This document shows positions 1 through 64,000 of a stretch of 64,000 nucleotides of DNA, piece after piece. The DNA comes from Campylobacteraceae bacterium. GTDB lineage: Bacteria; Campylobacterota; Campylobacteria; Campylobacterales; Arcobacteraceae. Each line of letters starts with the position of its first letter. Position 1 is the stretch's first letter. Location: assembly GCA_013215945.1 (NCBI GenBank), contig JABSOM010000001.1:186001-250000 (forward strand), read 5' to 3'. The translations under genes and the position numbers were made by a program. The notes beneath the pieces were generated by a model. The model had not been told where the DNA came from, searched no databases, and worked only from the letters and a program-made list of their open reading frames with translations.

Positions 1-1590
1 ATATCAAATATTTTGCGCTTGTCAGCTGGGGTTAATACCTTAATGGCTTACTCAAGTGCAGATCAAGAAATTAAAATAAATACAAAAGATGAACTAAATG
101 ATTTAGCAAACAATTTTAATACCTATATGAAATCTTTACGTTCTGTGGTTATAGAAGATCAAAAAATTGTTGAAGAAGTGGAAAAATCCATTCAAATGGC
201 AAAAGCTGGTTTCTTTTTTTACACCATAAGTGCAAGCAGTAAAAACAGGAGTACCAATGATTTAAAAAATGCAGTTAATGAAATGATTTATGATTTTAAT
301 GACAAGTTTTCTGCAATTACAACTGCATTGGTTGAATACGGGAATACAAACTTTCAACATGAAATGAAAGTAAATAATGTAGGGGGAACTATTTCTTCTA
401 TTGTAAGTGCTAGTAATACCATTGGTTCAAATGTTTCTGAGTTATTAGCAACTATTATGATTACAGGACAAGATCTTTCAAATAATATTAATACCCTGTC
501 TTCTTCTGCGAATTCTTTATCCTTAAGCGCAACACAACAAGCAGCATCTTTGGAAGAAACGGCAGCTACTATTGAAGAAATAACCTTAGAGAATAATGAA
601 AATTCTAAGAATATTATACACATGAGCAAATTAGCGGACAGTTTAATTCATACTTCCCAAGAAGGAAAAGAACTTGCTTTTAAAACCTCTGTTTCAATGC
701 AAGAAATAGAAGAAAAAATCTCTAGTATAAATGCGGCTTTAAGCATTATTGATAGCATTTCTTTTAAAACCAATATTTTATCTTTAAATGCAGCCGTTGA
801 AGCAGCAACAGCAGGCGAAGCAGGAAAAGGTTTTGCCGTAGTTGCCCAAGAAGTAAGAAACCTTGCAAACTCTTCTGCTCAAGCTGCTAAAGATATTAAA
901 ACACTTGTATCCTCAGCAACAATAACATCAAAAGAAGGAAAAGAAATTTCAAAGTCTATGATTGAGGGATACGATGACTTAAAAGATAAAATCACACAAA
1001 CCAAAGATATTATTGATTTAGTAACAAAAGCCTCAAAAAAACAAGATAATTCTATGCAAGATATTAACAATGCAATTTCAAATTTGGATAAAAATACACA
1101 AAAAAATGCTTCTGATGCTACTTCTATTTCTTCTATGTCAAAAGAAGTACAAAAGTTATCACATAAATTAATTCAAGTAGCAAGTTCGAGTACCTATAAT
1201 AAAAAAGCTCATTTACAAGTTTGCGATATGGATTTTTCAAATAAGTTAAACCGCTTAAAACTTGATCATATTAAGTTTAAAGAAGAATCTTTTTTAAATC
1301 TTATTAACAAAGAAACCTTTAACATACTAAAAAGCAATGAAACAAGTCTTGGAAAGTGGATTGATGTTTCTGTTTTAAAGAAAGAAAATTATGCGAAGGG
1401 TGAACATTGGGAAATACTAATAAAGAATAATATTTCAGTGCATGAAAAAATAAATAATTACCTAGAATTAAATAAAAACAGTGCAAGCAATGAACAACTT
1501 CTAGCATTAAACAATGACATTCAAGAAGCCAGTAATTTAATTTTTGAAGCATTAGACACAAGTAAAATAATTAATTGTAAAAAAGGATAA
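1..1590 (+). CDS. Methyl-accepting chemotaxis protein, CZB-type C-terminus (5' partial)
   Basis: The reading frame is open to the window edge, so the N-terminus, including any membrane segments, is missing. A HAMP-like stretch is followed by the signalling hairpin with the chemoreceptor tip pattern [20 protein letters not shown] and [12 protein letters not shown], which contacts CheA and CheW. The last ~110 residues resemble a CZB (chemoreceptor zinc-binding) domain: LDHIKFK, then SLGKW, then SVHEKI. At the family's Cys position (C-x-[FL]-G-x-W) this protein has Thr, and the first His of the H-x3-H pair is Asn. It lies 2 nt before a receiver gene and probably shares its operon. The MCP call is secure; the CZB assignment is good but its metal binding is doubtful. 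Confidence 0.93.
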
Positions 1591-1592
1591 AC

Positions 1593-1961
1593 ATGAAAAG
1601 AATTGCGATAATTGATGATGAAGAACTAATACTTGATTCGGTAAAACAGTACTTATCAAGAAGTAAACGTTTTAAAATAGATACATTCACGAATCCCCAA
1701 GAAGCACTTAAAGAGGTACTAAGAGCTAAGTACAAACTTATTGTATTGGATATTATGATGCCAGAGCTTAATGGAATAGATTTTTTGCAAAGGGTTAAAA
1801 AAGAAGTACCACAAACAAAAGTAATTATGATGACTGCTTATTCAACCTTAGATAAGGCTATTTTATCCAAAGAAATAGGCGCAGATGATTATTTAACAAA
1901 ACCTTTTGTTTCTTTAAGAGATGTAGAAAACAAAGTTTTAGATTGCCTAGAAATACACTAA
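1593..1961 (+). CDS. Single-domain response regulator (CheY-like receiver)
   Basis: This 122-aa protein is a lone receiver domain. It has the acidic pair IDDEE near residue 10, the phospho-acceptor Asp in VLDIMMPELNG, the conserved Thr in MMTAYS and Lys in LTKPF. No output domain follows, so it acts through protein contacts. An AAGGAT ribosome site lies 5 nt before the ATG. The stop codon overlaps the start of the next gene (TAATG), so it is translationally coupled to the histidine kinase, its likely partner. Whether it feeds chemotaxis or another output cannot be read from the sequence. Confidence 0.92.
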   Translation: MKRIAIIDDEELILDSVKQYLSRSKRFKIDTFTNPQEALKEVLRAKYKLIVLDIMMPELNGIDFLQRVKKEVPQTKVIMMTAYSTLDKAILSKEIGADDYLTKPFVSLRDVENKVLDCLEIH

Positions 1962-3055
1962 TGTACCAAGAAACATTTATTGATTTATTATTAGATAACA
2001 GCAATGATTTGGTTCTTTTATTTAATGAGAATAATGAGCTTTTATTAAGCAATAACAGTTTTAACAAACACTTCAATTTTAAACTTTTATTTAAAAATAA
2101 AAAAGATATAAAAAAACACTTTCCTCTTAAAACAAATGGACAATATCTCAATGCGTATGCAATTAAAAGCTGGTTCGATTTATTGCTTGCAAAAAATAAG
2201 AACTATAATTTAATTCTTGAACAAGAAAACAAAACATTTGAATTTAAAATAAAAGCCATTAAAAGCAAAGATTTAACCATTGTTATACTTAAAAATATCT
2301 CTAAAATAAACAGCCTAAGAAAAAAACAAATAAGACGTATTAAATTAGAATCCATTGGAAAAATGTTTGCTGGTATGAGCCATGAAATAAATACGCCTTT
2401 AACCATTATGAAAAATAACCTTGAACTATTAGAACTGGAACTTGAGGAAAAAAGTGCTGTTAATAAACAAAACAAACATCATATAAACGCCATTAAATCA
2501 AGTATCACACGTATGGAAAACATAGTAAGAAATAGCAATGAATTACTTAAAAAAAGTCCCAATGAAAGAAAAAACTATAACTTATATGCTGTTCTAATTC
2601 AATCTTTAAGTTTATTTTTTCACCACAGTAAAAATCACATGAATATATTTATTAATAATAAAGCTTTTTCTTTGGATTCAAGAAAAGATGATGAAAAAAT
2701 ATTTTTTGATTTTAACAAAGATAAAATTGAGCAGGTATTTCTTATTATATTAAGTAATGCATACGATGAGTTTTTTAAAAGTAAAAAAGAGCTAAAACAA
2801 AGAGTTTTAAATATTTTTATTTATCAAAATAAAAAAAACATCATTCTTACGTTTAGAGACAATGCAGGTACGGGTATTAACAAGGATATTATTAATGAAA
2901 TATTTGAACCTTTTGTGAGTACAAAAGACTATTCAGGCATTGGTTTAGGCTTAAATATTGCTCAAAAAATCATTAAAGAACATAAGGGAAGTATAAAAGC
3001 CTATAATCAAAAACAAGAAGCTGTTTTTGAAATTCATTTTAAAACAACGCCTTAG
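1961..3055 (+). CDS. Cytoplasmic sensor histidine kinase
   Basis: The ATG at 1961 overlaps the receiver gene's stop and is preferred over an in-frame start 18 nt upstream that lies inside that gene. The 364-aa protein has no membrane segment. The first ~120 residues look PAS-like. Next comes a HisKA dimerisation helix with the H-box GMSHEINTPLTIMKNN, then an HATPase_c domain with N-box (LIILSNAYDEFF), G1 (DNAGTGI) and G2 (GIGLGLNIAQK) motifs. It most likely phosphorylates the adjacent receiver and may take input from the adjacent chemoreceptor. Its 3' end overlaps the convergent gene at 3039 by 17 nt. Confidence 0.92.
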   Translation: MYQETFIDLLLDNSNDLVLLFNENNELLLSNNSFNKHFNFKLLFKNKKDIKKHFPLKTNGQYLNAYAIKSWFDLLLAKNKNYNLILEQENKTFEFKIKAIKSKDLTIVILKNISKINSLRKKQIRRIKLESIGKMFAGMSHEINTPLTIMKNNLELLELELEEKSAVNKQNKHHINAIKSSITRMENIVRNSNELLKKSPNERKNYNLYAVLIQSLSLFFHHSKNHMNIFINNKAFSLDSRKDDEKIFFDFNKDKIEQVFLIILSNAYDEFFKSKKELKQRVLNIFIYQNKKNIILTFRDNAGTGINKDIINEIFEPFVSTKDYSGIGLGLNIAQKIIKEHKGSIKAYNQKQEAVFEIHFKTTP

Positions 3056-3455
3056 TATCCTTAAATGCACAATGTAAATCTTCGCTGTTTTCATAAATAG
3101 AAATTAAGTTAGGGCTTAAAGATTCGTATTTAATAGCCAAATCTTTTATAATCTTTTTTTGCATCTTAATATTACTGCTTAATATACTAACGTTATTGGG
3201 AATATCTTTGCATAAAATAGCGGCCAAGGTTAAATAGGAATCTGTATTATCCACTATATCTAGTTCTTTATGTTCTATACTTTTGTCTTCATATTCAATA
3301 TGTAAAGAATAAAAAAAAGAAGAGCATTCTTTTTCACTTTGTTTTACTTCACTTAATTCTAAATAATAAATAGGGAAAGTAAGGTGAGAGAAATAATCTC
3401 TAATCAGCTTCGTATGGGTTTTAATGTATGTTTTATTTATAATTTTATTTGTCAT
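3039..3455 (-). CDS. Unknown 138-aa protein with putative response-regulator operator
   Basis: I do not recognise a family. The protein is soluble, mixed alpha/beta in composition, with no signal peptide or metal motif. It is transcribed away from the histidine-kinase gene at 3635. A TGTGACGC direct repeat lies 46-66 nt upstream of its start, in the same orientation as a near-identical element ahead of the acyltransferase at 6339, so the two genes are plausibly co-regulated by the response regulator at 5463. Its 3' end overlaps the kinase gene at 1961-3055. It could be a partner or effector of the acyltransferase pathway, but that rests only on the shared element. Confidence 0.75.
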   Translation of the reverse strand: MTNKIINKTYIKTHTKLIRDYFSHLTFPIYYLELSEVKQSEKECSSFFYSLHIEYEDKSIEHKELDIVDNTDSYLTLAAILCKDIPNNVSILSSNIKMQKKIIKDLAIKYESLSPNLISIYENSEDLHCAFKDTKALF

Positions 3456-3500
3456 TTCACTTCTTATTAATCTGTATCGTTTATATACAATATCATATCT

Positions 3501-3521
3501 GCGTCACAGTTTGCGTCACAG
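3501..3521 (-). promoter_or_regulatory. TGTGACGC direct-repeat operator candidate (copy 1)
   Basis: Read on the minus strand, two TGTGACGC half-sites are separated by AAAC, giving an 11-12 nt repeat period (one helical turn). The arrangement is typical of OmpR-type winged-helix regulators binding head-to-tail. It sits 15-20 nt before a TATATAA-like -10 for the minus-strand gene at 3455, and is also within the divergent region ahead of the kinase at 3635. The second copy is at 6279-6298. Recognition by the regulator at 5463 is inferred. Confidence 0.6.
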
Positions 3522-3634
3522 AAAAGCAAAATTTTCAAATTTATTAATTCTAAAGATTTTAATGAAATTTAATGAAACTATTAGCTTTTATTGACTTTAT
3601 TTTAAGTACAATTAGGAAAAACAGGCATTAAATA

Positions 3635-5470
3635 ATGAAAAAAAGTCTTTTACTTTTGCTGGTGTTTCTTTCAAACTTTATTCACGCAAACGCTGTATTA
3701 ATTGATGAAAACACCTCATCTTACAATTTGCTTTCTTCTTCTTTTATTTATATTGACAAGAGTAAATCAAAAAATATAGAAGAAATAAAAAACAAGAAAC
3801 TCTTATTTATAAAGAATGAAAAAAGTGTATTAAGTTATGGTTATTCTCCTAATTTTAATGTATGGCTTAAATTTAGTCTTAAAAATACTTCCAATAAAAG
3901 CATTGAAAAAATTTTAGAATATCAGAATTCATTAACAAGTAATATTGATTTTTTTGCAGAAAATAGGCACGAAACGGATGGTTTATTAAATATAAACAGC
4001 GCAAGAAGAACCATAAATCCAACCTTTAAGATTCAGTTGAATGCTTATGAGCAGAAAACATATTATTTGAAAGTAAGCTCCCATATTACGTCCTTAATTG
4101 TAAAATTAAAACTCTGGGAAGAAGATGATTTTTACGCACAAGAAATACAGCATCAAGTAATTTTAGCCTTATTCTTTGGGGCTATGTTAATTCTAGCTAT
4201 TTACAATTTATTTCTTTATTTTTTTACAAAAGATATTTCTTATTTTTATTATGTTTTGTACGTGCTTGGAATAGTTATACATCATTTAATGTATGTGGGT
4301 ATGGCAAACATCTATCTTTTAGATCCATCCGCTCTTCCTGTTGTAGTAAACTTAGCTTCTGCTATTGTTTCTTTTCCTATTTTCGCCCTGGCATTATTTA
4401 CAAAAAAATCCCTTAATATTAAAAAATACAGGCGCATAAATTTTATATTAAATACCTTTTTAATACTTATTCCTTTGTCTGTATTGGTTTTTGTTTTAAG
4501 TGACTCCTATGATAAATACAGAAATGTACTCAACTTACTCTTATTATTGTACTTGGTTTTTATTACTATTTATGCTGTAATTAAAAAAGTACGTGCTGCT
4601 TATTTTATCTTATTTGGATGGTTTTTAATAACGCTTGCAATTGTTTTAATGTTTATCTCAAGTGCTGGAATATTTGATTTTTATGAATATTTTCCTTATA
4701 TGATTGAATCTATGCTCTTGGGTGAAGTAATTATATTCGCTATTGCTTTAGCTGACAGAATTAATTATTTGCAAAAAGACAAAGAAGAAGCAAAAAATAA
4801 GCTTATTACACAACAAGAAAATGAAAAATACCGTTTAGAAATCAAAGTGAATGAAAAAACAAAGGATTTAAAAATTGCTTTGAATGAAAAAGGATTATTA
4901 TTAAAAGAGTTAAATCATCGTGTTAAAAATAATATGCAAACCATTGTATCTTTAATACGCCTTCAAAGTGACGAAATACACGATGAAAATACAAAAGATC
5001 TTTTTCTTACTATACAAAATAGAATTTCTGCAATGAGCCACTTACATGAACTTTTATATACCCAAGATAATATTTCGCATATTAATGCCTATGAATACTT
5101 TGACATTTTAATCAATGAATTAAAAGATTCTTATGCTAATAATATAAGTATTCATTACAATATTCAATGCAAACTAAAAATGCAACAAGCTATTTATTGT
5201 GGTTTGATTCTAAATGAACTTATTTCAAATTCTTTTAAATATGCTTTTATTAATAAAGAAGGCAATATTAATATTTCTTTATCAAAAAGCAAAGAACAAT
5301 ACAAACTTGAAGTAAGCGATGATGGTATTGGATATGACAAAAATATTTCATGGACCTCTTTGGGTATTGTTTTAGTTAATACACTTGCCGTATCACAACT
5401 AAAAGGAACAATAAATATAAATTCAAAAAATGGAGTATATGTTGAAATCACCTGGAATGAAAATGCCTAG
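3635..5470 (+). CDS. 7TMR-DISM sensor histidine kinase (HisKA_2 type)
   Basis: This 611-aa membrane kinase starts with a signal peptide (residues 1-20). A periplasmic 7TMR-DISMED2-like beta domain follows (about 25-165), a family often suspected of binding carbohydrate or other small ligands. Seven membrane helices (about 175-385) come next, then a coiled coil. The kinase core has the HisKA_2 phospho-acceptor ELNHRVKNNMQT near residue 428 and an HATPase_c domain with ILNELISNSFKYAF and SDDGIGYD. It overlaps the response-regulator gene at 5463 by 8 nt, so that regulator is its cognate partner. A TACAAT -10 lies at 3607-3612. The ligand is unknown. Confidence 0.93.
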   Translation: MKKSLLLLLVFLSNFIHANAVLIDENTSSYNLLSSSFIYIDKSKSKNIEEIKNKKLLFIKNEKSVLSYGYSPNFNVWLKFSLKNTSNKSIEKILEYQNSLTSNIDFFAENRHETDGLLNINSARRTINPTFKIQLNAYEQKTYYLKVSSHITSLIVKLKLWEEDDFYAQEIQHQVILALFFGAMLILAIYNLFLYFFTKDISYFYYVLYVLGIVIHHLMYVGMANIYLLDPSALPVVVNLASAIVSFPIFALALFTKKSLNIKKYRRINFILNTFLILIPLSVLVFVLSDSYDKYRNVLNLLLLLYLVFITIYAVIKKVRAAYFILFGWFLITLAIVLMFISSAGIFDFYEYFPYMIESMLLGEVIIFAIALADRINYLQKDKEEAKNKLITQQENEKYRLEIKVNEKTKDLKIALNEKGLLLKELNHRVKNNMQTIVSLIRLQSDEIHDENTKDLFLTIQNRISAMSHLHELLYTQDNISHINAYEYFDILINELKDSYANNISIHYNIQCKLKMQQAIYCGLILNELISNSFKYAFINKEGNINISLSKSKEQYKLEVSDDGIGYDKNISWTSLGIVLVNTLAVSQLKGTININSKNGVYVEITWNENA

Positions 5471-6155
5471 AATAAAAATACTGATTGTTGAAGATGAGAG
5501 TATCGTTGCTTTAGATATAAGAAGTGCGTTACGTAAACTAAATTATGAAGTAACTGACATGGTAACGTCTTACGAACAAGCAATACAAAGTGTTAAAAAC
5601 AATTGTCCTGATATTGCCCTCCTTGATATCAATTTACAAAATTCAAAAGATGGCATCGCTATTGCTAAAAAGTTGCAAAAAATGATGGATATTTCAGTCG
5701 TTTATTTAACCGCATTTTCGGATGATGATACCTTACAAAGAGCAGTTAAAACGAATCCTTTAGGTTATATTCTTAAACCTTTTACGAGGGCTGAATTAAA
5801 ATCAAGCCTAATTTTAGCTATTCATAAAATGAATATTAGTAAAGAAATTATTCCAGATAAAAATACCATTGATTTAGGTTTTAATTATTATTACAATACA
5901 AAACAAGAACAATTGTATTTAACAAATCTACCTGTTCGTTTAAGTATTAAAGAAAATAACCTACTGCAACTTCTTATTCATGCACGTGGGAGTATTTTAA
6001 GTTTTCAAGATATTGAACACCAATTATGGCCAGCAGAAAGTATTTCTCAAAGTACATTAAGAACACTTATTTATAGAATGAGAACAAAACTAGAACACCG
6101 ATTAATAGAAACTATTCCCTCCCTTGGATGTAAAATAAACATACAAAAAAAATAG
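5463..6155 (+). CDS. Response regulator with C-terminal winged-helix DNA-binding domain
   Basis: The ATG at 5463 is chosen because GGA lies 6 nt upstream; in-frame ATGs at 5430-5457 lie deeper in the kinase gene. The N-terminal receiver has VEDES, phospho-acceptor LLDINL and LKPF. The last ~75 residues form an OmpR/PhoB-like winged helix with the recognition region SQSTLRTLIYRMRTKL. It is expected to be phosphorylated by the kinase encoded just upstream. The next gene, an acyltransferase, has a TGTGAC direct repeat at 6279-6298 that is a natural target. It should be a transcription activator or repressor; activation is suggested by the site lying just upstream of a -10 element. Confidence 0.92.
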   Translation: MPRIKILIVEDESIVALDIRSALRKLNYEVTDMVTSYEQAIQSVKNNCPDIALLDINLQNSKDGIAIAKKLQKMMDISVVYLTAFSDDDTLQRAVKTNPLGYILKPFTRAELKSSLILAIHKMNISKEIIPDKNTIDLGFNYYYNTKQEQLYLTNLPVRLSIKENNLLQLLIHARGSILSFQDIEHQLWPAESISQSTLRTLIYRMRTKLEHRLIETIPSLGCKINIQKK

Positions 6156-6278
6156 TTCTTCTTTTTACATCTCCCCTTTTTAAACAAATAAATAATAAAT
6201 AAAACTCACTAATAATTCCTATCATAACTGTACTAATAAGCAATTTTACAATAAATAACTAAATAAATAATTAAATTT

Positions 6279-6298
6279 TGTGACGCTAACTGTGACAC
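6279..6298 (+). promoter_or_regulatory. TGTGACGC direct-repeat operator candidate (copy 2)
   Basis: The sequence TGTGACGCTAACTGTGACAC carries two TGTGAC half-sites with a 12-nt period. It ends about 21 nt before a CATAAT -10-like hexamer (6320-6325) and 41 nt before the acyltransferase ATG at 6339. This is the position expected of an activator touching RNA polymerase at the -35 region. It matches the element at 3501-3521 except for a few bases and has the same orientation toward its downstream gene. Confidence 0.62.
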
Positions 6299-6338
6299 AT
6301 ATTCATTAAACTAATCCTACATAATACAAAGGATTAAA

Positions 6339-7097
6339 ATGATTTATGTAAATAAAAATAAAAGTTTAACAAACTTAAATGAGTTAGTACAACAAAGTAT
6401 TCAACGATCGCTTCCCTATATGAGTGAAGCTTTTAATGAAGAACAATACCAAGCATTAATGTTATTTAAAAACAGATTGTTTTTAGAAGAAGTCATTGAA
6501 GAAAGTATTTCTTTTAACAAAAAACTAAGTTGGCAAGATACAAATAAAAACTTAGGACTTATTGCAAATGCAGAAGAATTAATAGAAGTATTTACGCTAA
6601 GAAGTACTGTTTTCTCTTCTCTTTCTTATGACAATGAATTTAAAGACCTTATTGAATATCTTAATTTTGATACACACGATAAAAACTCAGCCATTATTAC
6701 TTATAGAAAAAACAAGGAACTAACTGCTACTTGTCGTATTATATTTGATCAATACAATACTTTGCCCTCAGATTCAATCTACTCTTTTAATACTCAAAGA
6801 CAGAGTCATAATAAACTAGCAGAAATATCAAGAAATGTAATCAATCATACGAATAAGGGTTTAAATTTGGAATTTAAATATTTAATGCGTGCTACTTATA
6901 ATATTTTTATTGACAATAATATTGAATTATATGTATTTGCAATAAAAAAAGAACATTTTAAATTGTTTAGCAAATTTGGAGATATTAATATTATAAAAGA
7001 AATAAGCTCGTATGGAAGTTTAGACCTTCCTTGTGTGATTGTATCTTGGAACCCACAAAATGCTTCTGCTTTTTTTAAAAAACTTTTCTTAAAATAA
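6339..7097 (+). CDS. LuxI/FeeM-like N-acyltransferase (putative autoinducer or N-acyl amino acid synthase)
   Basis: After an ~80-residue N-terminal extension, the 252-aa protein shows the layout of the LuxI/FeeM branch of the GNAT fold. FTLRSTVFSSLSY corresponds to the R-x3-VF start region, LNFDTHD to the acidic FD region, ELTATCRII to the G-x2-RL strand and LAEISRNVI to the E-x-SR motif found in AHL synthases and N-acyl amino acid synthases. Such enzymes join an acyl chain from acyl-ACP to S-adenosylmethionine or an amino acid. It follows the two-component pair at 3635-6155 and has a putative regulator site upstream. No LuxR-type receptor is in the window. The substrate is unknown; a general GNAT role is the main alternative. 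Confidence 0.65.
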   Translation: MIYVNKNKSLTNLNELVQQSIQRSLPYMSEAFNEEQYQALMLFKNRLFLEEVIEESISFNKKLSWQDTNKNLGLIANAEELIEVFTLRSTVFSSLSYDNEFKDLIEYLNFDTHDKNSAIITYRKNKELTATCRIIFDQYNTLPSDSIYSFNTQRQSHNKLAEISRNVINHTNKGLNLEFKYLMRATYNIFIDNNIELYVFAIKKEHFKLFSKFGDINIIKEISSYGSLDLPCVIVSWNPQNASAFFKKLFLK

Positions 7098-7130
7098 GTA
7101 TTGTAAAGAAGAACTATTACTTTAAATATG

Positions 7131-7189
7131 TGCCTTTATATTTTTTCATTTAACACCTAATAATGTTAAATATTAAAATATTAAAGGCA
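7131..7189. terminator. Long imperfect inverted repeat downstream of the acyltransferase
   Basis: Arms at 7131-7155 and 7164-7189 (TGCCTTTA...TTTAACA against TGTTAAA...TAAAGGCA) pair over about 24 of 26 positions around the loop CCTAATAA. It lies 34 nt past the acyltransferase stop and 36 nt past the stop of the convergent small gene at 7225-7419. It probably ends transcription from both sides, although the T-tract is weak. Confidence 0.5.
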
Positions 7190-7224
7190 GTATTTTCTAT
7201 ACTTAAAAAAAAACAATAAGAAAA

Positions 7225-7419
7225 CTAGTACTCATTTCCTTCCATAGAAGAATAAGAAAAAGTAGTTACTTCGCCTTCTTGCACATTATAAGACAACTCA
7301 ATAGGACGACAGCATACTTCACAGTCATCTATAACCGTTGTATAATTGTAAACACCTAAGTCTAATAAAACACTTATTGCTTGTAAACAATAAGGACATT
7401 GAATATTCATTTCATGCAC
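7225..7419 (-). CDS. Small CPXCG-type cysteine-rich protein
   Basis: This 64-aa protein starts with CPYC near residue 8 and has CEVCCRPIEL near residue 34, the two-knuckle pattern of the Cys_rich_CPXG family of small zinc-ribbon proteins of unknown role. The start is the GTG at 7419, because a strong AGGAG lies 5 nt upstream of it; an ATG three codons later is too far from that site. The C-terminal third is acidic and Ser/Tyr-rich. It likely binds zinc. It stands alone between two convergent or divergent neighbours, so context says little. Confidence 0.82.
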   Translation of the reverse strand: MHEMNIQCPYCLQAISVLLDLGVYNYTTVIDDCEVCCRPIELSYNVQEGEVTTFSYSSMEGNEY

Positions 7420-7621
7420 GCTAACTCCTGTTTAATTATTATAGCAAAAGACTAAGGAATAAACTCCTACTTATGTAGCTTAACACTTAGTGTATATTTA
7501 ATTATAATTAAAGATACTTAGTTCTATACTTACTTAATAAGATAAACAATAAAATGCATTGAAAGAGCTATATTACCTGCTTAGGATAATATATTTGGGT
7601 TCTTAGAAAAGAGATTCTACT

Positions 7622-9907
7622 ATGAAAATATCAAGTTTAAATCATTATTTTTCACTAAAAATTAAATTGATCTTAAGTACTTTAATTGTAGTTATTGGAT
7701 TTCTTTGGTTGTTTTTTCTAATCATTTCTTCTGTAAATAAAACAAGCGTATTGCATAAAGTATTAGAGAATATTGAAAGAATCAATTCAAACGTTTATTC
7801 TCTTATCACTGTTCAAAAAGACTTTATGCAAAAAAAAGAATTAAAGTACTCTTTATTATTTTCTAAAGAAGCAAACACCTTAAGAATAAAATTAAAAAAA
7901 CTAAAAGAATCCTTAGATAAACATGAAATTGTTTCTGCTGATATTACTGTATATAAAACATTAATTAACAATTATCAAAAAACCTTTTACGATATTGTCA
8001 GAATGCAAAAAATAATAGGATTAAGTGAAGAAGATGCTTTACATAAGGAACTAAGACTTTCTGTTGATATTTTATTAACACATGCAATGAGTGTAAAAGA
8101 TAACATTTTACTTTCATCGGTATATGCTTTAAGAAAAGATGAAAAAGACTTTATGTTAAGAAAAAATATGTTTTATGCAAAAGAGTTTAATATTAAAATA
8201 GCAGCTTTGTTAAACAGTCCACATTTTAAACATATAGAATACAAAAATGCACTCCTTTCCTATAAAAATCACTTCTCAAAACTTGTTATTTACCAAAAAG
8301 TAATTGGATTAAATGATAATTTTGCTTTGTTAAAAGAAATAAAAAACTATATAGAAAAAATACATAAACAAAGTGAACACATAAGAGATACCCTTATTAT
8401 TGTAGTGCATGAGGAGATACATAAAATTAAAGATATTACTTATTTATTCTTTTTTATTATCACTTTTTTTATTGTTCTTTCTTTAGTTATAGTTATAAAA
8501 AGTATTCTAGGACCCTTAAGTAAATTAAGAAATCAATATAAAGATGCTATTGATGAATGTACTATCGTATCTAAAACTACTCCAGATGGTACAATCACTT
8601 ACGTTAATGATGAGTTCTGTAAGTTTGCAGGTTATAGTAAAGAAGAACTTATTGGCAAAAACCAAAATATTATTAAACACCCAGATACAAAAAAAGATGT
8701 TTTTAAAGAGATGTGGAAAACAATAAAAAAAGACAAAAAAACCTGGAGAGGTAATATTAAAAACTTAGCGAAAGACGGTTCAGCTTATTGGGTAAAAACT
8801 ATAATTAAGCCCATTCTTAATGAGAACGATGAAATAATAGAATATATTAGTATTAGGACAGATATTACAGAACATGAAGATATGAAAGAGTATTTTAAAA
8901 TTTTACTTCATGATGAATCAAGAAATCACAGTGATACTATGAATATAGCCAAAGAATATAGAAATGCACTTGATGAAGCAAATATTATCTCAGTATTTAA
9001 TTTAGACTACGAGTTTGTTTACATAAATGAGGCCTACTGTCAACTTACAGGATATAAAAAAGAAGAACTTATTGGAAATAATTTTAATATGATAAAAGGT
9101 GCAAACGAAAATCAAGAAATATTCAAAGAAGTATTCAAAGCTTTGAAAGCAGGAGGAACGTGGAAAGGTACTGTTAAAAACTATACTAAAGACAATAAAG
9201 AATTTTGGACAAATGTTACTTATGTAGCTATCAAAAATGAAAAAAAAGAAGTCATAAAATATATGGGTATTAGACATGATATAACAGAACTTTTTAATTT
9301 GCACAATGAAATTGAAGATACACAAAAAGAAATCATTTATAAAATGGGGGAAGTAGGAGAAAGCAGAAGTGAAGAAACAGGAAACCACGTAAAAAGAGTG
9401 GCTGAGTATTCAAAAAACTTGGCTTTATTATATGGCTTAGAGAAAAAAGAAGCAGAAATATTATTATCCGCCTCCCCCATGCATGATATTGGGAAAGTAG
9501 GAATTCCTGATAGTATATTGAAAAAACCAGGAAAACTTTCAGTAGAGGAATTTGAAATAATGAAAACACATGCGCAAATTGGTTTTAATATACTAAAAGG
9601 TTCAAAAAGAAAAGTGCTGCAAGCTGCTGCTATTGTTGCTCATGAACATCATGAAAAATGGGATGGAAGTGGATATCCTCAAGGTTTGGAAAAAGAAAAA
9701 ATACACATTTACGCAAGAATAACTGCAATTGCAGATGTATTTGATGCTTTAGGTAGTGATAGGGTGTATAAAAAAGCATGGAGTGATGATAAAATATTTG
9801 CTTTATTTGAAGAAGGAAAAGGAAAACACTTTGACCCTATTTTAGTGGATTTATTTTTAAAAAATAAAGAAATATTTTTTAAAATTAGGGATTTATATGT
9901 AGATTAG
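7622..9907 (+). CDS. Membrane PAS-PAS-HD-GYP cyclic-di-GMP phosphodiesterase
   Basis: The 761-aa protein has a membrane helix near residues 15-35, an all-helical periplasmic sensor (about 40-260), a second membrane helix (about 265-290), two PAS domains (about 310-420 and 450-555) and a C-terminal HD-GYP domain. The catalytic motifs are intact: [11 protein letters not shown] carries the HD pair and [14 protein letters not shown] carries the GYP motif. It should hydrolyse c-di-GMP to GMP (or pGpG) in response to a periplasmic or PAS-sensed signal such as redox or ligand. It is a single-gene unit with intergenic gaps of ~200 nt before and ~335 nt after. Confidence 0.95.
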
Positions 9908-10242
9908 AAAAGGTAATCATAAAAACGCTCCAGCTTGCTTGTAATGGAATAATAAATATTTGTAACAATATTGGTCGTTTTTGTATACTTATCCTCTTCT
10001 TCCACTTAAATTGGCCACTGTGGCTAAATTTAATTCTCTTTACAAGAGAGGAAATAAAAACTTTATTTCCTAATACTATATATTTTCAGGACTAAGCGTT
10101 CTATTTTATGCATAAATGGTAAATAGTTATACTCTCACTTCAAGATTAAAGAATAATTAAAAAAATAACTAAGCTTTAAGTAATAACAAAATACAATAAG
10201 CAAAATTTATTATGAGCGCTTTGCCTCACAAAAGGATTCAGA
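9908..10242. other. 335-nt gene-free stretch with clustered inverted repeats
   Basis: No coding frame is convincing here. Between 10011 and 10070 three inverted repeats follow one another: TTGGCCAC/GTGGCTAA (10011-10027), CTCTT/AAGAG (10036-10048) and a perfect GGAAATAAA/TTTATTTCC stem with a 3-nt loop (10050-10070). None is followed by a clear T-tract. They may end the phosphodiesterase transcript or form a structured leader for the gene at 10243. Confidence 0.4.
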
Positions 10243-10536
10243 TTGGATGATAGAGCGATTGTTCTTGTAGTTACTTTATTAAGCAGTTTTTTTACATGGA
10301 AAATGGTTAAGGATTTTTATATAACAAAATTTCACATGTTATTCGCACATATTATTGCAATAATGACTGCCACTTTTATGTTTGTTTCAATTATGCTTTT
10401 ATTTGCATCAAAAGAGATACAAACAGATAGAACAAAAGAAGTTACATTTAGTTTTGAAGCATTATTATTCGCCATACTTATGACAGGTATTATTTACTTT
10501 TTCTTCAAATATTTGCCTTCAAGAAAGAAGAAGTAA
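10243..10536 (+). CDS. Small membrane protein of unknown function
   Basis: The 97-aa protein starts at a TTG, supported by AAAGGA 6 nt upstream; no usable ATG lies nearby. It has three hydrophobic stretches (about residues 5-20, 30-55 and 72-90) and ends in a Lys/Arg-rich tail, consistent with a three-helix inner-membrane protein with a positive C-terminus. I do not recognise a family. It sits alone after a structured intergenic region. Confidence 0.65.
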   Translation: MDDRAIVLVVTLLSSFFTWKMVKDFYITKFHMLFAHIIAIMTATFMFVSIMLLFASKEIQTDRTKEVTFSFEALLFAILMTGIIYFFFKYLPSRKKK

Positions 10537-10649
10537 GTTATTTACTATGAAAAACAGTGATTTCTGTAATTTTCCCACTATTTACTATCAATTTAAAACT
10601 TTCTTAAGCTTTATTTGATAATAATTCCGCAATACAATTTGGAGAGACA

Positions 10650-10880
10650 ATGGAAACATATTTTTTAATTACAAACTTTGAACAAGGGTACCATCAAGAA
10701 GAGTTCATTTATGAAGAAGTATTGCTTGAATACTGTGAAATGGCTTTAGAGATTCCTCTTGAAAAAATTGAATCCGTTGAATATCATAATGATACAATTG
10801 AAATTTCATTATTTCAATTAACCTCAGAAGATACAAGTGATGACTGGTATGTTAATTTGTACAAAACTGCAAAAAGATAA
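10650..10880 (+). CDS. Small acidic protein of unknown function
   Basis: This 76-aa soluble protein is rich in Glu, Asp and Tyr, has no membrane segment and no metal motif apart from a single Cys. GGAG lies 6 nt before the ATG. No family is recognised. It is flanked by non-coding stretches on both sides and followed by a perfect 21-nt palindrome at 10898-10918. Confidence 0.65.
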   Translation: METYFLITNFEQGYHQEEFIYEEVLLEYCEMALEIPLEKIESVEYHNDTIEISLFQLTSEDTSDDWYVNLYKTAKR

Positions 10881-10897
10881 AACAAAATATTCGTAGC

Positions 10898-10918
10898 GCT
10901 TAGTTAATTTAACTAAGC
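10898..10918. terminator. Perfect palindrome, possible terminator
   Basis: GCTTAGTTAA and TTAACTAAGC form a perfect 10-bp inverted repeat about a single central T, 18 nt past the stop of the 76-aa gene. There is no adjacent T-run, so it may equally be a protein-binding palindrome. Confidence 0.4.
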
Positions 10919-11045
10919 TGCAATCTCAAACACTCCTTTTAAAACTCATATAACTTCTATTTTTAAACAATTTTTTACATACTTCAATAAATATGATAAC
11001 AGTTCTCACTATTAATAATACTTTAAGAAAACTTACACTACCATC

Positions 11046-11060
11046 TAATAACGATTATCA
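11046..11060. promoter_or_regulatory. Fur box 1
   Basis: TAATAACGATTATCA matches 13 of 15 positions of the 7-1-7 Fur consensus TGATAATNATTATCA. It ends 15 nt before the start of the 20-aa peptide gene, so Fe-Fur binding here would block the peptide / DUF2325 / flavodoxin operon. Confidence 0.72.
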
Positions 11061-11075
11061 TTAAGGATATCAAAT

Positions 11076-11138
11076 ATGATTGACGTGGCTATTGAAAATA
11101 AACAAAATTTGGTAAAACCTACGGGTTGCACCTGTTAA
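11076..11138 (+). CDS. 20-residue peptide ending in Gly-Cys-Thr-Cys
   Basis: A short frame MIDVAIENKQNLVKPTGCTC begins at an ATG with AAGGAT 5-6 nt upstream and ends 13 nt before the DUF2325 gene, which has its own GGAG. It lies directly after a Fur box and is the first frame of the likely operon. The terminal C-x-C could bind metal or be modified, or translation of the frame could control the downstream genes. I know of no family. The good ribosome site and position support it, but so short a frame could arise by chance. Confidence 0.5.
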   Translation: MIDVAIENKQNLVKPTGCTC

Positions 11139-11151
11139 TAATGGAGATAAA

Positions 11152-11490
11152 ATGAGTATATTAATTATAGGTGGAGATAAAATTTCACACATTCAGTCGA
11201 TGTTAGAAGATTTAGGTGCTAAAAATATCAATCATTGGGATGCAAGAAAAAAATCTTCTGCTCCAAAAAAGAAAATTCCTATTGATACAGATTGTATTGT
11301 AATGTTAACTTCTTTTTTAAATCACAATACAATGCTTAAGTATAAAACACAAGCAAAAAAATACAAAATACCTTTTATCTGTGCAAAACGTTCTATTTCA
11401 TGTGTATATGAAGAATATGTAAGAGTAATGGATCTTAAAGATTGTGCGTCTTGTTATGCGGATTGTGAAAGTTATAAAAATGCAAAATAA
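11152..11490 (+). CDS. DUF2325 family protein
   Basis: The 112-aa protein has the DUF2325 layout: an N-terminal beta-strand with glycines (ILIIGGDK), a central DCIVMLTSFLNHN segment and a Cys-containing KRSISCVYE motif. The C-terminus carries CASCYADC, a C-x2-C-x3-C cluster that may hold metal. The family's biochemical role is unknown. GGAG lies 5 nt before the ATG. It is the second gene of a Fur-boxed operon with flavodoxin, so a role in iron limitation or redox is likely. Confidence 0.8.
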   Translation: MSILIIGGDKISHIQSMLEDLGAKNINHWDARKKSSAPKKKIPIDTDCIVMLTSFLNHNTMLKYKTQAKKYKIPFICAKRSISCVYEEYVRVMDLKDCASCYADCESYKNAK

Positions 11491-12238
11491 CCTTATTGGA
11501 TTTTTTCAAGAACAAGAATCTTTGCCTTATTTTTTTGATCACTTTAATAATAAAGAAAAACTAAGACAATTATTTTTGTCCTTAAGTTCTAGTTTAATTA
11601 AAGAATATTATATTTTTTCCAAATATGAGCAGAAAACATTATGTAAATATACTTTTGAAGAAATTTTCAAATACAAAATAAATTCTTTAAAAGCTATTTC
11701 TTATATCAAACCTTTTGTAAAAAAAGAGTCTTTTATTTTCTGTTTGCATTCAACCCTAATTATAAATAACTACGTAAATAAAGAGATGAAAAAACAAATA
11801 TATGCAAGTTCTAAACTGTTGCCTATGGCAAAAGTTATTGCAACATGTTTTATAAACAACAAATTACAACTCTTTTTTGATAAAAATCTGCTTTTCCATG
11901 AATATGTATTAAATAAAATAAGAAAAATGCATAAAAATAATAAAGTTCTTGATAATGGGGATTCAATTTGTATTTTTAAAGAAGACGCTGTTCCTTTAAA
12001 AATTTATACCTCATGGAAAAAAATTGACCCTAAGAATTTAAAAATTGAAGATGATATCAATACTGCTATTAATTCAATTAAACAAAGTGAATTTAAACAA
12101 GTGTATTTGGTGTATCCAAAACTTGAAAATTTTAACAGACATATACAAATAAAAGTAGATGAACTAGAAGATAAAAATTACGAAATAAAAGTAGTACCTT
12201 ATTCTCTTAGATCAATTATACGAAATATACAAGGATAA
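11480..12238 (+). CDS. Unknown 252-aa protein in the Fur/flavodoxin operon
   Basis: The ATG at 11480 (overlapping the DUF2325 stop by 11 nt) is preferred over a start 36 nt upstream inside that gene. The protein is soluble, Lys-, Ile- and Phe-rich, with no signal peptide, no membrane helix and only four scattered Cys (no metal-site pattern). I do not recognise a fold. The gene ends 3 nt before flavodoxin, so it belongs to the same iron-regulated transcript. A role in iron-limited metabolism is suggested by context only. Confidence 0.8.
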   Translation: MQNNLIGFFQEQESLPYFFDHFNNKEKLRQLFLSLSSSLIKEYYIFSKYEQKTLCKYTFEEIFKYKINSLKAISYIKPFVKKESFIFCLHSTLIINNYVNKEMKKQIYASSKLLPMAKVIATCFINNKLQLFFDKNLLFHEYVLNKIRKMHKNNKVLDNGDSICIFKEDAVPLKIYTSWKKIDPKNLKIEDDINTAINSIKQSEFKQVYLVYPKLENFNRHIQIKVDELEDKNYEIKVVPYSLRSIIRNIQG

Positions 12239-12241
12239 ACA

Positions 12242-12739
12242 ATGGCTACAGCAATATTTTACGCTTCAAGCGTAGGAAATACAGAAGACATAGCAAAAAG
12301 ACTTTCAACAAAACTAGGAGATATAGATACCTATAATATCTGCGATGAAGGCATAGAGAAAATTAATAATTATGAAAAAATAATTTTTGGAGTATCTACT
12401 TGGGGAGATGGAGATTTACAAGATGATTGGGAAGATTCATGGGGAGATTTTTGTGATATAAATTTTTCTAATAAAACAATTGCTTTGTTTGGTTTAGGAG
12501 ATCAAGACTCGTATGCAGATACCTTCGTAGATGGTCTAGGAACTATGTATGAGGCATTAAAAGATACAGGGGCCAATATCATTGGTTTTACATCAGTTGA
12601 CGGTTTTGAGCATGAAGAATCAACAGCACAAATAGAAAATGAGTTTGTAGGTTTGGTTTTGGATGAAGACAATCAAGATGATTTAAGTGAAGAAAGAATT
12701 GATGCGTGGATTGATACGATTAAAGAGCGAATTTTATAA
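12242..12739 (+). CDS. fldA: Flavodoxin
   Basis: The 165-aa protein is a long-chain flavodoxin. It has the phosphate-binding loop ASSVGNTEDIAKRL near residue 9, the first FMN aromatic loop STWGDGDLQDDWEDSW near residue 57 and the second FMN loop GLGDQDSYADTFVDG near residue 92. It carries one electron through FMN and replaces ferredoxin when iron is scarce. AAGGAT lies 5 nt before the ATG. It closes a Fur-boxed operon and is followed by a strong terminator shared with the convergent fur gene. Confidence 0.97.
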   Translation: MATAIFYASSVGNTEDIAKRLSTKLGDIDTYNICDEGIEKINNYEKIIFGVSTWGDGDLQDDWEDSWGDFCDINFSNKTIALFGLGDQDSYADTFVDGLGTMYEALKDTGANIIGFTSVDGFEHEESTAQIENEFVGLVLDEDNQDDLSEERIDAWIDTIKERIL

Positions 12740-12744
12740 TAAAT

Positions 12745-12771
12745 TTAAGAAGCCTTTAGCTTCTTAAGTTT
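12745..12771. terminator. Bidirectional terminator between fldA and fur
   Basis: A perfect 9-bp stem TTAAGAAGC/GCTTCTTAA with a 5-nt loop is followed by GTTTTTA. It lies between the convergent flavodoxin and fur genes. Confidence 0.85.
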
Positions 12772-13218
12772 TTAGTCTTTGGCTTGACACTCTTGGCACA
12801 TTCCATATAACTGCATAGAATGAGAAGTAATTTTGAAATTATTTACTTTTGCAATATTATCTTGTCGTTTTTCTATTTCTTCGTCTAAAAATTCAATAAT
12901 TTTACCACAGGCTGTACAAATTAAATGATCATGATGTGCTTTTAGGTTTGCTTCATATTTTTTACCCTCAGTACCAAAAGCGATAGAAGTAATTAATTTT
13001 ACATCTTCTAAAAAAGAAAGTGCTCTGTAAACAGTTGCAATTCCAATATTAGACTCTTTATATGCAGATTTAATATGGTTATAAACATCTTCCGCTGTTA
13101 AATGTTCTTCAACACTCATAAGTACTCTAAGAACAATCTCACGTTGTTCAGTGTATTTTAAACCTTTTTGTTTAACAATTATTTTTAGTTGTTCTATTAC
13201 TTCGTCATGTTTTGACAT
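12772..13218 (-). CDS. fur: Ferric uptake regulator, Fur family (paralogue 1)
   Basis: The 148-aa protein has the N-terminal winged helix (YTEQREIVLRVL, and GIATVYRALSFLEDV as recognition region), the metal-binding HHDHLICTACGKIIEF segment with a C-x2-C zinc site, and a second C-x2-C at the C-terminus (MCQECQ). It represses iron genes when loaded with Fe2+. It is last in the minus-strand run from the ferrosome-like operon. A second Fur paralogue of equal length is at 19916. Which of the two is the global Fur and which has a narrower or peroxide-sensing role cannot be told. Confidence 0.95.
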   Translation of the reverse strand: MSKHDEVIEQLKIIVKQKGLKYTEQREIVLRVLMSVEEHLTAEDVYNHIKSAYKESNIGIATVYRALSFLEDVKLITSIAFGTEGKKYEANLKAHHDHLICTACGKIIEFLDEEIEKRQDNIAKVNNFKITSHSMQLYGMCQECQAKD

Positions 13219-13285
13219 TTAAAGCCTTTATTATTGATATGTCTGTATTAGTATAACCAAAGATGAGAAAAAAAGAAAGTTAATT

Positions 13286-13507
13286 TTATGCTTTGATTTT
13301 CTCTTTAGTTTTATTACTTACTTTATTTTTTTTCTGATATAACATATGATGCCACAATGCAAAACCACAAAAAGCAGCTCCTGCTATAATATGTGTTTTT
13401 TTTGCCAGTTTATTTTTCATAAACATTGATGTTACCACAGTAGCACCTAAGGTTGCGCTCATTGCAATTTTTGCAGCTTCTCTTTGAATTTCTAAATCAA
13501 GTCCCAT
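13286..13507 (-). CDS. Small membrane protein of the ferrosome-like operon
   Basis: The 73-aa protein has an amphipathic N-terminus, an Ala/Gly-rich helix around residues 15-30 and a second around 40-58 (HIIAGAAFCGFALWHHMLY) with two His, and a basic tail. AGGAG lies upstream of the ATG. Its start overlaps the stop of the 39-aa gene. I cannot name the family with confidence. Short Gly/Ala-rich helices recur in all small proteins of this operon, which fits membrane proteins that pack or scaffold a compartment. Confidence 0.75.
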   Translation of the reverse strand: MGLDLEIQREAAKIAMSATLGATVVTSMFMKNKLAKKTHIIAGAAFCGFALWHHMLYQKKNKVSNKTKEKIKA

Positions 13508-13616
13508 CTTTACGTCTCCTTTTACTTCTTTTAATCATAACTTTTGCACTTCCTTCAAGTGTTTTAATGCTTAAAGCAAAAGTTAAAATAGTAGCTAGGT
13601 GTAAAATAAATGGCAT
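13497..13616 (-). CDS. 39-aa membrane peptide between the P-type ATPase and the 73-aa protein
   Basis: A 39-codon frame starts at ATG 13616 with AAGGAAG 3 nt upstream and stops inside the start of the next gene (overlap of 11 nt), a sign of translational coupling. The product has one hydrophobic helix (FILHLATILTFALSI) followed by a strongly basic tail (KRSKRRRK), giving a single-pass topology. No family is recognised. Its place in a ferrosome-like operon makes it a candidate for the very small membrane proteins such operons carry. Confidence 0.6.
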   Translation of the reverse strand: MPFILHLATILTFALSIKTLEGSAKVMIKRSKRRRKDGT

Positions 13617-13690
13617 AAACTTCCTTTTGATAATAATAATCAGAATTCTATCTAAGAAAACTTAAATAGGAGAATGCCTTTTAAATTAAA

Positions 13691-15808
13691 CTACTTGTCT
13701 TTATTTAACTTAACACCTTTAATTGAATTTAATAATAAGGCAATGGTTGTTCCATTATGTAAAACAGCTGTAACAATGGGCGTAAAAAATCCCAAAGTAG
13801 CCCCCGCTAAAATAACTGAATTTACAGCCACGGTTGTATTAAAATTGTTGTTAATTAACTTCATTGTTTTATTTGCAAATTCTTTTGCTTCAACTACTGC
13901 TTCAATATCATCTTTTAATAAAGAAACATCAGCAGTAGCTTTTGCGATATCAGCGCCCTTACTCATAGATATACCTACATGAGCAGAAATTAAAGCAGGT
14001 GCATCATTAATACCATCACCAATAAATGCGACCTGATGCCCTTCTTTCATTAATTCTTTTACTATTCTTGCTTTATCTGTAGGTAAGAGACCAGCATATA
14101 CTTTATCAATTCCTAATTCACCAGAAATTAATTCAGCTTTTTCTTTAGTATCCCCTGTAAGCATAATAATATTTTTAACACCAAGCGTTCTTAAACGAGC
14201 AAGTGCTTCTTTTGTATTGTGTCTTAAGTGATCTGCTAAACCAATAGTTCCTAATAATTTCCCATCGTAAGAAATATACAGCAAGGTTCGTCCATCTTCT
14301 AAAGACTTTTCTATGGCTTTTTTATGCTTAGAAAAAGGAATCTTTTCATCATCTTCTAAAAAATGTCTTGAGCCTATAATCACTGTTTTTCCATTTACTT
14401 CTGTTTTAACACCATGGGCCACAATAAATTCGACTTCTTCATGATGCATATGTACAAAACCTTTTTGTTTTGCAGCTTTTACAACCGCTTCTGCAACAGG
14501 ATGAAAATAATGTTCTTCTGTACTGGCTGTTAAATTTAAAATATCATCTTCGCTCCAGGCTTTGTCATAAGAATCAATAGACATAACTTCTAGTTCCCCT
14601 GAGGTTAATGTTCCCGTTTTATCAAAAATAAATGTATCTGCAATACCTAATGCTTCAACTGCTTTTGCGCCTTTAATCATTATTCCATCATTCCCCGCTT
14701 TTGAAATAGTTGATTTAAATGCCACCGGTGTTGCTAGTTTTAAAGCACAAGAATAATCTGCTTGTAAAACAGAAGCTACACGTTCAAAATCACTGGAAAT
14801 TACATAAGAGAGACCAGCTAAACCCAAGGTTACTGGTACCAATTTATTTGCAAGTTTTGTTGCTTTTAACTGTACTGAACTTTGTTCGTTTAAAGAGTTT
14901 TCTATATAGTGTTTAATTCTTTGTGTTGCGGTATCATTACCAACACATTCTGCCCATATTTTTAAACGGCCATCTTCAATAACAGTACCAGAGATTACTC
15001 TATCCCCTCTACTTTTAGAAATAGGTTCTGCTTCTCCTGTCATAGATACTTGATTAACAGATGCTTCGCCTGAAACAACATGTCCATCAATGGGAATAGT
15101 ACTTCCAGCTCCAACAACAATGATATCACCAATTTTGATATCTTCTGTAGGAATTAGATTTTCTACAATTTTTCCATTTTCTTGCGTTTGTAACCAGGCT
15201 TCTTTTACATTTGGTTTTGATAACTCTTTTAATAAATCATCACTTTTATGTACTGTGGTTTCTTCTATATATTCGCCAAGCTCTAACATTGCATTGGTTG
15301 AATTTGCAGCCAAATAATCTTTTCTAAATACAGATACTGCAACGGCAGCACTTTCTAGAACCTTAGAAGTTAAACCTTCGCTAAATAATTCTTTAGTTCC
15401 ATCTATTAACATAGGAGCAGCTGCCCCTATAGTTAAAGAAGCTTTCAAAAAATCATTTGAAATAAAACGCTCTGAAATTAAAGCCGAAGATGCACGAATA
15501 ACACCATTTAGTGTAGGAGCATCTTCTTTTACATACGCCAAACTAAGTGAATTATAAGAACCATCGTTTAATAAATCATCAAGAGATAATTTATCTAGAA
15601 TAGTTTCAATTTCGTAACACACTTCAATATCTTCTATATTAAAAATGATAGAAGAGGCTTTTTTATTTACGCGTACTTTATTAACCCCTTTAATTTTTGA
15701 TAAATAAGAAGATAAAATATTGTCATCAATAAATTCTTCTTTTAACAAATTAAAACGGTATCTAACTCGTGATGCTGTTTGGTGGACTTTTTTAAAAGTA
15801 TTGCTCAT
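13691..15808 (-). CDS. P1B-type metal ATPase lacking CPC, ferrosome FezB-like
   Basis: The 705-aa pump has the P-type core: TGEAEP (257), DKTGT with phospho-Asp (396), the P1B HP pair in HYFHPVAEAVV (436) and GDGIND (597). In place of the usual Cys-Pro-Cys of copper or zinc pumps, the sixth-helix motif reads YSCALKLATP (352-361), as in the P1B-6 group linked to ferrosomes. The N-terminus holds an HMA2-like domain with H9 and the R14-x-R-x-R motif, shared with the protein at 17514. By analogy it moves iron into a membrane compartment. Membrane segments are short and hard to delimit. The pump class is sure; metal and compartment are inferred. Confidence 0.88.
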   Translation of the reverse strand: MSNTFKKVHQTASRVRYRFNLLKEEFIDDNILSSYLSKIKGVNKVRVNKKASSIIFNIEDIEVCYEIETILDKLSLDDLLNDGSYNSLSLAYVKEDAPTLNGVIRASSALISERFISNDFLKASLTIGAAAPMLIDGTKELFSEGLTSKVLESAAVAVSVFRKDYLAANSTNAMLELGEYIEETTVHKSDDLLKELSKPNVKEAWLQTQENGKIVENLIPTEDIKIGDIIVVGAGSTIPIDGHVVSGEASVNQVSMTGEAEPISKSRGDRVISGTVIEDGRLKIWAECVGNDTATQRIKHYIENSLNEQSSVQLKATKLANKLVPVTLGLAGLSYVISSDFERVASVLQADYSCALKLATPVAFKSTISKAGNDGIMIKGAKAVEALGIADTFIFDKTGTLTSGELEVMSIDSYDKAWSEDDILNLTASTEEHYFHPVAEAVVKAAKQKGFVHMHHEEVEFIVAHGVKTEVNGKTVIIGSRHFLEDDEKIPFSKHKKAIEKSLEDGRTLLYISYDGKLLGTIGLADHLRHNTKEALARLRTLGVKNIIMLTGDTKEKAELISGELGIDKVYAGLLPTDKARIVKELMKEGHQVAFIGDGINDAPALISAHVGISMSKGADIAKATADVSLLKDDIEAVVEAKEFANKTMKLINNNFNTTVAVNSVILAGATLGFFTPIVTAVLHNGTTIALLLNSIKGVKLNKDK

Positions 15809-15814
15809 TTTATT

Positions 15815-16135
15815 TTACTCGCCTGATTCGTCCATTTGAGCCCGTGCATCTTCATATCTTTCTTTTAGCTCTTCCATTCCAGCTTGAAAAAGTTCACTAC
15901 CTTTTGCTGCTGCATTCATCATTTTTTCTTGTGCACCTTTATTGGTTAAAAGAAAAGTCACGGCAGCACCAATAAGTGCTCCTTTTAAAAAATCACCTTG
16001 AGAAAAACCGCTAAGAGGATTTTGTACGTCTGAAGTATTATTATTTTGCGCTACATTATTTTGATTAATATAAGGATTAATTTGTGTATTTTTTGTTGTT
16101 CTAGAGTTTTCTATATTATTATCATATTTTTGCAT
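15815..16135 (-). CDS. YtxH-like small membrane protein of the ferrosome-like operon
   Basis: The 106-aa protein has an Asn/Gln-rich N-terminal tail (about 45 residues), one Gly/Ala-rich membrane helix (LKGALIGAAVTFLLTN near residue 55) and a charged C-terminal helix (EELKERYEDARAQMDESGE), the arrangement of YtxH-like proteins. It overlaps the upstream gene by one base (TAATG) and ends 6 nt before the ATPase gene. Its role is unknown; membrane scaffolding is plausible. Confidence 0.75.
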   Translation of the reverse strand: MQKYDNNIENSRTTKNTQINPYINQNNVAQNNNTSDVQNPLSGFSQGDFLKGALIGAAVTFLLTNKGAQEKMMNAAAKGSELFQAGMEELKERYEDARAQMDESGE

Positions 16136-16464
16136 TATTTTGCCTCATCTTGTGCATTGAATTTTTCATCTAAAATCTCAAGCGCATAAATACCAGCCAT
16201 TCCAATAGAAATAGCACTTAACGCTTTCATTAAACCGCCTTTTTGACCAAGGTAATTAGAAGTAGCAATTGCAGCACCTGTAGCAATTGCCCCTTGAGAT
16301 GTTTTTTTAATAGTATCTTTTAAAGCAAAGGTAGGTTTAACTTTTTTTTCCATAACTTTTTTATAATTAATGGTTCCAGAAATAAGTGCGGATGCTACGG
16401 CACCACTAACAATATGACCTAAAACATTTCTTTCATCACCCGTATTAATTAACAGTTCTTTCAT
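16135..16464 (-). CDS. Gly/Ala-rich membrane protein of the ferrosome-like operon
   Basis: The 109-aa protein has three Ala/Gly-rich hydrophobic stretches (HIVSGAVASALISGTI near 17, GAIATGAAIATSNYLG near 58, AISIGMAGIYALEIL near 84) separated by a Lys-rich loop. Small-residue helices of this kind pack tightly and recall magnetosome membrane proteins, though I see no specific homology. Its start overlaps the preceding stop and its stop overlaps the next start, so it is tightly coupled in the operon. Confidence 0.75.
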   Translation of the reverse strand: MKELLINTGDERNVLGHIVSGAVASALISGTINYKKVMEKKVKPTFALKDTIKKTSQGAIATGAAIATSNYLGQKGGLMKALSAISIGMAGIYALEILDEKFNAQDEAK

Positions 16465-16745
16465 TAACTTTCTTCCTTAGCTTTAACTTTTCGTACACGT
16501 TTTTTAGGTTCTTCTAAAAAAGTATTATCACTTGTTTCATTTTCAGATGTAAGCTCTTCTTTGCTTGTCATGATTTTATTTTTAACTTCATTTACAAGTT
16601 CTTTACTTTTTTCTAATGATGAACAGGCCAATGCTTTTGATTTATCAACAACCTTACATGCTTGTTCTTGTAGTTTATCGCTTTTAGTAAAAGCAACCAC
16701 TGCTCCTGCGCCTAACGCCAATCCTAATATAAATGGTAATGCCAT
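16464..16745 (-). CDS. Single-pass membrane protein with Cys-Lys-rich tail (DUF5132/YtxH-like)
   Basis: The 93-aa protein opens with a Gly/Ala-rich membrane helix (FILGLALGAGAVVAF, residues 5-19), then a long charged helix with two Cys, then an acidic segment and a Lys/Arg-rich end (KKRVRKVKAK). It resembles small DUF5132- or YtxH-like proteins. AGGAG precedes the ATG. It lies 3 nt after the ferritin-like gene. It may anchor or decorate a membrane compartment, which is inference from context. Confidence 0.75.
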   Translation of the reverse strand: MALPFILGLALGAGAVVAFTKSDKLQEQACKVVDKSKALACSSLEKSKELVNEVKNKIMTSKEELTSENETSDNTFLEEPKKRVRKVKAKEES

Positions 16746-16748
16746 AAC

Positions 16749-17513
16749 TTACTCCTCATTTTTATTTAAATAAGTACTTAAAAAAGCACTTGATGCTGCA
16801 CCTAGAGCAGCGCCTGAAACCATTGAAACATTCATTTTCCCTAATAACTGTGTTATTTTATCTTGATCAATATTTCCTGTTGCAATATCTTCTAATAAGT
16901 TTTGATACTCACTTGCTTTATTCATCATTTCTTCAGGATTAAACAAAGCAGAACCTGCATCTTTGTTGTAGTACTCTTTTACACAATTCCTAAACAAAGG
17001 AAGATGATTATTATAAGAAGCAGCTTGTAAACGATATAAAACATCTTTTACATCTTCTTCTTGGATATATTTTAGTAAATCATCGTACATTTTAATATTT
17101 ACTATTTCTGTAGCAACTCCTACTTCACAACATTCTATATACGTGTTAGGTACAGTAAGTTTATTTGTCCAGTCATTAAGAGGTACATCAATTTCATATT
17201 TTTCAAGCAAAGAAATTAAAACAGAATAATGAACAGCTTCTGCTTGTTTAATACTTGAAAATGGCTCAATATCACCTAAATTTTCAAGTATTGCACTATA
17301 GGTTTCATACGCTTGCATTTCATCATAAACAGCAATTCTTAGAACTTGTGAAAGTGCGGTTTCACTCAAGTTCAAATCTACACGTTTTTGCTCTAAATAT
17401 GAAAAATCAAGTTTTTCAACATTTTCATTATTCAACACTAGATCTTCTAAGTTTTCATTTGTTTCCAAATCTTGTGTAAAGGAACTCTCTTTTTCAAAAG
17501 TATTTGTTTTCAA
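16749..17513 (-). CDS. Ferritin-like diiron protein with C-terminal membrane helix
   Basis: The start is a TTG at 17513 right after the previous gene's stop, set by a perfect AGGAGG 8 nt upstream. The 254-aa protein has a four-helix ferritin-like region with metal-ligand-type residues in DEMQAYETY (E65), QAEAVHYSVL (E92, H95), VATEIVNIKMYDD (E136) and NNHLPLF (H170), close to the DUF2202 subgroup. A Gly/Ala-rich helix near the end (MVSGAALGAASSAFLSTYL) probably anchors it in a membrane. It may oxidise or buffer Fe2+ beside the ATPase at 13691. The fourth ligand set differs slightly from the family, so activity is uncertain. Confidence 0.78.
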   Translation of the reverse strand: MKTNTFEKESSFTQDLETNENLEDLVLNNENVEKLDFSYLEQKRVDLNLSETALSQVLRIAVYDEMQAYETYSAILENLGDIEPFSSIKQAEAVHYSVLISLLEKYEIDVPLNDWTNKLTVPNTYIECCEVGVATEIVNIKMYDDLLKYIQEEDVKDVLYRLQAASYNNHLPLFRNCVKEYYNKDAGSALFNPEEMMNKASEYQNLLEDIATGNIDQDKITQLLGKMNVSMVSGAALGAASSAFLSTYLNKNEE

Positions 17514-17828
17514 CTAAATAACCTCCTTTGCTAATGCATTCATCATTGAAGTAATTTCTTCAAGATTCTCACCCTTAATTAAATCTTCCCATAAAGACGA
17601 AGGGAAAATAACAGGATCATAGATAATAGTTACTGAACCAATTATTTTTTTAACTTTGATACTGGTGATACCATTGATTTTTTCAGGTATATTTTCTATG
17701 TCTTTAATCGTTATAGAAGAACTTTCATTTTTAATTTTTGAAGAAACTCTTACTCTTAATCGTCCAGGGGTGTGAGCAATTACGCTAAAATAACCAGCAA
17801 TCTTTATAATGTCTTCTGTTTTAATCAA
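17514..17828 (-). CDS. HMA2-like domain protein with H-x3-R-x-R-x-R motif (FezC-like candidate)
   Basis: The 104-aa protein starts at a TTG, with GAAGGA 6 nt upstream. It carries HTPGRLRVRV (residues 19-28) and a beta-alpha-beta-beta region ending GSVTIIYDP, the signature of HMA2-type domains, which lack the metal-binding CxxC of classical HMA domains. The ATPase at 13691 begins with a similar HQTASRVRYRF motif. Such Arg-rich N-terminal motifs are shared by proteins of ferrosome gene clusters. It probably works with the ATPase; exact role unknown. Confidence 0.78.
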   Translation of the reverse strand: MIKTEDIIKIAGYFSVIAHTPGRLRVRVSSKIKNESSSITIKDIENIPEKINGITSIKVKKIIGSVTIIYDPVIFPSSLWEDLIKGENLEEITSMMNALAKEVI

Positions 17829-17886
17829 TCTATATCCTTCTTATTCTTCAATATTTCCCGTATTCATCTTAAGTGGTGCTTAATAT

Positions 17887-19767
17887 CTACTTAGAATCAT
17901 TATCAATAATGACTTCTTTGTATATCACTTTATTTCTTCCCGTATTTTTTGCTTCATATAAAGCAGCATCGCATCGTTTATACACAGCAGAATACGTTTC
18001 CCCTTTTTCACAAAAAGTACAACCAATAGATATACTAATATCGATATTTATTTCTTCGTAAACAAAGTCATGTGTATCAACTATTGTTCTTATTCTGTTT
18101 GCTATACTAATAATATTATTACTGGAATAATCATTAATTAAAATCAAAAATTCTTCTCCTCCAAAACGTCCTAAAAGGTCTTCTTTTGACAATTCTTTCG
18201 AAATAAGAGATATCATATTTTTTAGAATAAAATCACCTGCTGGATGACCGTAAGTATCATTGACTTTTTTAAAATGATCAATATCTAAAATAAGAAAACA
18301 AAAGTCTCGTTTTTCAAGCCAGCGTTTAATATATGTTGTAATCGTATTTTTGTTGTAAGCATTAGTAAGTTCATCAATAGAAGCTTTATTTTCTAATGTC
18401 ATTATTTTTTTATTTACTGCTGAAACATCGTTCATACATATAAGATAATTCTTAATATCCAAACGTGTAATATCAAAAGTAAAATATTTATTGTCTTCAT
18501 CGATACATTTAAGCTGGGCAGGAACTTCTAAGGTTCCATACTTCTGTGCAACACGTATTAAGTTTGCGCTGGATGTTTCATCTAATAAAGCAATATTTGT
18601 CATAAAAGAGTCTTCTGAGTGAAAAATATCATTAAACTTTTGATTGGTACTTTGAATTTTATTACCATCTGTAATAAGAATAATATTTTTTTGACTGTCA
18701 AGAACAGATTGCAAAAAATCTTTTTCTTTTTGTAATTTTAAACTTTGTTGATAATTAATATGTTTAAACATTTGATTCATTTTTCGTGATAAATACGAAA
18801 TTTCATCATCATAATCAACTTTCAATTCCAAACTGGGACTTTCATTCTTTGAGGCTTTTTTTACCATAGTGGTTATGTATTCGATTCGGGAAGTAAATAA
18901 CTTTTGCATAAACACATAAAAAATAAGCAAAACAATAACAATCATGATTAGAAATACCATTAAAGTAATTTCAATATTATTCAATAAAAAATCAAAAATT
19001 TGTCTGTTACTTTTCATGCGGATGTAAAAACTCTTTTTTTCAAGATCATCGTATAGTTTTATATATGAAAAAACTTGGTCTTTACTTATCTTTTGAATAT
19101 CATAGTATATTTTTTTACCAAAGAAACTCAATTCTTTAATATTTTTATCATCGTAAAAAGAAATTAAGGAAATATATTCTTGTAATAATTCCCCAATTTC
19201 ATTTAACAAAGTAGCGTCTAGGGTTCTTGCTATAAAAACATATCCAATATGTTCATTTTTATACAATAATTTCTCAAGAACAAAAATTGTTTTTTCGTAA
19301 TTTAAGGTCATAAAAAAAACATCATTACTTTTTTTAATATAAGAAGATAAATCGTGTTTCATAAAAGTATTTAACTCTTCGGGAATAGATAAATATTCAT
19401 TGGAATTAATATCAAAACTGTTTCCATATATTTGTTTTTTATTTTTATCATATAAAACAAAATAACTTAGTTTTAAGTTTTGCATTAAATCATCTCTGTT
19501 AAGCATATACGCTTCAATTTCATTAACATCATTGTTTTTTACGGCTTTTGCTAAAACATCATTTAAAGAATATTCATAAGCAATACTTTTAATATGAAGG
19601 GAGGTTGAATCAAGAACATTTTGGAACTTCTTAATATTTTTTTCTATGAATTTATCTTCTAATACTTCTATCTTGTCTATTCTATTAACTAATATCATAC
19701 CTACAAGGCTTATAATTAATATGACAATAGTTAGTAAAAAAAGAATAGTTTTTTTACTTATTGACAT
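17887..19767 (-). CDS. Membrane diguanylate cyclase (sensor, PAS-like, GGDEF)
   Basis: The ATG at 19767 is preferred over a GTG two codons earlier. A membrane helix (about residues 6-28), a periplasmic dCache-like region (about 35-260), a second helix (about 265-290), a HAMP-like linker, a PAS-like domain (about 330-445) and a GGDEF domain follow. The active-site loop reads RFGGEEF, so the enzyme should make c-di-GMP from GTP. An RxxD inhibitory site is not obvious. It is the first gene after a Fur box (19813-19827) with a TATAAT between, and only 58 nt separate it from the HMA2 gene. A c-di-GMP enzyme therefore seems to be transcribed with the ferrosome-like genes under iron control. Confidence 0.92.
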   Translation of the reverse strand: MSISKKTILFLLTIVILIISLVGMILVNRIDKIEVLEDKFIEKNIKKFQNVLDSTSLHIKSIAYEYSLNDVLAKAVKNNDVNEIEAYMLNRDDLMQNLKLSYFVLYDKNKKQIYGNSFDINSNEYLSIPEELNTFMKHDLSSYIKKSNDVFFMTLNYEKTIFVLEKLLYKNEHIGYVFIARTLDATLLNEIGELLQEYISLISFYDDKNIKELSFFGKKIYYDIQKISKDQVFSYIKLYDDLEKKSFYIRMKSNRQIFDFLLNNIEITLMVFLIMIVIVLLIFYVFMQKLFTSRIEYITTMVKKASKNESPSLELKVDYDDEISYLSRKMNQMFKHINYQQSLKLQKEKDFLQSVLDSQKNIILITDGNKIQSTNQKFNDIFHSEDSFMTNIALLDETSSANLIRVAQKYGTLEVPAQLKCIDEDNKYFTFDITRLDIKNYLICMNDVSAVNKKIMTLENKASIDELTNAYNKNTITTYIKRWLEKRDFCFLILDIDHFKKVNDTYGHPAGDFILKNMISLISKELSKEDLLGRFGGEEFLILINDYSSNNIISIANRIRTIVDTHDFVYEEINIDISISIGCTFCEKGETYSAVYKRCDAALYEAKNTGRNKVIYKEVIIDNDSK

Positions 19768-19800
19768 TGGCACTCACTTTTTTTACAGAAGTATAACTTA

Positions 19801-19806
19801 ATTATA
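19801..19806 (-). promoter_or_regulatory. -10 element for the diguanylate cyclase / ferrosome-like operon
   Basis: TATAAT on the minus strand lies 33 nt before the ATG at 19767 and 6 nt downstream of Fur box 2, so bound Fur would cover the -35/spacer region. Confidence 0.55.
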
Positions 19807-19812
19807 TTAAAT

Positions 19813-19827
19813 TGATATTAATTATCA
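19813..19827. promoter_or_regulatory. Fur box 2
   Basis: TGATATTAATTATCA matches 14 of 15 positions of the 7-1-7 Fur consensus. It lies 46 nt upstream of the diguanylate cyclase start, at the head of the ferrosome-like operon. Confidence 0.82.
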
Positions 19828-19865
19828 TTTTAAATTAGAGTGAAATATCTCTAATTTTAAAGCAT

Positions 19866-19901
19866 AAAAAAAGGCAATTCTTAAAAGAATTGCCTTTTTT
19901 T
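19866..19901. terminator. Bidirectional terminator after the second fur gene
   Basis: An A-run, GGCAATTC, a 6-nt loop, GAATTGCC and a T-run form a symmetric hairpin with seven A/T on each side. It ends the minus-strand fur paralogue and separates it from the Fur box at 19813. Confidence 0.9.
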
Positions 19902-19915
19902 AGCCTAAACATATT

Positions 19916-20362
19916 TTACTGGCAGTTTTCGCATAAACCATATATTGTCATAACATGGTTTTTTAAATCAAAGTTATTTTCTTTTGCAACTATAATTTGT
20001 TGCGATTCAATAATTTCATCTGCAAACTCAATAATTTTGTGACAAGCTGTACATATCATATGATCATGATGTAAAGAAAGATTTAATTCATAACGTTTAG
20101 TTCCATCACCAATATCCAAAGAATTTACGATACTCATTTCTTCGAAAAACTTCATTGTTCTATAAACAGTTGCTATTCCCACATCAATATTGTATTCTCT
20201 TTTTACATAAGTAACAATATCCTCAGCAGTTAAATGATCTTCACTGTAATATAAATTTTTAAGAATATAATCTTTTTGTATAGAGTTTTTAAAACCTAGT
20301 TTAGATACATGCTCTTTAAAATTTTTTAAAAATGTATCAAAAGAAATGTCATATTTTTTCAC
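19916..20362 (-). CDS. Fur family regulator (paralogue 2)
   Basis: The 148-aa protein starts at a GTG with GGA about 10 nt upstream. It has the winged helix (NSIQKDYILKNLYY, GIATVYRTMKFFEEM), the HHDHMICTACHKIIEF metal segment and a C-terminal C-x2-C (LCENCQ). The N-terminus is ~9 residues longer before the first helix and diverges from paralogue 1. A near-perfect Fur box lies ~100 nt upstream in the divergent region, so it may be auto- or cross-regulated. It could be a second iron regulator or a PerR-like sensor; the sequence alone does not decide. Confidence 0.94.
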   Translation of the reverse strand: MKKYDISFDTFLKNFKEHVSKLGFKNSIQKDYILKNLYYSEDHLTAEDIVTYVKREYNIDVGIATVYRTMKFFEEMSIVNSLDIGDGTKRYELNLSLHHDHMICTACHKIIEFADEIIESQQIIVAKENNFDLKNHVMTIYGLCENCQ

Positions 20363-20462
20363 GGGGCTCGTCCTTTTTTATGCAAATATTGAAAATATAC
20401 TATCAATATATTTAATAAGATATACAATTCTACTCATTTTATGCTTAACCAAATATTAATGA

Positions 20463-20477
20463 TGATAATAATTATCG
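20463..20477. promoter_or_regulatory. Fur box 3
   Basis: TGATAATAATTATCG matches 14 of 15 positions of the Fur consensus. It sits between the divergent fur paralogue and the 135-aa gene, about 26 nt upstream of an extended -10 for the latter. Confidence 0.82.
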
Positions 20478-20503
20478 TTTTAATATTAATAATACAAATT
20501 AGA

Positions 20504-20512
20504 TGCTATACT
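20504..20512 (+). promoter_or_regulatory. Extended -10 promoter for the 135-aa gene
   Basis: TGCTATACT fits the extended -10 pattern TGnTATAAT with one mismatch. It lies 59 nt upstream of the ATG at 20572 and downstream of Fur box 3. Confidence 0.6.
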
Positions 20513-20571
20513 TCTTTATAATAAATGTAAATAAGCTTGAATATATATTTACAAAAAGATAAAGGAAAAAA

Positions 20572-20979
20572 ATGTTAAGCCTAGCATTATTTGGAACAGT
20601 TGCAAGAAGTGCTCTTATTGGAGCCATTGTAACTAAAGCCATTGATACTTTAGTCATATCAAAAATAAACAATAAAATGGAAACAAAAAGATGGTTAAGA
20701 ACAACTAAACTTGAACTGTTTTCGAAAATATCAGAAGATTTATTGTCTTTAGATAATACAAATATTAATGAAAATATTAGAAGTATTAAACAAAATACAG
20801 CAAAAATCGTTTTATTGTTGGAAAATAAAAATTTAATACGAAAAATTGATGAGCATATTTTAGCCCTTCATAAACTAAGCAATAAAAAATTTGTTAATGA
20901 AGAAAAATTCGATAATCAAATTAAAATAATAGCAATGGATTTTATTATGTTGTTAAATAAAAATATTCAAAGAATATAA
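20572..20979 (+). CDS. Fur-boxed small membrane protein of unknown function
   Basis: The 135-aa protein has an N-terminal hydrophobic stretch (about residues 1-25, with AlaArg breaks) and a long Lys/Asn-rich helical region that is probably cytoplasmic. An AAAGGA site precedes the ATG. No family is recognised. A near-consensus Fur box and an extended -10 lie upstream, and the next gene downstream has its own Fur box, so it is a single iron-controlled unit. Confidence 0.75.
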   Translation: MLSLALFGTVARSALIGAIVTKAIDTLVISKINNKMETKRWLRTTKLELFSKISEDLLSLDNTNINENIRSIKQNTAKIVLLLENKNLIRKIDEHILALHKLSNKKFVNEEKFDNQIKIIAMDFIMLLNKNIQRI

Positions 20980-21006
20980 GTAAGTCTAATCAAATTTCAA
21001 TCAAAA

Positions 21007-21021
21007 CGATAATTATTATCA
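21007..21021. promoter_or_regulatory. Fur box 4
   Basis: CGATAATTATTATCA matches 14 of 15 positions of the Fur consensus, 70 nt upstream of the imelysin lipoprotein gene that heads a five-gene operon. Confidence 0.82.
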
Positions 21022-21091
21022 CTATTAAGTTTAAATAAAGATTCTTTATGTTTTAATTCTACATAAAATTATTAATAACCAAAGGAATAAT

Positions 21092-22414
21092 ATGAACAAA
21101 ACAAAATTAATTGCTGCTTCAATTAGTATCGCTGCTGTATTGGCATTCTCTGGATGTACTACAAACAATATGTCAATGAATGACTCGAGTAAGACTTTAG
21201 TAGGTACCTATACTAATATTGCTACAAAAAATTATTCAGATGCATTAAAAGATGCAGTTACTTTAAGATTTCAAATTGATGCATTTGCTACAAACCCTAC
21301 AGATGCAAATTTAGCAAAAGCTAAAAAAGCATGGTTAGCTTCAAGAGAATCTTATGGACAAACAGAAATTTTTAGACTTTCAAATGGTCCAATTGATGCT
21401 GAAGAAGGTTGGATTGCTGAAGCATATGGTTCTTTAGAAGGACAATTAAATGCTTGGCCTTTAGATGAAAATATGATTGATTACACAACAGATGCTTCAG
21501 GTGTACGAACATCTGGAAATATTATTGATACAAAAGGTTCTTTTAATCCAGGCGGTGAAGATTCTTCAGCTGTAAATATTAAAAAAATCACAGTAAAAGC
21601 CTTAACTGCATTAAATGAAAATGGTGGAGATGCAAATGTTGCAACTGGATACCATGCTGTTGAGTTTATTTTATGGGGACAAGATCAAGATTATTCTAAC
21701 TTTATTAAAGATGGTATTACTTCTGGTGATTTAGCAGCAGGTCAACGACCATTAAGTGACTTTACTACTGATAAAGGTGCAAAAAGAAGATTAGCATTCT
21801 TAAAAGCTGCAAGTGAAAAAATTGTTCAAGATTTAAGCGTAGTTTCTTCAGCTTGGGCAAATAATGGTACTTATGCACAAGCATTAAACTCTAAATTAAG
21901 CGGTGATGATGCAAATAAAAACATTGATAGAAAAACTGCTTTAACTCAAATTTTTGCAGGAATGGGTGTATTTATTAAATCAGAATTAGCAAATGAAAGA
22001 ATTGCTGTTGCTGTATTAACACCATCAGAAGAAGATGAGCATTCTTGTTTTTCTGACAATACACACAGAGATATTGCACAAAATTATCAAGGTTTCAAAA
22101 ATATCTTAACAGGTACTTATGAAGGTCATTCATATGGAAAAGCTCCAATTGATGCACTGGATGCAGCTACAAGAGCTAAGGTTGAAACATTAATGTCTTC
22201 AATTGAAGATAAAATTGAATCAATTAACATAATTGCTGAAACGTCAAGACATTTTGATAAACAAATCAGAGCAAATGATCCTCAATCTATTGTAATTGTA
22301 AAATTAAAAAATGAAATGAGAAAATTAGGTGATCAAATGATTAATGTTGCAAATGCAAATGGAATCCAATTATCAGTAGAAGATGTTACTGATGCAGACG
22401 AAACAAAAATGTAA
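21092..22414 (+). CDS. Imelysin-family (M75/IrpA-like) lipoprotein
   Basis: The 440-aa protein has a lipoprotein signal (lipobox FSGC, Cys at 22) and the imelysin signature GYHAVEFILWGQDQ (GxHxxE) near residue 188. Imelysins of the IrpA type are iron-repressed outer-face or periplasmic proteins linked to iron uptake. Proteolytic activity is not expected despite the name. AAAGGA lies before the ATG and a Fur box 70 nt upstream. Its stop is immediately followed by the ATG of the di-haem protein gene. GC and Gly/Ala codon use is slightly higher than nearby genes, as for abundant proteins. Confidence 0.92.
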   Translation: MNKTKLIAASISIAAVLAFSGCTTNNMSMNDSSKTLVGTYTNIATKNYSDALKDAVTLRFQIDAFATNPTDANLAKAKKAWLASRESYGQTEIFRLSNGPIDAEEGWIAEAYGSLEGQLNAWPLDENMIDYTTDASGVRTSGNIIDTKGSFNPGGEDSSAVNIKKITVKALTALNENGGDANVATGYHAVEFILWGQDQDYSNFIKDGITSGDLAAGQRPLSDFTTDKGAKRRLAFLKAASEKIVQDLSVVSSAWANNGTYAQALNSKLSGDDANKNIDRKTALTQIFAGMGVFIKSELANERIAVAVLTPSEEDEHSCFSDNTHRDIAQNYQGFKNILTGTYEGHSYGKAPIDALDAATRAKVETLMSSIEDKIESINIIAETSRHFDKQIRANDPQSIVIVKLKNEMRKLGDQMINVANANGIQLSVEDVTDADETKM

Positions 22415-23746
22415 ATGAGAGTTAACGCTCATATATTAAGCCTTGTGACATTCTTTGTCACAGGGCTTTTTGCATTTGATACAAATTATTATACTCACCC
22501 ATCTAAAAATGCATTTACCACCCCTTATTCCAATTTAAGTAATACTGAAATTGATACAGCAATGCTTGGAAAAAGTTTTTTTAAAGTTCCTTGGATTTTA
22601 GCCCCAGGCGCAACTACTGCTAGAGATGGTTTAGGTCCTTTATTTAATGCAAATACCTGTATTTCCTGTCATCCCAATAATGCCCTTGGTTCTGTTTATA
22701 ATAAAAAGAATATTTCAAGAGCAATGGTTATTAGACTCTCAATTCCTAATTCAAAAAAAGATTTATCTTATTTACAAAGAGGCTTTACACCTGAACCTAC
22801 TTATGGGGCACAAATAGCAATTAATGGCACCCATGACGTTCCTTTTGAGGGGAAACTAAACATATCTTATGAAAATATTTACTCTACCTATCAAGATGGG
22901 CAAACAGTAGTATTGAGAAAACCTATCTATTCCTTAAAAGATTTAAATTATGGTCCTTTACATAAAGATACTATTATATCTATACGAAAAGCTCCTGCTC
23001 TTGTTGGGCTTGGATTAATAAACCTTTTAAGTGATGATGAAATATTGAAAAATCAAGATATTTATGATGAAAATAATGATGGCATATCAGGAGTTGCTAA
23101 TATCGTTTATTCAATAAAAGATAAAAAATTTATGATAGGAAAATATACCTATAAAGCAAGTGCTCCCAGTGTAGTACATCAAAGTGCTGCTGCTTTTATT
23201 AATGATATGGGACTAACGAGTTCTTATTTTCCAAGGGACAATTGTACAAAGTTCCAAATAAAGTGTAAAAATGCACCAAAAGGTAGACATAAATTAGATG
23301 TTCCCGATTTAAGATTAAATGCAGTTGCTTTTTATCTAAAACATCTAAAAGTACCTCTTGTAAAGACTAAAAACATACAAGGTGAAAAACTTTTTGCAAG
23401 CATTGGTTGTATATCCTGTCATGTAAGTGAACTAAAAACAAAAAACAATTTAATCATAAAACCTTTTTCTGATTTTTTGTTGCATGATATGGGTAAAGGG
23501 TTAAGTGATGGAAGAAGTGAATATAAAGCAGGTCCGCAAGAATGGAGAACTGCCCCTTTATGGGGTATTAATTCTTATAAAAAAGCGATAAAAAAGAACG
23601 TCGATTATTTACACGATGGAAGAGCTTCTACAATTGAAGAAGCCATTTTATGGCACGATGGTGAGGCAAAAAAAAGCAAAGAAGCATTTAGAAGCCTTAA
23701 TGAAAAAAACAGACAATACTTATTAAAGTATATAAAGGAACTCTAG
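22415..23746 (+). CDS. DUF1111 di-haem thiol oxidoreductase-like protein
   Basis: The 443-aa protein has a signal peptide (HILSLVTFFVTGLFA) and two c-type haem sites, CISCH near residue 83 and CISCH near residue 327, as in the DUF1111 family of large periplasmic c-type cytochromes. The family is regularly encoded beside imelysins in iron-repressed operons. The start directly follows the previous stop (TAAATG). A terminator-like hairpin lies inside its signal-peptide coding region (22438-22471). It likely handles electrons for iron acquisition, such as ferric reduction; the reaction is not known. Confidence 0.9.
   Translation: MRVNAHILSLVTFFVTGLFAFDTNYYTHPSKNAFTTPYSNLSNTEIDTAMLGKSFFKVPWILAPGATTARDGLGPLFNANTCISCHPNNALGSVYNKKNISRAMVIRLSIPNSKKDLSYLQRGFTPEPTYGAQIAINGTHDVPFEGKLNISYENIYSTYQDGQTVVLRKPIYSLKDLNYGPLHKDTIISIRKAPALVGLGLINLLSDDEILKNQDIYDENNDGISGVANIVYSIKDKKFMIGKYTYKASAPSVVHQSAAAFINDMGLTSSYFPRDNCTKFQIKCKNAPKGRHKLDVPDLRLNAVAFYLKHLKVPLVKTKNIQGEKLFASIGCISCHVSELKTKNNLIIKPFSDFLLHDMGKGLSDGRSEYKAGPQEWRTAPLWGINSYKKAIKKNVDYLHDGRASTIEEAILWHDGEAKKSKEAFRSLNEKNRQYLLKYIKEL
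22438..22471 (+). terminator. Terminator-like hairpin inside the DUF1111 gene start
   Basis: AAGCCTTGTGACA pairs with TGTCACAGGGCTT over 13 bp (one G-T wobble) around the loop TTCTT and runs into five Ts. It starts 24 nt past the imelysin stop and lies within codons 8-19 of the DUF1111 gene. It has the form of an intrinsic terminator and could make the lipoprotein message more abundant than the distal genes. Confidence 0.7.
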
Positions 23747-24714
23747 TGAAAAAGATATTTATAATACTCTTTATTGCGCTTGTTAATCTTAGTGCGCAAA
23801 CAAATGTAATGCAAGATTTATTAAAAAATGTTTTAATAAAAAATACCCAAGACAGTATAAATAAAACAGAAAAATTTATTAAAGATTTAGAAGAAAATAA
23901 AGAACTTGATGTATTAAAAAATGACTTTTCTAAGCTTTTAATATCTTGGAAAAAAGTTGAAGCATTTTATGTTGCAGCAGATCTTAATGAAGATAATATT
24001 GACACCCCAAGATATATTGATATTTTTCATAATTTAAAAGAAAATTTAAAAGAACATATGGACAGAGTTGTAGCTTCTAAAGACAGCTTGGATTTAGCTA
24101 TGTTTAAACATTCTTATAAAACAGTAAATGCCTTAGAAATCATTTTATTTGATGAATCTTTTACCCAAAGACACAGAAATATTTCAAAAATGATACTTGA
24201 AAATATTCTTCTAAGATTAAATCAAATTAATCATGTTTATCTTAATGACAGTGAAAGATTCTTACAAGAGTTTAAATGGAGCAATGATGTTATTATAAAT
24301 ATTTTAATTGACTCATCTTTTAAATTAAGAGATTGGAGAGTTGGTGATGTTGCAGGTTTATCAAGAAAGTACAGAGGAAAAAGTGATAATAGAAGAGCAG
24401 AATATTTTCTTAGCCAAAATTCCCTTCTTGTTATTAAAGCTATTTTAGACTCTCACAAAGAAGTAATGAATTCAGACACTTATGATTTTGGGGATATGCT
24501 TAATGACAATGATTATAAAAAAGAAGTTATATTAATTAGAAAGAGCATTCAAAGCGCTCAAGATAATTTAAAATATATTAAAAATGATGACTTTACAAAA
24601 AAGAATGTAAAAATACTTTACAAATCTTTGGATAATTTACATGTAACGTATTATAAAACATTAGTAAGTGCCCTTGGAGTTACTTCCAAAATCTTGGATG
24701 CAGATGGTGATTAA
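23746..24714 (+). CDS. Second imelysin-family protein
   Basis: The 322-aa protein starts at a GTG that overlaps the preceding TAG by one base. It has a signal peptide (FIILFIALVNLSAQ) and the imelysin helical fold with VNALEIILFDE in place of the GxHxxE signature: the His is replaced by Ala (N-A-L-E). DWRVGDVAGLSRKYRGKSDN marks the family's conserved central helix. It resembles the second imelysin found in imelysin-DUF1111-imelysin operons. The altered signature suggests a different ligand or a structural role. Confidence 0.85.
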   Translation: MKKIFIILFIALVNLSAQTNVMQDLLKNVLIKNTQDSINKTEKFIKDLEENKELDVLKNDFSKLLISWKKVEAFYVAADLNEDNIDTPRYIDIFHNLKENLKEHMDRVVASKDSLDLAMFKHSYKTVNALEIILFDESFTQRHRNISKMILENILLRLNQINHVYLNDSERFLQEFKWSNDVIINILIDSSFKLRDWRVGDVAGLSRKYRGKSDNRRAEYFLSQNSLLVIKAILDSHKEVMNSDTYDFGDMLNDNDYKKEVILIRKSIQSAQDNLKYIKNDDFTKKNVKILYKSLDNLHVTYYKTLVSALGVTSKILDADGD

Positions 24715-25610
24715 TGGATTTATTCTTAGGATTTGAGTATTTAATAGATGCACATAAAAGAATTTTTTATGTGTATTTATTCAGTTCACTGTTAATTAGC
24801 ATAGTATATTTGTATTTTCATCCAAAAGAGAAGAGAATTAACTTAAGCTCTAAACTTTGGCTGCACCCAAGTGCAAAAATAGATTATACGTACTTTTTTA
24901 TTTCAAATATAATTAAAATTCTTTTAATTTATCCGTTGGTATTATCTGCTAAAACAGTGGCATTATTTATTGCACTTTTTTTAATTGAAACCTTTGGATA
25001 TATAAGGCTTAGAACATCTTATGAACTTATATTATTTTTGTACACAATAAGTATTTTTATTTTTAGTGATTTTACACGATATCTGCTTCACCTAACTTTG
25101 CATAAAATTCCATTTTTATGGCGTTTTCATAAGGTTCACCATAGTGCAAAAGTATTAACACCCATGACATTTTATAGGGTTCATCCTCTTGAAAATATAT
25201 TATTTGGTTTTAGATATGCGTTAAGCATTGGTTTAGTAACGGGGGTTTTTATTTATTTTTTCGGTGCTAGAATTGATATTTATACAGTTTTGGGTGTAAA
25301 TATATTTGTTTTTTTATTCTCCATTTTGGGAAGTAATTTAAGACACAGCCATATAAAATTGTCCTATTATAAAAGTCTTGAAAATGTATTTATTTCACCT
25401 TTTATGCATCAACTTCACCACAGTACAAAATACCATAATAAAAACTTTGGCGGCTATTTGGCTATATGGGACAAAATATTTGATACACATCAAGGAAGTG
25501 AAAATATTAAAAGTGTAAAATTTGGATTAAACGATACAAAAAATTATAATTCAGTTTTAAAATTATTTTCAACTCCATTTAAAAACAAAGGAAAAAAAAA
25601 TGTTACTTAG
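24714..25610 (+). CDS. Sterol desaturase / fatty-acid hydroxylase family membrane protein
   Basis: The 298-aa protein has four to five membrane helices and the di-iron His clusters of the family: HLTLH (about 123), HKVHH (about 138) and HQLHH (about 228) with a following H-x-K-N. These enzymes hydroxylate or desaturate lipids with O2. The start overlaps the previous stop (TAATG). It lies inside the iron-repressed operon, which is odd because the enzyme itself needs two irons. Substrate unknown. Confidence 0.88.
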   Translation: MDLFLGFEYLIDAHKRIFYVYLFSSLLISIVYLYFHPKEKRINLSSKLWLHPSAKIDYTYFFISNIIKILLIYPLVLSAKTVALFIALFLIETFGYIRLRTSYELILFLYTISIFIFSDFTRYLLHLTLHKIPFLWRFHKVHHSAKVLTPMTFYRVHPLENILFGFRYALSIGLVTGVFIYFFGARIDIYTVLGVNIFVFLFSILGSNLRHSHIKLSYYKSLENVFISPFMHQLHHSTKYHNKNFGGYLAIWDKIFDTHQGSENIKSVKFGLNDTKNYNSVLKLFSTPFKNKGKKNVT

Positions 25611-26748
25611 ACCAATATTCCTAATTTCACTTGCTTTTTTATTTTTAGCCTGCGAAAATAAAGCACAGATAAAAATAATTGATACAAAAAAAGAAGAGTT
25701 AAGTTTAGGAAGAGCTTTATATTTTGATAAAAATCTTTCTTTAAACAAAACACAATCTTGTGCAACATGCCACAATCCGGAAGCTGGTTTCGTAGATGAC
25801 AGAGACAATGGAGTACAAGCGCAAGCCTCTTTAGGGGATAATGGCACTTCAATAGGAGATAGACAAGCTCCCAGTGCAGCTTATGCTATGTTCTCGCCCT
25901 CTTTTCATTATGACAAAAAGAAAAAAGAATATATTGGTGGACAATTTTGGGATGGAAGAGAAAAAACACTTGCAGGCCAAGCAGGAGGTCCACCTACTAA
26001 TCCGGATGAAATGGCTATGCCTTCAAAAAGTGCAATCGTTCGGCGTTTAAAAGAAAATTTATTTTATGTTGAAATTTTTAAAAAAGTATATGGAGAAAAT
26101 ATTTTCAAAAACGATGACACTGCGTATTTAAAAATGACAAAAGCCATTGAAGTTTTTGAGCAAAGTGACTTTTTTGCACCCTTTGATTCAAAATATGACA
26201 GATATTTAGAAGGAAGATATGATTTAACACCTTTAGAAGACTTAGGTCGCTCACTTTTTTATTCAAATGCAAATACCAATTGCAGTAGCTGTCACACTTT
26301 AAAAAAAGAAGATCAGAAAAGGGAAACTTTTTCAAATTATGAATTTCATAATATTGGAACCCCAATTAATACTGCATTACGAGCTAAAAATGGAGTGAGA
26401 AAAAAAGATGATGGTTTACTTAATAATCCTTTGGTAAAAGATATTAAACATCAAGGAAAATACAAAGTCCCAACGCTAAGAAATGTGGCAATTACTTCAC
26501 CTTATATGCATAATGGTGTGTTTTCTGATTTAAAAACAGTAATACTGTTTTATGATAAATTCAATAATAAAAAGAATATTATAAACCCTGAAACAAATAA
26601 AGCATGGAGAAATGCGGAGTGGGAAAATACGATTAATAAAAAAGATTTAAAAATGAAAAAACTAAGTGAGAGAAAAGTAGATGCTTTAGTCGCGTTTCTT
26701 AAACTTCTTACTGATAAAAGATATGAACATCTTTTATTAAAAAAATAA
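25600..26748 (+). CDS. Di-haem cytochrome c peroxidase / MauG-like lipoprotein
   Basis: The 382-aa protein has a lipobox (FLFLAC, Cys at 18) and two haem sites, CATCH near residue 52 and CSSCH near residue 230, with the family's TLRNVAITSPYMHNG (axial Met/Tyr region) near 300. It belongs to the CcpA/MauG group and reduces H2O2 or oxidises a protein or metal partner. It overlaps the hydroxylase gene by 11 nt and ends the imelysin operon. Confidence 0.92.
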   Translation: MLLRPIFLISLAFLFLACENKAQIKIIDTKKEELSLGRALYFDKNLSLNKTQSCATCHNPEAGFVDDRDNGVQAQASLGDNGTSIGDRQAPSAAYAMFSPSFHYDKKKKEYIGGQFWDGREKTLAGQAGGPPTNPDEMAMPSKSAIVRRLKENLFYVEIFKKVYGENIFKNDDTAYLKMTKAIEVFEQSDFFAPFDSKYDRYLEGRYDLTPLEDLGRSLFYSNANTNCSSCHTLKKEDQKRETFSNYEFHNIGTPINTALRAKNGVRKKDDGLLNNPLVKDIKHQGKYKVPTLRNVAITSPYMHNGVFSDLKTVILFYDKFNNKKNIINPETNKAWRNAEWENTINKKDLKMKKLSERKVDALVAFLKLLTDKRYEHLLLKK

Positions 26749-26770
26749 AGAACTGGGATTAAGTATGTTT

Positions 26771-27097
26771 TTACTTAATCTCAAAAGTTGTTGAAAACTC
26801 TTTTTCATTATCAATAACTTTAAAGCTCCACAAACCTTTTATTCTTGCTTCAATATACCTAAAATCATATACAGAACCATGACCTGCAGGTACTAGGACC
26901 TCTTTTTCTCTGGATATATTTTCTTTAGGATTTATCCAAAATATTTTAATATTTCTATCATAAGATTTTCTTACATTAGAGTATTTACAAATAATAGAAT
27001 TTTCTTCTTCTATAATCAAACAATCAGCGCCAGAAAAATCTTCTGCCGCACTTAAGATAGAAATACAAAAAGTAAACGCAATAAAAAGTTTATTCAT
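26771..27097 (-). CDS. Small secreted protein of unknown function
   Basis: The ATG at 27097 overlaps the end of the upstream gene and has AAGGA 7 nt upstream; a start 15 nt earlier would lengthen the N-terminus ahead of the signal peptide. The ~108-aa product has a signal peptide (KLFIAFTFCISILSAAE) and a mature part rich in beta-strand-forming residues with two Cys (ADCLIIEEENSIICKY) that may form a disulphide. No family is recognised. It is probably periplasmic. Confidence 0.7.
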   Translation of the reverse strand: MNKLFIAFTFCISILSAAEDFSGADCLIIEEENSIICKYSNVRKSYDRNIKIFWINPKENISREKEVLVPAGHGSVYDFRYIEARIKGLWSFKVIDNEKEFSTTFEIK

Positions 27098-27305
27098 CTT
27101 TGGGTCCTTCACTGTCCATATATTTTATCAAAAAATACTTTATTGGGGCATAAAATGTTGTAAGAAAAAGAACTGCAAAAAACAATTGAATCATTTTATA
27201 AAAAGTATATTGAGAAAAAAAATAATTGCTTATTAAATAAGAAATACCTAAAGCAAGAACAGTAGTAATTAAAATAGCTATAAGAACAACCGTATTATAC
27301 TTCAT
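27090..27305 (-). CDS. Small two-helix membrane protein
   Basis: The 71-aa protein has two membrane helices (about residues 5-28 and 38-58) and an acidic C-terminal tail. It overlaps the upstream bpt gene by 11 nt and the downstream secreted-protein gene by 8 nt. Function unknown. Confidence 0.7.
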   Translation of the reverse strand: MKYNTVVLIAILITTVLALGISYLISNYFFSQYTFYKMIQLFFAVLFLTTFYAPIKYFLIKYMDSEGPKDE

Positions 27306-28032
27306 AAGGTTCCCAAATTGTTTTTTGATTTAAAGGTACTCTGTTTTTTAAAATTTCAAAAGGAGTGTAGGCTTTTTTATAACCCATTGAAAAATGATCT
27401 TCTATCCAATATCCCAAATAAATATACTCTACATTCATCTCTTTTGCGATTTTAATTTGTGCTAAGATGGAATATTTACCCAAAGACAAGTGAGCATAAT
27501 CATGGTCATAAAAACAATAAATAGAAGAAATAGAAGTAGTTAAAATATCAGATAAAGCAACACCCACTAGTTTATCTTCTACACAATAAAGTATTTCTTT
27601 TGCATAAGTAGATTTACCTTGTACGTATGAGCGTTGATATTCCATTGGTTCAATAGGTGTATAATTCCAATTTTTTTTATGATGCATAAATTCATGATAC
27701 TTATCATATAAAGCCAAATGTTCAATACTTAAACTGGGGGTTTGAATATAGACTTTTGTATCTTTATTTTTATTAATTACTCTTTTTTCTGATTTGGAAA
27801 AAACATACTTTTTTACATCAATACGCATAGAAATACACTTAGTACAAGCTGCGCACTCTGGAACAAAATGCATTTTTCCAAAACGTCTCCAGCCATGTTC
27901 CAACATACCTTGATATTCAGATTCGCTACAAGACTGCATAAATTTATATCTTATGTCAGAAATTTCATTATCAAAATAAGAGCATTGTTTGTTATTTTCA
28001 ACAAATTCTATGTGTTCATCAATTGTTTGCAT
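27295..28032 (-). CDS. bpt: Aspartate/glutamate leucyltransferase
   Basis: The 245-aa protein matches the bacterial Bpt (ATE-like) family: an N-terminal Cys motif (CSYF...), GMLEHGWRRFGKMHF, and CAACTKCISMRIDV, then the GNAT-fold half with YWIEDHFSMGYKKAYTPFE. It adds Leu to proteins with N-terminal Asp or Glu, marking them for ClpS-ClpAP. clpS and clpA lie 7 kb away in this window. It is 2 nt from trpA and likely shares its transcript. Confidence 0.94.
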   Translation of the reverse strand: MQTIDEHIEFVENNKQCSYFDNEISDIRYKFMQSCSESEYQGMLEHGWRRFGKMHFVPECAACTKCISMRIDVKKYVFSKSEKRVINKNKDTKVYIQTPSLSIEHLALYDKYHEFMHHKKNWNYTPIEPMEYQRSYVQGKSTYAKEILYCVEDKLVGVALSDILTTSISSIYCFYDHDYAHLSLGKYSILAQIKIAKEMNVEYIYLGYWIEDHFSMGYKKAYTPFEILKNRVPLNQKTIWEPYEV

Positions 28033-28034
28033 AA

Positions 28035-28775
28035 CTACTCGTTAATTTTTTCTTTTATTTCTTTTGCTAAAGAGCTGATTCTTTTAATTCGTTCATCAAA
28101 ACCTAAAGAATCATCAATTAAGGTTTTAACAAAAGCAGAACCTACAATAACTCCATCAACACCTCTTGATTTTTCTTTACATGTATGCTCATCTACCCCA
28201 AAACCAATATATAATGGAGTTTGGCTGTATTTTTTAACGCAAGAGATTATTTCATTTAAGTCTTCACTTTTACCAGAACCTGTAATTCCAGTATATGCAA
28301 CCATATAAATAAACTTCTTAGCATCGCTTACCACTTTTTTAATACGGGCTTCATCGTGAGTAGGAGCTACAAAAGAAATGATTTCTTGTTTATTTTTACG
28401 TGCTTCATTTTTATAGACTAAAGCTTCTTCATAAGGTAAATCAGGAATAATCAAACCAGATAGTTTTAATTCATTTGCTTTTTTTAAAAAGTCATTTATT
28501 CCATAAGCATAAAAAGGATTTAAATATCCCATTAACAAAGTATCCATTTCACAAGCAATTTTTTCACTTATTTCAAATAAATCTTTTAAGCCATAGCCAT
28601 TTTGCAAAGCTAGAAAATTAGCTTTTTCAATAATAGGTCCATCTGCAACAGGATCTGAAAAAGGCATTCCTAATTCAATAGTATCTACACCTGCTTCTTT
28701 CATGCTTAAAGCCAAATCCACGGTAAAATTATTATTTGGATACGATGAAGTAATGTACCCTACAAGTTTTTTCAA
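28035..28775 (-). CDS. trpA: Tryptophan synthase alpha subunit
   Basis: The 246-aa TIM-barrel protein has the active-site Glu in IELGMPFSDPVADGPII, the Asp in IIPDLPYEE and the phosphate-binding GFGVDEH and VIVGSAFVK loops. It releases indole from indole-3-glycerol phosphate for the beta subunit. trpB is not in the window, so the trp genes are split. It is probably first in the trpA-bpt transcript. Confidence 0.96.
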   Translation of the reverse strand: MKKLVGYITSSYPNNNFTVDLALSMKEAGVDTIELGMPFSDPVADGPIIEKANFLALQNGYGLKDLFEISEKIACEMDTLLMGYLNPFYAYGINDFLKKANELKLSGLIIPDLPYEEALVYKNEARKNKQEIISFVAPTHDEARIKKVVSDAKKFIYMVAYTGITGSGKSEDLNEIISCVKKYSQTPLYIGFGVDEHTCKEKSRGVDGVIVGSAFVKTLIDDSLGFDERIKRISSLAKEIKEKINE

Positions 28776-28995
28776 AATATCGTCCTGTTATTTAATATAA
28801 AGCCATTTAAGTGCATAAAATATAGTTTTAGTAATTTCAATAATATTATATAGTATTTAGGCTAATACCTATCATAGCATATAATTAATATGTCTACCGT
28901 TATTAAAAGTAAAAAAAAGCTAAAAATAAGTGAGAATAAAGAAAAACAAACTATCTTTTTGATAAAATGATAATAATTTATACAAAAGAGGTCCA

Positions 28996-29805
28996 ATGAG
29001 TATTATAAGAGCAGATTTTGAAAAAATGAATGTTAATAAAATTAGAAAAGCAAAAGGAAATAAAAAACTTACAGTAATAACAGCATATGATGCATTGTTT
29101 GCAAAACTTTTTGAAGAAATGGCAGATATGATTTTAGTGGGTGATAGTTTAAATATGAGTTTTGCAGGAAAAAAAGACACCTTAAGTGCAACCTTGGAAC
29201 AAATGATCTATCATACCAATGCAGTTTGTACAGGAGCACCTAAAGCTTTTGTGATTTTAGATATGCCTTTTGGTTCTTATATTAACAAAGATCAAGCCTT
29301 AAATAATGCAGTAAAAGTTTACCAAGAATGCCCAGCTGCTGCCATTAAAATAGAAGGTGGAGAAGACAGAGCTTTTATAATTGAGCACTTGTGCAAAAAT
29401 TCAATAGCAGTAATGGCACATATTGGGCTGATGCCACAATATGTAAGATCTCAAGGTGGATATAAAGTAAGAGGAAAAACACAAGAAGATATTGATCAAT
29501 TAATCAAAGATGCCCTTGCTGTTGAAAAAGCAGGTGCTTTTTGTATAGTAATAGAGGGTGTTTTAAGCCCTGCTGCTAAAAAAATATCACAAGCAGTTTC
29601 TATTCCAACTATTGGAATAGGAGCAGGAAAAGATACCGATGGGCAAGTTCTTGTTTGGTCAGATATGATGGGTTTCTTTGAAGATTTTAAACCAAAATTT
29701 GTACGCCACTATTTAGACGGAGCAAACTTAGTTAAAGAAGCACTCAATAATTTTGTAAACGATGTGCAAAATGAATCTTTTCCAAGTAAAAAAGAAGAAT
29801 ATTAA
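28996..29805 (+). CDS. panB: 3-methyl-2-oxobutanoate hydroxymethyltransferase
   Basis: The 269-aa barrel enzyme has the PanB motifs TAYDALFAKL, MILVGDSLNMSF with the metal-binding Asp, and IGIGAGKDTDGQVLVW. It makes ketopantoate for pantothenate and CoA. AGAGG precedes the ATG, and a GATAAAAT -10-like element lies at 28961-28968. The stretch 28776-28995 between trpA and panB is A/T-rich with no gene seen. Confidence 0.96.
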   Translation: MSIIRADFEKMNVNKIRKAKGNKKLTVITAYDALFAKLFEEMADMILVGDSLNMSFAGKKDTLSATLEQMIYHTNAVCTGAPKAFVILDMPFGSYINKDQALNNAVKVYQECPAAAIKIEGGEDRAFIIEHLCKNSIAVMAHIGLMPQYVRSQGGYKVRGKTQEDIDQLIKDALAVEKAGAFCIVIEGVLSPAAKKISQAVSIPTIGIGAGKDTDGQVLVWSDMMGFFEDFKPKFVRHYLDGANLVKEALNNFVNDVQNESFPSKKEEY

Positions 29806-29852
29806 TATGCATAATATTGTAATATTCAATAATTTAAATACAAAGAGATAAT

Positions 29853-30866
29853 ATGGAACGTGTTGTAGAAGTAGAACAAATATCTTTTGAAGAAGAACAT
29901 TCAGAACTAAGTTTAAGACCCAGTTCCTGGAACGATTATATTGGCCAAAGTAAAATCAAGAAAAACCTAAGAGTTTTTATTGATGCTTCTAAAAAAAGAA
30001 ATGAAGCTTTGGATCATATTCTATTTTATGGACCTCCTGGTCTTGGAAAAACAACACTTGCTTATTTAATTTCAAATGAAATGGAATGTAATATAAAAAT
30101 TACAGCAGGTCCAATGATAGAAAAATCTGGAGATTTAGCTGCTATTTTAACCAACTTAGAAGAAGGTGATATTTTATTTATTGATGAAATTCACAGGCTA
30201 TCCCCTGCTGTTGAAGAGATTTTGTATCCTGCCATGGAAGATTATCGATTAGATATTATTATAGGTAGTGGGCCAGCAGCGCAAACGGTTAAAATCGATT
30301 TGCCTCGTTTTACACTTATTGGTGCAACTACAAGAGCAGGAATGTTATCAAGCCCATTAAGAGAGAGATTTGGAATGCATTTTAGAATGCAGTTCTACTC
30401 CAATGAAGATTTAGCAAAAATTGTTGAAGCAGCTTCTTTTAAACTTGAAAAACCTTCCAATTACGATGCTTCTTTAGAAATAGCAAGAAGAAGCAGAGGA
30501 ACACCAAGAGTAAGTTTACGTTTATTAAGACGTGTTCGAGATTTCGCAGAAGTTAATAATGAAGAAAACATTAATCTCTCACGTTGTAAATATGCTTTAA
30601 ATGAATTAGGCGTTAATGAAACTGGTTTTGATGAAATGGATATAAACTTACTTGAACTTCTTGTAAGTAATAAAGGAAAACCAATGGGTTTATCTACTAT
30701 TGCAGCAGCCTTGAGTGAAGATGAAGGAACAATTGAAGATGCCATTGAACCTTATTTATTGGCAAATGGTTATATTGAAAGAACTGCACGAGGTAGAATT
30801 GCAAGTCTTAAAACTTACGAACTTTTTAGATTAAATCCAAACAATGAAGAAGGAGCAATAATATGA
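29853..30866 (+). CDS. ruvB: Holliday junction branch-migration ATPase RuvB
   Basis: The 337-aa protein has Walker [10 protein letters not shown], Walker [12 protein letters not shown], sensor 1 GATTRAGML, the Arg finger SPLRERFG and the C-terminal winged helix with [10 protein letters not shown]. With RuvA it drives branch migration of Holliday junctions. Its stop overlaps the start of the permease gene at 30863 (ATGA). Confidence 0.98.
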
Positions 30867-31915
30867 AAGCCCAGTACTTTTTAATTTCTTTACTGCTTAT
30901 TTCTTTGTTTTTTTTACAACAACTTTTTGCTCCTTATTTAAAACCTTTATTGGTTGCTTTACTTTTAGCAGTAGCAACCAATTCAATGAATATTTTTTTC
31001 CAAAAAAAATTTAATAAATTATTGGCATCTGGAATTATGACCATCTTTTTAACTGCCATATTTTTCATACCAGTACTTTATTGTATTTTTTCTTTTGCTT
31101 CACTCATTAATAAAATTGATCAAAACATTTTATTATCAATCTTTGAAGCAACCAAACTTTGGGTAAATAATATTCCCGATGAATTTCTTATTTTAAAAGA
31201 ACAGTTAATAGGTATTTTGGAAAAAGTTAATATCCCAGAGTTTATTCAAAAACTTTTGGCTTTTGGAGCTTATTTAGGAAAAAACTCGGCTTCTTTTATA
31301 ATAGACATGTTTATGATTTTGATATTTTATTTCTTCTACAGTTTTTATGGTTCCCAATTAGCCAGTTATTTTAAAAATGCCCTGCCTTTAAAAAAAGAAG
31401 ATTCAAATACTTTATTTTTTGAAAGCTCAAATGTAATGAGTATAGTATTGTATTCCATTTTAGTTACAGCCATTTTTGAAGGTTTACTTTTTGGAATCTT
31501 TATTTCTTATTTCTCATATGACGGGATTTTATTAGGTGTTTTATATGGTTTTGCTTCTTTAATTCCCGTAATTGGAGGTGTTCTAATGTGGGTACCTATT
31601 GCAATTTATGAATTGTACGCAGGAAATTCAGGAAATGCTTTCATTATTGCAATTTATTCTGTTTTAGTAATATCTGTTTTTGCAGATACATTTATTAAAC
31701 CTGTAATTATAAAATATATCAATAAAAAAATTGTAAAAACCCCAACTAAAATAAATGAATTATTAATCTTTTTCTCAATAATTGCCGGAATATCTTCTTT
31801 TGGTTTTTGGGGAATGATTATAGGGCCAGCTGCTGTTACATTTTTTATATCACTAATAGAAGTTCTAAAACAGTATTCCCAACATCAAGAAGAGGAAAAA
31901 AATAAACTTAATTAA
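30863..31915 (+). CDS. AI-2E/PerM family permease
   Basis: The 350-aa protein has about eight membrane helices, an N-terminal pair and the family's conserved [20 protein letters not shown] near residue 230. Members include TqsA (AI-2 exporter) and sodium/proton antiporters, so the substrate cannot be set. It is coupled to ruvB by a 4-nt overlap and overlaps the convergent LRR gene by 4 nt. Confidence 0.9.
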
Positions 31916-32940
31916 GAAAAGGTAATCACACCTTTTTTTACTAAAGAATGCAATTCATCTGGAATATAAACATCTTTGTCTACTTCTAACCATTTTAATT
32001 CTTTCATTTTTAATATTTGTGAAGGTAAAAGAGACAAATCATTGTTTGATAAAGAAAACTCATTAAGTTTATGCAGACCATCTAAACTTAAAGGCAAGGA
32101 CAATAAACGGTTATTAGAGAGCCAAAGCTCTTCAAGGCTGTGTAAATGTCCAATTTCACTAGGTAAAGCTTCAATTTTATTATTAAACAAACACAGGTAC
32201 TTTAATTTTTTGAGTTTCCCAATACTTAGAGGTAAAAATCGTAAGTTATTATCGTTTACCAATAATTCTTCTAGATTCGATAAATTACCAATATCATAAG
32301 GCAATTCAATTAAATTATTTTCAAAGATAAGCAAAGAGCGTAAAGCTTTTAAAGAACAAATTTCATTGGGTAAGGTTTGAAGCTTGTTTCCTAAAAGATT
32401 TAGTTTCTCTAGTTTTTTTAATTGCGAGATATGAACAGAAACTTCACTTAGTTTATTGCCCAGAACACTTAAAATTTCAAGATTTTTTAATTCAAAAATC
32501 TCTTTTGGTAGAACTGTTAAATGGTTTTTAGACAAAGAAAGTTCTTTCAAATTTTTTAAGTTTTTTATTTCTTTTGGAATGAACCTTAGACGGTTCTTAT
32601 ATAAATGCAGTTTTTCTAATTTTGTTAAATAACACAATTCTTTTGGTAAATAGGTCAAATCATATTTATATAAATTAAGCTCAACTAAATTAAGTAAATC
32701 TTCCTTATTTCTAGGAAGTCCTCTGGTATATTCTTTATTAAAGCTTTTTTTACTTTTATATAAATCATCAATTTTATTTTCATCTGCCCACAAATAAAGT
32801 TTATCAATCCAGTCTTGATTCTCAATTATTTGTATTTTATTATTAAGAATTTTTTTAGTAAGACCAATCATTACTTTTGATTTGTATAACATAAGAGAGG
32901 AACTCTGTTTTTTAATTAAAGAAGTATTGGGATTAGTCAT
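31912..32940 (-). CDS. Leucine-rich-repeat protein
   Basis: The 342-aa protein has a ~75-residue N-terminal part and about ten 23-residue leucine-rich repeats (pattern L-x2-L-x-L-x2-N-x-L-x2-LP-x2-I) from about residue 80 to 320. There is no signal peptide, so it is predicted cytoplasmic, a protein-binding scaffold. It starts 1 nt after the stop of the J-domain gene, so the two are one unit. Partner unknown. Confidence 0.92.
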   Translation of the reverse strand: MTNPNTSLIKKQSSSLMLYKSKVMIGLTKKILNNKIQIIENQDWIDKLYLWADENKIDDLYKSKKSFNKEYTRGLPRNKEDLLNLVELNLYKYDLTYLPKELCYLTKLEKLHLYKNRLRFIPKEIKNLKNLKELSLSKNHLTVLPKEIFELKNLEILSVLGNKLSEVSVHISQLKKLEKLNLLGNKLQTLPNEICSLKALRSLLIFENNLIELPYDIGNLSNLEELLVNDNNLRFLPLSIGKLKKLKYLCLFNNKIEALPSEIGHLHSLEELWLSNNRLLSLPLSLDGLHKLNEFSLSNNDLSLLPSQILKMKELKWLEVDKDVYIPDELHSLVKKGVITFS

Positions 32941-32941
32941 T

Positions 32942-33877
32942 TTAGTGCTTTTGAAGGAAGTTTTTAATTTTTTCCATAATAGAATCTTTTTCTAGAAGTA
33001 ACTCTTCTTGCATTTTTACAAAATAATCGTATATATCATCAATTTTATTCAGCATTATAAACGTTTCATTTTCTTTTAATGAAGTAATTTCAATTTTAAT
33101 TTTTCTAATTTTCTCGCGTAAAATTGAAATTTTCTTTTTTAATATTTTTTTATCAAATAAAGAATCAGAAGCACTAATAAAACTCTCCCCACTTAAGAGT
33201 TGATGTAAAATATTACTTACTTTTTTAATGTCTTTTTGTTCATATGCTGCATTTAATTCTTTAAATATTTCTTCTGCTTCTTCTTTTTTCTCATCTTCTA
33301 GAATATCAGGATGACAAAGTCGCGAAGCTTTTTTATACAAACGTTTTAACTCTTTTTTATCTTCTTTACTTAAATCAAAAGAGTTAGCATATGAGAATTG
33401 TTTAAATTCATTGTGAAAATCTTCATAATCTTTTTTTGATTCTTTGTATTCTTCTTTAAAATTTTCATTTTCTTTAGACATATATTCATAATATTCTTCT
33501 CTTAAAACTAATATCTCTTCAATTAAATCTCCCAATTTTTTGTGGTACTTAATATTAAAATCATTAATGATATTATGATATTCTTCAACTTTATTGGAAT
33601 AAAGTAAAAATTCTTTTTCTAAAATGGACAGTTCATGTTTAAGTCCTTGTATTTTTTCATCTTCATAAATAACAAGGCTACGAAATTGATTTAAGTAGTC
33701 ATCAATTAAAGGAATGACTTTTTCAAAATTCGTATTTGAAATAAGATATAAAATAGACTCTACTTTATTGTCTATTTTTAAAAGCAGTAGTTTTTTAACT
33801 TGTAAATCTACTATTTCATTATCTTCTATAATAATTGAGCTTTTAATTATCTCTAATCGTTTTATTATTTCTTTCAT
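32942..33877 (-). CDS. Coiled-coil J-domain protein
   Basis: The ATG at 33877 is chosen because AAGG lies 5 nt upstream; a GTG two codons earlier overlaps that site. The ~311-aa protein has long coiled coils (about 1-150 and 250-311) flanking a J-like segment with LKRLYKKASRLCHPDI, the HPD triad that triggers Hsp70 ATPase, and EIFKELNAAYEQKD. The J-domain sits in the middle rather than at the N-terminus. It probably directs DnaK to a specific client, perhaps together with the LRR protein encoded next. Confidence 0.85.
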   Translation of the reverse strand: MKEIIKRLEIIKSSIIIEDNEIVDLQVKKLLLLKIDNKVESILYLISNTNFEKVIPLIDDYLNQFRSLVIYEDEKIQGLKHELSILEKEFLLYSNKVEEYHNIINDFNIKYHKKLGDLIEEILVLREEYYEYMSKENENFKEEYKESKKDYEDFHNEFKQFSYANSFDLSKEDKKELKRLYKKASRLCHPDILEDEKKEEAEEIFKELNAAYEQKDIKKVSNILHQLLSGESFISASDSLFDKKILKKKISILREKIRKIKIEITSLKENETFIMLNKIDDIYDYFVKMQEELLLEKDSIMEKIKNFLQKH

Positions 33878-34041
33878 GAACACCTTAAAAAATATTATTC
33901 TAAACTATTATACAAAAATATCTAAAGATTTTTTTATAATACAAGAAGATAGTGTAAAAATATATAATTTTTTAGTTTTTAGTTTTTTTTAAGAATAGTG
34001 TTTAAAGAGGCTATTAAGGGGGAAGAATCTTATTTTAATGT

Positions 34042-34076
34042 ATTTCTTAAAATTATTTATACTAATTTTAAGAAAT
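34042..34076. terminator. Perfect 14-bp inverted repeat after the rhodanese gene
   Basis: ATTTCTTAAAATTA and TAATTTTAAGAAAT pair perfectly around a 7-nt loop, 7 nt past the stop of the rhodanese-like gene. The following minus-strand bases are A/T-rich without a clean T-run, so termination is likely but not certain. Confidence 0.55.
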
Positions 34077-34082
34077 GTTCTT

Positions 34083-34520
34083 CTATCCTGAAACAAATTC
34101 ACCTTTATAGGTGTATAAACCTTCTTGTAAATTACAAACACTAATAAAACCCATATCGTTCATAATATTTAAGCATTGAGCACTTCTGCCTCCACTTAAA
34201 CAATATACAATACAAGGTGTGTTTTTCTCATTTTTAAGTACTTCCATACTCTCATAAAAAGAACTTGTAGGTACCAAAAAATCAGTTCCTTCAATTCTTT
34301 GTTGAAGATATTCATTCATCTCTCTGTTATCAATCAATAAAAAATGAATAATCTTTTTTGCTCTTGCAGCTAAGAGTGAAATTAACTCATCCCCTGAAAG
34401 TGAGTTTGAAGCCAATAATTCAAGACACTTTTTTTTGTTTAAAGAAGAGTCATTTGAAAATGAAATTTCATTAGGCATTTTAGAAAAACCTGTGAATGTT
34501 ATATTAGTATTTTTTAGCAT
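34083..34520 (-). CDS. Rhodanese-like sulfurtransferase
   Basis: The 145-aa protein has a C-terminal rhodanese domain with the active-site loop YCLSGGRSAQC (Cys followed by a five-residue loop ending in Arg) and LIDNREMNEYLQQRI at its start. The N-terminal ~45 residues are unusual for a single rhodanese domain. It likely carries persulfide sulfur. It is cytoplasmic and stands alone. Confidence 0.88.
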   Translation of the reverse strand: MLKNTNITFTGFSKMPNEISFSNDSSLNKKKCLELLASNSLSGDELISLLAARAKKIIHFLLIDNREMNEYLQQRIEGTDFLVPTSSFYESMEVLKNEKNTPCIVYCLSGGRSAQCLNIMNDMGFISVCNLQEGLYTYKGEFVSG

Positions 34521-34591
34521 TTATATTCCATTTTTTTTTAAATTGTAATTAAAAGTATCATAAGAAGAACTTATAGATAAACATAGCTTCA

Positions 34592-35104
34592 TTATTTATT
34601 TACTTTGCTGATATAAGAAGATAATGCACGTATTTCTTCTTTACTTAAGTTTTTAACCTGCCCTTGCATTAAACCTTTCATCATTTTTCCATAAGAGCCA
34701 TCTTTATAACCCATTAATGCTAAATAAATTTTCTCTTCACTCCAGATGTTTATAACTTCTGATTTACCTAAAGCAGCTTTTTCACCTTTAAGCCCATGAC
34801 AGGAAGAACAGGCTGCATAAAGTTTTTGAGCATTTATGGAAACAGTAACTTCCTTCATTTTATTAAGAACATCTTTTTTTGTTTCTTCAATAACATTTAC
34901 AAGTTCTTCTTTTTTTACATCAATTATTACATCCATTTGTTCTTTTGTTTCTAAAATAACTTCTGTTACTATCGTTTTTTTATTTTCTATCGTTTTACTC
35001 TTTTCTTGTGTTTGCATAGAAGAGAGTTCTTTCTCTTCTTTTTTATCACTACAGGCAATAAATACAATAAGTACTAAAATACTTAGGAAAAAACTTTTTT
35101 TCAT
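34592..35104 (-). CDS. Mono-haem cytochrome c lipoprotein
   Basis: The 170-aa protein has a lipobox (VFIAC, Cys at 18), a ~70-residue Lys/Glu-rich linker and a small class-I cytochrome domain with CSSCH near residue 98 and the axial Met in KGLMQG. It would carry electrons at the periplasmic face of the membrane. The long charged linker acts as a tether. It stands alone between the rhodanese gene and clpA. Confidence 0.93.
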   Translation of the reverse strand: MKKSFFLSILVLIVFIACSDKKEEKELSSMQTQEKSKTIENKKTIVTEVILETKEQMDVIIDVKKEELVNVIEETKKDVLNKMKEVTVSINAQKLYAACSSCHGLKGEKAALGKSEVINIWSEEKIYLALMGYKDGSYGKMMKGLMQGQVKNLSKEEIRALSSYISKVNK

Positions 35105-35152
35105 ATCAATCCTTTTTATTAATTAAGAAAACACATAAGATGTGTTTTCTAT

Positions 35153-37366
35153 TTATTCTTTACTGTAATCAAACGTAAAAGCGTCGTCTTTGTAAGCAAT
35201 ACTAACAATACCGCCTTTTTTGAGTTTACCAAATAAAATCTCATCTGTTAATACTGATTTTATTTTATCAGCAATAACTCTTCCTAAAGGTCTTGCCCCC
35301 ATTTGTTCATCATAACCTAAGATTGCTAATTGAAGTTTTGCATTTTTTGAAATATTAATTTTGATGTTTTTATCGCTTAATTGATTTTGTACCTCATCAA
35401 TAAATTTTCCAGCAACTAAAGCAACAACTTCCATACTAAGAGATTTAAACTTAACAACACAATCCAATCGATTTCTAAACTCAGGCGCAAAGAATTTTTT
35501 AATGGACTTGTCTTGATTGGAATTTTCATCTTTATTAAATCCCATAACAGGAGCTTCTTTTGTACCTAAGTTTGATGTCATAATCAATACAACATTCGTA
35601 AAAGAAGAAATATTCCCATTATTATCAGTAAGTTTTGCATTGTCCATTACTTGCAGTAAAATAGACATTAAATCAGGATGTGCTTTTTCGATTTCATCTA
35701 ATAATAAAACACAATGTGGGTGTTTTCTAATAGCTTCAGTTAATAAACCACCTTTTTCAAATCCAACATAACCAGCAGGTGCTCCAATAAGTCTTGAAAT
35801 CGTATGTGCTTCCATATATTCACTCATATCAAAACGTTCAAAATGTACACCTAATTGTAAAGACAGTTCTTTTGCAACTTCAGTTTTACCAACACCAGTA
35901 GGCCCTGTGAATAAAAAAGAACCAACAGGATGATTCTCTCCACTTAAACCAGCCCTGTTTACTTTTATAGCTTCTACAATTTTAGAAATAGATTCATCTT
36001 GTCCAAAAACTCTTTTTTTCATATTTTTTTCAAGATTACGTAAAAGTGTCAAATCAGATTTTGTAGCTGTTTTAGGAGGAACATTAGCCATTAACGCAAC
36101 AGTATTTTCAACATCTTTTGCTGTAATTGTCAATACTTGTTTTCGATCTTTTGCATCAAAAGAAAGTTTTTTTGTAGCTGCTACTTCATCAATAACATCA
36201 ATAGCACAATCGGGTAAATATCTGTCATTAATAAATTTTTTGCTTAATTCAACTGCATTTTTAATGGCTTGATAATTGTATTTTACATTATGGAATTCTT
36301 CGTACTTAGATTTAATACCATTTAAAATAGAAATACTGTCTTTGATACTTGGTTCATCTACATCCACTTTTGCAAATCTTCTGCTCAAAGCTTTGTCTTT
36401 TGAAAAATCATTTCTGTATTCTGCAAAAGTAGTAGCTCCTATACATCTAAGTTTACCATTGGCTAAAAGAGGTTTTAATATATTAGAAGCATCCATAGCA
36501 GAGCCCCCTACACTTCCAGCACCTACAATAGTATGAATTTCATCAATAAATAAAATAGCATTAGGAATTTTAGATATTTCAGTCAATAAAGATTTTAATT
36601 TTTTTTCAAAATCACCTCTGTATTTAGTTCCAGCTAACATAGAACCCATATCAAGAGAAAATATTTTTGCATCTAATAAAATAGAAGGTACATTTTTATT
36701 AGCAATTTCTAAAGCAAGCCCTTCTGCAATAGCCGTTTTACCAACACCTGGTTCCCCAATTAATAAAGGATTGTTCTTTTTTCTACGTGCTAAAATTTGA
36801 ATAACTCTGTTAATCTCATTTTCTCTTGCAATCACAGGATCAATTTCACCATTTGACGCTAAAGCTACTAATTCAACTGCATTGTTTTGTAAAACTTCAT
36901 TCTCATTGTCTTCTTCATTTTCTTCCTCAGCAGAAGGAGAGTTCTCTGTATGTGATATTTCTTCCAAAATATCTACTTTTTCAATGCCCAAGGTTTTTAG
37001 TTTATACGTAGCATAAGATTTTTCATCTTTTAAAATAGCTACTAACATATCTTCAACATTTGCAACTCTTTTTCCTGAACCTTGGGTATGGGCTACCATA
37101 TGTTCTATTACTGTTGTTAAACTAACTGTTTCTATTGGCTCATCATTTATGCCCTCTGGTAAAACAGGAGTATTATGCTCTAAGTGTTTTTTTACTTCAT
37201 TGCTAATATTATTTGTATCTAAACCTAAATCTACAAATAAAGATTTAATAAATTCATCACTTAATAACATTAAAAAAATATGCTCAACCGTTAAATACTC
37301 GTGTTTAGAGTCTTTAGCATAGGATACTGCTTGACCAAAGATTGTTCTTAGTTCATTTGAAATCAT
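35153..37366 (-). CDS. clpA: ClpA, AAA+ unfoldase of ClpAP
   Basis: The 737-aa protein has the Clp N domain (about 1-140), AAA-1 with GEPGVGKTA and DEIHTI, and AAA-2 with GPTGVGKTE and LLDEIEKAH. A MGF tripeptide (residues in PVMGFNK) corresponds to the ClpP-binding loop. It unfolds substrates, including those passed by ClpS, into ClpP. It begins 1 nt after the clpS stop. Length is close to E. coli ClpA. Confidence 0.97.
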   Translation of the reverse strand: MISNELRTIFGQAVSYAKDSKHEYLTVEHIFLMLLSDEFIKSLFVDLGLDTNNISNEVKKHLEHNTPVLPEGINDEPIETVSLTTVIEHMVAHTQGSGKRVANVEDMLVAILKDEKSYATYKLKTLGIEKVDILEEISHTENSPSAEEENEEDNENEVLQNNAVELVALASNGEIDPVIARENEINRVIQILARRKKNNPLLIGEPGVGKTAIAEGLALEIANKNVPSILLDAKIFSLDMGSMLAGTKYRGDFEKKLKSLLTEISKIPNAILFIDEIHTIVGAGSVGGSAMDASNILKPLLANGKLRCIGATTFAEYRNDFSKDKALSRRFAKVDVDEPSIKDSISILNGIKSKYEEFHNVKYNYQAIKNAVELSKKFINDRYLPDCAIDVIDEVAATKKLSFDAKDRKQVLTITAKDVENTVALMANVPPKTATKSDLTLLRNLEKNMKKRVFGQDESISKIVEAIKVNRAGLSGENHPVGSFLFTGPTGVGKTEVAKELSLQLGVHFERFDMSEYMEAHTISRLIGAPAGYVGFEKGGLLTEAIRKHPHCVLLLDEIEKAHPDLMSILLQVMDNAKLTDNNGNISSFTNVVLIMTSNLGTKEAPVMGFNKDENSNQDKSIKKFFAPEFRNRLDCVVKFKSLSMEVVALVAGKFIDEVQNQLSDKNIKINISKNAKLQLAILGYDEQMGARPLGRVIADKIKSVLTDEILFGKLKKGGIVSIAYKDDAFTFDYSKE

Positions 37367-37367
37367 T

Positions 37368-37667
37368 TTATTCTTCTTCCATGACAGCTTTTAAAGGAAA
37401 CCCATTATCTCTTGCCATTGTTTTTACTTGTGCAACTTTTGTAGCAGATATTTCATGAGTATAAACCCCACAAATATCTTTTCCATGATTATGAATGTTT
37501 AACATAATATTCGTTGATTCATCGTTTGTTTTACGAAATACTTTTGTTAAAACATCAATAACAAAATCCATAGTTGAATAATCATCATTTAACAATAAAA
37601 CTTTATATTTTTTAGGTTCTTCAACTTCTGTACTATCTTGTAATTCAAACTCTATTTCGTGTGCCAC
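37368..37667 (-). CDS. clpS: ClpS, N-degron adaptor
   Basis: The 99-aa protein starts at a GTG with AAGG 6 nt upstream. It has LLNDDYSTMDFVIDVL (N-degron pocket Asn-Asp), the HNHGKDICGVYTHEIS segment with pocket His, and a C-terminal ClpA contact. It delivers proteins with N-terminal Leu, Phe, Tyr or Trp to ClpAP and is co-transcribed with clpA. Confidence 0.97.
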   Translation of the reverse strand: MAHEIEFELQDSTEVEEPKKYKVLLLNDDYSTMDFVIDVLTKVFRKTNDESTNIMLNIHNHGKDICGVYTHEISATKVAQVKTMARDNGFPLKAVMEEE

Positions 37668-37739
37668 ATAAAACCTTTACTATACTTTGGATAAAATAAA
37701 CCCAAATTTATATAATAATTATACCAAAAAAGATATTAC

Positions 37740-38378
37740 ATGATTAAAGAAAAAAAGCCTTTAGAGAAAAAAAGTTTATTTATTACAGCAACCAATACAG
37801 ATATAGGTAAAACCTATGCCTCTGAGAAGTTTTTAAGATACTACCATTCCAAAGGTTTTAAAGTAGGATATTTTAAACCCATTGAAACAGGAGTAAAGGA
37901 TGCGCCCCTAGATGGAACAAAAATGCTTGCACTTACAAAAGAGCTAAACCCTGATTTTAAGGTGGGTATAGATGATATAGTCCCTTATCAATTTACTTTA
38001 GCAGCAGCACCTTATGTAGCGAAAAAAGACAAAAAAATTTCTTTATCCTATTTAAAAGAAAAAAGGGATTACCTTTTTAAGTTCTGTGATTTTTTAATTA
38101 TTGAAGGTGCAGGAGGATTAATGGTTCCTATTGAAAAAGATTTTTATATTATTGATTTAATAAAAGCCTTTAATGTACCAACAGCACTTATTGCTTCAAG
38201 TAAATTAGGAGGAATTAATGATACTTTATTGTCTTGTATGGCATTAAAGACTTATGAAATCTCTTATGAGTGTTATATCAATGTTTTTCTTGATAAAGAT
38301 TCTTTTATGGAAGTCTCTTATCCTTTTTATAAAGAATGCAAAACAAATATCAAGTTTCTAAAAGACATAACATTTTAG
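37740..38378 (+). CDS. bioD: Dethiobiotin synthetase
   Basis: The 212-aa protein has the P-loop ITATNTDIGKTYASE, GYFKPIETG and EGAGGLMVPI of BioD. It closes the ureido ring of dethiobiotin using ATP and CO2. Its 3' end overlaps the convergent MFS gene by 4 nt. Other biotin genes are not in the window. Confidence 0.96.
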   Translation: MIKEKKPLEKKSLFITATNTDIGKTYASEKFLRYYHSKGFKVGYFKPIETGVKDAPLDGTKMLALTKELNPDFKVGIDDIVPYQFTLAAAPYVAKKDKKISLSYLKEKRDYLFKFCDFLIIEGAGGLMVPIEKDFYIIDLIKAFNVPTALIASSKLGGINDTLLSCMALKTYEISYECYINVFLDKDSFMEVSYPFYKECKTNIKFLKDITF

Positions 38379-39604
38379 AGATGTTTTACTAAAAATTTAT
38401 AATAATAAGCAACTACAAAAAACATTGCACCTAAAATACCTGAGATTATTTGCAAAGAAAGATAAGAGGACATAAGTCCTACAAACAAAGTGGTGCAAAC
38501 ATTGCTTAACATAAATACCATATCATTGTAAGAAATAACTCTGCCTAAATATTTTCTTTCAACTTTTTCTTGTAAGAGAGCATACGTATAAGACCAAATA
38601 CTTGTAGTGCACAGTCCTACAAAAAACAGTGTCACTAAAGAAAAATAAAAATTGTTTTGAAATACTGCCCACAAAATAATAGCAGATCCTTGAAAAATAA
38701 ATAAATAGACCAAAGATTCTTTGTTTAAGTACTTACTTATGAAAAAAGGGCCTATCATTAAAGCAAGTGCTCGTACCGCATTTGATATTCCAAGCGCCAA
38801 AGGAACAGCAATTACATATTTATATTCATTTTTAGCCAACAAAGTAATTAGCGTATCAAAAGAAGTTAAACCAACACTTGCATGTAGAATAATTAGGTGT
38901 ATTACCATTTTTGATTTTTTGATATATAAAAGACCGTCTTTTATCATAGCAAAGAATTTTTCCTTGTGTTCTTCGACTTCGATTTTAAAATCAATGCCAG
39001 AAAAATAAACTAAAGCAATAACAAAAACACTGGCATCCAAGATAATAGCTGTTTTAATACCAAAATAATTAACCACTAAACCGCTTAATCCCATTCCTAC
39101 AGCATAAGTAAAAGACCAAATAATAGAATGGATTTCATTTGCTTTTTGTAAAGCAATGCCTCTTACTAATTTTGGCAATAAAGACATTTCTGCTGAAAAG
39201 AAAATAGAAGCAGCAGTCATTCTAATAAAAACTATTACCATTAAAAGCCAAATTTGTGAGGGTTCATCAATCAATAAGAGCAATAAAGTCATACACAATT
39301 CAATAAGTAAAAGTGAAAATAAAAGATTCTTAATTTTAAACTTATCTATAATTACCCCAGAAAAAGGTGCAATCACAACAGCTGGTAAAAGATGCATCAC
39401 TGTTACCATAGAAATTACAAAAGCAGAAGAAGAAAAATCAACCAACATTGTATATATTGCAACCGAAGAAAACCAAGCACCAAAATATGCAATAAATTGT
39501 AAAACAGACAGTTTTCTAATTAAAGGGTATTGTTTTAATAAACTAAGGTAGTTCAAGACGCACCAATACTTCTTGTAAAATTGCAGAAAAAGCGACTTCA
39601 TCAC
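38375..39604 (-). CDS. MFS transporter
   Basis: The protein of up to 409 aa has twelve predicted membrane helices and the MFS loop motif GVIIDKFKIKN between helices 2 and 3. It resembles the enterobactin-exporter-like/multidrug branch. The start is uncertain: GTG/ATG at 39604/39601 lies 60 nt inside the molybdoenzyme gene, and a TTG at 39556 near that gene's stop is a possible alternative with no clear ribosome site. Substrate unknown. Confidence 0.88.
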   Translation of the reverse strand: MMKSLFLQFYKKYWCVLNYLSLLKQYPLIRKLSVLQFIAYFGAWFSSVAIYTMLVDFSSSAFVISMVTVMHLLPAVVIAPFSGVIIDKFKIKNLLFSLLLIELCMTLLLLLIDEPSQIWLLMVIVFIRMTAASIFFSAEMSLLPKLVRGIALQKANEIHSIIWSFTYAVGMGLSGLVVNYFGIKTAIILDASVFVIALVYFSGIDFKIEVEEHKEKFFAMIKDGLLYIKKSKMVIHLIILHASVGLTSFDTLITLLAKNEYKYVIAVPLALGISNAVRALALMIGPFFISKYLNKESLVYLFIFQGSAIILWAVFQNNFYFSLVTLFFVGLCTTSIWSYTYALLQEKVERKYLGRVISYNDMVFMLSNVCTTLFVGLMSSYLSLQIISGILGAMFFVVAYYYKFLVKHL

Positions 39605-41255
39605 TCAAAGAAGGCGTTAAATAGTTGGCATATTTATTGCCAGAATAACACAAAACACAATCTTCTCTTATATCAGGACTTAAAACAACAGAAAATTCTG
39701 CACTGCCGTATAAAGAAAGAAGTTTTATTCTTTTTGCACTTGCATAAATATTATTGGGATGAAGATAAACATTCTCATCCTTAGCAAATTGTGAATTTAA
39801 TGAATTTTTTGCTTTAGAAGTGATAAAAAAATATTCATTTTCTTTTTTTATTTCATAAAGATTTTTAATGTTAAAATGCTTAATAAAATTATAGTTTTTT
39901 ATCTCAAAGCTTTTAGCTTTTGCATTTTTATAATAGTTAAAAACATCATCTTCTTCTTTTAATCCCTCATAATCAAAAGCATCAAATAAATATTTACATA
40001 AGTTGTATTCAGAAATTTTTTCATTATTGTATTCATGTACATAAGAAACACTTTTATACTCATGCCCATAAGATAAACGCACATCTTTTTTTTCTAAAAA
40101 TGTAGAAGCGGGAATAATTAAATTGGCATATTCACTGCTTTCATTTTTACTTGTTCCAAAAAATACGACAAAGGTATTTTTAAGTGCTTCTTTGATTTTA
40201 AAAGTATTGGGATTAGAAACTAATACGTTTCCTGCTTGTATAAATACAAGATCATAAGCACTGTAATCAATACATGAAATATCAACTCGTTTTTTTGGGT
40301 TTGCGATTAATTGTTTTTCATAACCATAAGAGCCATCAGCTAAATACCATACACCCCCTGCACTTCTGCTAGTATTGTGCAGACCCATACTTGCAGCAAA
40401 AGAATCAATACTTCTAAAAATAGAAGCACCTTCATAGTATTTTTGAGCCCCTAACCCCAACATTAATGCAATTTTTTTGCCTTTAATGAGATTAATAAAA
40501 CTATGAATATCTTCAATCTTTAAATCAAGCGTTTTAATATAAGAATCAATACTACGTTTACAAGCAAGTTCATAAAACTTATGCCCTTCATGTTCATTAA
40601 TAAATTCTTTGTCTTCTATGTTATTAAGATAAATCATTTGAGTTAATAATAAAGCCAATTCATGATCTGTTTTTGGTTTAATTTGTAAGTGTAATTCTGA
40701 TTTTTTAGCTATTGGAGTTGTCATAGGATCTATTGTAATAAAAATCTTATCTTTTACAAGTTTGTACATATGAGAAGAAGTAACAGTAAAATTTCTTCCC
40801 CAGCATATAATTACATCTGCATTTATCAAATAATCTAAAGGAGGATTTATATTAGCACCTCCTCTTGATGTTTCAAGAGCATGAGAGCCAATATTATCAC
40901 ATAAACCACCTTGTGTGAAAACAGAACCATATTTAGCAAAAAAGGTCTTAGGATAAGACTGCAGCACACCTAAATTTCCACTTCCTTTATAATATAAAGT
41001 TTTAGAAGCTTTAGTGCTCTTTAGTTTTTCAACAAGTATGTTTAAAGCACTTTTTAAAGAAATTGCATTTTTATCATAAAATGCAGAAGAAAAAGTTTCT
41101 TCTTTTAAAAGCTTGGCAAAATTAACGCACAGTTTTTTATTCGTAGGAACATGACTTGCACTTGCTTTTATTTTTCCATCATTATAACTTGCCTCACAGG
41201 TATCAAAACAATCTAAGGGGCAAGCAATACTATTATTTGAATTCAATTTTAACAA
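39543..41255 (-). CDS. Molybdopterin-dependent oxidoreductase, short
   Basis: The 570-aa protein opens with a 4Fe-4S motif CPLDCFDTC...C (residues 12-43) and continues with molybdopterin domains including GGLCDNIGSHALETSRGG, a TAT-less cytoplasmic layout and a C-terminal dinucleotide-binding domain (HPNNIYASAK...YLTPSLSDE). It is shorter than formate dehydrogenase or nitrate reductase alpha subunits (700 aa or more). Ser in the SHALET region occupies the likely metal-ligand position. Its substrate is unknown. It overlaps the HlyD-like gene by 23 nt. Confidence 0.86.
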   Translation of the reverse strand: MLKLNSNNSIACPLDCFDTCEASYNDGKIKASASHVPTNKKLCVNFAKLLKEETFSSAFYDKNAISLKSALNILVEKLKSTKASKTLYYKGSGNLGVLQSYPKTFFAKYGSVFTQGGLCDNIGSHALETSRGGANINPPLDYLINADVIICWGRNFTVTSSHMYKLVKDKIFITIDPMTTPIAKKSELHLQIKPKTDHELALLLTQMIYLNNIEDKEFINEHEGHKFYELACKRSIDSYIKTLDLKIEDIHSFINLIKGKKIALMLGLGAQKYYEGASIFRSIDSFAASMGLHNTSRSAGGVWYLADGSYGYEKQLIANPKKRVDISCIDYSAYDLVFIQAGNVLVSNPNTFKIKEALKNTFVVFFGTSKNESSEYANLIIPASTFLEKKDVRLSYGHEYKSVSYVHEYNNEKISEYNLCKYLFDAFDYEGLKEEDDVFNYYKNAKAKSFEIKNYNFIKHFNIKNLYEIKKENEYFFITSKAKNSLNSQFAKDENVYLHPNNIYASAKRIKLLSLYGSAEFSVVLSPDIREDCVLCYSGNKYANYLTPSLSDEVAFSAILQEVLVRLELP

Positions 41256-41940
41256 GCTTTGAGAATAAATCTACTTTTGGCATTATAATAATAGCTTTAT
41301 ACGAAGAAATATGCTTTTCATCTGCAACTTTAAATATTTTGGAAATCTTCAAGTCACTTTTTACATCATTGATATAAATGTCTTGTTTTAAAATACTTTG
41401 GGCATCTAAAATAGGAATAAAAATTTCTAATTTACCTGCTGATAAATCTTTACTTTCATACAGAATATTTCCAGGATTAACATAATCCCCTTTTTTTACG
41501 CTTATATTAAAAATATAATTATTCTTTTCATAGAGTTTTTTATTTTTTATTTTATCTTCCAGCGAAAATATTTTAATATTCAAATCTGCTTTATTTGATT
41601 TTAAATTAATGTATTTTAGTTTTTGGCTTTCTTTTTCAAAAATCGATTTTGAAGATACTTTTTTTAGTCTTGAATAGTTTTTCTTTTCAATGCTTATCAT
41701 CTCATTTAACAAAAGCATTTTATTTTTACTTTCTTTTAAATCAATCAAATCCAAAGAGTTATCAATTTGAATAATTAAAGAATTATTTGCAAACTTACCT
41801 TCTAAAGCATCATTAGAAAAGGTAATTTTTCCACTAACTGCTGCTTTAATCACATAAGAATTTAAGGCTTTTACTTTTGAGTAATACTCTTGAGAATAAA
41901 CACTCACAGCCAAAAGAACAAATACAATTATTTTTTTCAT
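41233..41940 (-). CDS. HlyD-like periplasmic adaptor protein
   Basis: The 235-aa protein has a signal peptide (KKIIVFVLLAVSVYS), a lipoyl-like half (YVIKAAVSGKITF), a ~60-residue coiled coil and the second half (VKKGDYVNPGNILYESK). This is the membrane-fusion-protein fold, but no transporter is encoded beside it. It overlaps the BatD-like gene by 4 nt, so the two may act together in the periplasm. Confidence 0.75.
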   Translation of the reverse strand: MKKIIVFVLLAVSVYSQEYYSKVKALNSYVIKAAVSGKITFSNDALEGKFANNSLIIQIDNSLDLIDLKESKNKMLLLNEMISIEKKNYSRLKKVSSKSIFEKESQKLKYINLKSNKADLNIKIFSLEDKIKNKKLYEKNNYIFNISVKKGDYVNPGNILYESKDLSAGKLEIFIPILDAQSILKQDIYINDVKSDLKISKIFKVADEKHISSYKAIIIMPKVDLFSKLVKIEFK

Positions 41941-43394
41941 AATTTACCTTTTTTTTCTAATTTTTTTATTAGTATCAAAATATCTTTTTTGATACTTTGA
42001 TACTCTTTTTCTTCACATTTTTCGAGCTTGTATATATATTCATCTAACAATGGAAATTTTAAAATATATACCGCCAAAATATTTAATAAGAGTTTTTTTG
42101 AAGAAGAGTTCTTTATTTTTTTGGACAGACTAGATTCTATGGTTTTTTTATTTTTAATTGTAACAAATTTAAATAAACTAAAGATTAATACAGCAAAGAA
42201 GATACCAAGAATGAAAAAAATACCTCTACTTAATAAAATATTCTCACTATTTTTATACTGAGTCTTTTTTATTATTTTTTGTTTTTGTAAAATACTTTTA
42301 TTTTTCACTTTATTCACATAAACTTGATATTCTTTTGTTTTGATTTCTTTTATACTTTTGCTTTTTTTATCAAAATAACGTAAGGAATAAGAAGGAATAA
42401 TAAAATCATTAGAGGAGAGAAAAGAAAAAGTTTTAGAATAAGACACCTGATATCTTCCACTTATAAATTCTTTTTTTACATCTGCTTTATTCTGGAAAAC
42501 AGTAGTATTTTTAATATTAAAAGTAATATCTTCAAGATCATCAATATTTCCATAACCCTCTATTTTAATTTGGTAAGAAAGAGCTTCATTTTCTTTTAAT
42601 TTATTTTTATTAATACTAGAACTAATTGAGAATTCACCTATTAAAGCAATACCTTTGGGTAATGCTTTAACATTAATACTAAGAGAATTTGAGTAAATAT
42701 TGAGCTGTTTACTTTCATTAGCAAATAATGAGAAGGTATTATTTGTATCAAGAATTTGTAAGTTTACTTTTAGAGAAGGAATAATTATTTGTCCCACTTT
42801 TTGAGGAAAAATCAAAAATGGTATTTCTTGAACAATATAAGGACCCTCTTCATATTGTGGAGAAGAAGACAATTGTTTAAACCAGAAATTATCAAAACGA
42901 GGTGTTTCTAAAGAAGAATCAAGTATTTGGGAATTTTTTCTGTATTTAAAAACAAGGATTAAAAGTGCATCTTCGCCTAAATACAAATCTTTTTTTGATA
43001 GTTTTATACTTAAATCAAAATTATTGTTTTTTGTTTTAATAATTTTTTGTTTTCTTATTTTTTTTTCTTTTGAATACACCGTTTTTCCATCAAGAACAAA
43101 AGCGAAAGAAGGAATTATAAAATCATTTTGAGGATAAATTAAAAATTGACGAATTTGCTTTTTACTTATTCTACCGTTGATATTAGAATAACTTGATTGT
43201 TTTGAAGTATTTTGCACATCATATGAAGCAATTTTTGTAATACTTGGAAAAACAATTTCCTGTGCAATTACTTCATAATTAACGATAAAAGCTTCATTCT
43301 CATAAAACGTATTTTTTGAACTAAGCGTTATATTTGAAAGAGCACTTGTAAAAAAGAATACTAATAAAATGCCTACTTTAAACAATGTTAACAT
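41937..43394 (-). CDS. BatD-like membrane protein
   Basis: The 485-aa protein has a signal peptide, several beta-sandwich (BatD, 'oxygen tolerance') repeats with the KTVYSKEKKI and GYGNIDDLEDI-type signatures, a membrane helix near residues 390-412 and a short cytoplasmic tail. Bat proteins usually occur with MoxR and von Willebrand factor proteins; none is here. Its start overlaps the flhA stop by one base, placing it at the tail of the flagellar operon. Role here unknown. Confidence 0.8.
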   Translation of the reverse strand: MLTLFKVGILLVFFFTSALSNITLSSKNTFYENEAFIVNYEVIAQEIVFPSITKIASYDVQNTSKQSSYSNINGRISKKQIRQFLIYPQNDFIIPSFAFVLDGKTVYSKEKKIRKQKIIKTKNNNFDLSIKLSKKDLYLGEDALLILVFKYRKNSQILDSSLETPRFDNFWFKQLSSSPQYEEGPYIVQEIPFLIFPQKVGQIIIPSLKVNLQILDTNNTFSLFANESKQLNIYSNSLSINVKALPKGIALIGEFSISSSINKNKLKENEALSYQIKIEGYGNIDDLEDITFNIKNTTVFQNKADVKKEFISGRYQVSYSKTFSFLSSNDFIIPSYSLRYFDKKSKSIKEIKTKEYQVYVNKVKNKSILQKQKIIKKTQYKNSENILLSRGIFFILGIFFAVLIFSLFKFVTIKNKKTIESSLSKKIKNSSSKKLLLNILAVYILKFPLLDEYIYKLEKCEEKEYQSIKKDILILIKKLEKKGKL

Positions 43395-45511
43395 TAAAAC
43401 TCCAAGGTGCCTTCAATTGCAAAGTTTGCTTTAGAATCCAATTCAGCATGAGATAAAACAGCCACATCTAAACCAAATTTTTCATATATATCAGATACTC
43501 TTTTACGTAAAGTAGGTTCAACCACTAAAGAGACTTTTGCAAAACCTTTTTGCTCAAGGTTTTCAATTAACTCTTTGGTTTTAGTAACAAGGGAATTAAT
43601 TTCACCAATGGATAACATTAGCTGAGTCACTCCATGCTGTTCTTGTAATTTTGATACAAAACTTTGCTCAATCTCAGGTTTTAGTGTAATAATATGTAAA
43701 ACGCCATCATTACCTTTAAATCTTTGAGTAATTAATCTAAACAATTTAGCGCGTACATGTTCTAATAATACATCCGGTGCTTTAGTAAACTCAGCAATAT
43801 CAGCAATAGCTTCAACAACAGTTAACATATCAATAATTGGAATATTTTCATGCAATAAATCTTTACACACTTTTAATAATATTCCATAAGAAGTTACTTT
43901 CATAGCTTCTTCTACAACAATAGGAAAATCCGCTTTCAAAGCATCTACCATATCAACAATATCTTGTCGTGTAAGAATATCTTCTGCATGTTGTTTAATT
44001 AATTCAGATAAATGAGTAGAGATAATAGTAGGAGCATCAACAACAGTAAACCCCTTCATTAAAGCTTCTTCTTTTGACACTTCATCAATCCACACAGCAT
44101 CCAAACCAAAAACAGGTTCTTTAACTTTTAAACCTTTTAAATTGGCTTTAGGATCTCCACCCATTGCTAAAAAACGATCAATCTCGACACGTCCTACAGA
44201 TATTGGAATTCGCTTTAAATGCAATTTATACTCATTGGGGTTTAAAGAAGAATCATCTGAAATTCTAATTTGTGGGATAATAAAACCAAGCTCACTGGCT
44301 ATTGTTTTACGAATTCCTCTGATTTTATCTAATAATTCTGAATTACCTTGGACCAGTTTTAATAAACGAATTCCCAGTTTTAATTCTAAAACTTCCATTT
44401 TCATAATAGTATCAATAAGTTCTTTTTCACTTGGTTTATTGGCTTGTGCTTGTTGTTTCTTTTGAGAAACTTCAGCAGCAGAACCTCTACGTCCTGGTTC
44501 TACTTTTCTTTGTTTAAAAAACCTGGTTACAGCATTATCACTGTTGTTTTCTACCATAGCAATGATAATTCCTAAGCCAATCATCATAAAACCTAAAGAC
44601 ATCAATACACCAATAGGAAAACCAGGTAATAAACCAAATAACATCATACAAAAACCAACAAGAATTAACGCTTTTGAGTCTTTAACCAATTGATTAATGG
44701 TTTGATCCGCAAAACGTTCTTCATCCATATTTGAGCGTGTAATAATAATAGCTGTTGCAGTTGATAAAATCAAAGCAGGAAGTTGTGCTACTAATCCATC
44801 TCCAATGGTTAAAATAGTATAAATTTCAGCACTTTCACTTATGCTTAAATCGTGTTGAAAAAAACCAATTAATAAACCACCAATTAAATTCACAAAAGTA
44901 ATAATGATACCAGCAACCGCATCCCCTTTTACAAACTTAGAAGATCCATCCATAGCTCCATAAAAAGTAGATTCAGAAATAAGCGCACGTCTTCGTTTTT
45001 GGGCTTCTATATCATCAATAAAACCAGCATTTAAATCCGCATCAATAGCCATTTGTTTTCCAGGCATAGAATCAAGTGTAAATCTAGCAGTTACTTCAGC
45101 AACTCTTGTAGCACCTTTTGTTACAACCATGAAATTTATTAATACTAAAATAATAAAGATAATAATACCAATTACCATATTACCACCAACTACAAACTCA
45201 CCAAAAGCAGCAATAATATCAGATACAGCATCCGGACCCTTATGTCCTTCACTTAAAATAGAACGTGTAGTAGCTATATTTAAAGACAATCTGAACAGCG
45301 CAAAAATAAGTATCAGCGTAGGAAAAGTAGTTAAATCAGAGGGTTTTTGGATATAAAGAGATATTAATAAAATTAATAAAGATAAAGACAAAGAGATGAC
45401 CAGAAAAAAATCCAGAATCATCTTCGGTAAAGGCACTATAATAATAGTTAATATTGCAATAAAAAGTGCAACAACAATTAAATCTTTTGAAAAAAACTTT
45501 TTAAAACCCAT
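43394..45511 (-). CDS. flhA: FlhA, flagellar export gate protein
   Basis: The 705-aa protein has eight N-terminal membrane helices, the FHIPEP region (GEFVVGGNMVIGIII, VTKGATRVAEVTARFTLDS, GKQMAIDADLNAGFID) and a large cytoplasmic domain that docks export substrates. It is the export gate of the flagellar type III system. It is separated from flgL by 15 nt and continues into the BatD-like gene. Confidence 0.98.
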   Translation of the reverse strand: MGFKKFFSKDLIVVALFIAILTIIIVPLPKMILDFFLVISLSLSLLILLISLYIQKPSDLTTFPTLILIFALFRLSLNIATTRSILSEGHKGPDAVSDIIAAFGEFVVGGNMVIGIIIFIILVLINFMVVTKGATRVAEVTARFTLDSMPGKQMAIDADLNAGFIDDIEAQKRRRALISESTFYGAMDGSSKFVKGDAVAGIIITFVNLIGGLLIGFFQHDLSISESAEIYTILTIGDGLVAQLPALILSTATAIIITRSNMDEERFADQTINQLVKDSKALILVGFCMMLFGLLPGFPIGVLMSLGFMMIGLGIIIAMVENNSDNAVTRFFKQRKVEPGRRGSAAEVSQKKQQAQANKPSEKELIDTIMKMEVLELKLGIRLLKLVQGNSELLDKIRGIRKTIASELGFIIPQIRISDDSSLNPNEYKLHLKRIPISVGRVEIDRFLAMGGDPKANLKGLKVKEPVFGLDAVWIDEVSKEEALMKGFTVVDAPTIISTHLSELIKQHAEDILTRQDIVDMVDALKADFPIVVEEAMKVTSYGILLKVCKDLLHENIPIIDMLTVVEAIADIAEFTKAPDVLLEHVRAKLFRLITQRFKGNDGVLHIITLKPEIEQSFVSKLQEQHGVTQLMLSIGEINSLVTKTKELIENLEQKGFAKVSLVVEPTLRKRVSDIYEKFGLDVAVLSHAELDSKANFAIEGTLEF

Positions 45512-45526
45512 TTATTCTGTTAAACC

Positions 45527-47650
45527 CTAATTAAGATAATTTACTAATGACATACTGTTTAAACGATTAATCGTTGAGTACAAAGAAACATAGGTTAATT
45601 CTAAAGCTTTTGCTTCAATCGCAATTTTTGCTGGATCAGCAGAAGAAACTTCAGAATAAAAAATCTTAAATTGAGTTAATTTTGTAGATAAACGTTCCAA
45701 AGACAATTCAAATACTTTATTTCTAGCTCCTAAATCCGCATGCGCTTGATTAACAGCATCATAAGACTTCGTAATTTCATCTAATCCTGTTCTCATTTGT
45801 TCTACATCGTTGTTTTTAAGACCTTCAATAATGTCATCTAAAACATCAAATATATTTTTTTTCACTTCAAAACTAGGATTTATTAACTCTTTTGTTCCTC
45901 CAGAATCTAAATTAACTGTTCCTATGTCAGTAGTAATAAATTCACCAGCATTTCCTGTTTTTAAAACAGAATAGTATTCTTGTGTTTTTCCATTACTGTC
46001 AAATTTATACAATTTATTTTTCTCATCATCACCGATCTCTCCATTGCCATTCTCATCATAAAATTTCCATTCATTTCCATCTTGATCAATAATTCGACCT
46101 TCTCCTTCTTTAAATAGAATTTGAGAGCTTGTAGCACTTGCAGGTGTATATAGAGAAAAACTAGGTGTAGTAACAGTTCTTGTACTTCCTGAATCTAAAC
46201 TAACTTCAGTTAAAGAAGAGCTAATCTTAAATTCATTTGCATTATCTGTAGAAACGGTATTGTAATATTCTTGTGTTTTTCCATTTATATCATATTTATA
46301 CAGTTTATTCTTTTCACTTTCTGCAATAACTCCATCATTATTTACATCGTGAAATCTCCATTCATTTCCATCTTGATCAATGATTCTACCTTCATTATCA
46401 GTAAAAACAAATTCAGAATTTGTACTTAAGGGTAAATCAGAATCCTTTTCATATATCAGTTTATTGGTAAAAAAAGTTTGATTAATCAATGTTTTTTTGT
46501 CCCCTGAATCTAAAAAAGAATTATCAAGAGTGCTCGTTATGTATTCATTTGAATTACTTGTAGCTGTAACAGTAAGGTATTCATCTGTTTTACCATTGTG
46601 ATCAAATTTATAAATTTTATCTTTTTCATTACTATCAATAGTACCATTTTGATTGTCATCAAGAAACTTCCATTCATTTCCATTACTATCAACAATACGT
46701 TCTTCTCCATAAGTAAAAGTAATCTCACTGGATGTAAAAGTAGTATTTACTTTAAAAAAACTAGGCGTAATTAAACTTTTAACATCTCCTAAATCTGTAT
46801 TAACAACATCAATATATCCCAAATCAGAAATTGTTGTATATTCATTTGCATTAGATGTAGGAGCAACATTTAAATAATCATCTGTTTTGCCTAAAGAGTC
46901 AAATTTATACAAGCGTTTATCTTCAGTAGAATCTATTGTACCATCAGCATTGGCATCGTAAAATTTCCATTCATTGCCTTTGCTGTCAAGAATTTTATCT
47001 GTTCCTGTTTTAAAAATTATTTTAGAATTTTCATCAAATTCTTCAACGGATTGTTGTACGGGGTATGTTCTTGAAGAATCATTATTATCTAGAATAGTGG
47101 AAGTAGCCATACTCATCATATCAAAACCTGTAACGCCTTTATCGCGGTAAGATCCGTACTCAACAGCTACTTCTCTTAAATAACCATCACCTTCGTAGGT
47201 TATTTTTCCAGTACTTGGGTCTTGTGAAAAAGGTTTAACAGTAGTATTTGAACCTGCAAATAAATATTCACCTTCAATTCTTTCATTAGCAAGCATAATC
47301 ATATTTTCTTTTACACCTTCTAATTGAACAGCAATTGTTGATCTCTCGGTTGCCCCATTTGTATCATTCAGTGCTTTTAATAGTTCTGCTTTAACATATT
47401 CTAAAAGTGTTTTCATAGAAGCCAGGGCAGAATCAGCATTTGAATTTTGAGCTGCTGTTTTTTCTACTTGAAAAGTAATACCTTCATAAACTGTGATTTT
47501 ATCTTGAACATAAATTTCACTAGCAAATATTTGTGTATCATCACTTCCTCTATCAATTAATTTACCCGTACTTTGTTGGTAGGACAATTGTATTTGTGCT
47601 TTATTTAAATTATCCAATCTATATAAAGTACTACTTGTTAAATCAATCAT
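45527..47650 (-). CDS. flgL: FlgL, hook-filament junction protein with a large repeat insert
   Basis: Residues 1-200 and 600-707 match flagellin-like FlgL termini: N-terminal LYRLDNLNKAQIQLSYQQ and C-terminal LELTYVSLYSTINRLNSMSL form the coiled-coil D0/D1 domains. Typical FlgL is 300-400 aa; here it is 707 because of four ~100-residue repeats (about 205-598), each with an EF-hand-like calcium loop. FlgL is exported and sits between hook and filament. It overlaps fliI by 4 nt. The repeat domains should project outward from the junction. Confidence 0.92.
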   Translation of the reverse strand: MIDLTSSTLYRLDNLNKAQIQLSYQQSTGKLIDRGSDDTQIFASEIYVQDKITVYEGITFQVEKTAAQNSNADSALASMKTLLEYVKAELLKALNDTNGATERSTIAVQLEGVKENMIMLANERIEGEYLFAGSNTTVKPFSQDPSTGKITYEGDGYLREVAVEYGSYRDKGVTGFDMMSMATSTILDNNDSSRTYPVQQSVEEFDENSKIIFKTGTDKILDSKGNEWKFYDANADGTIDSTEDKRLYKFDSLGKTDDYLNVAPTSNANEYTTISDLGYIDVVNTDLGDVKSLITPSFFKVNTTFTSSEITFTYGEERIVDSNGNEWKFLDDNQNGTIDSNEKDKIYKFDHNGKTDEYLTVTATSNSNEYITSTLDNSFLDSGDKKTLINQTFFTNKLIYEKDSDLPLSTNSEFVFTDNEGRIIDQDGNEWRFHDVNNDGVIAESEKNKLYKYDINGKTQEYYNTVSTDNANEFKISSSLTEVSLDSGSTRTVTTPSFSLYTPASATSSQILFKEGEGRIIDQDGNEWKFYDENGNGEIGDDEKNKLYKFDSNGKTQEYYSVLKTGNAGEFITTDIGTVNLDSGGTKELINPSFEVKKNIFDVLDDIIEGLKNNDVEQMRTGLDEITKSYDAVNQAHADLGARNKVFELSLERLSTKLTQFKIFYSEVSSADPAKIAIEAKALELTYVSLYSTINRLNSMSLVNYLN
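45857..47038 (-). repeat. Four ~100-residue repeats with EF-hand-like loops within FlgL
   Basis: Each repeat contains NEW[KR]F, then a D-x-[ND]-x-[DN]-G loop (DANADGTIDSTE 232-243, DDNQNGTIDSNE 331-342, DVNNDGVIAESE 435-446, DENGNGEIGDDE 532-543), then KLYK[FY]D-x2-GKT and an LDSG segment. The DNA period is about 290-313 nt. The loops match dockerin-type calcium sites. Confidence 0.92.
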
Positions 47651-48954
47651 TTTAGAACCTCCATAAAGAGTTTTGAGATATCATCAAAACTGTATTTATC
47701 TTGAGTATTTTGAACCAGGAATTCACGAATTTTATTTTTTTTAGCTAAAGCTGCATCCAATTCTTTATCCATTCCAGGTTTATAAGCACCCACACGTATT
47801 AGAACTTCATTCTCTTTTATTAAAGATAGTACTCTCTTTAACTTTAAAAAGCCATTATAATGTTCCTTACTAACGACTTTGTCCATAACCCTAGATGCAG
47901 ATTTGAGAAGATCAATAGGAGGATAAAAACCTTGTTCTGTTAATTCTCTTGTTAATACAATATGTCCATCTAAAATTGATCTGCTTTGATCTGAAATGGG
48001 ATCATTTAAATCATCTCCATCAATAAGTACTGTAAAAAATGCAGTAATTGAGCCCTTGTCATTGTTTCCTGCTCTCTCCATTAATTGAGGCAATAAAGCA
48101 AAAACAGAAGGCGGATATCCTCTTGATACAGGAGGTTCCCCTGTGCTTAAGCCTATTTCTCTTTGTGCCATAGCAAATCTGGTCACAGAATCCATAATTA
48201 ATAAAACATCATGGCCTTTATCTCTAAAAAATTCTGCAATAGCCATAGCTGTAAAAGCACCATATTTTCGCATTAAAGCGGATTCATCAGAAGTAGCAAC
48301 AACCATAATCGTATTTTCAAGGTCATTGTTTAAATTATAATGAATAAATTCAGGAATTTCTCTCCCTCTCTCACCTATTAAAGCAATAACTTTAATTTGT
48401 GCTTCACTTCCTTTTACAATCATTCCCATTAAAGTAGATTTTCCAACCCCAGAACCTGCAAAAATACCAACTTTTTGGCCTTTTCCAGCTGTTAACATTG
48501 AATCAATTGCTTTTACACCTGTGGAGAGCCTTTGATCAATAATACCTCTATCAAGCGCTCGCATAGGAACTTTATTAATTGCAGAATTTTCTTCTAAATC
48601 AGTAATTTTTCCTTTATTATCAATTTCTTCTCCCAAAGCATTAACAACACGCCCAAGCATTCCATAACCACATTTTACACTCAAACCTTCTTTTTGTAAA
48701 TAAACTTTATCATGTATTCTAAAACCATCAATGAAAGAAAAAGGCACAATGGTAAAATTCTCACTAGAAATAGTAGCTACCATTCCTAAAACACTATAAG
48801 TATGCTGTTCAGACTCGATTTTTACAATATCTGAAACAGCTACTTCAATACCTGTTGCAGTAATTGTTGTAGTACTAATATATTCAATTCTTCCAAAAGG
48901 AACGACTAAATTATCTGAATCTATATTATTTATTAATTCTTCTAAATCAATCAT
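47647..48954 (-). CDS. fliI: FliI, flagellar export ATPase
   Basis: The 435-aa F1-like ATPase has Walker A GSGVGKSTL, the catalytic IGERGREIPEF and Walker B VLLIMDSVTRFAMAQREIGL. It powers or aids protein export at the flagellar base. Its start overlaps the upstream TPR gene by one base and its stop overlaps flgL by 4 nt. Confidence 0.98.
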   Translation of the reverse strand: MIDLEELINNIDSDNLVVPFGRIEYISTTTITATGIEVAVSDIVKIESEQHTYSVLGMVATISSENFTIVPFSFIDGFRIHDKVYLQKEGLSVKCGYGMLGRVVNALGEEIDNKGKITDLEENSAINKVPMRALDRGIIDQRLSTGVKAIDSMLTAGKGQKVGIFAGSGVGKSTLMGMIVKGSEAQIKVIALIGERGREIPEFIHYNLNNDLENTIMVVATSDESALMRKYGAFTAMAIAEFFRDKGHDVLLIMDSVTRFAMAQREIGLSTGEPPVSRGYPPSVFALLPQLMERAGNNDKGSITAFFTVLIDGDDLNDPISDQSRSILDGHIVLTRELTEQGFYPPIDLLKSASRVMDKVVSKEHYNGFLKLKRVLSLIKENEVLIRVGAYKPGMDKELDAALAKKNKIREFLVQNTQDKYSFDDISKLFMEVLK

Positions 48955-50948
48955 TACAGTTCATCACACATTTTTTTATAGAAAGAATCTTTTGTATCCT
49001 TTACACTTTTACATTTTAATAAAAATTCTTCTTCTTGATTCTCATTTTTTAAACTTTCATATAATTTCATTAAATCATAATAAATTTGTACCAAATCATT
49101 GTTTTTAATCCGTCTTGTATTTTTGAGCGCTTCTTTTAAATATCTAATAGCTTCTTCTTTATTATTCTTTTTTCTTTCGTTTCTTGAAAGTTCCATTTCT
49201 ACAAAGGGCGAATAAACATACGCTTTAACTTCATTTTGTTTAAAATAGAGTTTTTTTAAATAATCAAGCGACTCATCTGTTTTATCTCTTTGGCTTAAAT
49301 ATAAAAAATACTGATAATAAAAATCAATAATAACAGGGTTGTTTTCATTGTTTTTAATATATTGTTCATTGTATTTTGCATATAAAAAGAACTTATCCAG
49401 TAATAAATCATTGTTTTTTTCATTGATAATTACAAACCGGTGTAAAAACTCTTCGCTTAAAACTTTTTCATCATTAACCATATCAACTTTTGCAGAAAAA
49501 TCTAAAGCTTCATCTAAAAGACCTAAACTATGAGACATTCTTTCTAAATACAAATAAATATTTGCATCCCTACTTCGTAAAAAAGTTTCTTTTACTAATT
49601 TAAAAGCTCGTTCATAAGGAACTTCAATTAAACATTCAAAAAACTTATACTTAATTTCATCATTTTTAATCAATTTAATTAAGGTTTCTTTTCTTGTTGT
49701 TTGTAAAACTTTGTTTAAGGACATACATCTGTTTTTTTCCAAATACTGTTTGATCATTAAGTGATGAACTTCATCAAAAATGACATCCATAGTTTCATAA
49801 CCAAAACGTTTAGCAATAGAATCTGAGATTGTTCTGTAGATTTTTCTTATTCTTAAAATATATTCAAATTTTTCTTCTTTTTTTAAATTAAGAAGTTCTT
49901 GCAAGAGTATTTTTTGTCTCATTGATTCAGATTTTTCATATTTTTTTGCCATAATAGCAGGAGATATTTTTCCTTCTCTCATTAATATCTCATCTATAAA
50001 AATTTTCGATTTTCTAGTATAAATTCCATTAGGGAACTCATTTAAAATATCTTTATACAGTTCATTTGCTTTAAATAAATAATAGTTGGTTCTGTCATAC
50101 ATTAACATATAGGTATTAGCAAGTTTGTATTTAAAATCTTCTATAACTTCTGGTTTTTTAGCTCGTAATAATAGTTCTTGTAAAATCTCTACTGCAAATT
50201 CTGGCATATTGGCACGAACAAGTTTATTTACTTTCTCAATTGCTAAATAAGAATCTTGTGAATAATAATCAATATTTTTGATTAAAACCTTAGAAATTAA
50301 GTCATACGCTTTATCTTTTTGTCCACTTAAAACATAAATATCAAAGAGTTCATCAGCAACAATGGTAGCTACTAAAACATCTTTTGTTTGAGTTAATATT
50401 TCATATAAAATACGAATTGATTTTTTATATTGTTTGGTATGTTTATATACTTTTGAGAGATATATTTTTCCATAAGATTTGGTTTTTTCATTATCAAAAT
50501 TATCTATAATAATCTTTGCAAAGTATTTAGCATCTTTTATTTTATTAGAATCTAATTTTAATTCCACTAATAGCATATAGGCTTTTGATAAATCATCTTC
50601 ATGAATATCAGAGCTATTAATAGCTTTTTCAAGAATTTTCGCACCATCAAAAACATGTCTTTTTGTTTTTTTCTTTAAAGAAAGTTCTGCATATAACATA
50701 ATAATATCTGATTTTAACACATTGATTTTATTTAAAGCCATTAAGGCTTTAATTTCACCATATGCTTCATCAATTTTTCCATCTTTTGCAATTTCTCTAA
50801 TATTTAGAATAGCATCAAAACCATCAACTATTTTTTGTTTTTGTCTTTGCGAAATTTGATTGCCACTTTGATCAATAAAAGAATAATAAAAATCCTTTTT
50901 CGCAAATAAGGTGCTTAATAAACAAATACTGAGTAAAAATAATCTCAC
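48954..50948 (-). CDS. TPR repeat protein, PflA-like flagellar motor candidate
   Basis: The start is a GTG at 50948 with AAGGAAGA upstream. The 664-aa product has a signal peptide (LFLLSICLLSTLFA) and helix-turn-helix (TPR/SLR) repeats almost throughout. This fits PflA, the periplasmic motor-scaffold TPR protein of Campylobacter (about 790 aa), though length differs. It lies between flhB and fliI, which supports a flagellar role. Identity is by layout, not by sequence recognition. Confidence 0.6.
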   Translation of the reverse strand: MRLFLLSICLLSTLFAKKDFYYSFIDQSGNQISQRQKQKIVDGFDAILNIREIAKDGKIDEAYGEIKALMALNKINVLKSDIIMLYAELSLKKKTKRHVFDGAKILEKAINSSDIHEDDLSKAYMLLVELKLDSNKIKDAKYFAKIIIDNFDNEKTKSYGKIYLSKVYKHTKQYKKSIRILYEILTQTKDVLVATIVADELFDIYVLSGQKDKAYDLISKVLIKNIDYYSQDSYLAIEKVNKLVRANMPEFAVEILQELLLRAKKPEVIEDFKYKLANTYMLMYDRTNYYLFKANELYKDILNEFPNGIYTRKSKIFIDEILMREGKISPAIMAKKYEKSESMRQKILLQELLNLKKEEKFEYILRIRKIYRTISDSIAKRFGYETMDVIFDEVHHLMIKQYLEKNRCMSLNKVLQTTRKETLIKLIKNDEIKYKFFECLIEVPYERAFKLVKETFLRSRDANIYLYLERMSHSLGLLDEALDFSAKVDMVNDEKVLSEEFLHRFVIINEKNNDLLLDKFFLYAKYNEQYIKNNENNPVIIDFYYQYFLYLSQRDKTDESLDYLKKLYFKQNEVKAYVYSPFVEMELSRNERKKNNKEEAIRYLKEALKNTRRIKNNDLVQIYYDLMKLYESLKNENQEEEFLLKCKSVKDTKDSFYKKMCDEL

Positions 50949-50961
50949 ATTCTTCCTTTAA

Positions 50962-52005
50962 TTATTTTTTTAATTCATATATATAGGTGAATATTTCAGC
51001 AATAGCTTTGAAAAATTCTTCAGGTATACTTTGATCAACTTCAAGTTGATCATATAATGCACGTGCCAATGCAGGATTCTCAATAATTGGAATATTATTT
51101 TCATTGGCAATATCTTTTATTTTTATTGCTAAAAAATCAATTCCTTTTGCAATAATTAAAGGTGAAGCATTAACCGTTTTATCATATTTTAAAGCAACTG
51201 CATAATGTGTTGGATTCGTAATAATTACATCTGCATCTGGTACACTTTGCATCATTCTTTGCTGCGCCATTTTCATTTGCAACTTACGGATACGACCCTT
51301 AATCAAAGGATCCCCCTCCATGTTTTTATACTCATCTTTAATTTCTTGTTTACTCATTTTTAATGATTTCACATAATAATGTTTTGTGAAGAAAAAATCC
51401 ATTATAGCAAAAATAATTATAATAAGTAAAATGGCTGCCAAAAAATAGCTTATCAAAATAATCATAGCTTCTAATGAAGCATAAAACTCTTTGTCCATCA
51501 TAGCTAAAAATGCTTCCCCCGTTAACAAAAACAATAAACACATAACAACAATAATTACAAATAGTTTTGCTGCTAGTTTTGCTGCTTCAATCACTTTTTT
51601 AAGTGCAAATAAAGTTTTTATACCTTTTAAAGGATTTATCTTACCTACATCCAATTTTAAGGGATTAACTAAAAAGCCAAACTGGGCCCAGTTTCCTATA
51701 AGAACTAATACTACAATCAAAACAAAAAGTGGAGACAATGCTACTAACATAGTCGTTAAGGTAGTGTCAAACAAGGTATAATAAGCATTGCCATCCATTT
51801 CATGACCAATTAAATCAAAAGAAAAATACATTAAGTGTTTAATACTATTCGTTGTAGCAGAAGAAAAAAACAATAAGTATACAGAACCAAGTGTTAAGGT
51901 TAAAGCCCCTACAACTTCTGCTGATTTACCAACATTACCTTCTTTTCTAGCATCTTCAACTTTTTTATCGGTGGGTTCTTCTGTTTTATCTTCTTCTTCA
52001 GCCAT
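50962..52005 (-). CDS. flhB: FlhB, flagellar export switch
   Basis: The 347-aa protein has four membrane helices, then the cytoplasmic domain with the self-cleavage NPTHYAVALKYD (cut between Asn and Pro). It switches export specificity from rod/hook to filament parts together with FliK. It is 9 nt after fliR. Confidence 0.97.
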   Translation of the reverse strand: MAEEEDKTEEPTDKKVEDARKEGNVGKSAEVVGALTLTLGSVYLLFFSSATTNSIKHLMYFSFDLIGHEMDGNAYYTLFDTTLTTMLVALSPLFVLIVVLVLIGNWAQFGFLVNPLKLDVGKINPLKGIKTLFALKKVIEAAKLAAKLFVIIVVMCLLFLLTGEAFLAMMDKEFYASLEAMIILISYFLAAILLIIIIFAIMDFFFTKHYYVKSLKMSKQEIKDEYKNMEGDPLIKGRIRKLQMKMAQQRMMQSVPDADVIITNPTHYAVALKYDKTVNASPLIIAKGIDFLAIKIKDIANENNIPIIENPALARALYDQLEVDQSIPEEFFKAIAEIFTYIYELKK

Positions 52006-52014
52006 AAAATTCTC

Positions 52015-52770
52015 CTAGCTAAATTTACTGGTAAAATAATCAATAAAATTCTGTGCGAATATATCAAAACCCAAAAGCATAAAAATAAAAATCAATGCAA
52101 ACTTCAATTGAAAAGTAATAACAAAAGGAGAAAAAGCAGGCATTGCTTTTGTACCATAACCATAATAAATATCCATTATAAAGGAGATAAAAAACAATGG
52201 TAATGCAAAAGAAAAAGCAAAAGCAAACATTCTATTAATTTCTAACATAGCAAATTCAATTCCATTAAAAGAAAATACATCAAAAGTACCTAAAGTAACC
52301 ATAGAAAAACTTTTTACCATCATAACTATAGTCATTTCGTACATAGAGGTCTCAAAAAACAAAGCCAAAGAAACCAAATACAAAAACCTTGAAACTACAC
52401 CATCATTTGAACCTGACGCAGGATCAAACATTGTAGCCATAGACAAAGCAGTTGCATAAGAAATAAAATCACCAATAATTCTAACAGCAGAAAAAATAAT
52501 ATTGAATAAAAAAGCAGCAAAAAAGCCTAAAGACAATTCACTTAATAAAGACAAAAGAAAAACATCATTTTTCATAATATTTTGTGTGTCAAAACTAACA
52601 AATGAGTATAAAAAAATACTAAAAAACAGTGCCAAAGACAGTCTTACTTTCATTGGAATACTTTTATGCCCAAAAATTGGCATAAAAACAACAAAAGCTA
52701 AAATACGAGCAAAAAGTAAAAGAAATTTGTATAAAAATTCCTCACTTAATAAAGCGATCAGTGTTTCCAT
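52015..52770 (-). CDS. fliR: FliR, flagellar export apparatus membrane protein
   Basis: The 251-aa protein has six or seven membrane helices and the FliR pattern LLFARILAFVVFMPIFG near the start and IGDFISYATALSMATMFDP in the centre. It forms the export gate with FliP and FliQ. Its start overlaps the fliK stop by one base. Confidence 0.95.
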   Translation of the reverse strand: METLIALLSEEFLYKFLLLFARILAFVVFMPIFGHKSIPMKVRLSLALFFSIFLYSFVSFDTQNIMKNDVFLLSLLSELSLGFFAAFLFNIIFSAVRIIGDFISYATALSMATMFDPASGSNDGVVSRFLYLVSLALFFETSMYEMTIVMMVKSFSMVTLGTFDVFSFNGIEFAMLEINRMFAFAFSFALPLFFISFIMDIYYGYGTKAMPAFSPFVITFQLKFALIFIFMLLGFDIFAQNFIDYFTSKFS

Positions 52771-55139
52771 TACATATAGTTTTGATTATTCTCTAAAGAC
52801 TCAGCATTTATATTATTGCTTAAACTTTCTAAAATTTCATTCGTAGAATTTCTTGCATGTTCTTGTTTTTCTTCTTTTTCTTGATTTCTGGCATCACCTT
52901 GCATATTAAAATCCAGTGAAAACTCACTGTCATCTAAAAAAGTCTTAGAAAGTGCAGAACGTAAAGTACTTTCATTTTCATTCATTGTTTCAAGGGTATT
53001 TTGACTGGACATATTTAAAGAAATACTTAATCCATTTTCTTTATCATGTTTCATAATAACAGAAATTGAGCCCAAAGTAGAAGGATTTAATAACATTCTA
53101 AATGCAGTTACTGGTGGTTTATAATTTTCATACATTTTTTTAGCAATATCTGACATTAGCGAAGAAACATTTTGTCTTGCCGATATAATTTTGGTTTCCA
53201 AAGAATTTAAATTGAGTCCCGATACATTTAACGTAAAATCAGGCAAATCATTTAATTCATTTTCTATAATATTAGCATTAACTGTTCCTAAAATATTCTC
53301 AATATTTGTTTTTAATATATTTTTTGAGAATGCTAACTTATCCAAAACAAGTTCTTTGCTTAAAACTTTTTTGTCTGATTTTTTAGAATCCATCTTGACT
53401 TCTGTTAAATCAAGTTCTAAATCCTTTGCAACCGTTTTTAGTGTAACAATACTTTTATCTTCAATAATAGATTTTTTATTTTCTGATAATGTTTGCATTT
53501 CTTGTCTACTGGCAACTCTTTGTTGAGAAGAAAGAAAAATATTGCTTAATAAACTTTCTTTTGAGGATTTTACATCAATTTTATCACTAATAAAAGAAAC
53601 TTTTTCACTGTTTTTTTCTAAGTTATTTTCTATTTTTTGGTCATTTTTTAAAGAAGATGTATTATTCTTGTTTAGAATATCTTCTTTATTAAGCTTTATT
53701 TTTTCAGGTGATAATCCATTTGTAGAAAGTTTTGAAAATTCATTTGCTGCATTTTTATTAGAATTTGAATCATTTACTTTAAGATTATTATTGTTTGCTA
53801 AGATAGTATCTCTAGTATCACTTTTAAGTACTTTCTCAGAATTATTATTTTTATCCTTGAGATTTATAACAATATTATCTTTAACAATTTGTGATTTGTC
53901 ATTTCTAAGTTCTTTTTTTGGCTCTTCTTGTTTTAGATTTTCATCTTTTATTATTTTGACATCATTTTTTATATCTTTGGTATTTTCAAGTCCATCTAAA
54001 TTTTTATTTAAATTTTTTGAAACACTAACAGTGTCGAATACTTGTAGTTTTATATCTTTTGTATTATCATTTGAAAATACAGGAGACATTGTACTTGTTT
54101 TTTTATCATTCTTTTGAAGTAGAGAAGGAATATTCTTTTCAAGAACAGTGAGATTATCATTAACTTTTTTGCTGCTTATTTCTATTTTTTCATCTTTATT
54201 TTCTTTTTTGATATCAGAAAAAACTTCTTTTTTTATTTCATCACTCTTTGTATCTACTTTGATCGTACTTTCTTCTATTTTAACAGAAGAAGTATTTGAT
54301 TTTATATTATCTTTAACAGTATTTAACAAACTCACATCATTTTTATTTGAACGTAGAGGAGAGGAAGATTTTGTACTTTTTATCTCAATTTCTTCCTTTA
54401 AACTCTTTTCACTTTTTTGCGTATTTTCATTTATATTGGGATTCTTTTTGCTAACATCCACAACATCGCTAATTTTATTATTTTTGGAATTTTCTATTTT
54501 ATTTTCACTAGACTCATTTTTTTCGTTTTGTTTATTAATATTAATCTCACCAAGCACAGCAGTTTTGTTATTTATAGTGTCTGCTTTAATATTTTCATTT
54601 GATTTATTATTTGGATTATCTGTTTTAATATTCTCATTGGATTTATTATTTGGGTTAACTGTTTTAATATTTTCATTGGATTTATTATTTAGATTATCTG
54701 TTTTGATATTTTCATTGGATTTATTATTTAGACTATTGTTCATATTATTATCAATGTTTTTAAGCTCAGAACTAGTATTTTTAAGAGATTTTACTAATTT
54801 AGAAGAGTTTGAGTTATCATTGTTTTTTATTTCTTTTATTTCAATTTTTTCGTGTGAAGAAATTTTTTCTTTGGTTTCAAAAATTAATTTATCTAATAAT
54901 GAAGAAGAACCTATACTTTTATTAGCTAAGGTTTGATTCTCTAATTTATCAATTTTTTTATTGCTCTTATGGTTTGAGGTGTTATTTAATTCTTTTTGAA
55001 CAGAGATACTTTTTTTTGCATCGTTTAAAAGCTGATCAAATAAGGACATGCCTTCTTTTGAACTTGTTTTATTATTCGTTTTAAGAGAAAGAACAGTGGC
55101 TTTATTATCTAAAAGTATATCTAGTTTTTTATCCATCAT
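52770..55139 (-). CDS. fliK: FliK, hook-length control protein
   Basis: The 789-aa protein is low in complexity (Asn, Lys, Ser) for the first ~600 residues, then has the compact Flg_hook C-terminal domain (PSTLGSISVIMKHDKENGLSISL). The disordered part serves as the molecular ruler; here it includes an exact 39-bp tandem array. It is longer than the ~400 aa of enteric FliK. It sits between flgC and fliR. Confidence 0.88.
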   Translation of the reverse strand: MMDKKLDILLDNKATVLSLKTNNKTSSKEGMSLFDQLLNDAKKSISVQKELNNTSNHKSNKKIDKLENQTLANKSIGSSSLLDKLIFETKEKISSHEKIEIKEIKNNDNSNSSKLVKSLKNTSSELKNIDNNMNNSLNNKSNENIKTDNLNNKSNENIKTVNPNNKSNENIKTDNPNNKSNENIKADTINNKTAVLGEININKQNEKNESSENKIENSKNNKISDVVDVSKKNPNINENTQKSEKSLKEEIEIKSTKSSSPLRSNKNDVSLLNTVKDNIKSNTSSVKIEESTIKVDTKSDEIKKEVFSDIKKENKDEKIEISSKKVNDNLTVLEKNIPSLLQKNDKKTSTMSPVFSNDNTKDIKLQVFDTVSVSKNLNKNLDGLENTKDIKNDVKIIKDENLKQEEPKKELRNDKSQIVKDNIVINLKDKNNNSEKVLKSDTRDTILANNNNLKVNDSNSNKNAANEFSKLSTNGLSPEKIKLNKEDILNKNNTSSLKNDQKIENNLEKNSEKVSFISDKIDVKSSKESLLSNIFLSSQQRVASRQEMQTLSENKKSIIEDKSIVTLKTVAKDLELDLTEVKMDSKKSDKKVLSKELVLDKLAFSKNILKTNIENILGTVNANIIENELNDLPDFTLNVSGLNLNSLETKIISARQNVSSLMSDIAKKMYENYKPPVTAFRMLLNPSTLGSISVIMKHDKENGLSISLNMSSQNTLETMNENESTLRSALSKTFLDDSEFSLDFNMQGDARNQEKEEKQEHARNSTNEILESLSNNINAESLENNQNYM
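54581..54736 (-). repeat. Four 39-bp tandem repeats within fliK
   Basis: Four consecutive 39-bp units (54581, 54620, 54659, 54698) encode the 13-residue unit NNKSNENIKTDNP with small changes. The exact period and high identity point to recent slippage or recombination, with a likely effect on ruler length. Confidence 0.95.
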
Positions 55140-55146
55140 TTACTCT

Positions 55147-55608
55147 TTATTGTCTTAATATTTCTAATGTTTTTTTGTCTATATCTTTATGTGCTGTAAA
55201 AGATGCGACATTGGCTTCATATGACCTCATTGCTTCAATTAAATCAACCATTTCCACTACAGGGTTAATATTAGGATAAGCAACATATCCATCTTGGTTT
55301 GCATCAGGATGAGAAGGTTCATATCTCATAATAGGCTCATCTTTAGATTCTACTATTGTTTTAACACCTACGCCTCTTAAGGATAAATCTTGCTTTAGAT
55401 TAAGTGACATTTCGCTGTCGTTTTTATTTGTTTTATTACTTGCTTGTAACAATAAATCTTCAAAAACAACATGTTGTTTTTTATAGGGGCCACCATCAAT
55501 AGTATGAGTAGTTTTTGCATTTGCTATGTTTGCAGAAACTACATTAATTCGAGTTCGCTGAGCTCCCATACCAGATGTTGCAATATTATATCCATCAAAA
55601 AATCCCAT
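55147..55608 (-). CDS. flgC: FlgC, proximal rod protein
   Basis: The 153-aa protein has the rod N-terminus ATSGMGAQRTRINVVSANIANAKT and C-terminal VVEMVDLIEAMRSYEANVASFTAHK. It is part of the rod. flgB, which usually precedes flgC, is not in the window; fliE follows the normal order. Confidence 0.97.
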   Translation of the reverse strand: MGFFDGYNIATSGMGAQRTRINVVSANIANAKTTHTIDGGPYKKQHVVFEDLLLQASNKTNKNDSEMSLNLKQDLSLRGVGVKTIVESKDEPIMRYEPSHPDANQDGYVAYPNINPVVEMVDLIEAMRSYEANVASFTAHKDIDKKTLEILRQ

Positions 55609-55617
55609 ATCAATCTC

Positions 55618-55917
55618 CTATATTTGCATTCTCATAATTTCTTTATATGCGCCTAAAGCTTTATTCTTTACTTCTAGTGCCAGTTTTAGTGTACTTTCAG
55701 CTTTTGTTATTTTAGCAACTGCTTCTTGAAGATTAGGAACATCTCCTGTAGCGATTCCTCTCATAGCATCATAACCCTCAACTTGCGTCTTATTAACATC
55801 ATTAATTGCATTCTTAAGCATGTCATCAAAGGATTTTCCTTGTACTGCTTGCGTATTTGTTAAATCATTTTTAGCCAAAGAAAGAGTGTTTAAATTATTT
55901 AAAGAATTTATTTCCAT
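55618..55917 (-). CDS. fliE: FliE, rod/MS-ring junction protein
   Basis: The 99-aa protein has the FliE pattern SFDDMLKNAINDVNKTQ and LKLALEVKNKALGAYKEIMRMQI. It joins the rod to the MS ring. It lies 9 nt before flgC. Confidence 0.95.
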   Translation of the reverse strand: MEINSLNNLNTLSLAKNDLTNTQAVQGKSFDDMLKNAINDVNKTQVEGYDAMRGIATGDVPNLQEAVAKITKAESTLKLALEVKNKALGAYKEIMRMQI

Positions 55918-55926
55918 TTAAGATCC

Positions 55927-56256
55927 TTATTTTGGATTTTCTGTTGTATTTGTACTTATTTTTAACTCACTTAACAATGAATCAATGCGTTCACTTTGAT
56001 AAGTGAATTCCATTTCACTTTTTTTATTATCTAAAGAAAATAATAATATTATCATAGATAACATCAGGTTTGTTATACCTTTTAATGCGATAGTAACACC
56101 AATTACACCCAAAATCATTTCTAAAGGTGAGAATAATTCTGCATTAATTACAAAAAAAACAGACGTTGCAAAAAAACCACTTGCAATATATAACCTGAAT
56201 AATCCAGAGTTAATCATATTTTGTGTAAATCTTTCTACTAGCACGAACACGTCCAT
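55927..56256 (-). CDS. Unknown membrane protein ahead of fliE
   Basis: The 109-aa protein has two or three membrane helices (about 15-38, 40-58, 58-75) and an acidic/Ser-rich cytoplasmic tail. No family is recognised. It lies 9 nt before fliE and 58 nt after flhG, in an otherwise wholly flagellar run, so a motility role is plausible. A TATAAA-like box in the 58-nt gap may be a secondary promoter. Confidence 0.7.
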   Translation of the reverse strand: MDVFVLVERFTQNMINSGLFRLYIASGFFATSVFFVINAELFSPLEMILGVIGVTIALKGITNLMLSMIILLFSLDNKKSEMEFTYQSERIDSLLSELKISTNTTENPK

Positions 56257-56314
56257 GAACTAGTAAAAACAGTAAAAAATATTTTTATAAAAAAAAGATT
56301 CACTTGATTTACCT

Positions 56315-57148
56315 TTATTTAATTGTTTTAAGTAAAGCGTTAATAATTAGATTAAGTTCTTTACTTACTTGGTCATTTTTAAATTCTTTTGTGAAGAGTT
56401 TTCTAAGTCTTCCTGTTGTTGGAATACACTTAGATGTCGACACATTACCGATATATTCTACCATAAAGTTATTGTTTAATCTATTCTTTTTAGCTAAAGA
56501 AACCAAAGAATTTGTGATAGATTCCCCAATTTTATAGTTTTGAGTATGGTTATAGCACAATATAAGCTTAGATTTATCTTTGGATAACATTTTCATCAAA
56601 GCGTATACATCTGTAAGTGCGCTTGGATCTGTTGTAGTAATTGCTAAGATATTAGGAGAAATAGCCAGAAATTCTTTAACATACTCATTTAAACCAGCTC
56701 CTGTATCAATTAAAAGAAAATCAAAACGGTTTAAAGCAAGTAAATCTTTTACAATACGTGCAAAAACAAAAGAACTGTTATTTTTACTGTATTGATAACC
56801 ACTTTTTCCAGCAATCAAAGTAATATTTTGATATTTTGTTTTTAATAATACACGCTCTAGTTTTACTTTTCCTTCTATATAATCAAACAAAGTAGCAGAA
56901 GGCTTTAAATCAAGCAATACTTGCATATTAGCCAAACCAATATCAGCATCCAAAATAGCTACCTTATAGCCTTTTGAAGCAAGAACATAAGCAATATTTG
57001 CAGAAAATGTTGATTTACCAACTCCTCCTTTTCCAGAAGTAATGGTAAGCAGTTTCGTACGAGACTTAATATTACTAAGGTTAACTTCTTCTTTTCTTGA
57101 TGCCAGGTTGATTAGTTTATGTGCTTGGGTCGAAATAGAATTAAACAT
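56315..57148 (-). CDS. flhG: FlhG (MinD-like flagellar number ATPase)
   Basis: The 277-aa MinD/ParA-type ATPase has [19 protein letters not shown] (deviant Walker A), [11 protein letters not shown] and LLIDTGAGL. With FlhF it sets flagellar number and place. The gene starts right at the flhF stop. Confidence 0.94.
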
Positions 57149-58318
57149 TTATCTTCTCGCCAATTTACATTGAGAAAAACATTCAATCAAATAAGAAGCA
57201 TCAGCAACTATTAAATCATCAGGAACATTTTGCCCAATAGAAAAATAAATAATTGATTTTTTCGTTTTATGAGAAAAAGAAATTAAATTTCCAAAACTCT
57301 TTGTTTCATCCAGTTTAGTAAATGTCAAATAATTAATATTTAAACGAGAGTAGTTAGTATAAATATCCAAAAGATCACTTTGTTTTACATTAGCAGGTAA
57401 TACCAGTATTTTATCAATAGGAATTTCATCCACTCTGTTTTGATATTCATTAATCATTTCAATTTTATCTACATCGTATTGGCTGGATCCTGCTGTATCT
57501 ATAAATATATAATTACAATCTTTTAAGCGCAACAGTGCTTCTACTAATTCTTCTGGTTTTTTAACCACTTCTAAAGGCAAACGCATAATATTTGTATACG
57601 CTTGCAATTGTTCAATTGCTCCTACTCTAAAAGAGTCTAAAGTAATAATACCTACTTTATAATTTTGTCCCAGTTTATAGGCATAACGTGCTGCTAATTT
57701 GGCAATAGTTGTTGTTTTTCCAACACCAGTAGGTCCAACCATCATCATAATTTTACGCTGGTGCTTACGTAGAGGAACTTCATGTTTAATAGGAATAATT
57801 CTACGTAAAATTAATTTAAAAAAATCTTTTACTTTTTTATTGTTGGATTTCATTTGAACAGGAAATTGTTTAATTGTTTTTTTCATAATAGTATAGGTCA
57901 TTTCTTGATCAAATTCATTTTTTTCAAATAAATTATACATTGCAGCAAACTCTATAGGAATGCTTAAATCAAAAAGTTGTGATTTAGGATGCCACAAAGA
58001 TTCTTGTACTTGAGCAATAGAATCTTGCATTTTTAAGATTTCTGTTCTAAAATCATAAACAGATGCAGCAAATTTTTTATCTTTTTTATTGCTGTGTTTA
58101 TCATCATTTTTGGTTAGTATTTTTTTAGTGAATTTACTTTCAAACTTAGCATCGTATTCATCTTCTAAAGCAACCATAACTTCATACATATCTTCACCAT
58201 TATCAGCTTTTGAAGATATTTTTTTTGTAGAAATTACAATTGCTTCTTCTCCACACTCTTCTTGAGCTTTTTTCAAAGCAATAGTTGGTGTTCTTCCTAA
58301 AAAAGAGAGCATATTCAT
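57149..58318 (-). CDS. flhF: FlhF, SRP-like flagellar GTPase
   Basis: The 389-aa protein has a basic, variable N-terminus and a SRP-GTPase domain with GPTGVGKTTTIAKLAARY, TLDSFRVGAIEQLQAY and DTAGSSQYD. It recruits early flagellar parts to the pole. It overlaps flgA by 4 nt. Confidence 0.96.
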   Translation of the reverse strand: MNMLSFLGRTPTIALKKAQEECGEEAIVISTKKISSKADNGEDMYEVMVALEDEYDAKFESKFTKKILTKNDDKHSNKKDKKFAASVYDFRTEILKMQDSIAQVQESLWHPKSQLFDLSIPIEFAAMYNLFEKNEFDQEMTYTIMKKTIKQFPVQMKSNNKKVKDFFKLILRRIIPIKHEVPLRKHQRKIMMMVGPTGVGKTTTIAKLAARYAYKLGQNYKVGIITLDSFRVGAIEQLQAYTNIMRLPLEVVKKPEELVEALLRLKDCNYIFIDTAGSSQYDVDKIEMINEYQNRVDEIPIDKILVLPANVKQSDLLDIYTNYSRLNINYLTFTKLDETKSFGNLISFSHKTKKSIIYFSIGQNVPDDLIVADASYLIECFSQCKLARR

Positions 58319-58713
58319 TTATTTTGTCCATTTTTGTAAATCTTTTTTACTTTTCCATTATTTTTTTTAATTGTTATGTATTCATCATTTTGGAAAATAA
58401 TTTTACCATTTTGTTCTATTTGAATATTTCCAAAATTAAAAATTACTGAGTTTTTCTTGTAGATTTTTACACTTGATTTACAAATAACAGAGTTTTTATT
58501 GATGAAGTGTTTGGATATATATTTTTCATTATCTAAGGCTTTAATAGTAAGTGGTACACATCTTTTTTTTATATTTTCAATAGAAAGAAAACGCAAGTTT
58601 TTTTTTAAAATAGGAGCATTATAATCAATTTTATTTATAGCAATTAAAACATCTACAGCAGTAAGGGGAGAAAGTAGAAAAACTAAGAAAAGAAGATTAA
58701 ACCTTAATATCAA
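58315..58713 (-). CDS. flgA: FlgA, P-ring assembly chaperone (SAF domain)
   Basis: The likely start is a TTG at 58713 because a perfect GGAGGA lies 7 nt upstream; the ATG at 58726 sits on that site and lies inside the previous gene. The ~132-aa product has a signal peptide (FNLLFLVFLLSPLTA) and a short SAF-type domain (DYNAPILKKNLRFLSIENI...ISKHFINKNSVI). It is shorter than enteric FlgA (~200 aa) but the operon position supports it. Confidence 0.75.
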   Translation of the reverse strand: MILRFNLLFLVFLLSPLTAVDVLIAINKIDYNAPILKKNLRFLSIENIKKRCVPLTIKALDNEKYISKHFINKNSVICKSSVKIYKKNSVIFNFGNIQIEQNGKIIFQNDEYITIKKNNGKVKKIYKNGQNK

Positions 58714-59074
58714 TAAGTTTTCCTCCATTTTGTTCAGATATTTCGTCTACAATATCTTTATACATTTCTTTTATAGGCAATACAATACTTGCTAATTTAT
58801 GGTTTAAAGAATACAAGTCTTTTAATTCTGTTTCAAGATTTTCAATCACTTCTTTATAATCTTCTATATTACCACCCGCTTGAACTTCTTTTACTAATTC
58901 TTCATTTAATAATTCTTTCTCACGGCCCAAAGCATCAATAAGTTCTTGTTTTTCATCATTTCTATTAAGTAGATTTTCATGTTTTGCTTTTTTGATATCT
59001 TCAATATCATCCAAAATAGATTGTTTCATTTTAGTAATAATCTTAAGCATTGCATTAATTTTGTTATTTATCAT
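58697..59074 (-). CDS. FlgN-like export chaperone
   Basis: The 125-aa protein is all-helical and charged, with two long amphipathic helices and KQELIDALGREKELLNEEL, the FlgN-type layout. FlgN-like chaperones bind the hook-associated proteins FlgK and FlgL. It overlaps the flgJ-like gene by 11 nt and flgA. Family call is by length, composition and place. Confidence 0.6.
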   Translation of the reverse strand: MINNKINAMLKIITKMKQSILDDIEDIKKAKHENLLNRNDEKQELIDALGREKELLNEELVKEVQAGGNIEDYKEVIENLETELKDLYSLNHKLASIVLPIKEMYKDIVDEISEQNGGKLIDIKV

Positions 59075-59375
59075 TATTACTGCCTTTTTTGTTTTCTCTG
59101 CTTAAAAACTCATAAAGCATATCCGAAATACCAAAACTACCTGCTGAGTTTCTAGAAATTGCATCTGTGTACATTCCTTTAAAAATATCAGCTCCCACAC
59201 CTTCTCCTGCAACATTTGTCTCTTTTAGAGATATATCTAATAGTTGCTGAGTGAAAAATGCTTCAAAGTCATTGCTTACTGCTCTAATGGCTTTATCTTC
59301 AAGTTTACTGGCATCTACTTTTTTAAGATTCTCACTGTTTAAATTCTGTAAACTAATATTTGTATTAATATCCAT
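59064..59375 (-). CDS. FlgJ-type rod-binding protein
   Basis: The ATG at 59375 follows the motB stop by 1 nt and has GGAA upstream; an in-frame start 18 nt earlier lies inside motB. The ~103-aa product matches only the rod-binding half of FlgJ (VSNDFEAFFTQQLLDIS, GADIFKGMYTDAISRNSAGS-type core). The muramidase half of enteric FlgJ is absent, as in other Campylobacterota. Confidence 0.85.
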   Translation of the reverse strand: MDINTNISLQNLNSENLKKVDASKLEDKAIRAVSNDFEAFFTQQLLDISLKETNVAGEGVGADIFKGMYTDAISRNSAGSFGISDMLYEFLSRENKKGSNNDK

Positions 59376-59376
59376 C

Positions 59377-60144
59377 TTATTCCAACCTATCAAAGAAACT
59401 TTCTTCTTCTAGTAAATTACTTTGACTTTCATCAGAGTAAAATTTCATTTCAACTCTTCTATTTTCTGCTGCAACTTCACTTTTTGGGTGAAAAGAAGAA
59501 TAACCAGATACTTTTAATTGTGCAGGATCAATTCTATTTTTTATTAATTCTTTAACAACTGAAATAGCTCTTAACGCAGATAAATCCCAACCATCTCTTG
59601 GCAAAGAATTTCCTGTTACTGTGTTAGAATTAGTATGTCCTATAATTTCTATAGAGAAATTTTGAGGCATGGTTCTAATTACTCTTGCAATTTTAGCAAT
59701 AAATACTTTGGCACTTCTATTGCTTAATTCATATTCACCTTCATTAAACATCAAACTTGAAGGGATATCCAAAGTAAACTCATTTTTACCCTTAGTTATT
59801 TCTAACTGTTCGGTTTCAATATTAGTACTTTGATTAATTTCTTCTAAAATTTCTTCTATTTCAGCCGCCGCTTGTTCATTAACATCTGCAGAATCAGATT
59901 CTTCTGAGCCCGTTGTATCACTAGAACCATACATATCCGTTTGTTCTCTGACATCCGAATTTTGATCTAAAAAACCCATGGCTTTTTTCATTACATCAAA
60001 ATACTCTTCAACTTTAGTTTTATCCATTACAGCCATAGACAATAATAGAATAAAAAAAGTTAATAACAAAGACATTAGGTCACCAAATTGAACCAGCCAA
60101 CCAGGTAAACATTTTTCACATTCAGGACATTTTTTATCAGCCAT
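59377..60144 (-). CDS. motB: MotB stator protein
   Basis: The 255-aa protein has one membrane helix with the proton-binding Asp in QFGDLMSLLLTFFILL (near 22), a Glu/Asp-rich linker and a C-terminal OmpA-like peptidoglycan-binding domain (IEIIGHTNSNTVTGN, LSALRAISVVKELI). It anchors the stator. It starts 8 nt after motA. Confidence 0.95.
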   Translation of the reverse strand: MADKKCPECEKCLPGWLVQFGDLMSLLLTFFILLLSMAVMDKTKVEEYFDVMKKAMGFLDQNSDVREQTDMYGSSDTTGSEESDSADVNEQAAAEIEEILEEINQSTNIETEQLEITKGKNEFTLDIPSSLMFNEGEYELSNRSAKVFIAKIARVIRTMPQNFSIEIIGHTNSNTVTGNSLPRDGWDLSALRAISVVKELIKNRIDPAQLKVSGYSSFHPKSEVAAENRRVEMKFYSDESQSNLLEEESFFDRLE

Positions 60145-60152
60145 AAGTCAGT

Positions 60153-60908
60153 CTATTCAGGTATTTCAACTAAAATTGCATTTAGTTTCATTTTAATATT
60201 ACCAATAGATTCTTCAGAAGCAATCATAGCAGTTCCCGCAATAACTACTTCATTCGCAGTTATCTCAACCTTATGTTTTTGAGCCAATTTACTTTCAATG
60301 ATACCTGCAAATAGTGTACCAATTAATGCACCGTACATGGTTGTAAGTAAAGCAACAGCCATAGCCGGCCCAACAGCAGCAGGATCAGATAAATTGGCAA
60401 GCATTGCAACTAAACCAACAAGCGTTCCAATCATTCCCATAGCCCCTGCTGTTCCCCCAATATTACCAAATAATGCAATCATTATTCCATGTCTATTGTC
60501 CAAGTGTTCATTTTTAAGCTCTAGCATTGGTACTAAAACATCTGGTTTTGTGCCATCTACTAATAATTGAAAAGCTTCTTTAAAAAAAGGATTTTTTTCT
60601 TCTAGGATTTTTTGCTCAATTTGCATAACCCCATGTTTTTTTATTTCAGTTGCATAAAAAGTGATTTTTTCTACTAACTCAGGAAGTGGTTCTACTTTTA
60701 CCTCATTAAAAGCAGCTTTAAGAGCAGGAGTAAATCTTTTTAAATCAGCGCTTTCAAATTGGCCAGCAGTTACAGCAGTTGTTCCTCCAATAACAATAAT
60801 AACAGAAGGAATATCCATATAAGGACCAAAACCAACCCCTCCAAGAACAATTGCTAATGCAACAAAACTCCATCCAGCTCCAAGTCCAATAACGGTACTT
60901 TTATCCAT
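60153..60908 (-). CDS. motA: MotA stator protein
   Basis: The 251-aa protein has four membrane helices; IGTLVGLVAMLANL and GPAMAVALLTTMYGALIGTLFAG hold the conserved stator prolines and the proton path. The cytoplasmic loop between helices 2 and 3 contacts the rotor. Its stop is 8 nt before motB. Confidence 0.95.
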   Translation of the reverse strand: MDKSTVIGLGAGWSFVALAIVLGGVGFGPYMDIPSVIIVIGGTTAVTAGQFESADLKRFTPALKAAFNEVKVEPLPELVEKITFYATEIKKHGVMQIEQKILEEKNPFFKEAFQLLVDGTKPDVLVPMLELKNEHLDNRHGIMIALFGNIGGTAGAMGMIGTLVGLVAMLANLSDPAAVGPAMAVALLTTMYGALIGTLFAGIIESKLAQKHKVEITANEVVIAGTAMIASEESIGNIKMKLNAILVEIPE

Positions 60909-60911
60909 ATA

Positions 60912-61820
60912 TTATCCTAATCCAATTTGACTTAAGCGTGTCATTTCATTTCCAATGTTCTTAATCTTTAAACCAAACTTTCCTTCAACAATAACGGCTT
61001 CACCTTCTCCAATTTTAATTCCATTAACCAAAATTTCTAAAGGTTCATTCACCATTTGTTCTAACTCAATAATTTCACCAATATCCCAACGCAAGATATC
61101 TTTTAACAAAAATATCTTTCTTCCTAAGCGTACGCTTAATCTAAGTTTTATATCAAAGAGCAGTTTTAAGTTTTTTGCAGAAGTGTCATTTAATAAAGCA
61201 GCAACGGAAGAAACCTCGCTGCTTAAAGCAGAAGGTGCTTCAGCAGCTGGTGCAGTACTGGAAGCTGCGTTTTCAACAGTTTCAAGCGTTTTTTCTACTT
61301 CTTTTCCTGTGATTTCAGCTATAAAAGGTAATATTACATCATCGAAATTAATTAAAACGGAAACTTTTTCATCGTCCATTGAAATATCAAAATCAAACGT
61401 ATTATCTCCAAAAGGAAGAGCCGAAATCTCTATTATTGAAGACTTAAGGACTTCTGATTTAATACTTCCAATATCATCAAAACCTTGGGCATTAATTGAA
61501 GTAGAAATAGAACCACAAACATTTGAAATGATTTCATTAATTGCATCTGCAATTTCATCATCTATATGCTCTTTTAAATCGCCCATTCCGCCTAACATTA
61601 AGTATTCAAATTTTGTAGCACTGCTAGTAGGTATATAAAATTTCCAATTACTTACTTGATCTTTAAAAGAAAACTTAATAGCAACTTCTATACTTTGTGT
61701 AGAGCTAATATCAGAAGCCACAGCATTTTTAGTTGAATTAATAGTGAAACTTTTTGATAACAACTGTTCTAAGGTATTAGAAAGCTCTTCTTTAATAATA
61801 TTTGATAAATCTGATGCCAA
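60912..61820 (-). CDS. fliY: FliY, switch protein with CheC-like and FliN (SpoA) domains
   Basis: The 302-aa protein has a CheC-type phosphatase-like N-terminal half (DDEIADAINEIISNVCGS) and a C-terminal SpoA/FliN domain (VRLGRKIFLLKDILRWDIGEIIELEQMVNEPLEILVNG) separated by an Ala/Ser linker. It forms the C-ring that sets rotation direction. It lies 3 nt before motA. Confidence 0.9.
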   Translation of the reverse strand: MASDLSNIIKEELSNTLEQLLSKSFTINSTKNAVASDISSTQSIEVAIKFSFKDQVSNWKFYIPTSSATKFEYLMLGGMGDLKEHIDDEIADAINEIISNVCGSISTSINAQGFDDIGSIKSEVLKSSIIEISALPFGDNTFDFDISMDDEKVSVLINFDDVILPFIAEITGKEVEKTLETVENAASSTAPAAEAPSALSSEVSSVAALLNDTSAKNLKLLFDIKLRLSVRLGRKIFLLKDILRWDIGEIIELEQMVNEPLEILVNGIKIGEGEAVIVEGKFGLKIKNIGNEMTRLSQIGLG

Positions 61821-61822
61821 TC

Positions 61823-62140
61823 TTAACCTTTATCTAACACTTCAGCAACTTTTGCTAATAAATGCGCTTTTACTTTCATCATATCTTCTGTAGGAAAGCG
61901 GTATTCTGCTTCACCTCTTGTAACTTTAATAAAAAAATCTTGTGAAGCTTTGTTATAACCGAACTTAACATTATCAATAATAATTTCATTGGGTAAGTCA
62001 ACTACAACTTCTTTATTCGCTTTTTTATGTTCTTCATTGTCTTTGACTTTTGGATTATCATCAACTTCAGGGACTTTTTGTATTTTTTCAACATTGCTTA
62101 TTTTTGCATTGTCAATATCTGGTATTCTTCCAACTTCCAT
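61823..62140 (-). CDS. flaG: FlaG-family protein
   Basis: The 105-aa protein has a polar N-terminus and the FlaG-type end (FGYNKASQDFFIKVTRGE, FPTEDMMKVKAHLLAKVAEVLDKG). FlaG affects filament length in related bacteria. It is first in the minus-strand flagellar run, with AGGAGG 6 nt upstream and an extended -10 promoter at 62173-62181. Confidence 0.8.
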   Translation of the reverse strand: MEVGRIPDIDNAKISNVEKIQKVPEVDDNPKVKDNEEHKKANKEVVVDLPNEIIIDNVKFGYNKASQDFFIKVTRGEAEYRFPTEDMMKVKAHLLAKVAEVLDKG

Positions 62141-62172
62141 AATAGCCTCCTATCTCATATCTAGTAACAATT

Positions 62173-62181
62173 ATTATACCA
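62173..62181 (-). promoter_or_regulatory. Extended -10 promoter of the flagellar locus
   Basis: TGGTATAAT on the minus strand is an exact extended -10 (TGnTATAAT), 33 nt before the flaG ATG. No -35 hexamer is obvious, as usual for Campylobacterota sigma70 promoters. No sigma54 motif is nearby. Confidence 0.7.
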
Positions 62182-62268
62182 AAATAAAATTAAAATAATT
62201 ATGTTTTAATATAAATAAGAAAATACCAATAAAAAATTGCCTATTCCTCTTTATAATAATAAAAGACT

Positions 62269-64000
62269 TTAAAGAGATTCCAAATATTTATCAAAGTTTT
62301 TTAAGGTAAAATCAATTAAAGAATCATGATAAGGGCCTTTAAAATATTGTGTGGCACTGGAAATTTTTAAATCTTGAATCAATTGCACTCCTGTCAAAAA
62401 ATCAGCATCTTGGTCATTTAAAATAGCCTTAATAAGAGAGACTTGAATAGAAGCATCAGCATACTGATTTGCTTGCAATAAAGCTGCTACTATTAGGTAC
62501 ATAGTATATTTATCTTCCAGACCATAATTTAATTGTAATTCTTCCAAAATATCAATTGTTTCTTGGGATTCTCCCTTATGCAATTTAAGCAGAGCTTTTG
62601 TTCTTAAATAAGAAGGAGTAGTTTTTCCCGTAATATCTAAGTGTGCTCTATCAAATAAACTAAGTGCTTTTAAAATATCAACATAAAAAGAAGTAATAAT
62701 TAAAGGGCCTTCTAAAAAATTATTATTAAGTACTAGAGGAATAGTATCTTGTAATCGTATACGATATTCAAAATCACTTTCATTTTTTTGTTTTATACTT
62801 AATTTCAGTAAATATACAAAAGGATCTCTAAAATAATCTTTTAATAAGGGTTCATTAATGCTAAGCTCACCTTTCTTCATAGCCTCTAAAAAAGATAAAG
62901 ATTTATAAAAAACGCTGTGTTCATAATCTTTTGAGTTTCCTTTGACATTAAACTTTTCATCCATAAATAATTTATACAAACTGTGTCCAAAATATATAAA
63001 TAAGCCATCATTTGATTTAACATTACTTTGAATATATTCTTTATCTCTAACTTTTAAGTGTATTTTATCTGCTGTTATTAAAGTCATAACAGCATAGAGT
63101 TTATTTCCTGGATTTAATTTATAGGCTTTTTCGAAGTATTTAAAAGCATTGTGATAATCATTGATTTGCCCATAACAAAGCGCTAAATTGTAGTATACAT
63201 ACGATTTAGTATCTTCTTTTATAAATGCTTTTAATTTTTTAATTCTAATAATGGGATCGTCTTTTATTATATTTAAAAAATTAATATTATAATCTAACAT
63301 TTCTTCTAAAGAATCAAGATTTTGTCTTGATTTAAAGATAAATCCTTTTGCCGAATCATAAATAATTTCTTCATTATCAGAAAATATAAAAGGCGCAAAA
63401 TAAATAATATAATCAATCATACGGTCCTTAGAAAAATTTTTAATAAAAGAAAAATATTCTTCACTACTATATTTATTTTTATTAAAATACATTTTCAAAG
63501 GCATGCTTAAATTGGCCGAAAAAATAGATTTTTTCTTATTAATTATTGATAGATGTTCTTTTAATTTCACAAGTTCATTTGCTTTTAAATCTCTAAAAAC
63601 CATTAACCAAAGAATTTTATGTTTTTTATCTAAATTAACTGTATTTTCATAAGCACGTTGTAAAAAAATCTCTGCTTGAATATAATTTTTTACTTTTAAA
63701 TGCAACATTGCTGTTTTAAGATTTAAAGGGAAATGCATTGTTTTTAGAATTGTTATAGCTTTTGCATACTCTTTTAAAATAATATAAGTATCTGCCATCA
63801 TTCGTTTAGAATGTTCACTCATATTTTTGTTTTTACGACCAATATTTATAATACTCTCCAAATATTTTACTTCATTAGTGATTTGATATAAATAATATGC
63901 TGCACTCATATAAGAATAAGTTTGAGTTTTTTTTGCAGCTTTGTAATTGTAAATTTTATTTAAATAAAGTTTAGCGTTGTGAATAGAATTTAATTTATAA
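62269..64000 (-). CDS. TPR repeat protein (5' partial at right edge)
   Basis: The frame runs open to the right window edge, so the N-terminus is missing; an internal ATG at 63909 is not the true start. At least 577 residues are visible, almost all helix-turn-helix TPR repeats (for example YNLALCYGQINDYHNAFKYFEKAYKLNPGNK). The large size and place after the flagellar locus fit a flagellar TPR protein such as PflB, but no distinguishing motif or membrane helix is visible. It is divided from flaG by 128 nt. Confidence 0.7.
   Translation of the reverse strand, partial: YKLNSIHNAKLYLNKIYNYKAAKKTQTYSYMSAAYYLYQITNEVKYLESIINIGRKNKNMSEHSKRMMADTYIILKEYAKAITILKTMHFPLNLKTAMLHLKVKNYIQAEIFLQRAYENTVNLDKKHKILWLMVFRDLKANELVKLKEHLSIINKKKSIFSANLSMPLKMYFNKNKYSSEEYFSFIKNFSKDRMIDYIIYFAPFIFSDNEEIIYDSAKGFIFKSRQNLDSLEEMLDYNINFLNIIKDDPIIRIKKLKAFIKEDTKSYVYYNLALCYGQINDYHNAFKYFEKAYKLNPGNKLYAVMTLITADKIHLKVRDKEYIQSNVKSNDGLFIYFGHSLYKLFMDEKFNVKGNSKDYEHSVFYKSLSFLEAMKKGELSINEPLLKDYFRDPFVYLLKLSIKQKNESDFEYRIRLQDTIPLVLNNNFLEGPLIITSFYVDILKALSLFDRAHLDITGKTTPSYLRTKALLKLHKGESQETIDILEELQLNYGLEDKYTMYLIVAALLQANQYADASIQVSLIKAILNDQDADFLTGVQLIQDLKISSATQYFKGPYHDSLIDFTLKNFDKYLESL

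Follow-up and report, generated by a model that had tools for sequence, protein, structure and literature searches.

A probable ferrosome (fez) gene cluster of an Arcobacteraceae bacterium encodes a predicted ferritin-like domain joined to a fez anchor

Ferrosomes and ferritins are regarded as separate routes of iron storage. Ferrosome genes are known by experiment from Desulfovibrio magneticus and Clostridioides difficile (Grant 2022, Pi 2023, via PMC11334425, PMC12574912). The D. magneticus RS-1 cluster has three genes only, fezABC, with no MamC-, YtxH- or ferritin-like gene beside them. Its FezA is a small Gly-rich membrane protein, its FezB is reported to be a P1B-6 ATPase (Grant 2022), and its FezC combines an HMA2 domain and a cytochrome segment in one protein; FezC has elsewhere been shown to bind heme b (PMC11334425). 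C. difficile has two or three genes, including the fezA-fezB pair CD630_05910-05920 (PMC11651100), again without a ferritin-like or MamC-like gene, and Fur control has been reported for it. A longer operon of six fez genes has been published for R. palustris (RPA2333-2338; PMC12016538). S. putrefaciens also has a six-gene fez operon. The open-access literature searched yielded no account of fez for Arcobacter or Campylobacter, although figures in Grant 2022 and Pi 2023 may already show part of the distribution.

The stretch of DNA analyzed here, called the window, comprises 64,000 nucleotides of contig JABSOM010000001.1 from an Arcobacteraceae bacterium. It contains a conserved core of eight genes in one direction (13286-17828, minus strand), which is likely to be a fez cluster related to the iron-storage gene sets found elsewhere. 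In order, the core encodes an HMA2 protein, the ferritin-like fusion protein called FER below, FezA-like, MamC-like and YtxH-like proteins, a FezB-type ATPase, a 39-aa peptide and a FezC-like protein (Table 1). Some 20 related genomes, from Arcobacteraceae and further families of the Campylobacterales, share the order, with the 39-aa and 73-aa genes missing or unrecognized in some of the more distant ones. All genes named in a first-pass annotation of the sequence were confirmed, and its ferrosome-like (fez-type) reading is supported by the FezB clade, the FezC-, MamC- and YtxH-like partners, the Fur-type boxes and the FeoAB neighbors. A fez cluster was also seen on an Arcobacter plasmid from chicken meat (L064, CP129951, 5046-9522), so the cluster can be plasmid-borne.

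Table 1. Genes and putative regulatory sites of the fez locus and its flanks, in window positions
Feature	Position	Strand	Evidence or remark
HMA2-type protein, 104 aa, no CxxC, GRLRVR motif	17514..17828	-	PF19991 5e-7; first core gene
FER: DUF2202 ferritin-like domain + C-terminal fez anchor, 254 aa	16749..17513	-	DUF2202 and MJ0754 matches, predicted fold
FezA-like, 93 aa: Gly-rich N-terminal transmembrane segment + charged helix	16464..16745	-	FezA profile 1e-6, 23 columns
MamC-like two-helix membrane protein, 109 aa	16135..16464	-	NF038051 1.2e-4
YtxH-like small protein, 106 aa	15815..16135	-	PF12732 in homologues
FezB-type P1B ATPase, 705 aa, DYSCALKLATP + LHNGTT motifs	13691..15808	-	tree 100/98, AU tests
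Conserved 39-aa membrane peptide gene	13497..13616	-	orthologues in ~14 relatives
FezC-like cytochrome half, 73 aa, invariant His39 + His53	13286..13507	-	profile-profile match to FezC set
Membrane diguanylate cyclase, CHASE4-like sensor + GGDEF	17887..19773	-	loosely linked, not core
Fur-family regulator, beside fez locus in many relatives	19916..20362	-	
Fur-family regulator, downstream, closest to Helicobacter-type Fur	12772..13218	-	
Fur box TGATATTAATTATCA, 13/14 to 7-1-7 palindrome	19813..19827	-	-54 of diguanylate cyclase
Fur-like site TGATAATGATTCTAA	17891..17905	-	-77 of HMA2 gene
Fur-type palindrome just before 39-aa gene	13628..13642	-	exact 14/14 in most Arcobacteraceae relatives
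Direct repeats TAAG-N6-TTAA	17868..17894	-	kept in 17/20 loci

In the ATPase, DYSCALKLATP replaces the CPC of copper and zinc pumps. None of the motifs CPC, SPC, TPC or CPH occurs in the window ATPase, its catalytic motifs are intact, and its N-terminus gives a weak HMA_2 match (PF19991, 8e-7). A tree of 64 ATPases placed it in a clade of 37, together with D. magneticus FezB and the Clostridioides-type FezB (support 100/98), and nearly all members of the clade have the motif D-[YF]-[SA]-C. With D. magneticus FezB the window protein further shares D-[FY]-SCA-[LI]-KL-x-x-P. The C. difficile FezB lies in a different subclade. We take the reference genome carrying fezA, fezB and fezC in a row to be that of D. 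magneticus RS-1, since it was the sole one of six candidates with magnetochrome domains, and we likewise take two genomes with a fezA-fezB pair to be Clostridioides, an identity inferred from the pair layout. The clade is taken to be the published P1B-6 class, since D. magneticus FezB falls inside it.

An alternative would be a pump for Mn, Zn or Cu of the CtpC or CopA kind. In its favor, generic NCBIfam P1B models (Cd, Cu) match the catalytic core of the ATPase. However, the CtpC-like and CPC-pump groupings, which the first-pass annotation had named as the outcome that would refute it, were not found and are rejected (AU 1e-36 and 8e-49). The tree, the AU tests and the absence of a CPC-type motif rule out a CtpC-like or CopA-like identity; the Fur, Feo, DUF2202 and imelysin neighbors all point to iron, and a pump for another metal is very improbable.

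Other ATPases were seen in the same search. Some fez loci of Arcobacteraceae and Desulfovibrionaceae have a second P1B ATPase (CPCAT/CPCST) directly before the HMA2 gene (L046 6957-9110, L047, L055, L234, L235), and these ATPases from the two families form one group in the tree. Cyanobacteria and Alphaproteobacteria have a group sister to FezB, marked by a TGIR/TGLR motif (L074, L077, L084, L139), and some of its members carry an N-terminal HMA2-type motif.

The layout of the locus was compared with six-gene operons using Azospirillum brasilense and Vibrio harveyi, without the R. palustris or S. putrefaciens sequences. An operon on an Azospirillum plasmid has six genes, the number in the published six-gene operons: HMA2 plus cytochrome, HMA2, FezA-like, a small protein in the MamC-like place, YtxH and the ATPase. 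In V. harveyi and Desulfovibrionaceae the genes encode HMA2, a Pro/Met-rich protein, MamC-like, YtxH-like and FezB proteins. For HMA2, the MamC-like place, YtxH-like and FezB the gene order of the window is that of the Azospirillum and Vibrio loci, which fits a six-gene layout; with Azospirillum it also has in common FezC and, on a weak match, a FezA-like gene. The window differs from the six-gene operons in having only the cytochrome half of FezC, placed at the 3' end with its own Fur-type site, and in the additional genes for a ferritin-like protein and a 39-aa peptide. The locus is probably a six-gene-type fez system in a form typical of Campylobacterota.

The first-pass annotation had described a P1B ATPase without CPC, an HMA2-like partner and a motif of the R-x-R-x-R type shared by both, and all of this held, the motif being part of the HMA_2 domain. 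The HMA_2 match of the 104-aa protein is just over the curated cut-off. Its orthologues occupy the same place in all relatives with a contig reaching that far, and are also found in the fez loci of Azospirillum, Vibrio and Desulfovibrionaceae. Its proposed role as FezC did not hold; it is encoded by a separate HMA2 gene, and the FezC role belongs to the 73-aa protein. This protein is the cytochrome half of FezC encoded alone, without the HMA2 domain. In a profile-profile comparison the 73-aa set matched a FezC set including D. magneticus (probability 98.2, E 3e-14), the homologous part of the D. magneticus protein being its C-terminal heme segment. Lys36, His39, Gly43 and His53 are invariant in the family, and 12 of 14 homologues match DUF4405 (best 0.003). 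A FezC would be expected to be a DUF4405-like heme protein with two conserved His, which is met for the cytochrome half only. The 39-aa gene runs into the beginning of the FezC-like gene, its orthologues sitting between FezB and the 73-aa gene.

For the other small proteins the evidence is weaker, and five small Gly/Ala-rich membrane proteins, as claimed at first, were only partly confirmed. The genes are real, but by simple hydropathy only the proteins of 93, 109 and 39 aa are clear membrane proteins; those of 106 and 73 aa are less clear, with amphipathic or Gly/Ala-rich segments. The match of the 93-aa protein to the FezA set extends only across a Gly-rich segment. NF038051 (MamC) is matched by 21 of 25 fez homologues of the 109-aa protein (best 5.6e-15). 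As in magnetosome MamC, this is a two-helix membrane protein; however, none of the 25 homologues reaches the curated MamC cut-off of 100 bits, the best having 55.4 bits. The 109-aa protein is therefore described as homologous to MamC but not as MamC, and MamC-like is a statement about the family. YtxH (PF12732) is matched by 8 of 21 homologues of the 106-aa protein (best 2e-4) but not by the window member itself, and the Azospirillum counterpart is annotated as YtxH.

The new part of the locus is FER, in which a ferritin-like domain (DUF2202, about residues 50-180) is joined to a C-terminal fez anchor (about 193-248). DUF2202 is matched by 18 of 21 FER homologues (best 3e-8), and FER matches MJ0754 (DUF2202, PDB 3q4n) by sequence at 5e-7. 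FER has no match to PF00210 (ferritin/bacterioferritin). The fold of the domain is predicted by AlphaFold2 to be a four-helix, ferritin-like one (pLDDT 78.6, pTM 0.67), with only one of five models good and the full-length model uninformative (pLDDT 45.7). The best structural match of the domain by Foldseek is MJ0754 (TM 0.79-0.81), followed by bacterioferritins (TM ~0.8). E65, E92xxH95, E136 and H170 hardly vary. Where a classical di-iron site has its fourth carboxylate, FER has Asn168, and according to the alignment MJ0754 lacks this carboxylate too.

A membrane-anchored ferritin-like protein had been claimed in the first-pass annotation. This held, and with its fez-specific C-terminal anchor the protein amounts to more than one additional gene in the cluster. 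Homology to the C-terminal end of the Pro/Met-rich fez protein in other phyla extends over the final 55 residues (hhalign, E 2e-7 with full alignments and 4e-10 with tails), and for 19 of the 21 FER tails the score is higher than that of every one of 1260 composition-shuffled tails. MJ0754, in contrast, matches the ferritin-like domain only and not the anchor, and DUF2202 hits on plasmids outside Arcobacter likewise match the ferritin-like part alone. The simplest reading, inferred from sequence alone, is that an existing fez protein exchanged its N-terminus for a DUF2202 domain. Ferroxidase activity of FER, and the side of the membrane on which its domain lies (possibly the lumen), are likewise inferred.

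FER was found almost only in Campylobacterota. It is present in 126 of 397 species of the phylum and the ATPase in 136; in 124 of these 136 FER is present and adjacent to FezB. One gammaproteobacterial MAG (L072) also has FER, and its FezB nests among those of Campylobacterota. No FER was found in 247 Desulfovibrionaceae, 149 of them with a FezB-type ATPase, but this is a weak negative since a positive control was lacking.

Iron regulation was assessed by searching the window for 7-1-7 Fur palindromes. Eight with at most two mismatches were found, versus 2.0 expected, and none of 100 shuffles reached eight; seven of the eight are located at 11-25 kb. The near-perfect Fur box first placed at the head of the operon is real, but it could not be upheld as the core operon's own, as it precedes the diguanylate cyclase gene. 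This gene was rejected as an operon member, since it adjoins the core only within the genus and in a single other relative, and is elsewhere or absent in the rest. The Fur-type sites at 17891 and 13628 are better placed for the core and for the 39-aa/FezC genes, respectively, than that at 19813, although there are no binding data. In 10 of 20 loci, against 0.03 expected, TGATAATGA occurs some 75 bases upstream of the HMA2 gene; it is followed by the TAAG-N6-TTAA repeats, kept in 17 of 20 loci with 1.3 expected, whose regulator is unidentified. The palindrome immediately ahead of the 39-aa gene suggests a separate Fur-type promoter for the FezC-like gene. On either side of the window's fez copy there is a Fur-family gene.

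Further genes of the neighborhood were recorded. Genes for an imelysin, a di-heme oxidoreductase, a second imelysin, a fatty-acid-hydroxylase-like protein and a MauG-type peroxidase lie at 21092-26748 with a Fur palindrome at 21007-21021, probably a second Fur-controlled iron locus beside fez. A 135-aa protein of no known family (20572-20979) is also near fez in several relatives (L035, L036, L041). On the other side, at 11152-12739, are genes for DUF2325, for a protein of 264 aa and for a flavodoxin, and position 11046 has a Fur-like site. An Acetoanaerobium-order genome (L236) likewise has genes resembling DUF2325 and flavodoxin immediately downstream of its fezAB, and the Arcobacter plasmid (L064) has a DUF2325 gene next to fez.

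In five relatives FeoA and FeoB genes are divergent from the fez locus. No PF00210 protein (ferritin, bacterioferritin, Dps) was found at E 1e-6 in four genomes of the window's genus, which are drafts of 93-99% completeness. Below that threshold, the window's genome gave a single match, to a rubrerythrin-type protein, and no encapsulin was found in that genome. The absence of ferritin holds for the genus and not for the family, because most other fez-bearing relatives have ferritin.

The locus could also encode an iron efflux or detoxification pump, with the FezB-type ATPase in the cytoplasmic membrane exporting Fe(II) to the periplasm, FER as a guard, the small proteins as subunits and no compartment. 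Several P1B ATPase classes export metals, topology and vesicles cannot be shown from sequence, and many relatives also have ferritin, so that storage alone may not be the full reason for retention of the locus. On the other hand, Fur-type boxes, meaning repression at high iron, and adjoining FeoAB uptake genes fit storage or reuse and not the export of an excess, conservation extends to the other small fez genes, and experiments have shown the relatives in D. magneticus and C. difficile to be ferrosome genes. We consider efflux unlikely. A relict or repurposed cluster, serving for example membrane organization or heme handling without iron storage, is suggested by the split FezC, by the protein with a changed N-terminal domain and by a broken ATPase reading frame in one relative (G033, L040). 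However, in the window and in almost every relative no gene is broken and the order stays fixed over many genera, regulatory sites are conserved and catalytic motifs are intact, which leaves very little room for this explanation.

The likely and best explanation overall remains a fez system working as follows. Iron scarcity would cause Fur to release the fez promoters, and internal membranes, given their shape by the small FezA-, MamC- and YtxH-like proteins, would receive the FezB-type ATPase. At the cytosolic face iron would be presented by the HMA2 protein together with FezB's HMA2 N-terminus, and FezB would pump Fe(II) into the vesicle. There the membrane-anchored ferritin-like domain may oxidize or nucleate iron, and the FezC-like heme protein may move electrons across the membrane, reversing or balancing the oxidation. 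Vesicle formation and iron as the cargo are inferred, there being no granule, transport or binding data, and a related iron compartment in Campylobacterota, as the first-pass annotation had proposed, is likewise inferred and not shown. The missing fourth carboxylate in FER and the FezA match of only 23 columns limit this explanation. Whether Campylobacterota possess a hybrid iron store, a lipid-bounded ferrosome with an anchored ferritin-like domain that oxidizes or nucleates iron, and whether this is the only recognizable iron store in the window's genus, could at present be answered either way with equal justification.

Through its MamC-like subunit the locus links ferrosomes with magnetosomes, and it hints at what many genes annotated merely as heavy-metal ATPase, DUF2202 or hypothetical may do. 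The fez protein with the ferritin-like domain, present in about one third of the sampled Campylobacterota species, offers a defined gene to delete. If FER works as predicted, two strategies of iron storage would be combined in one fez protein.
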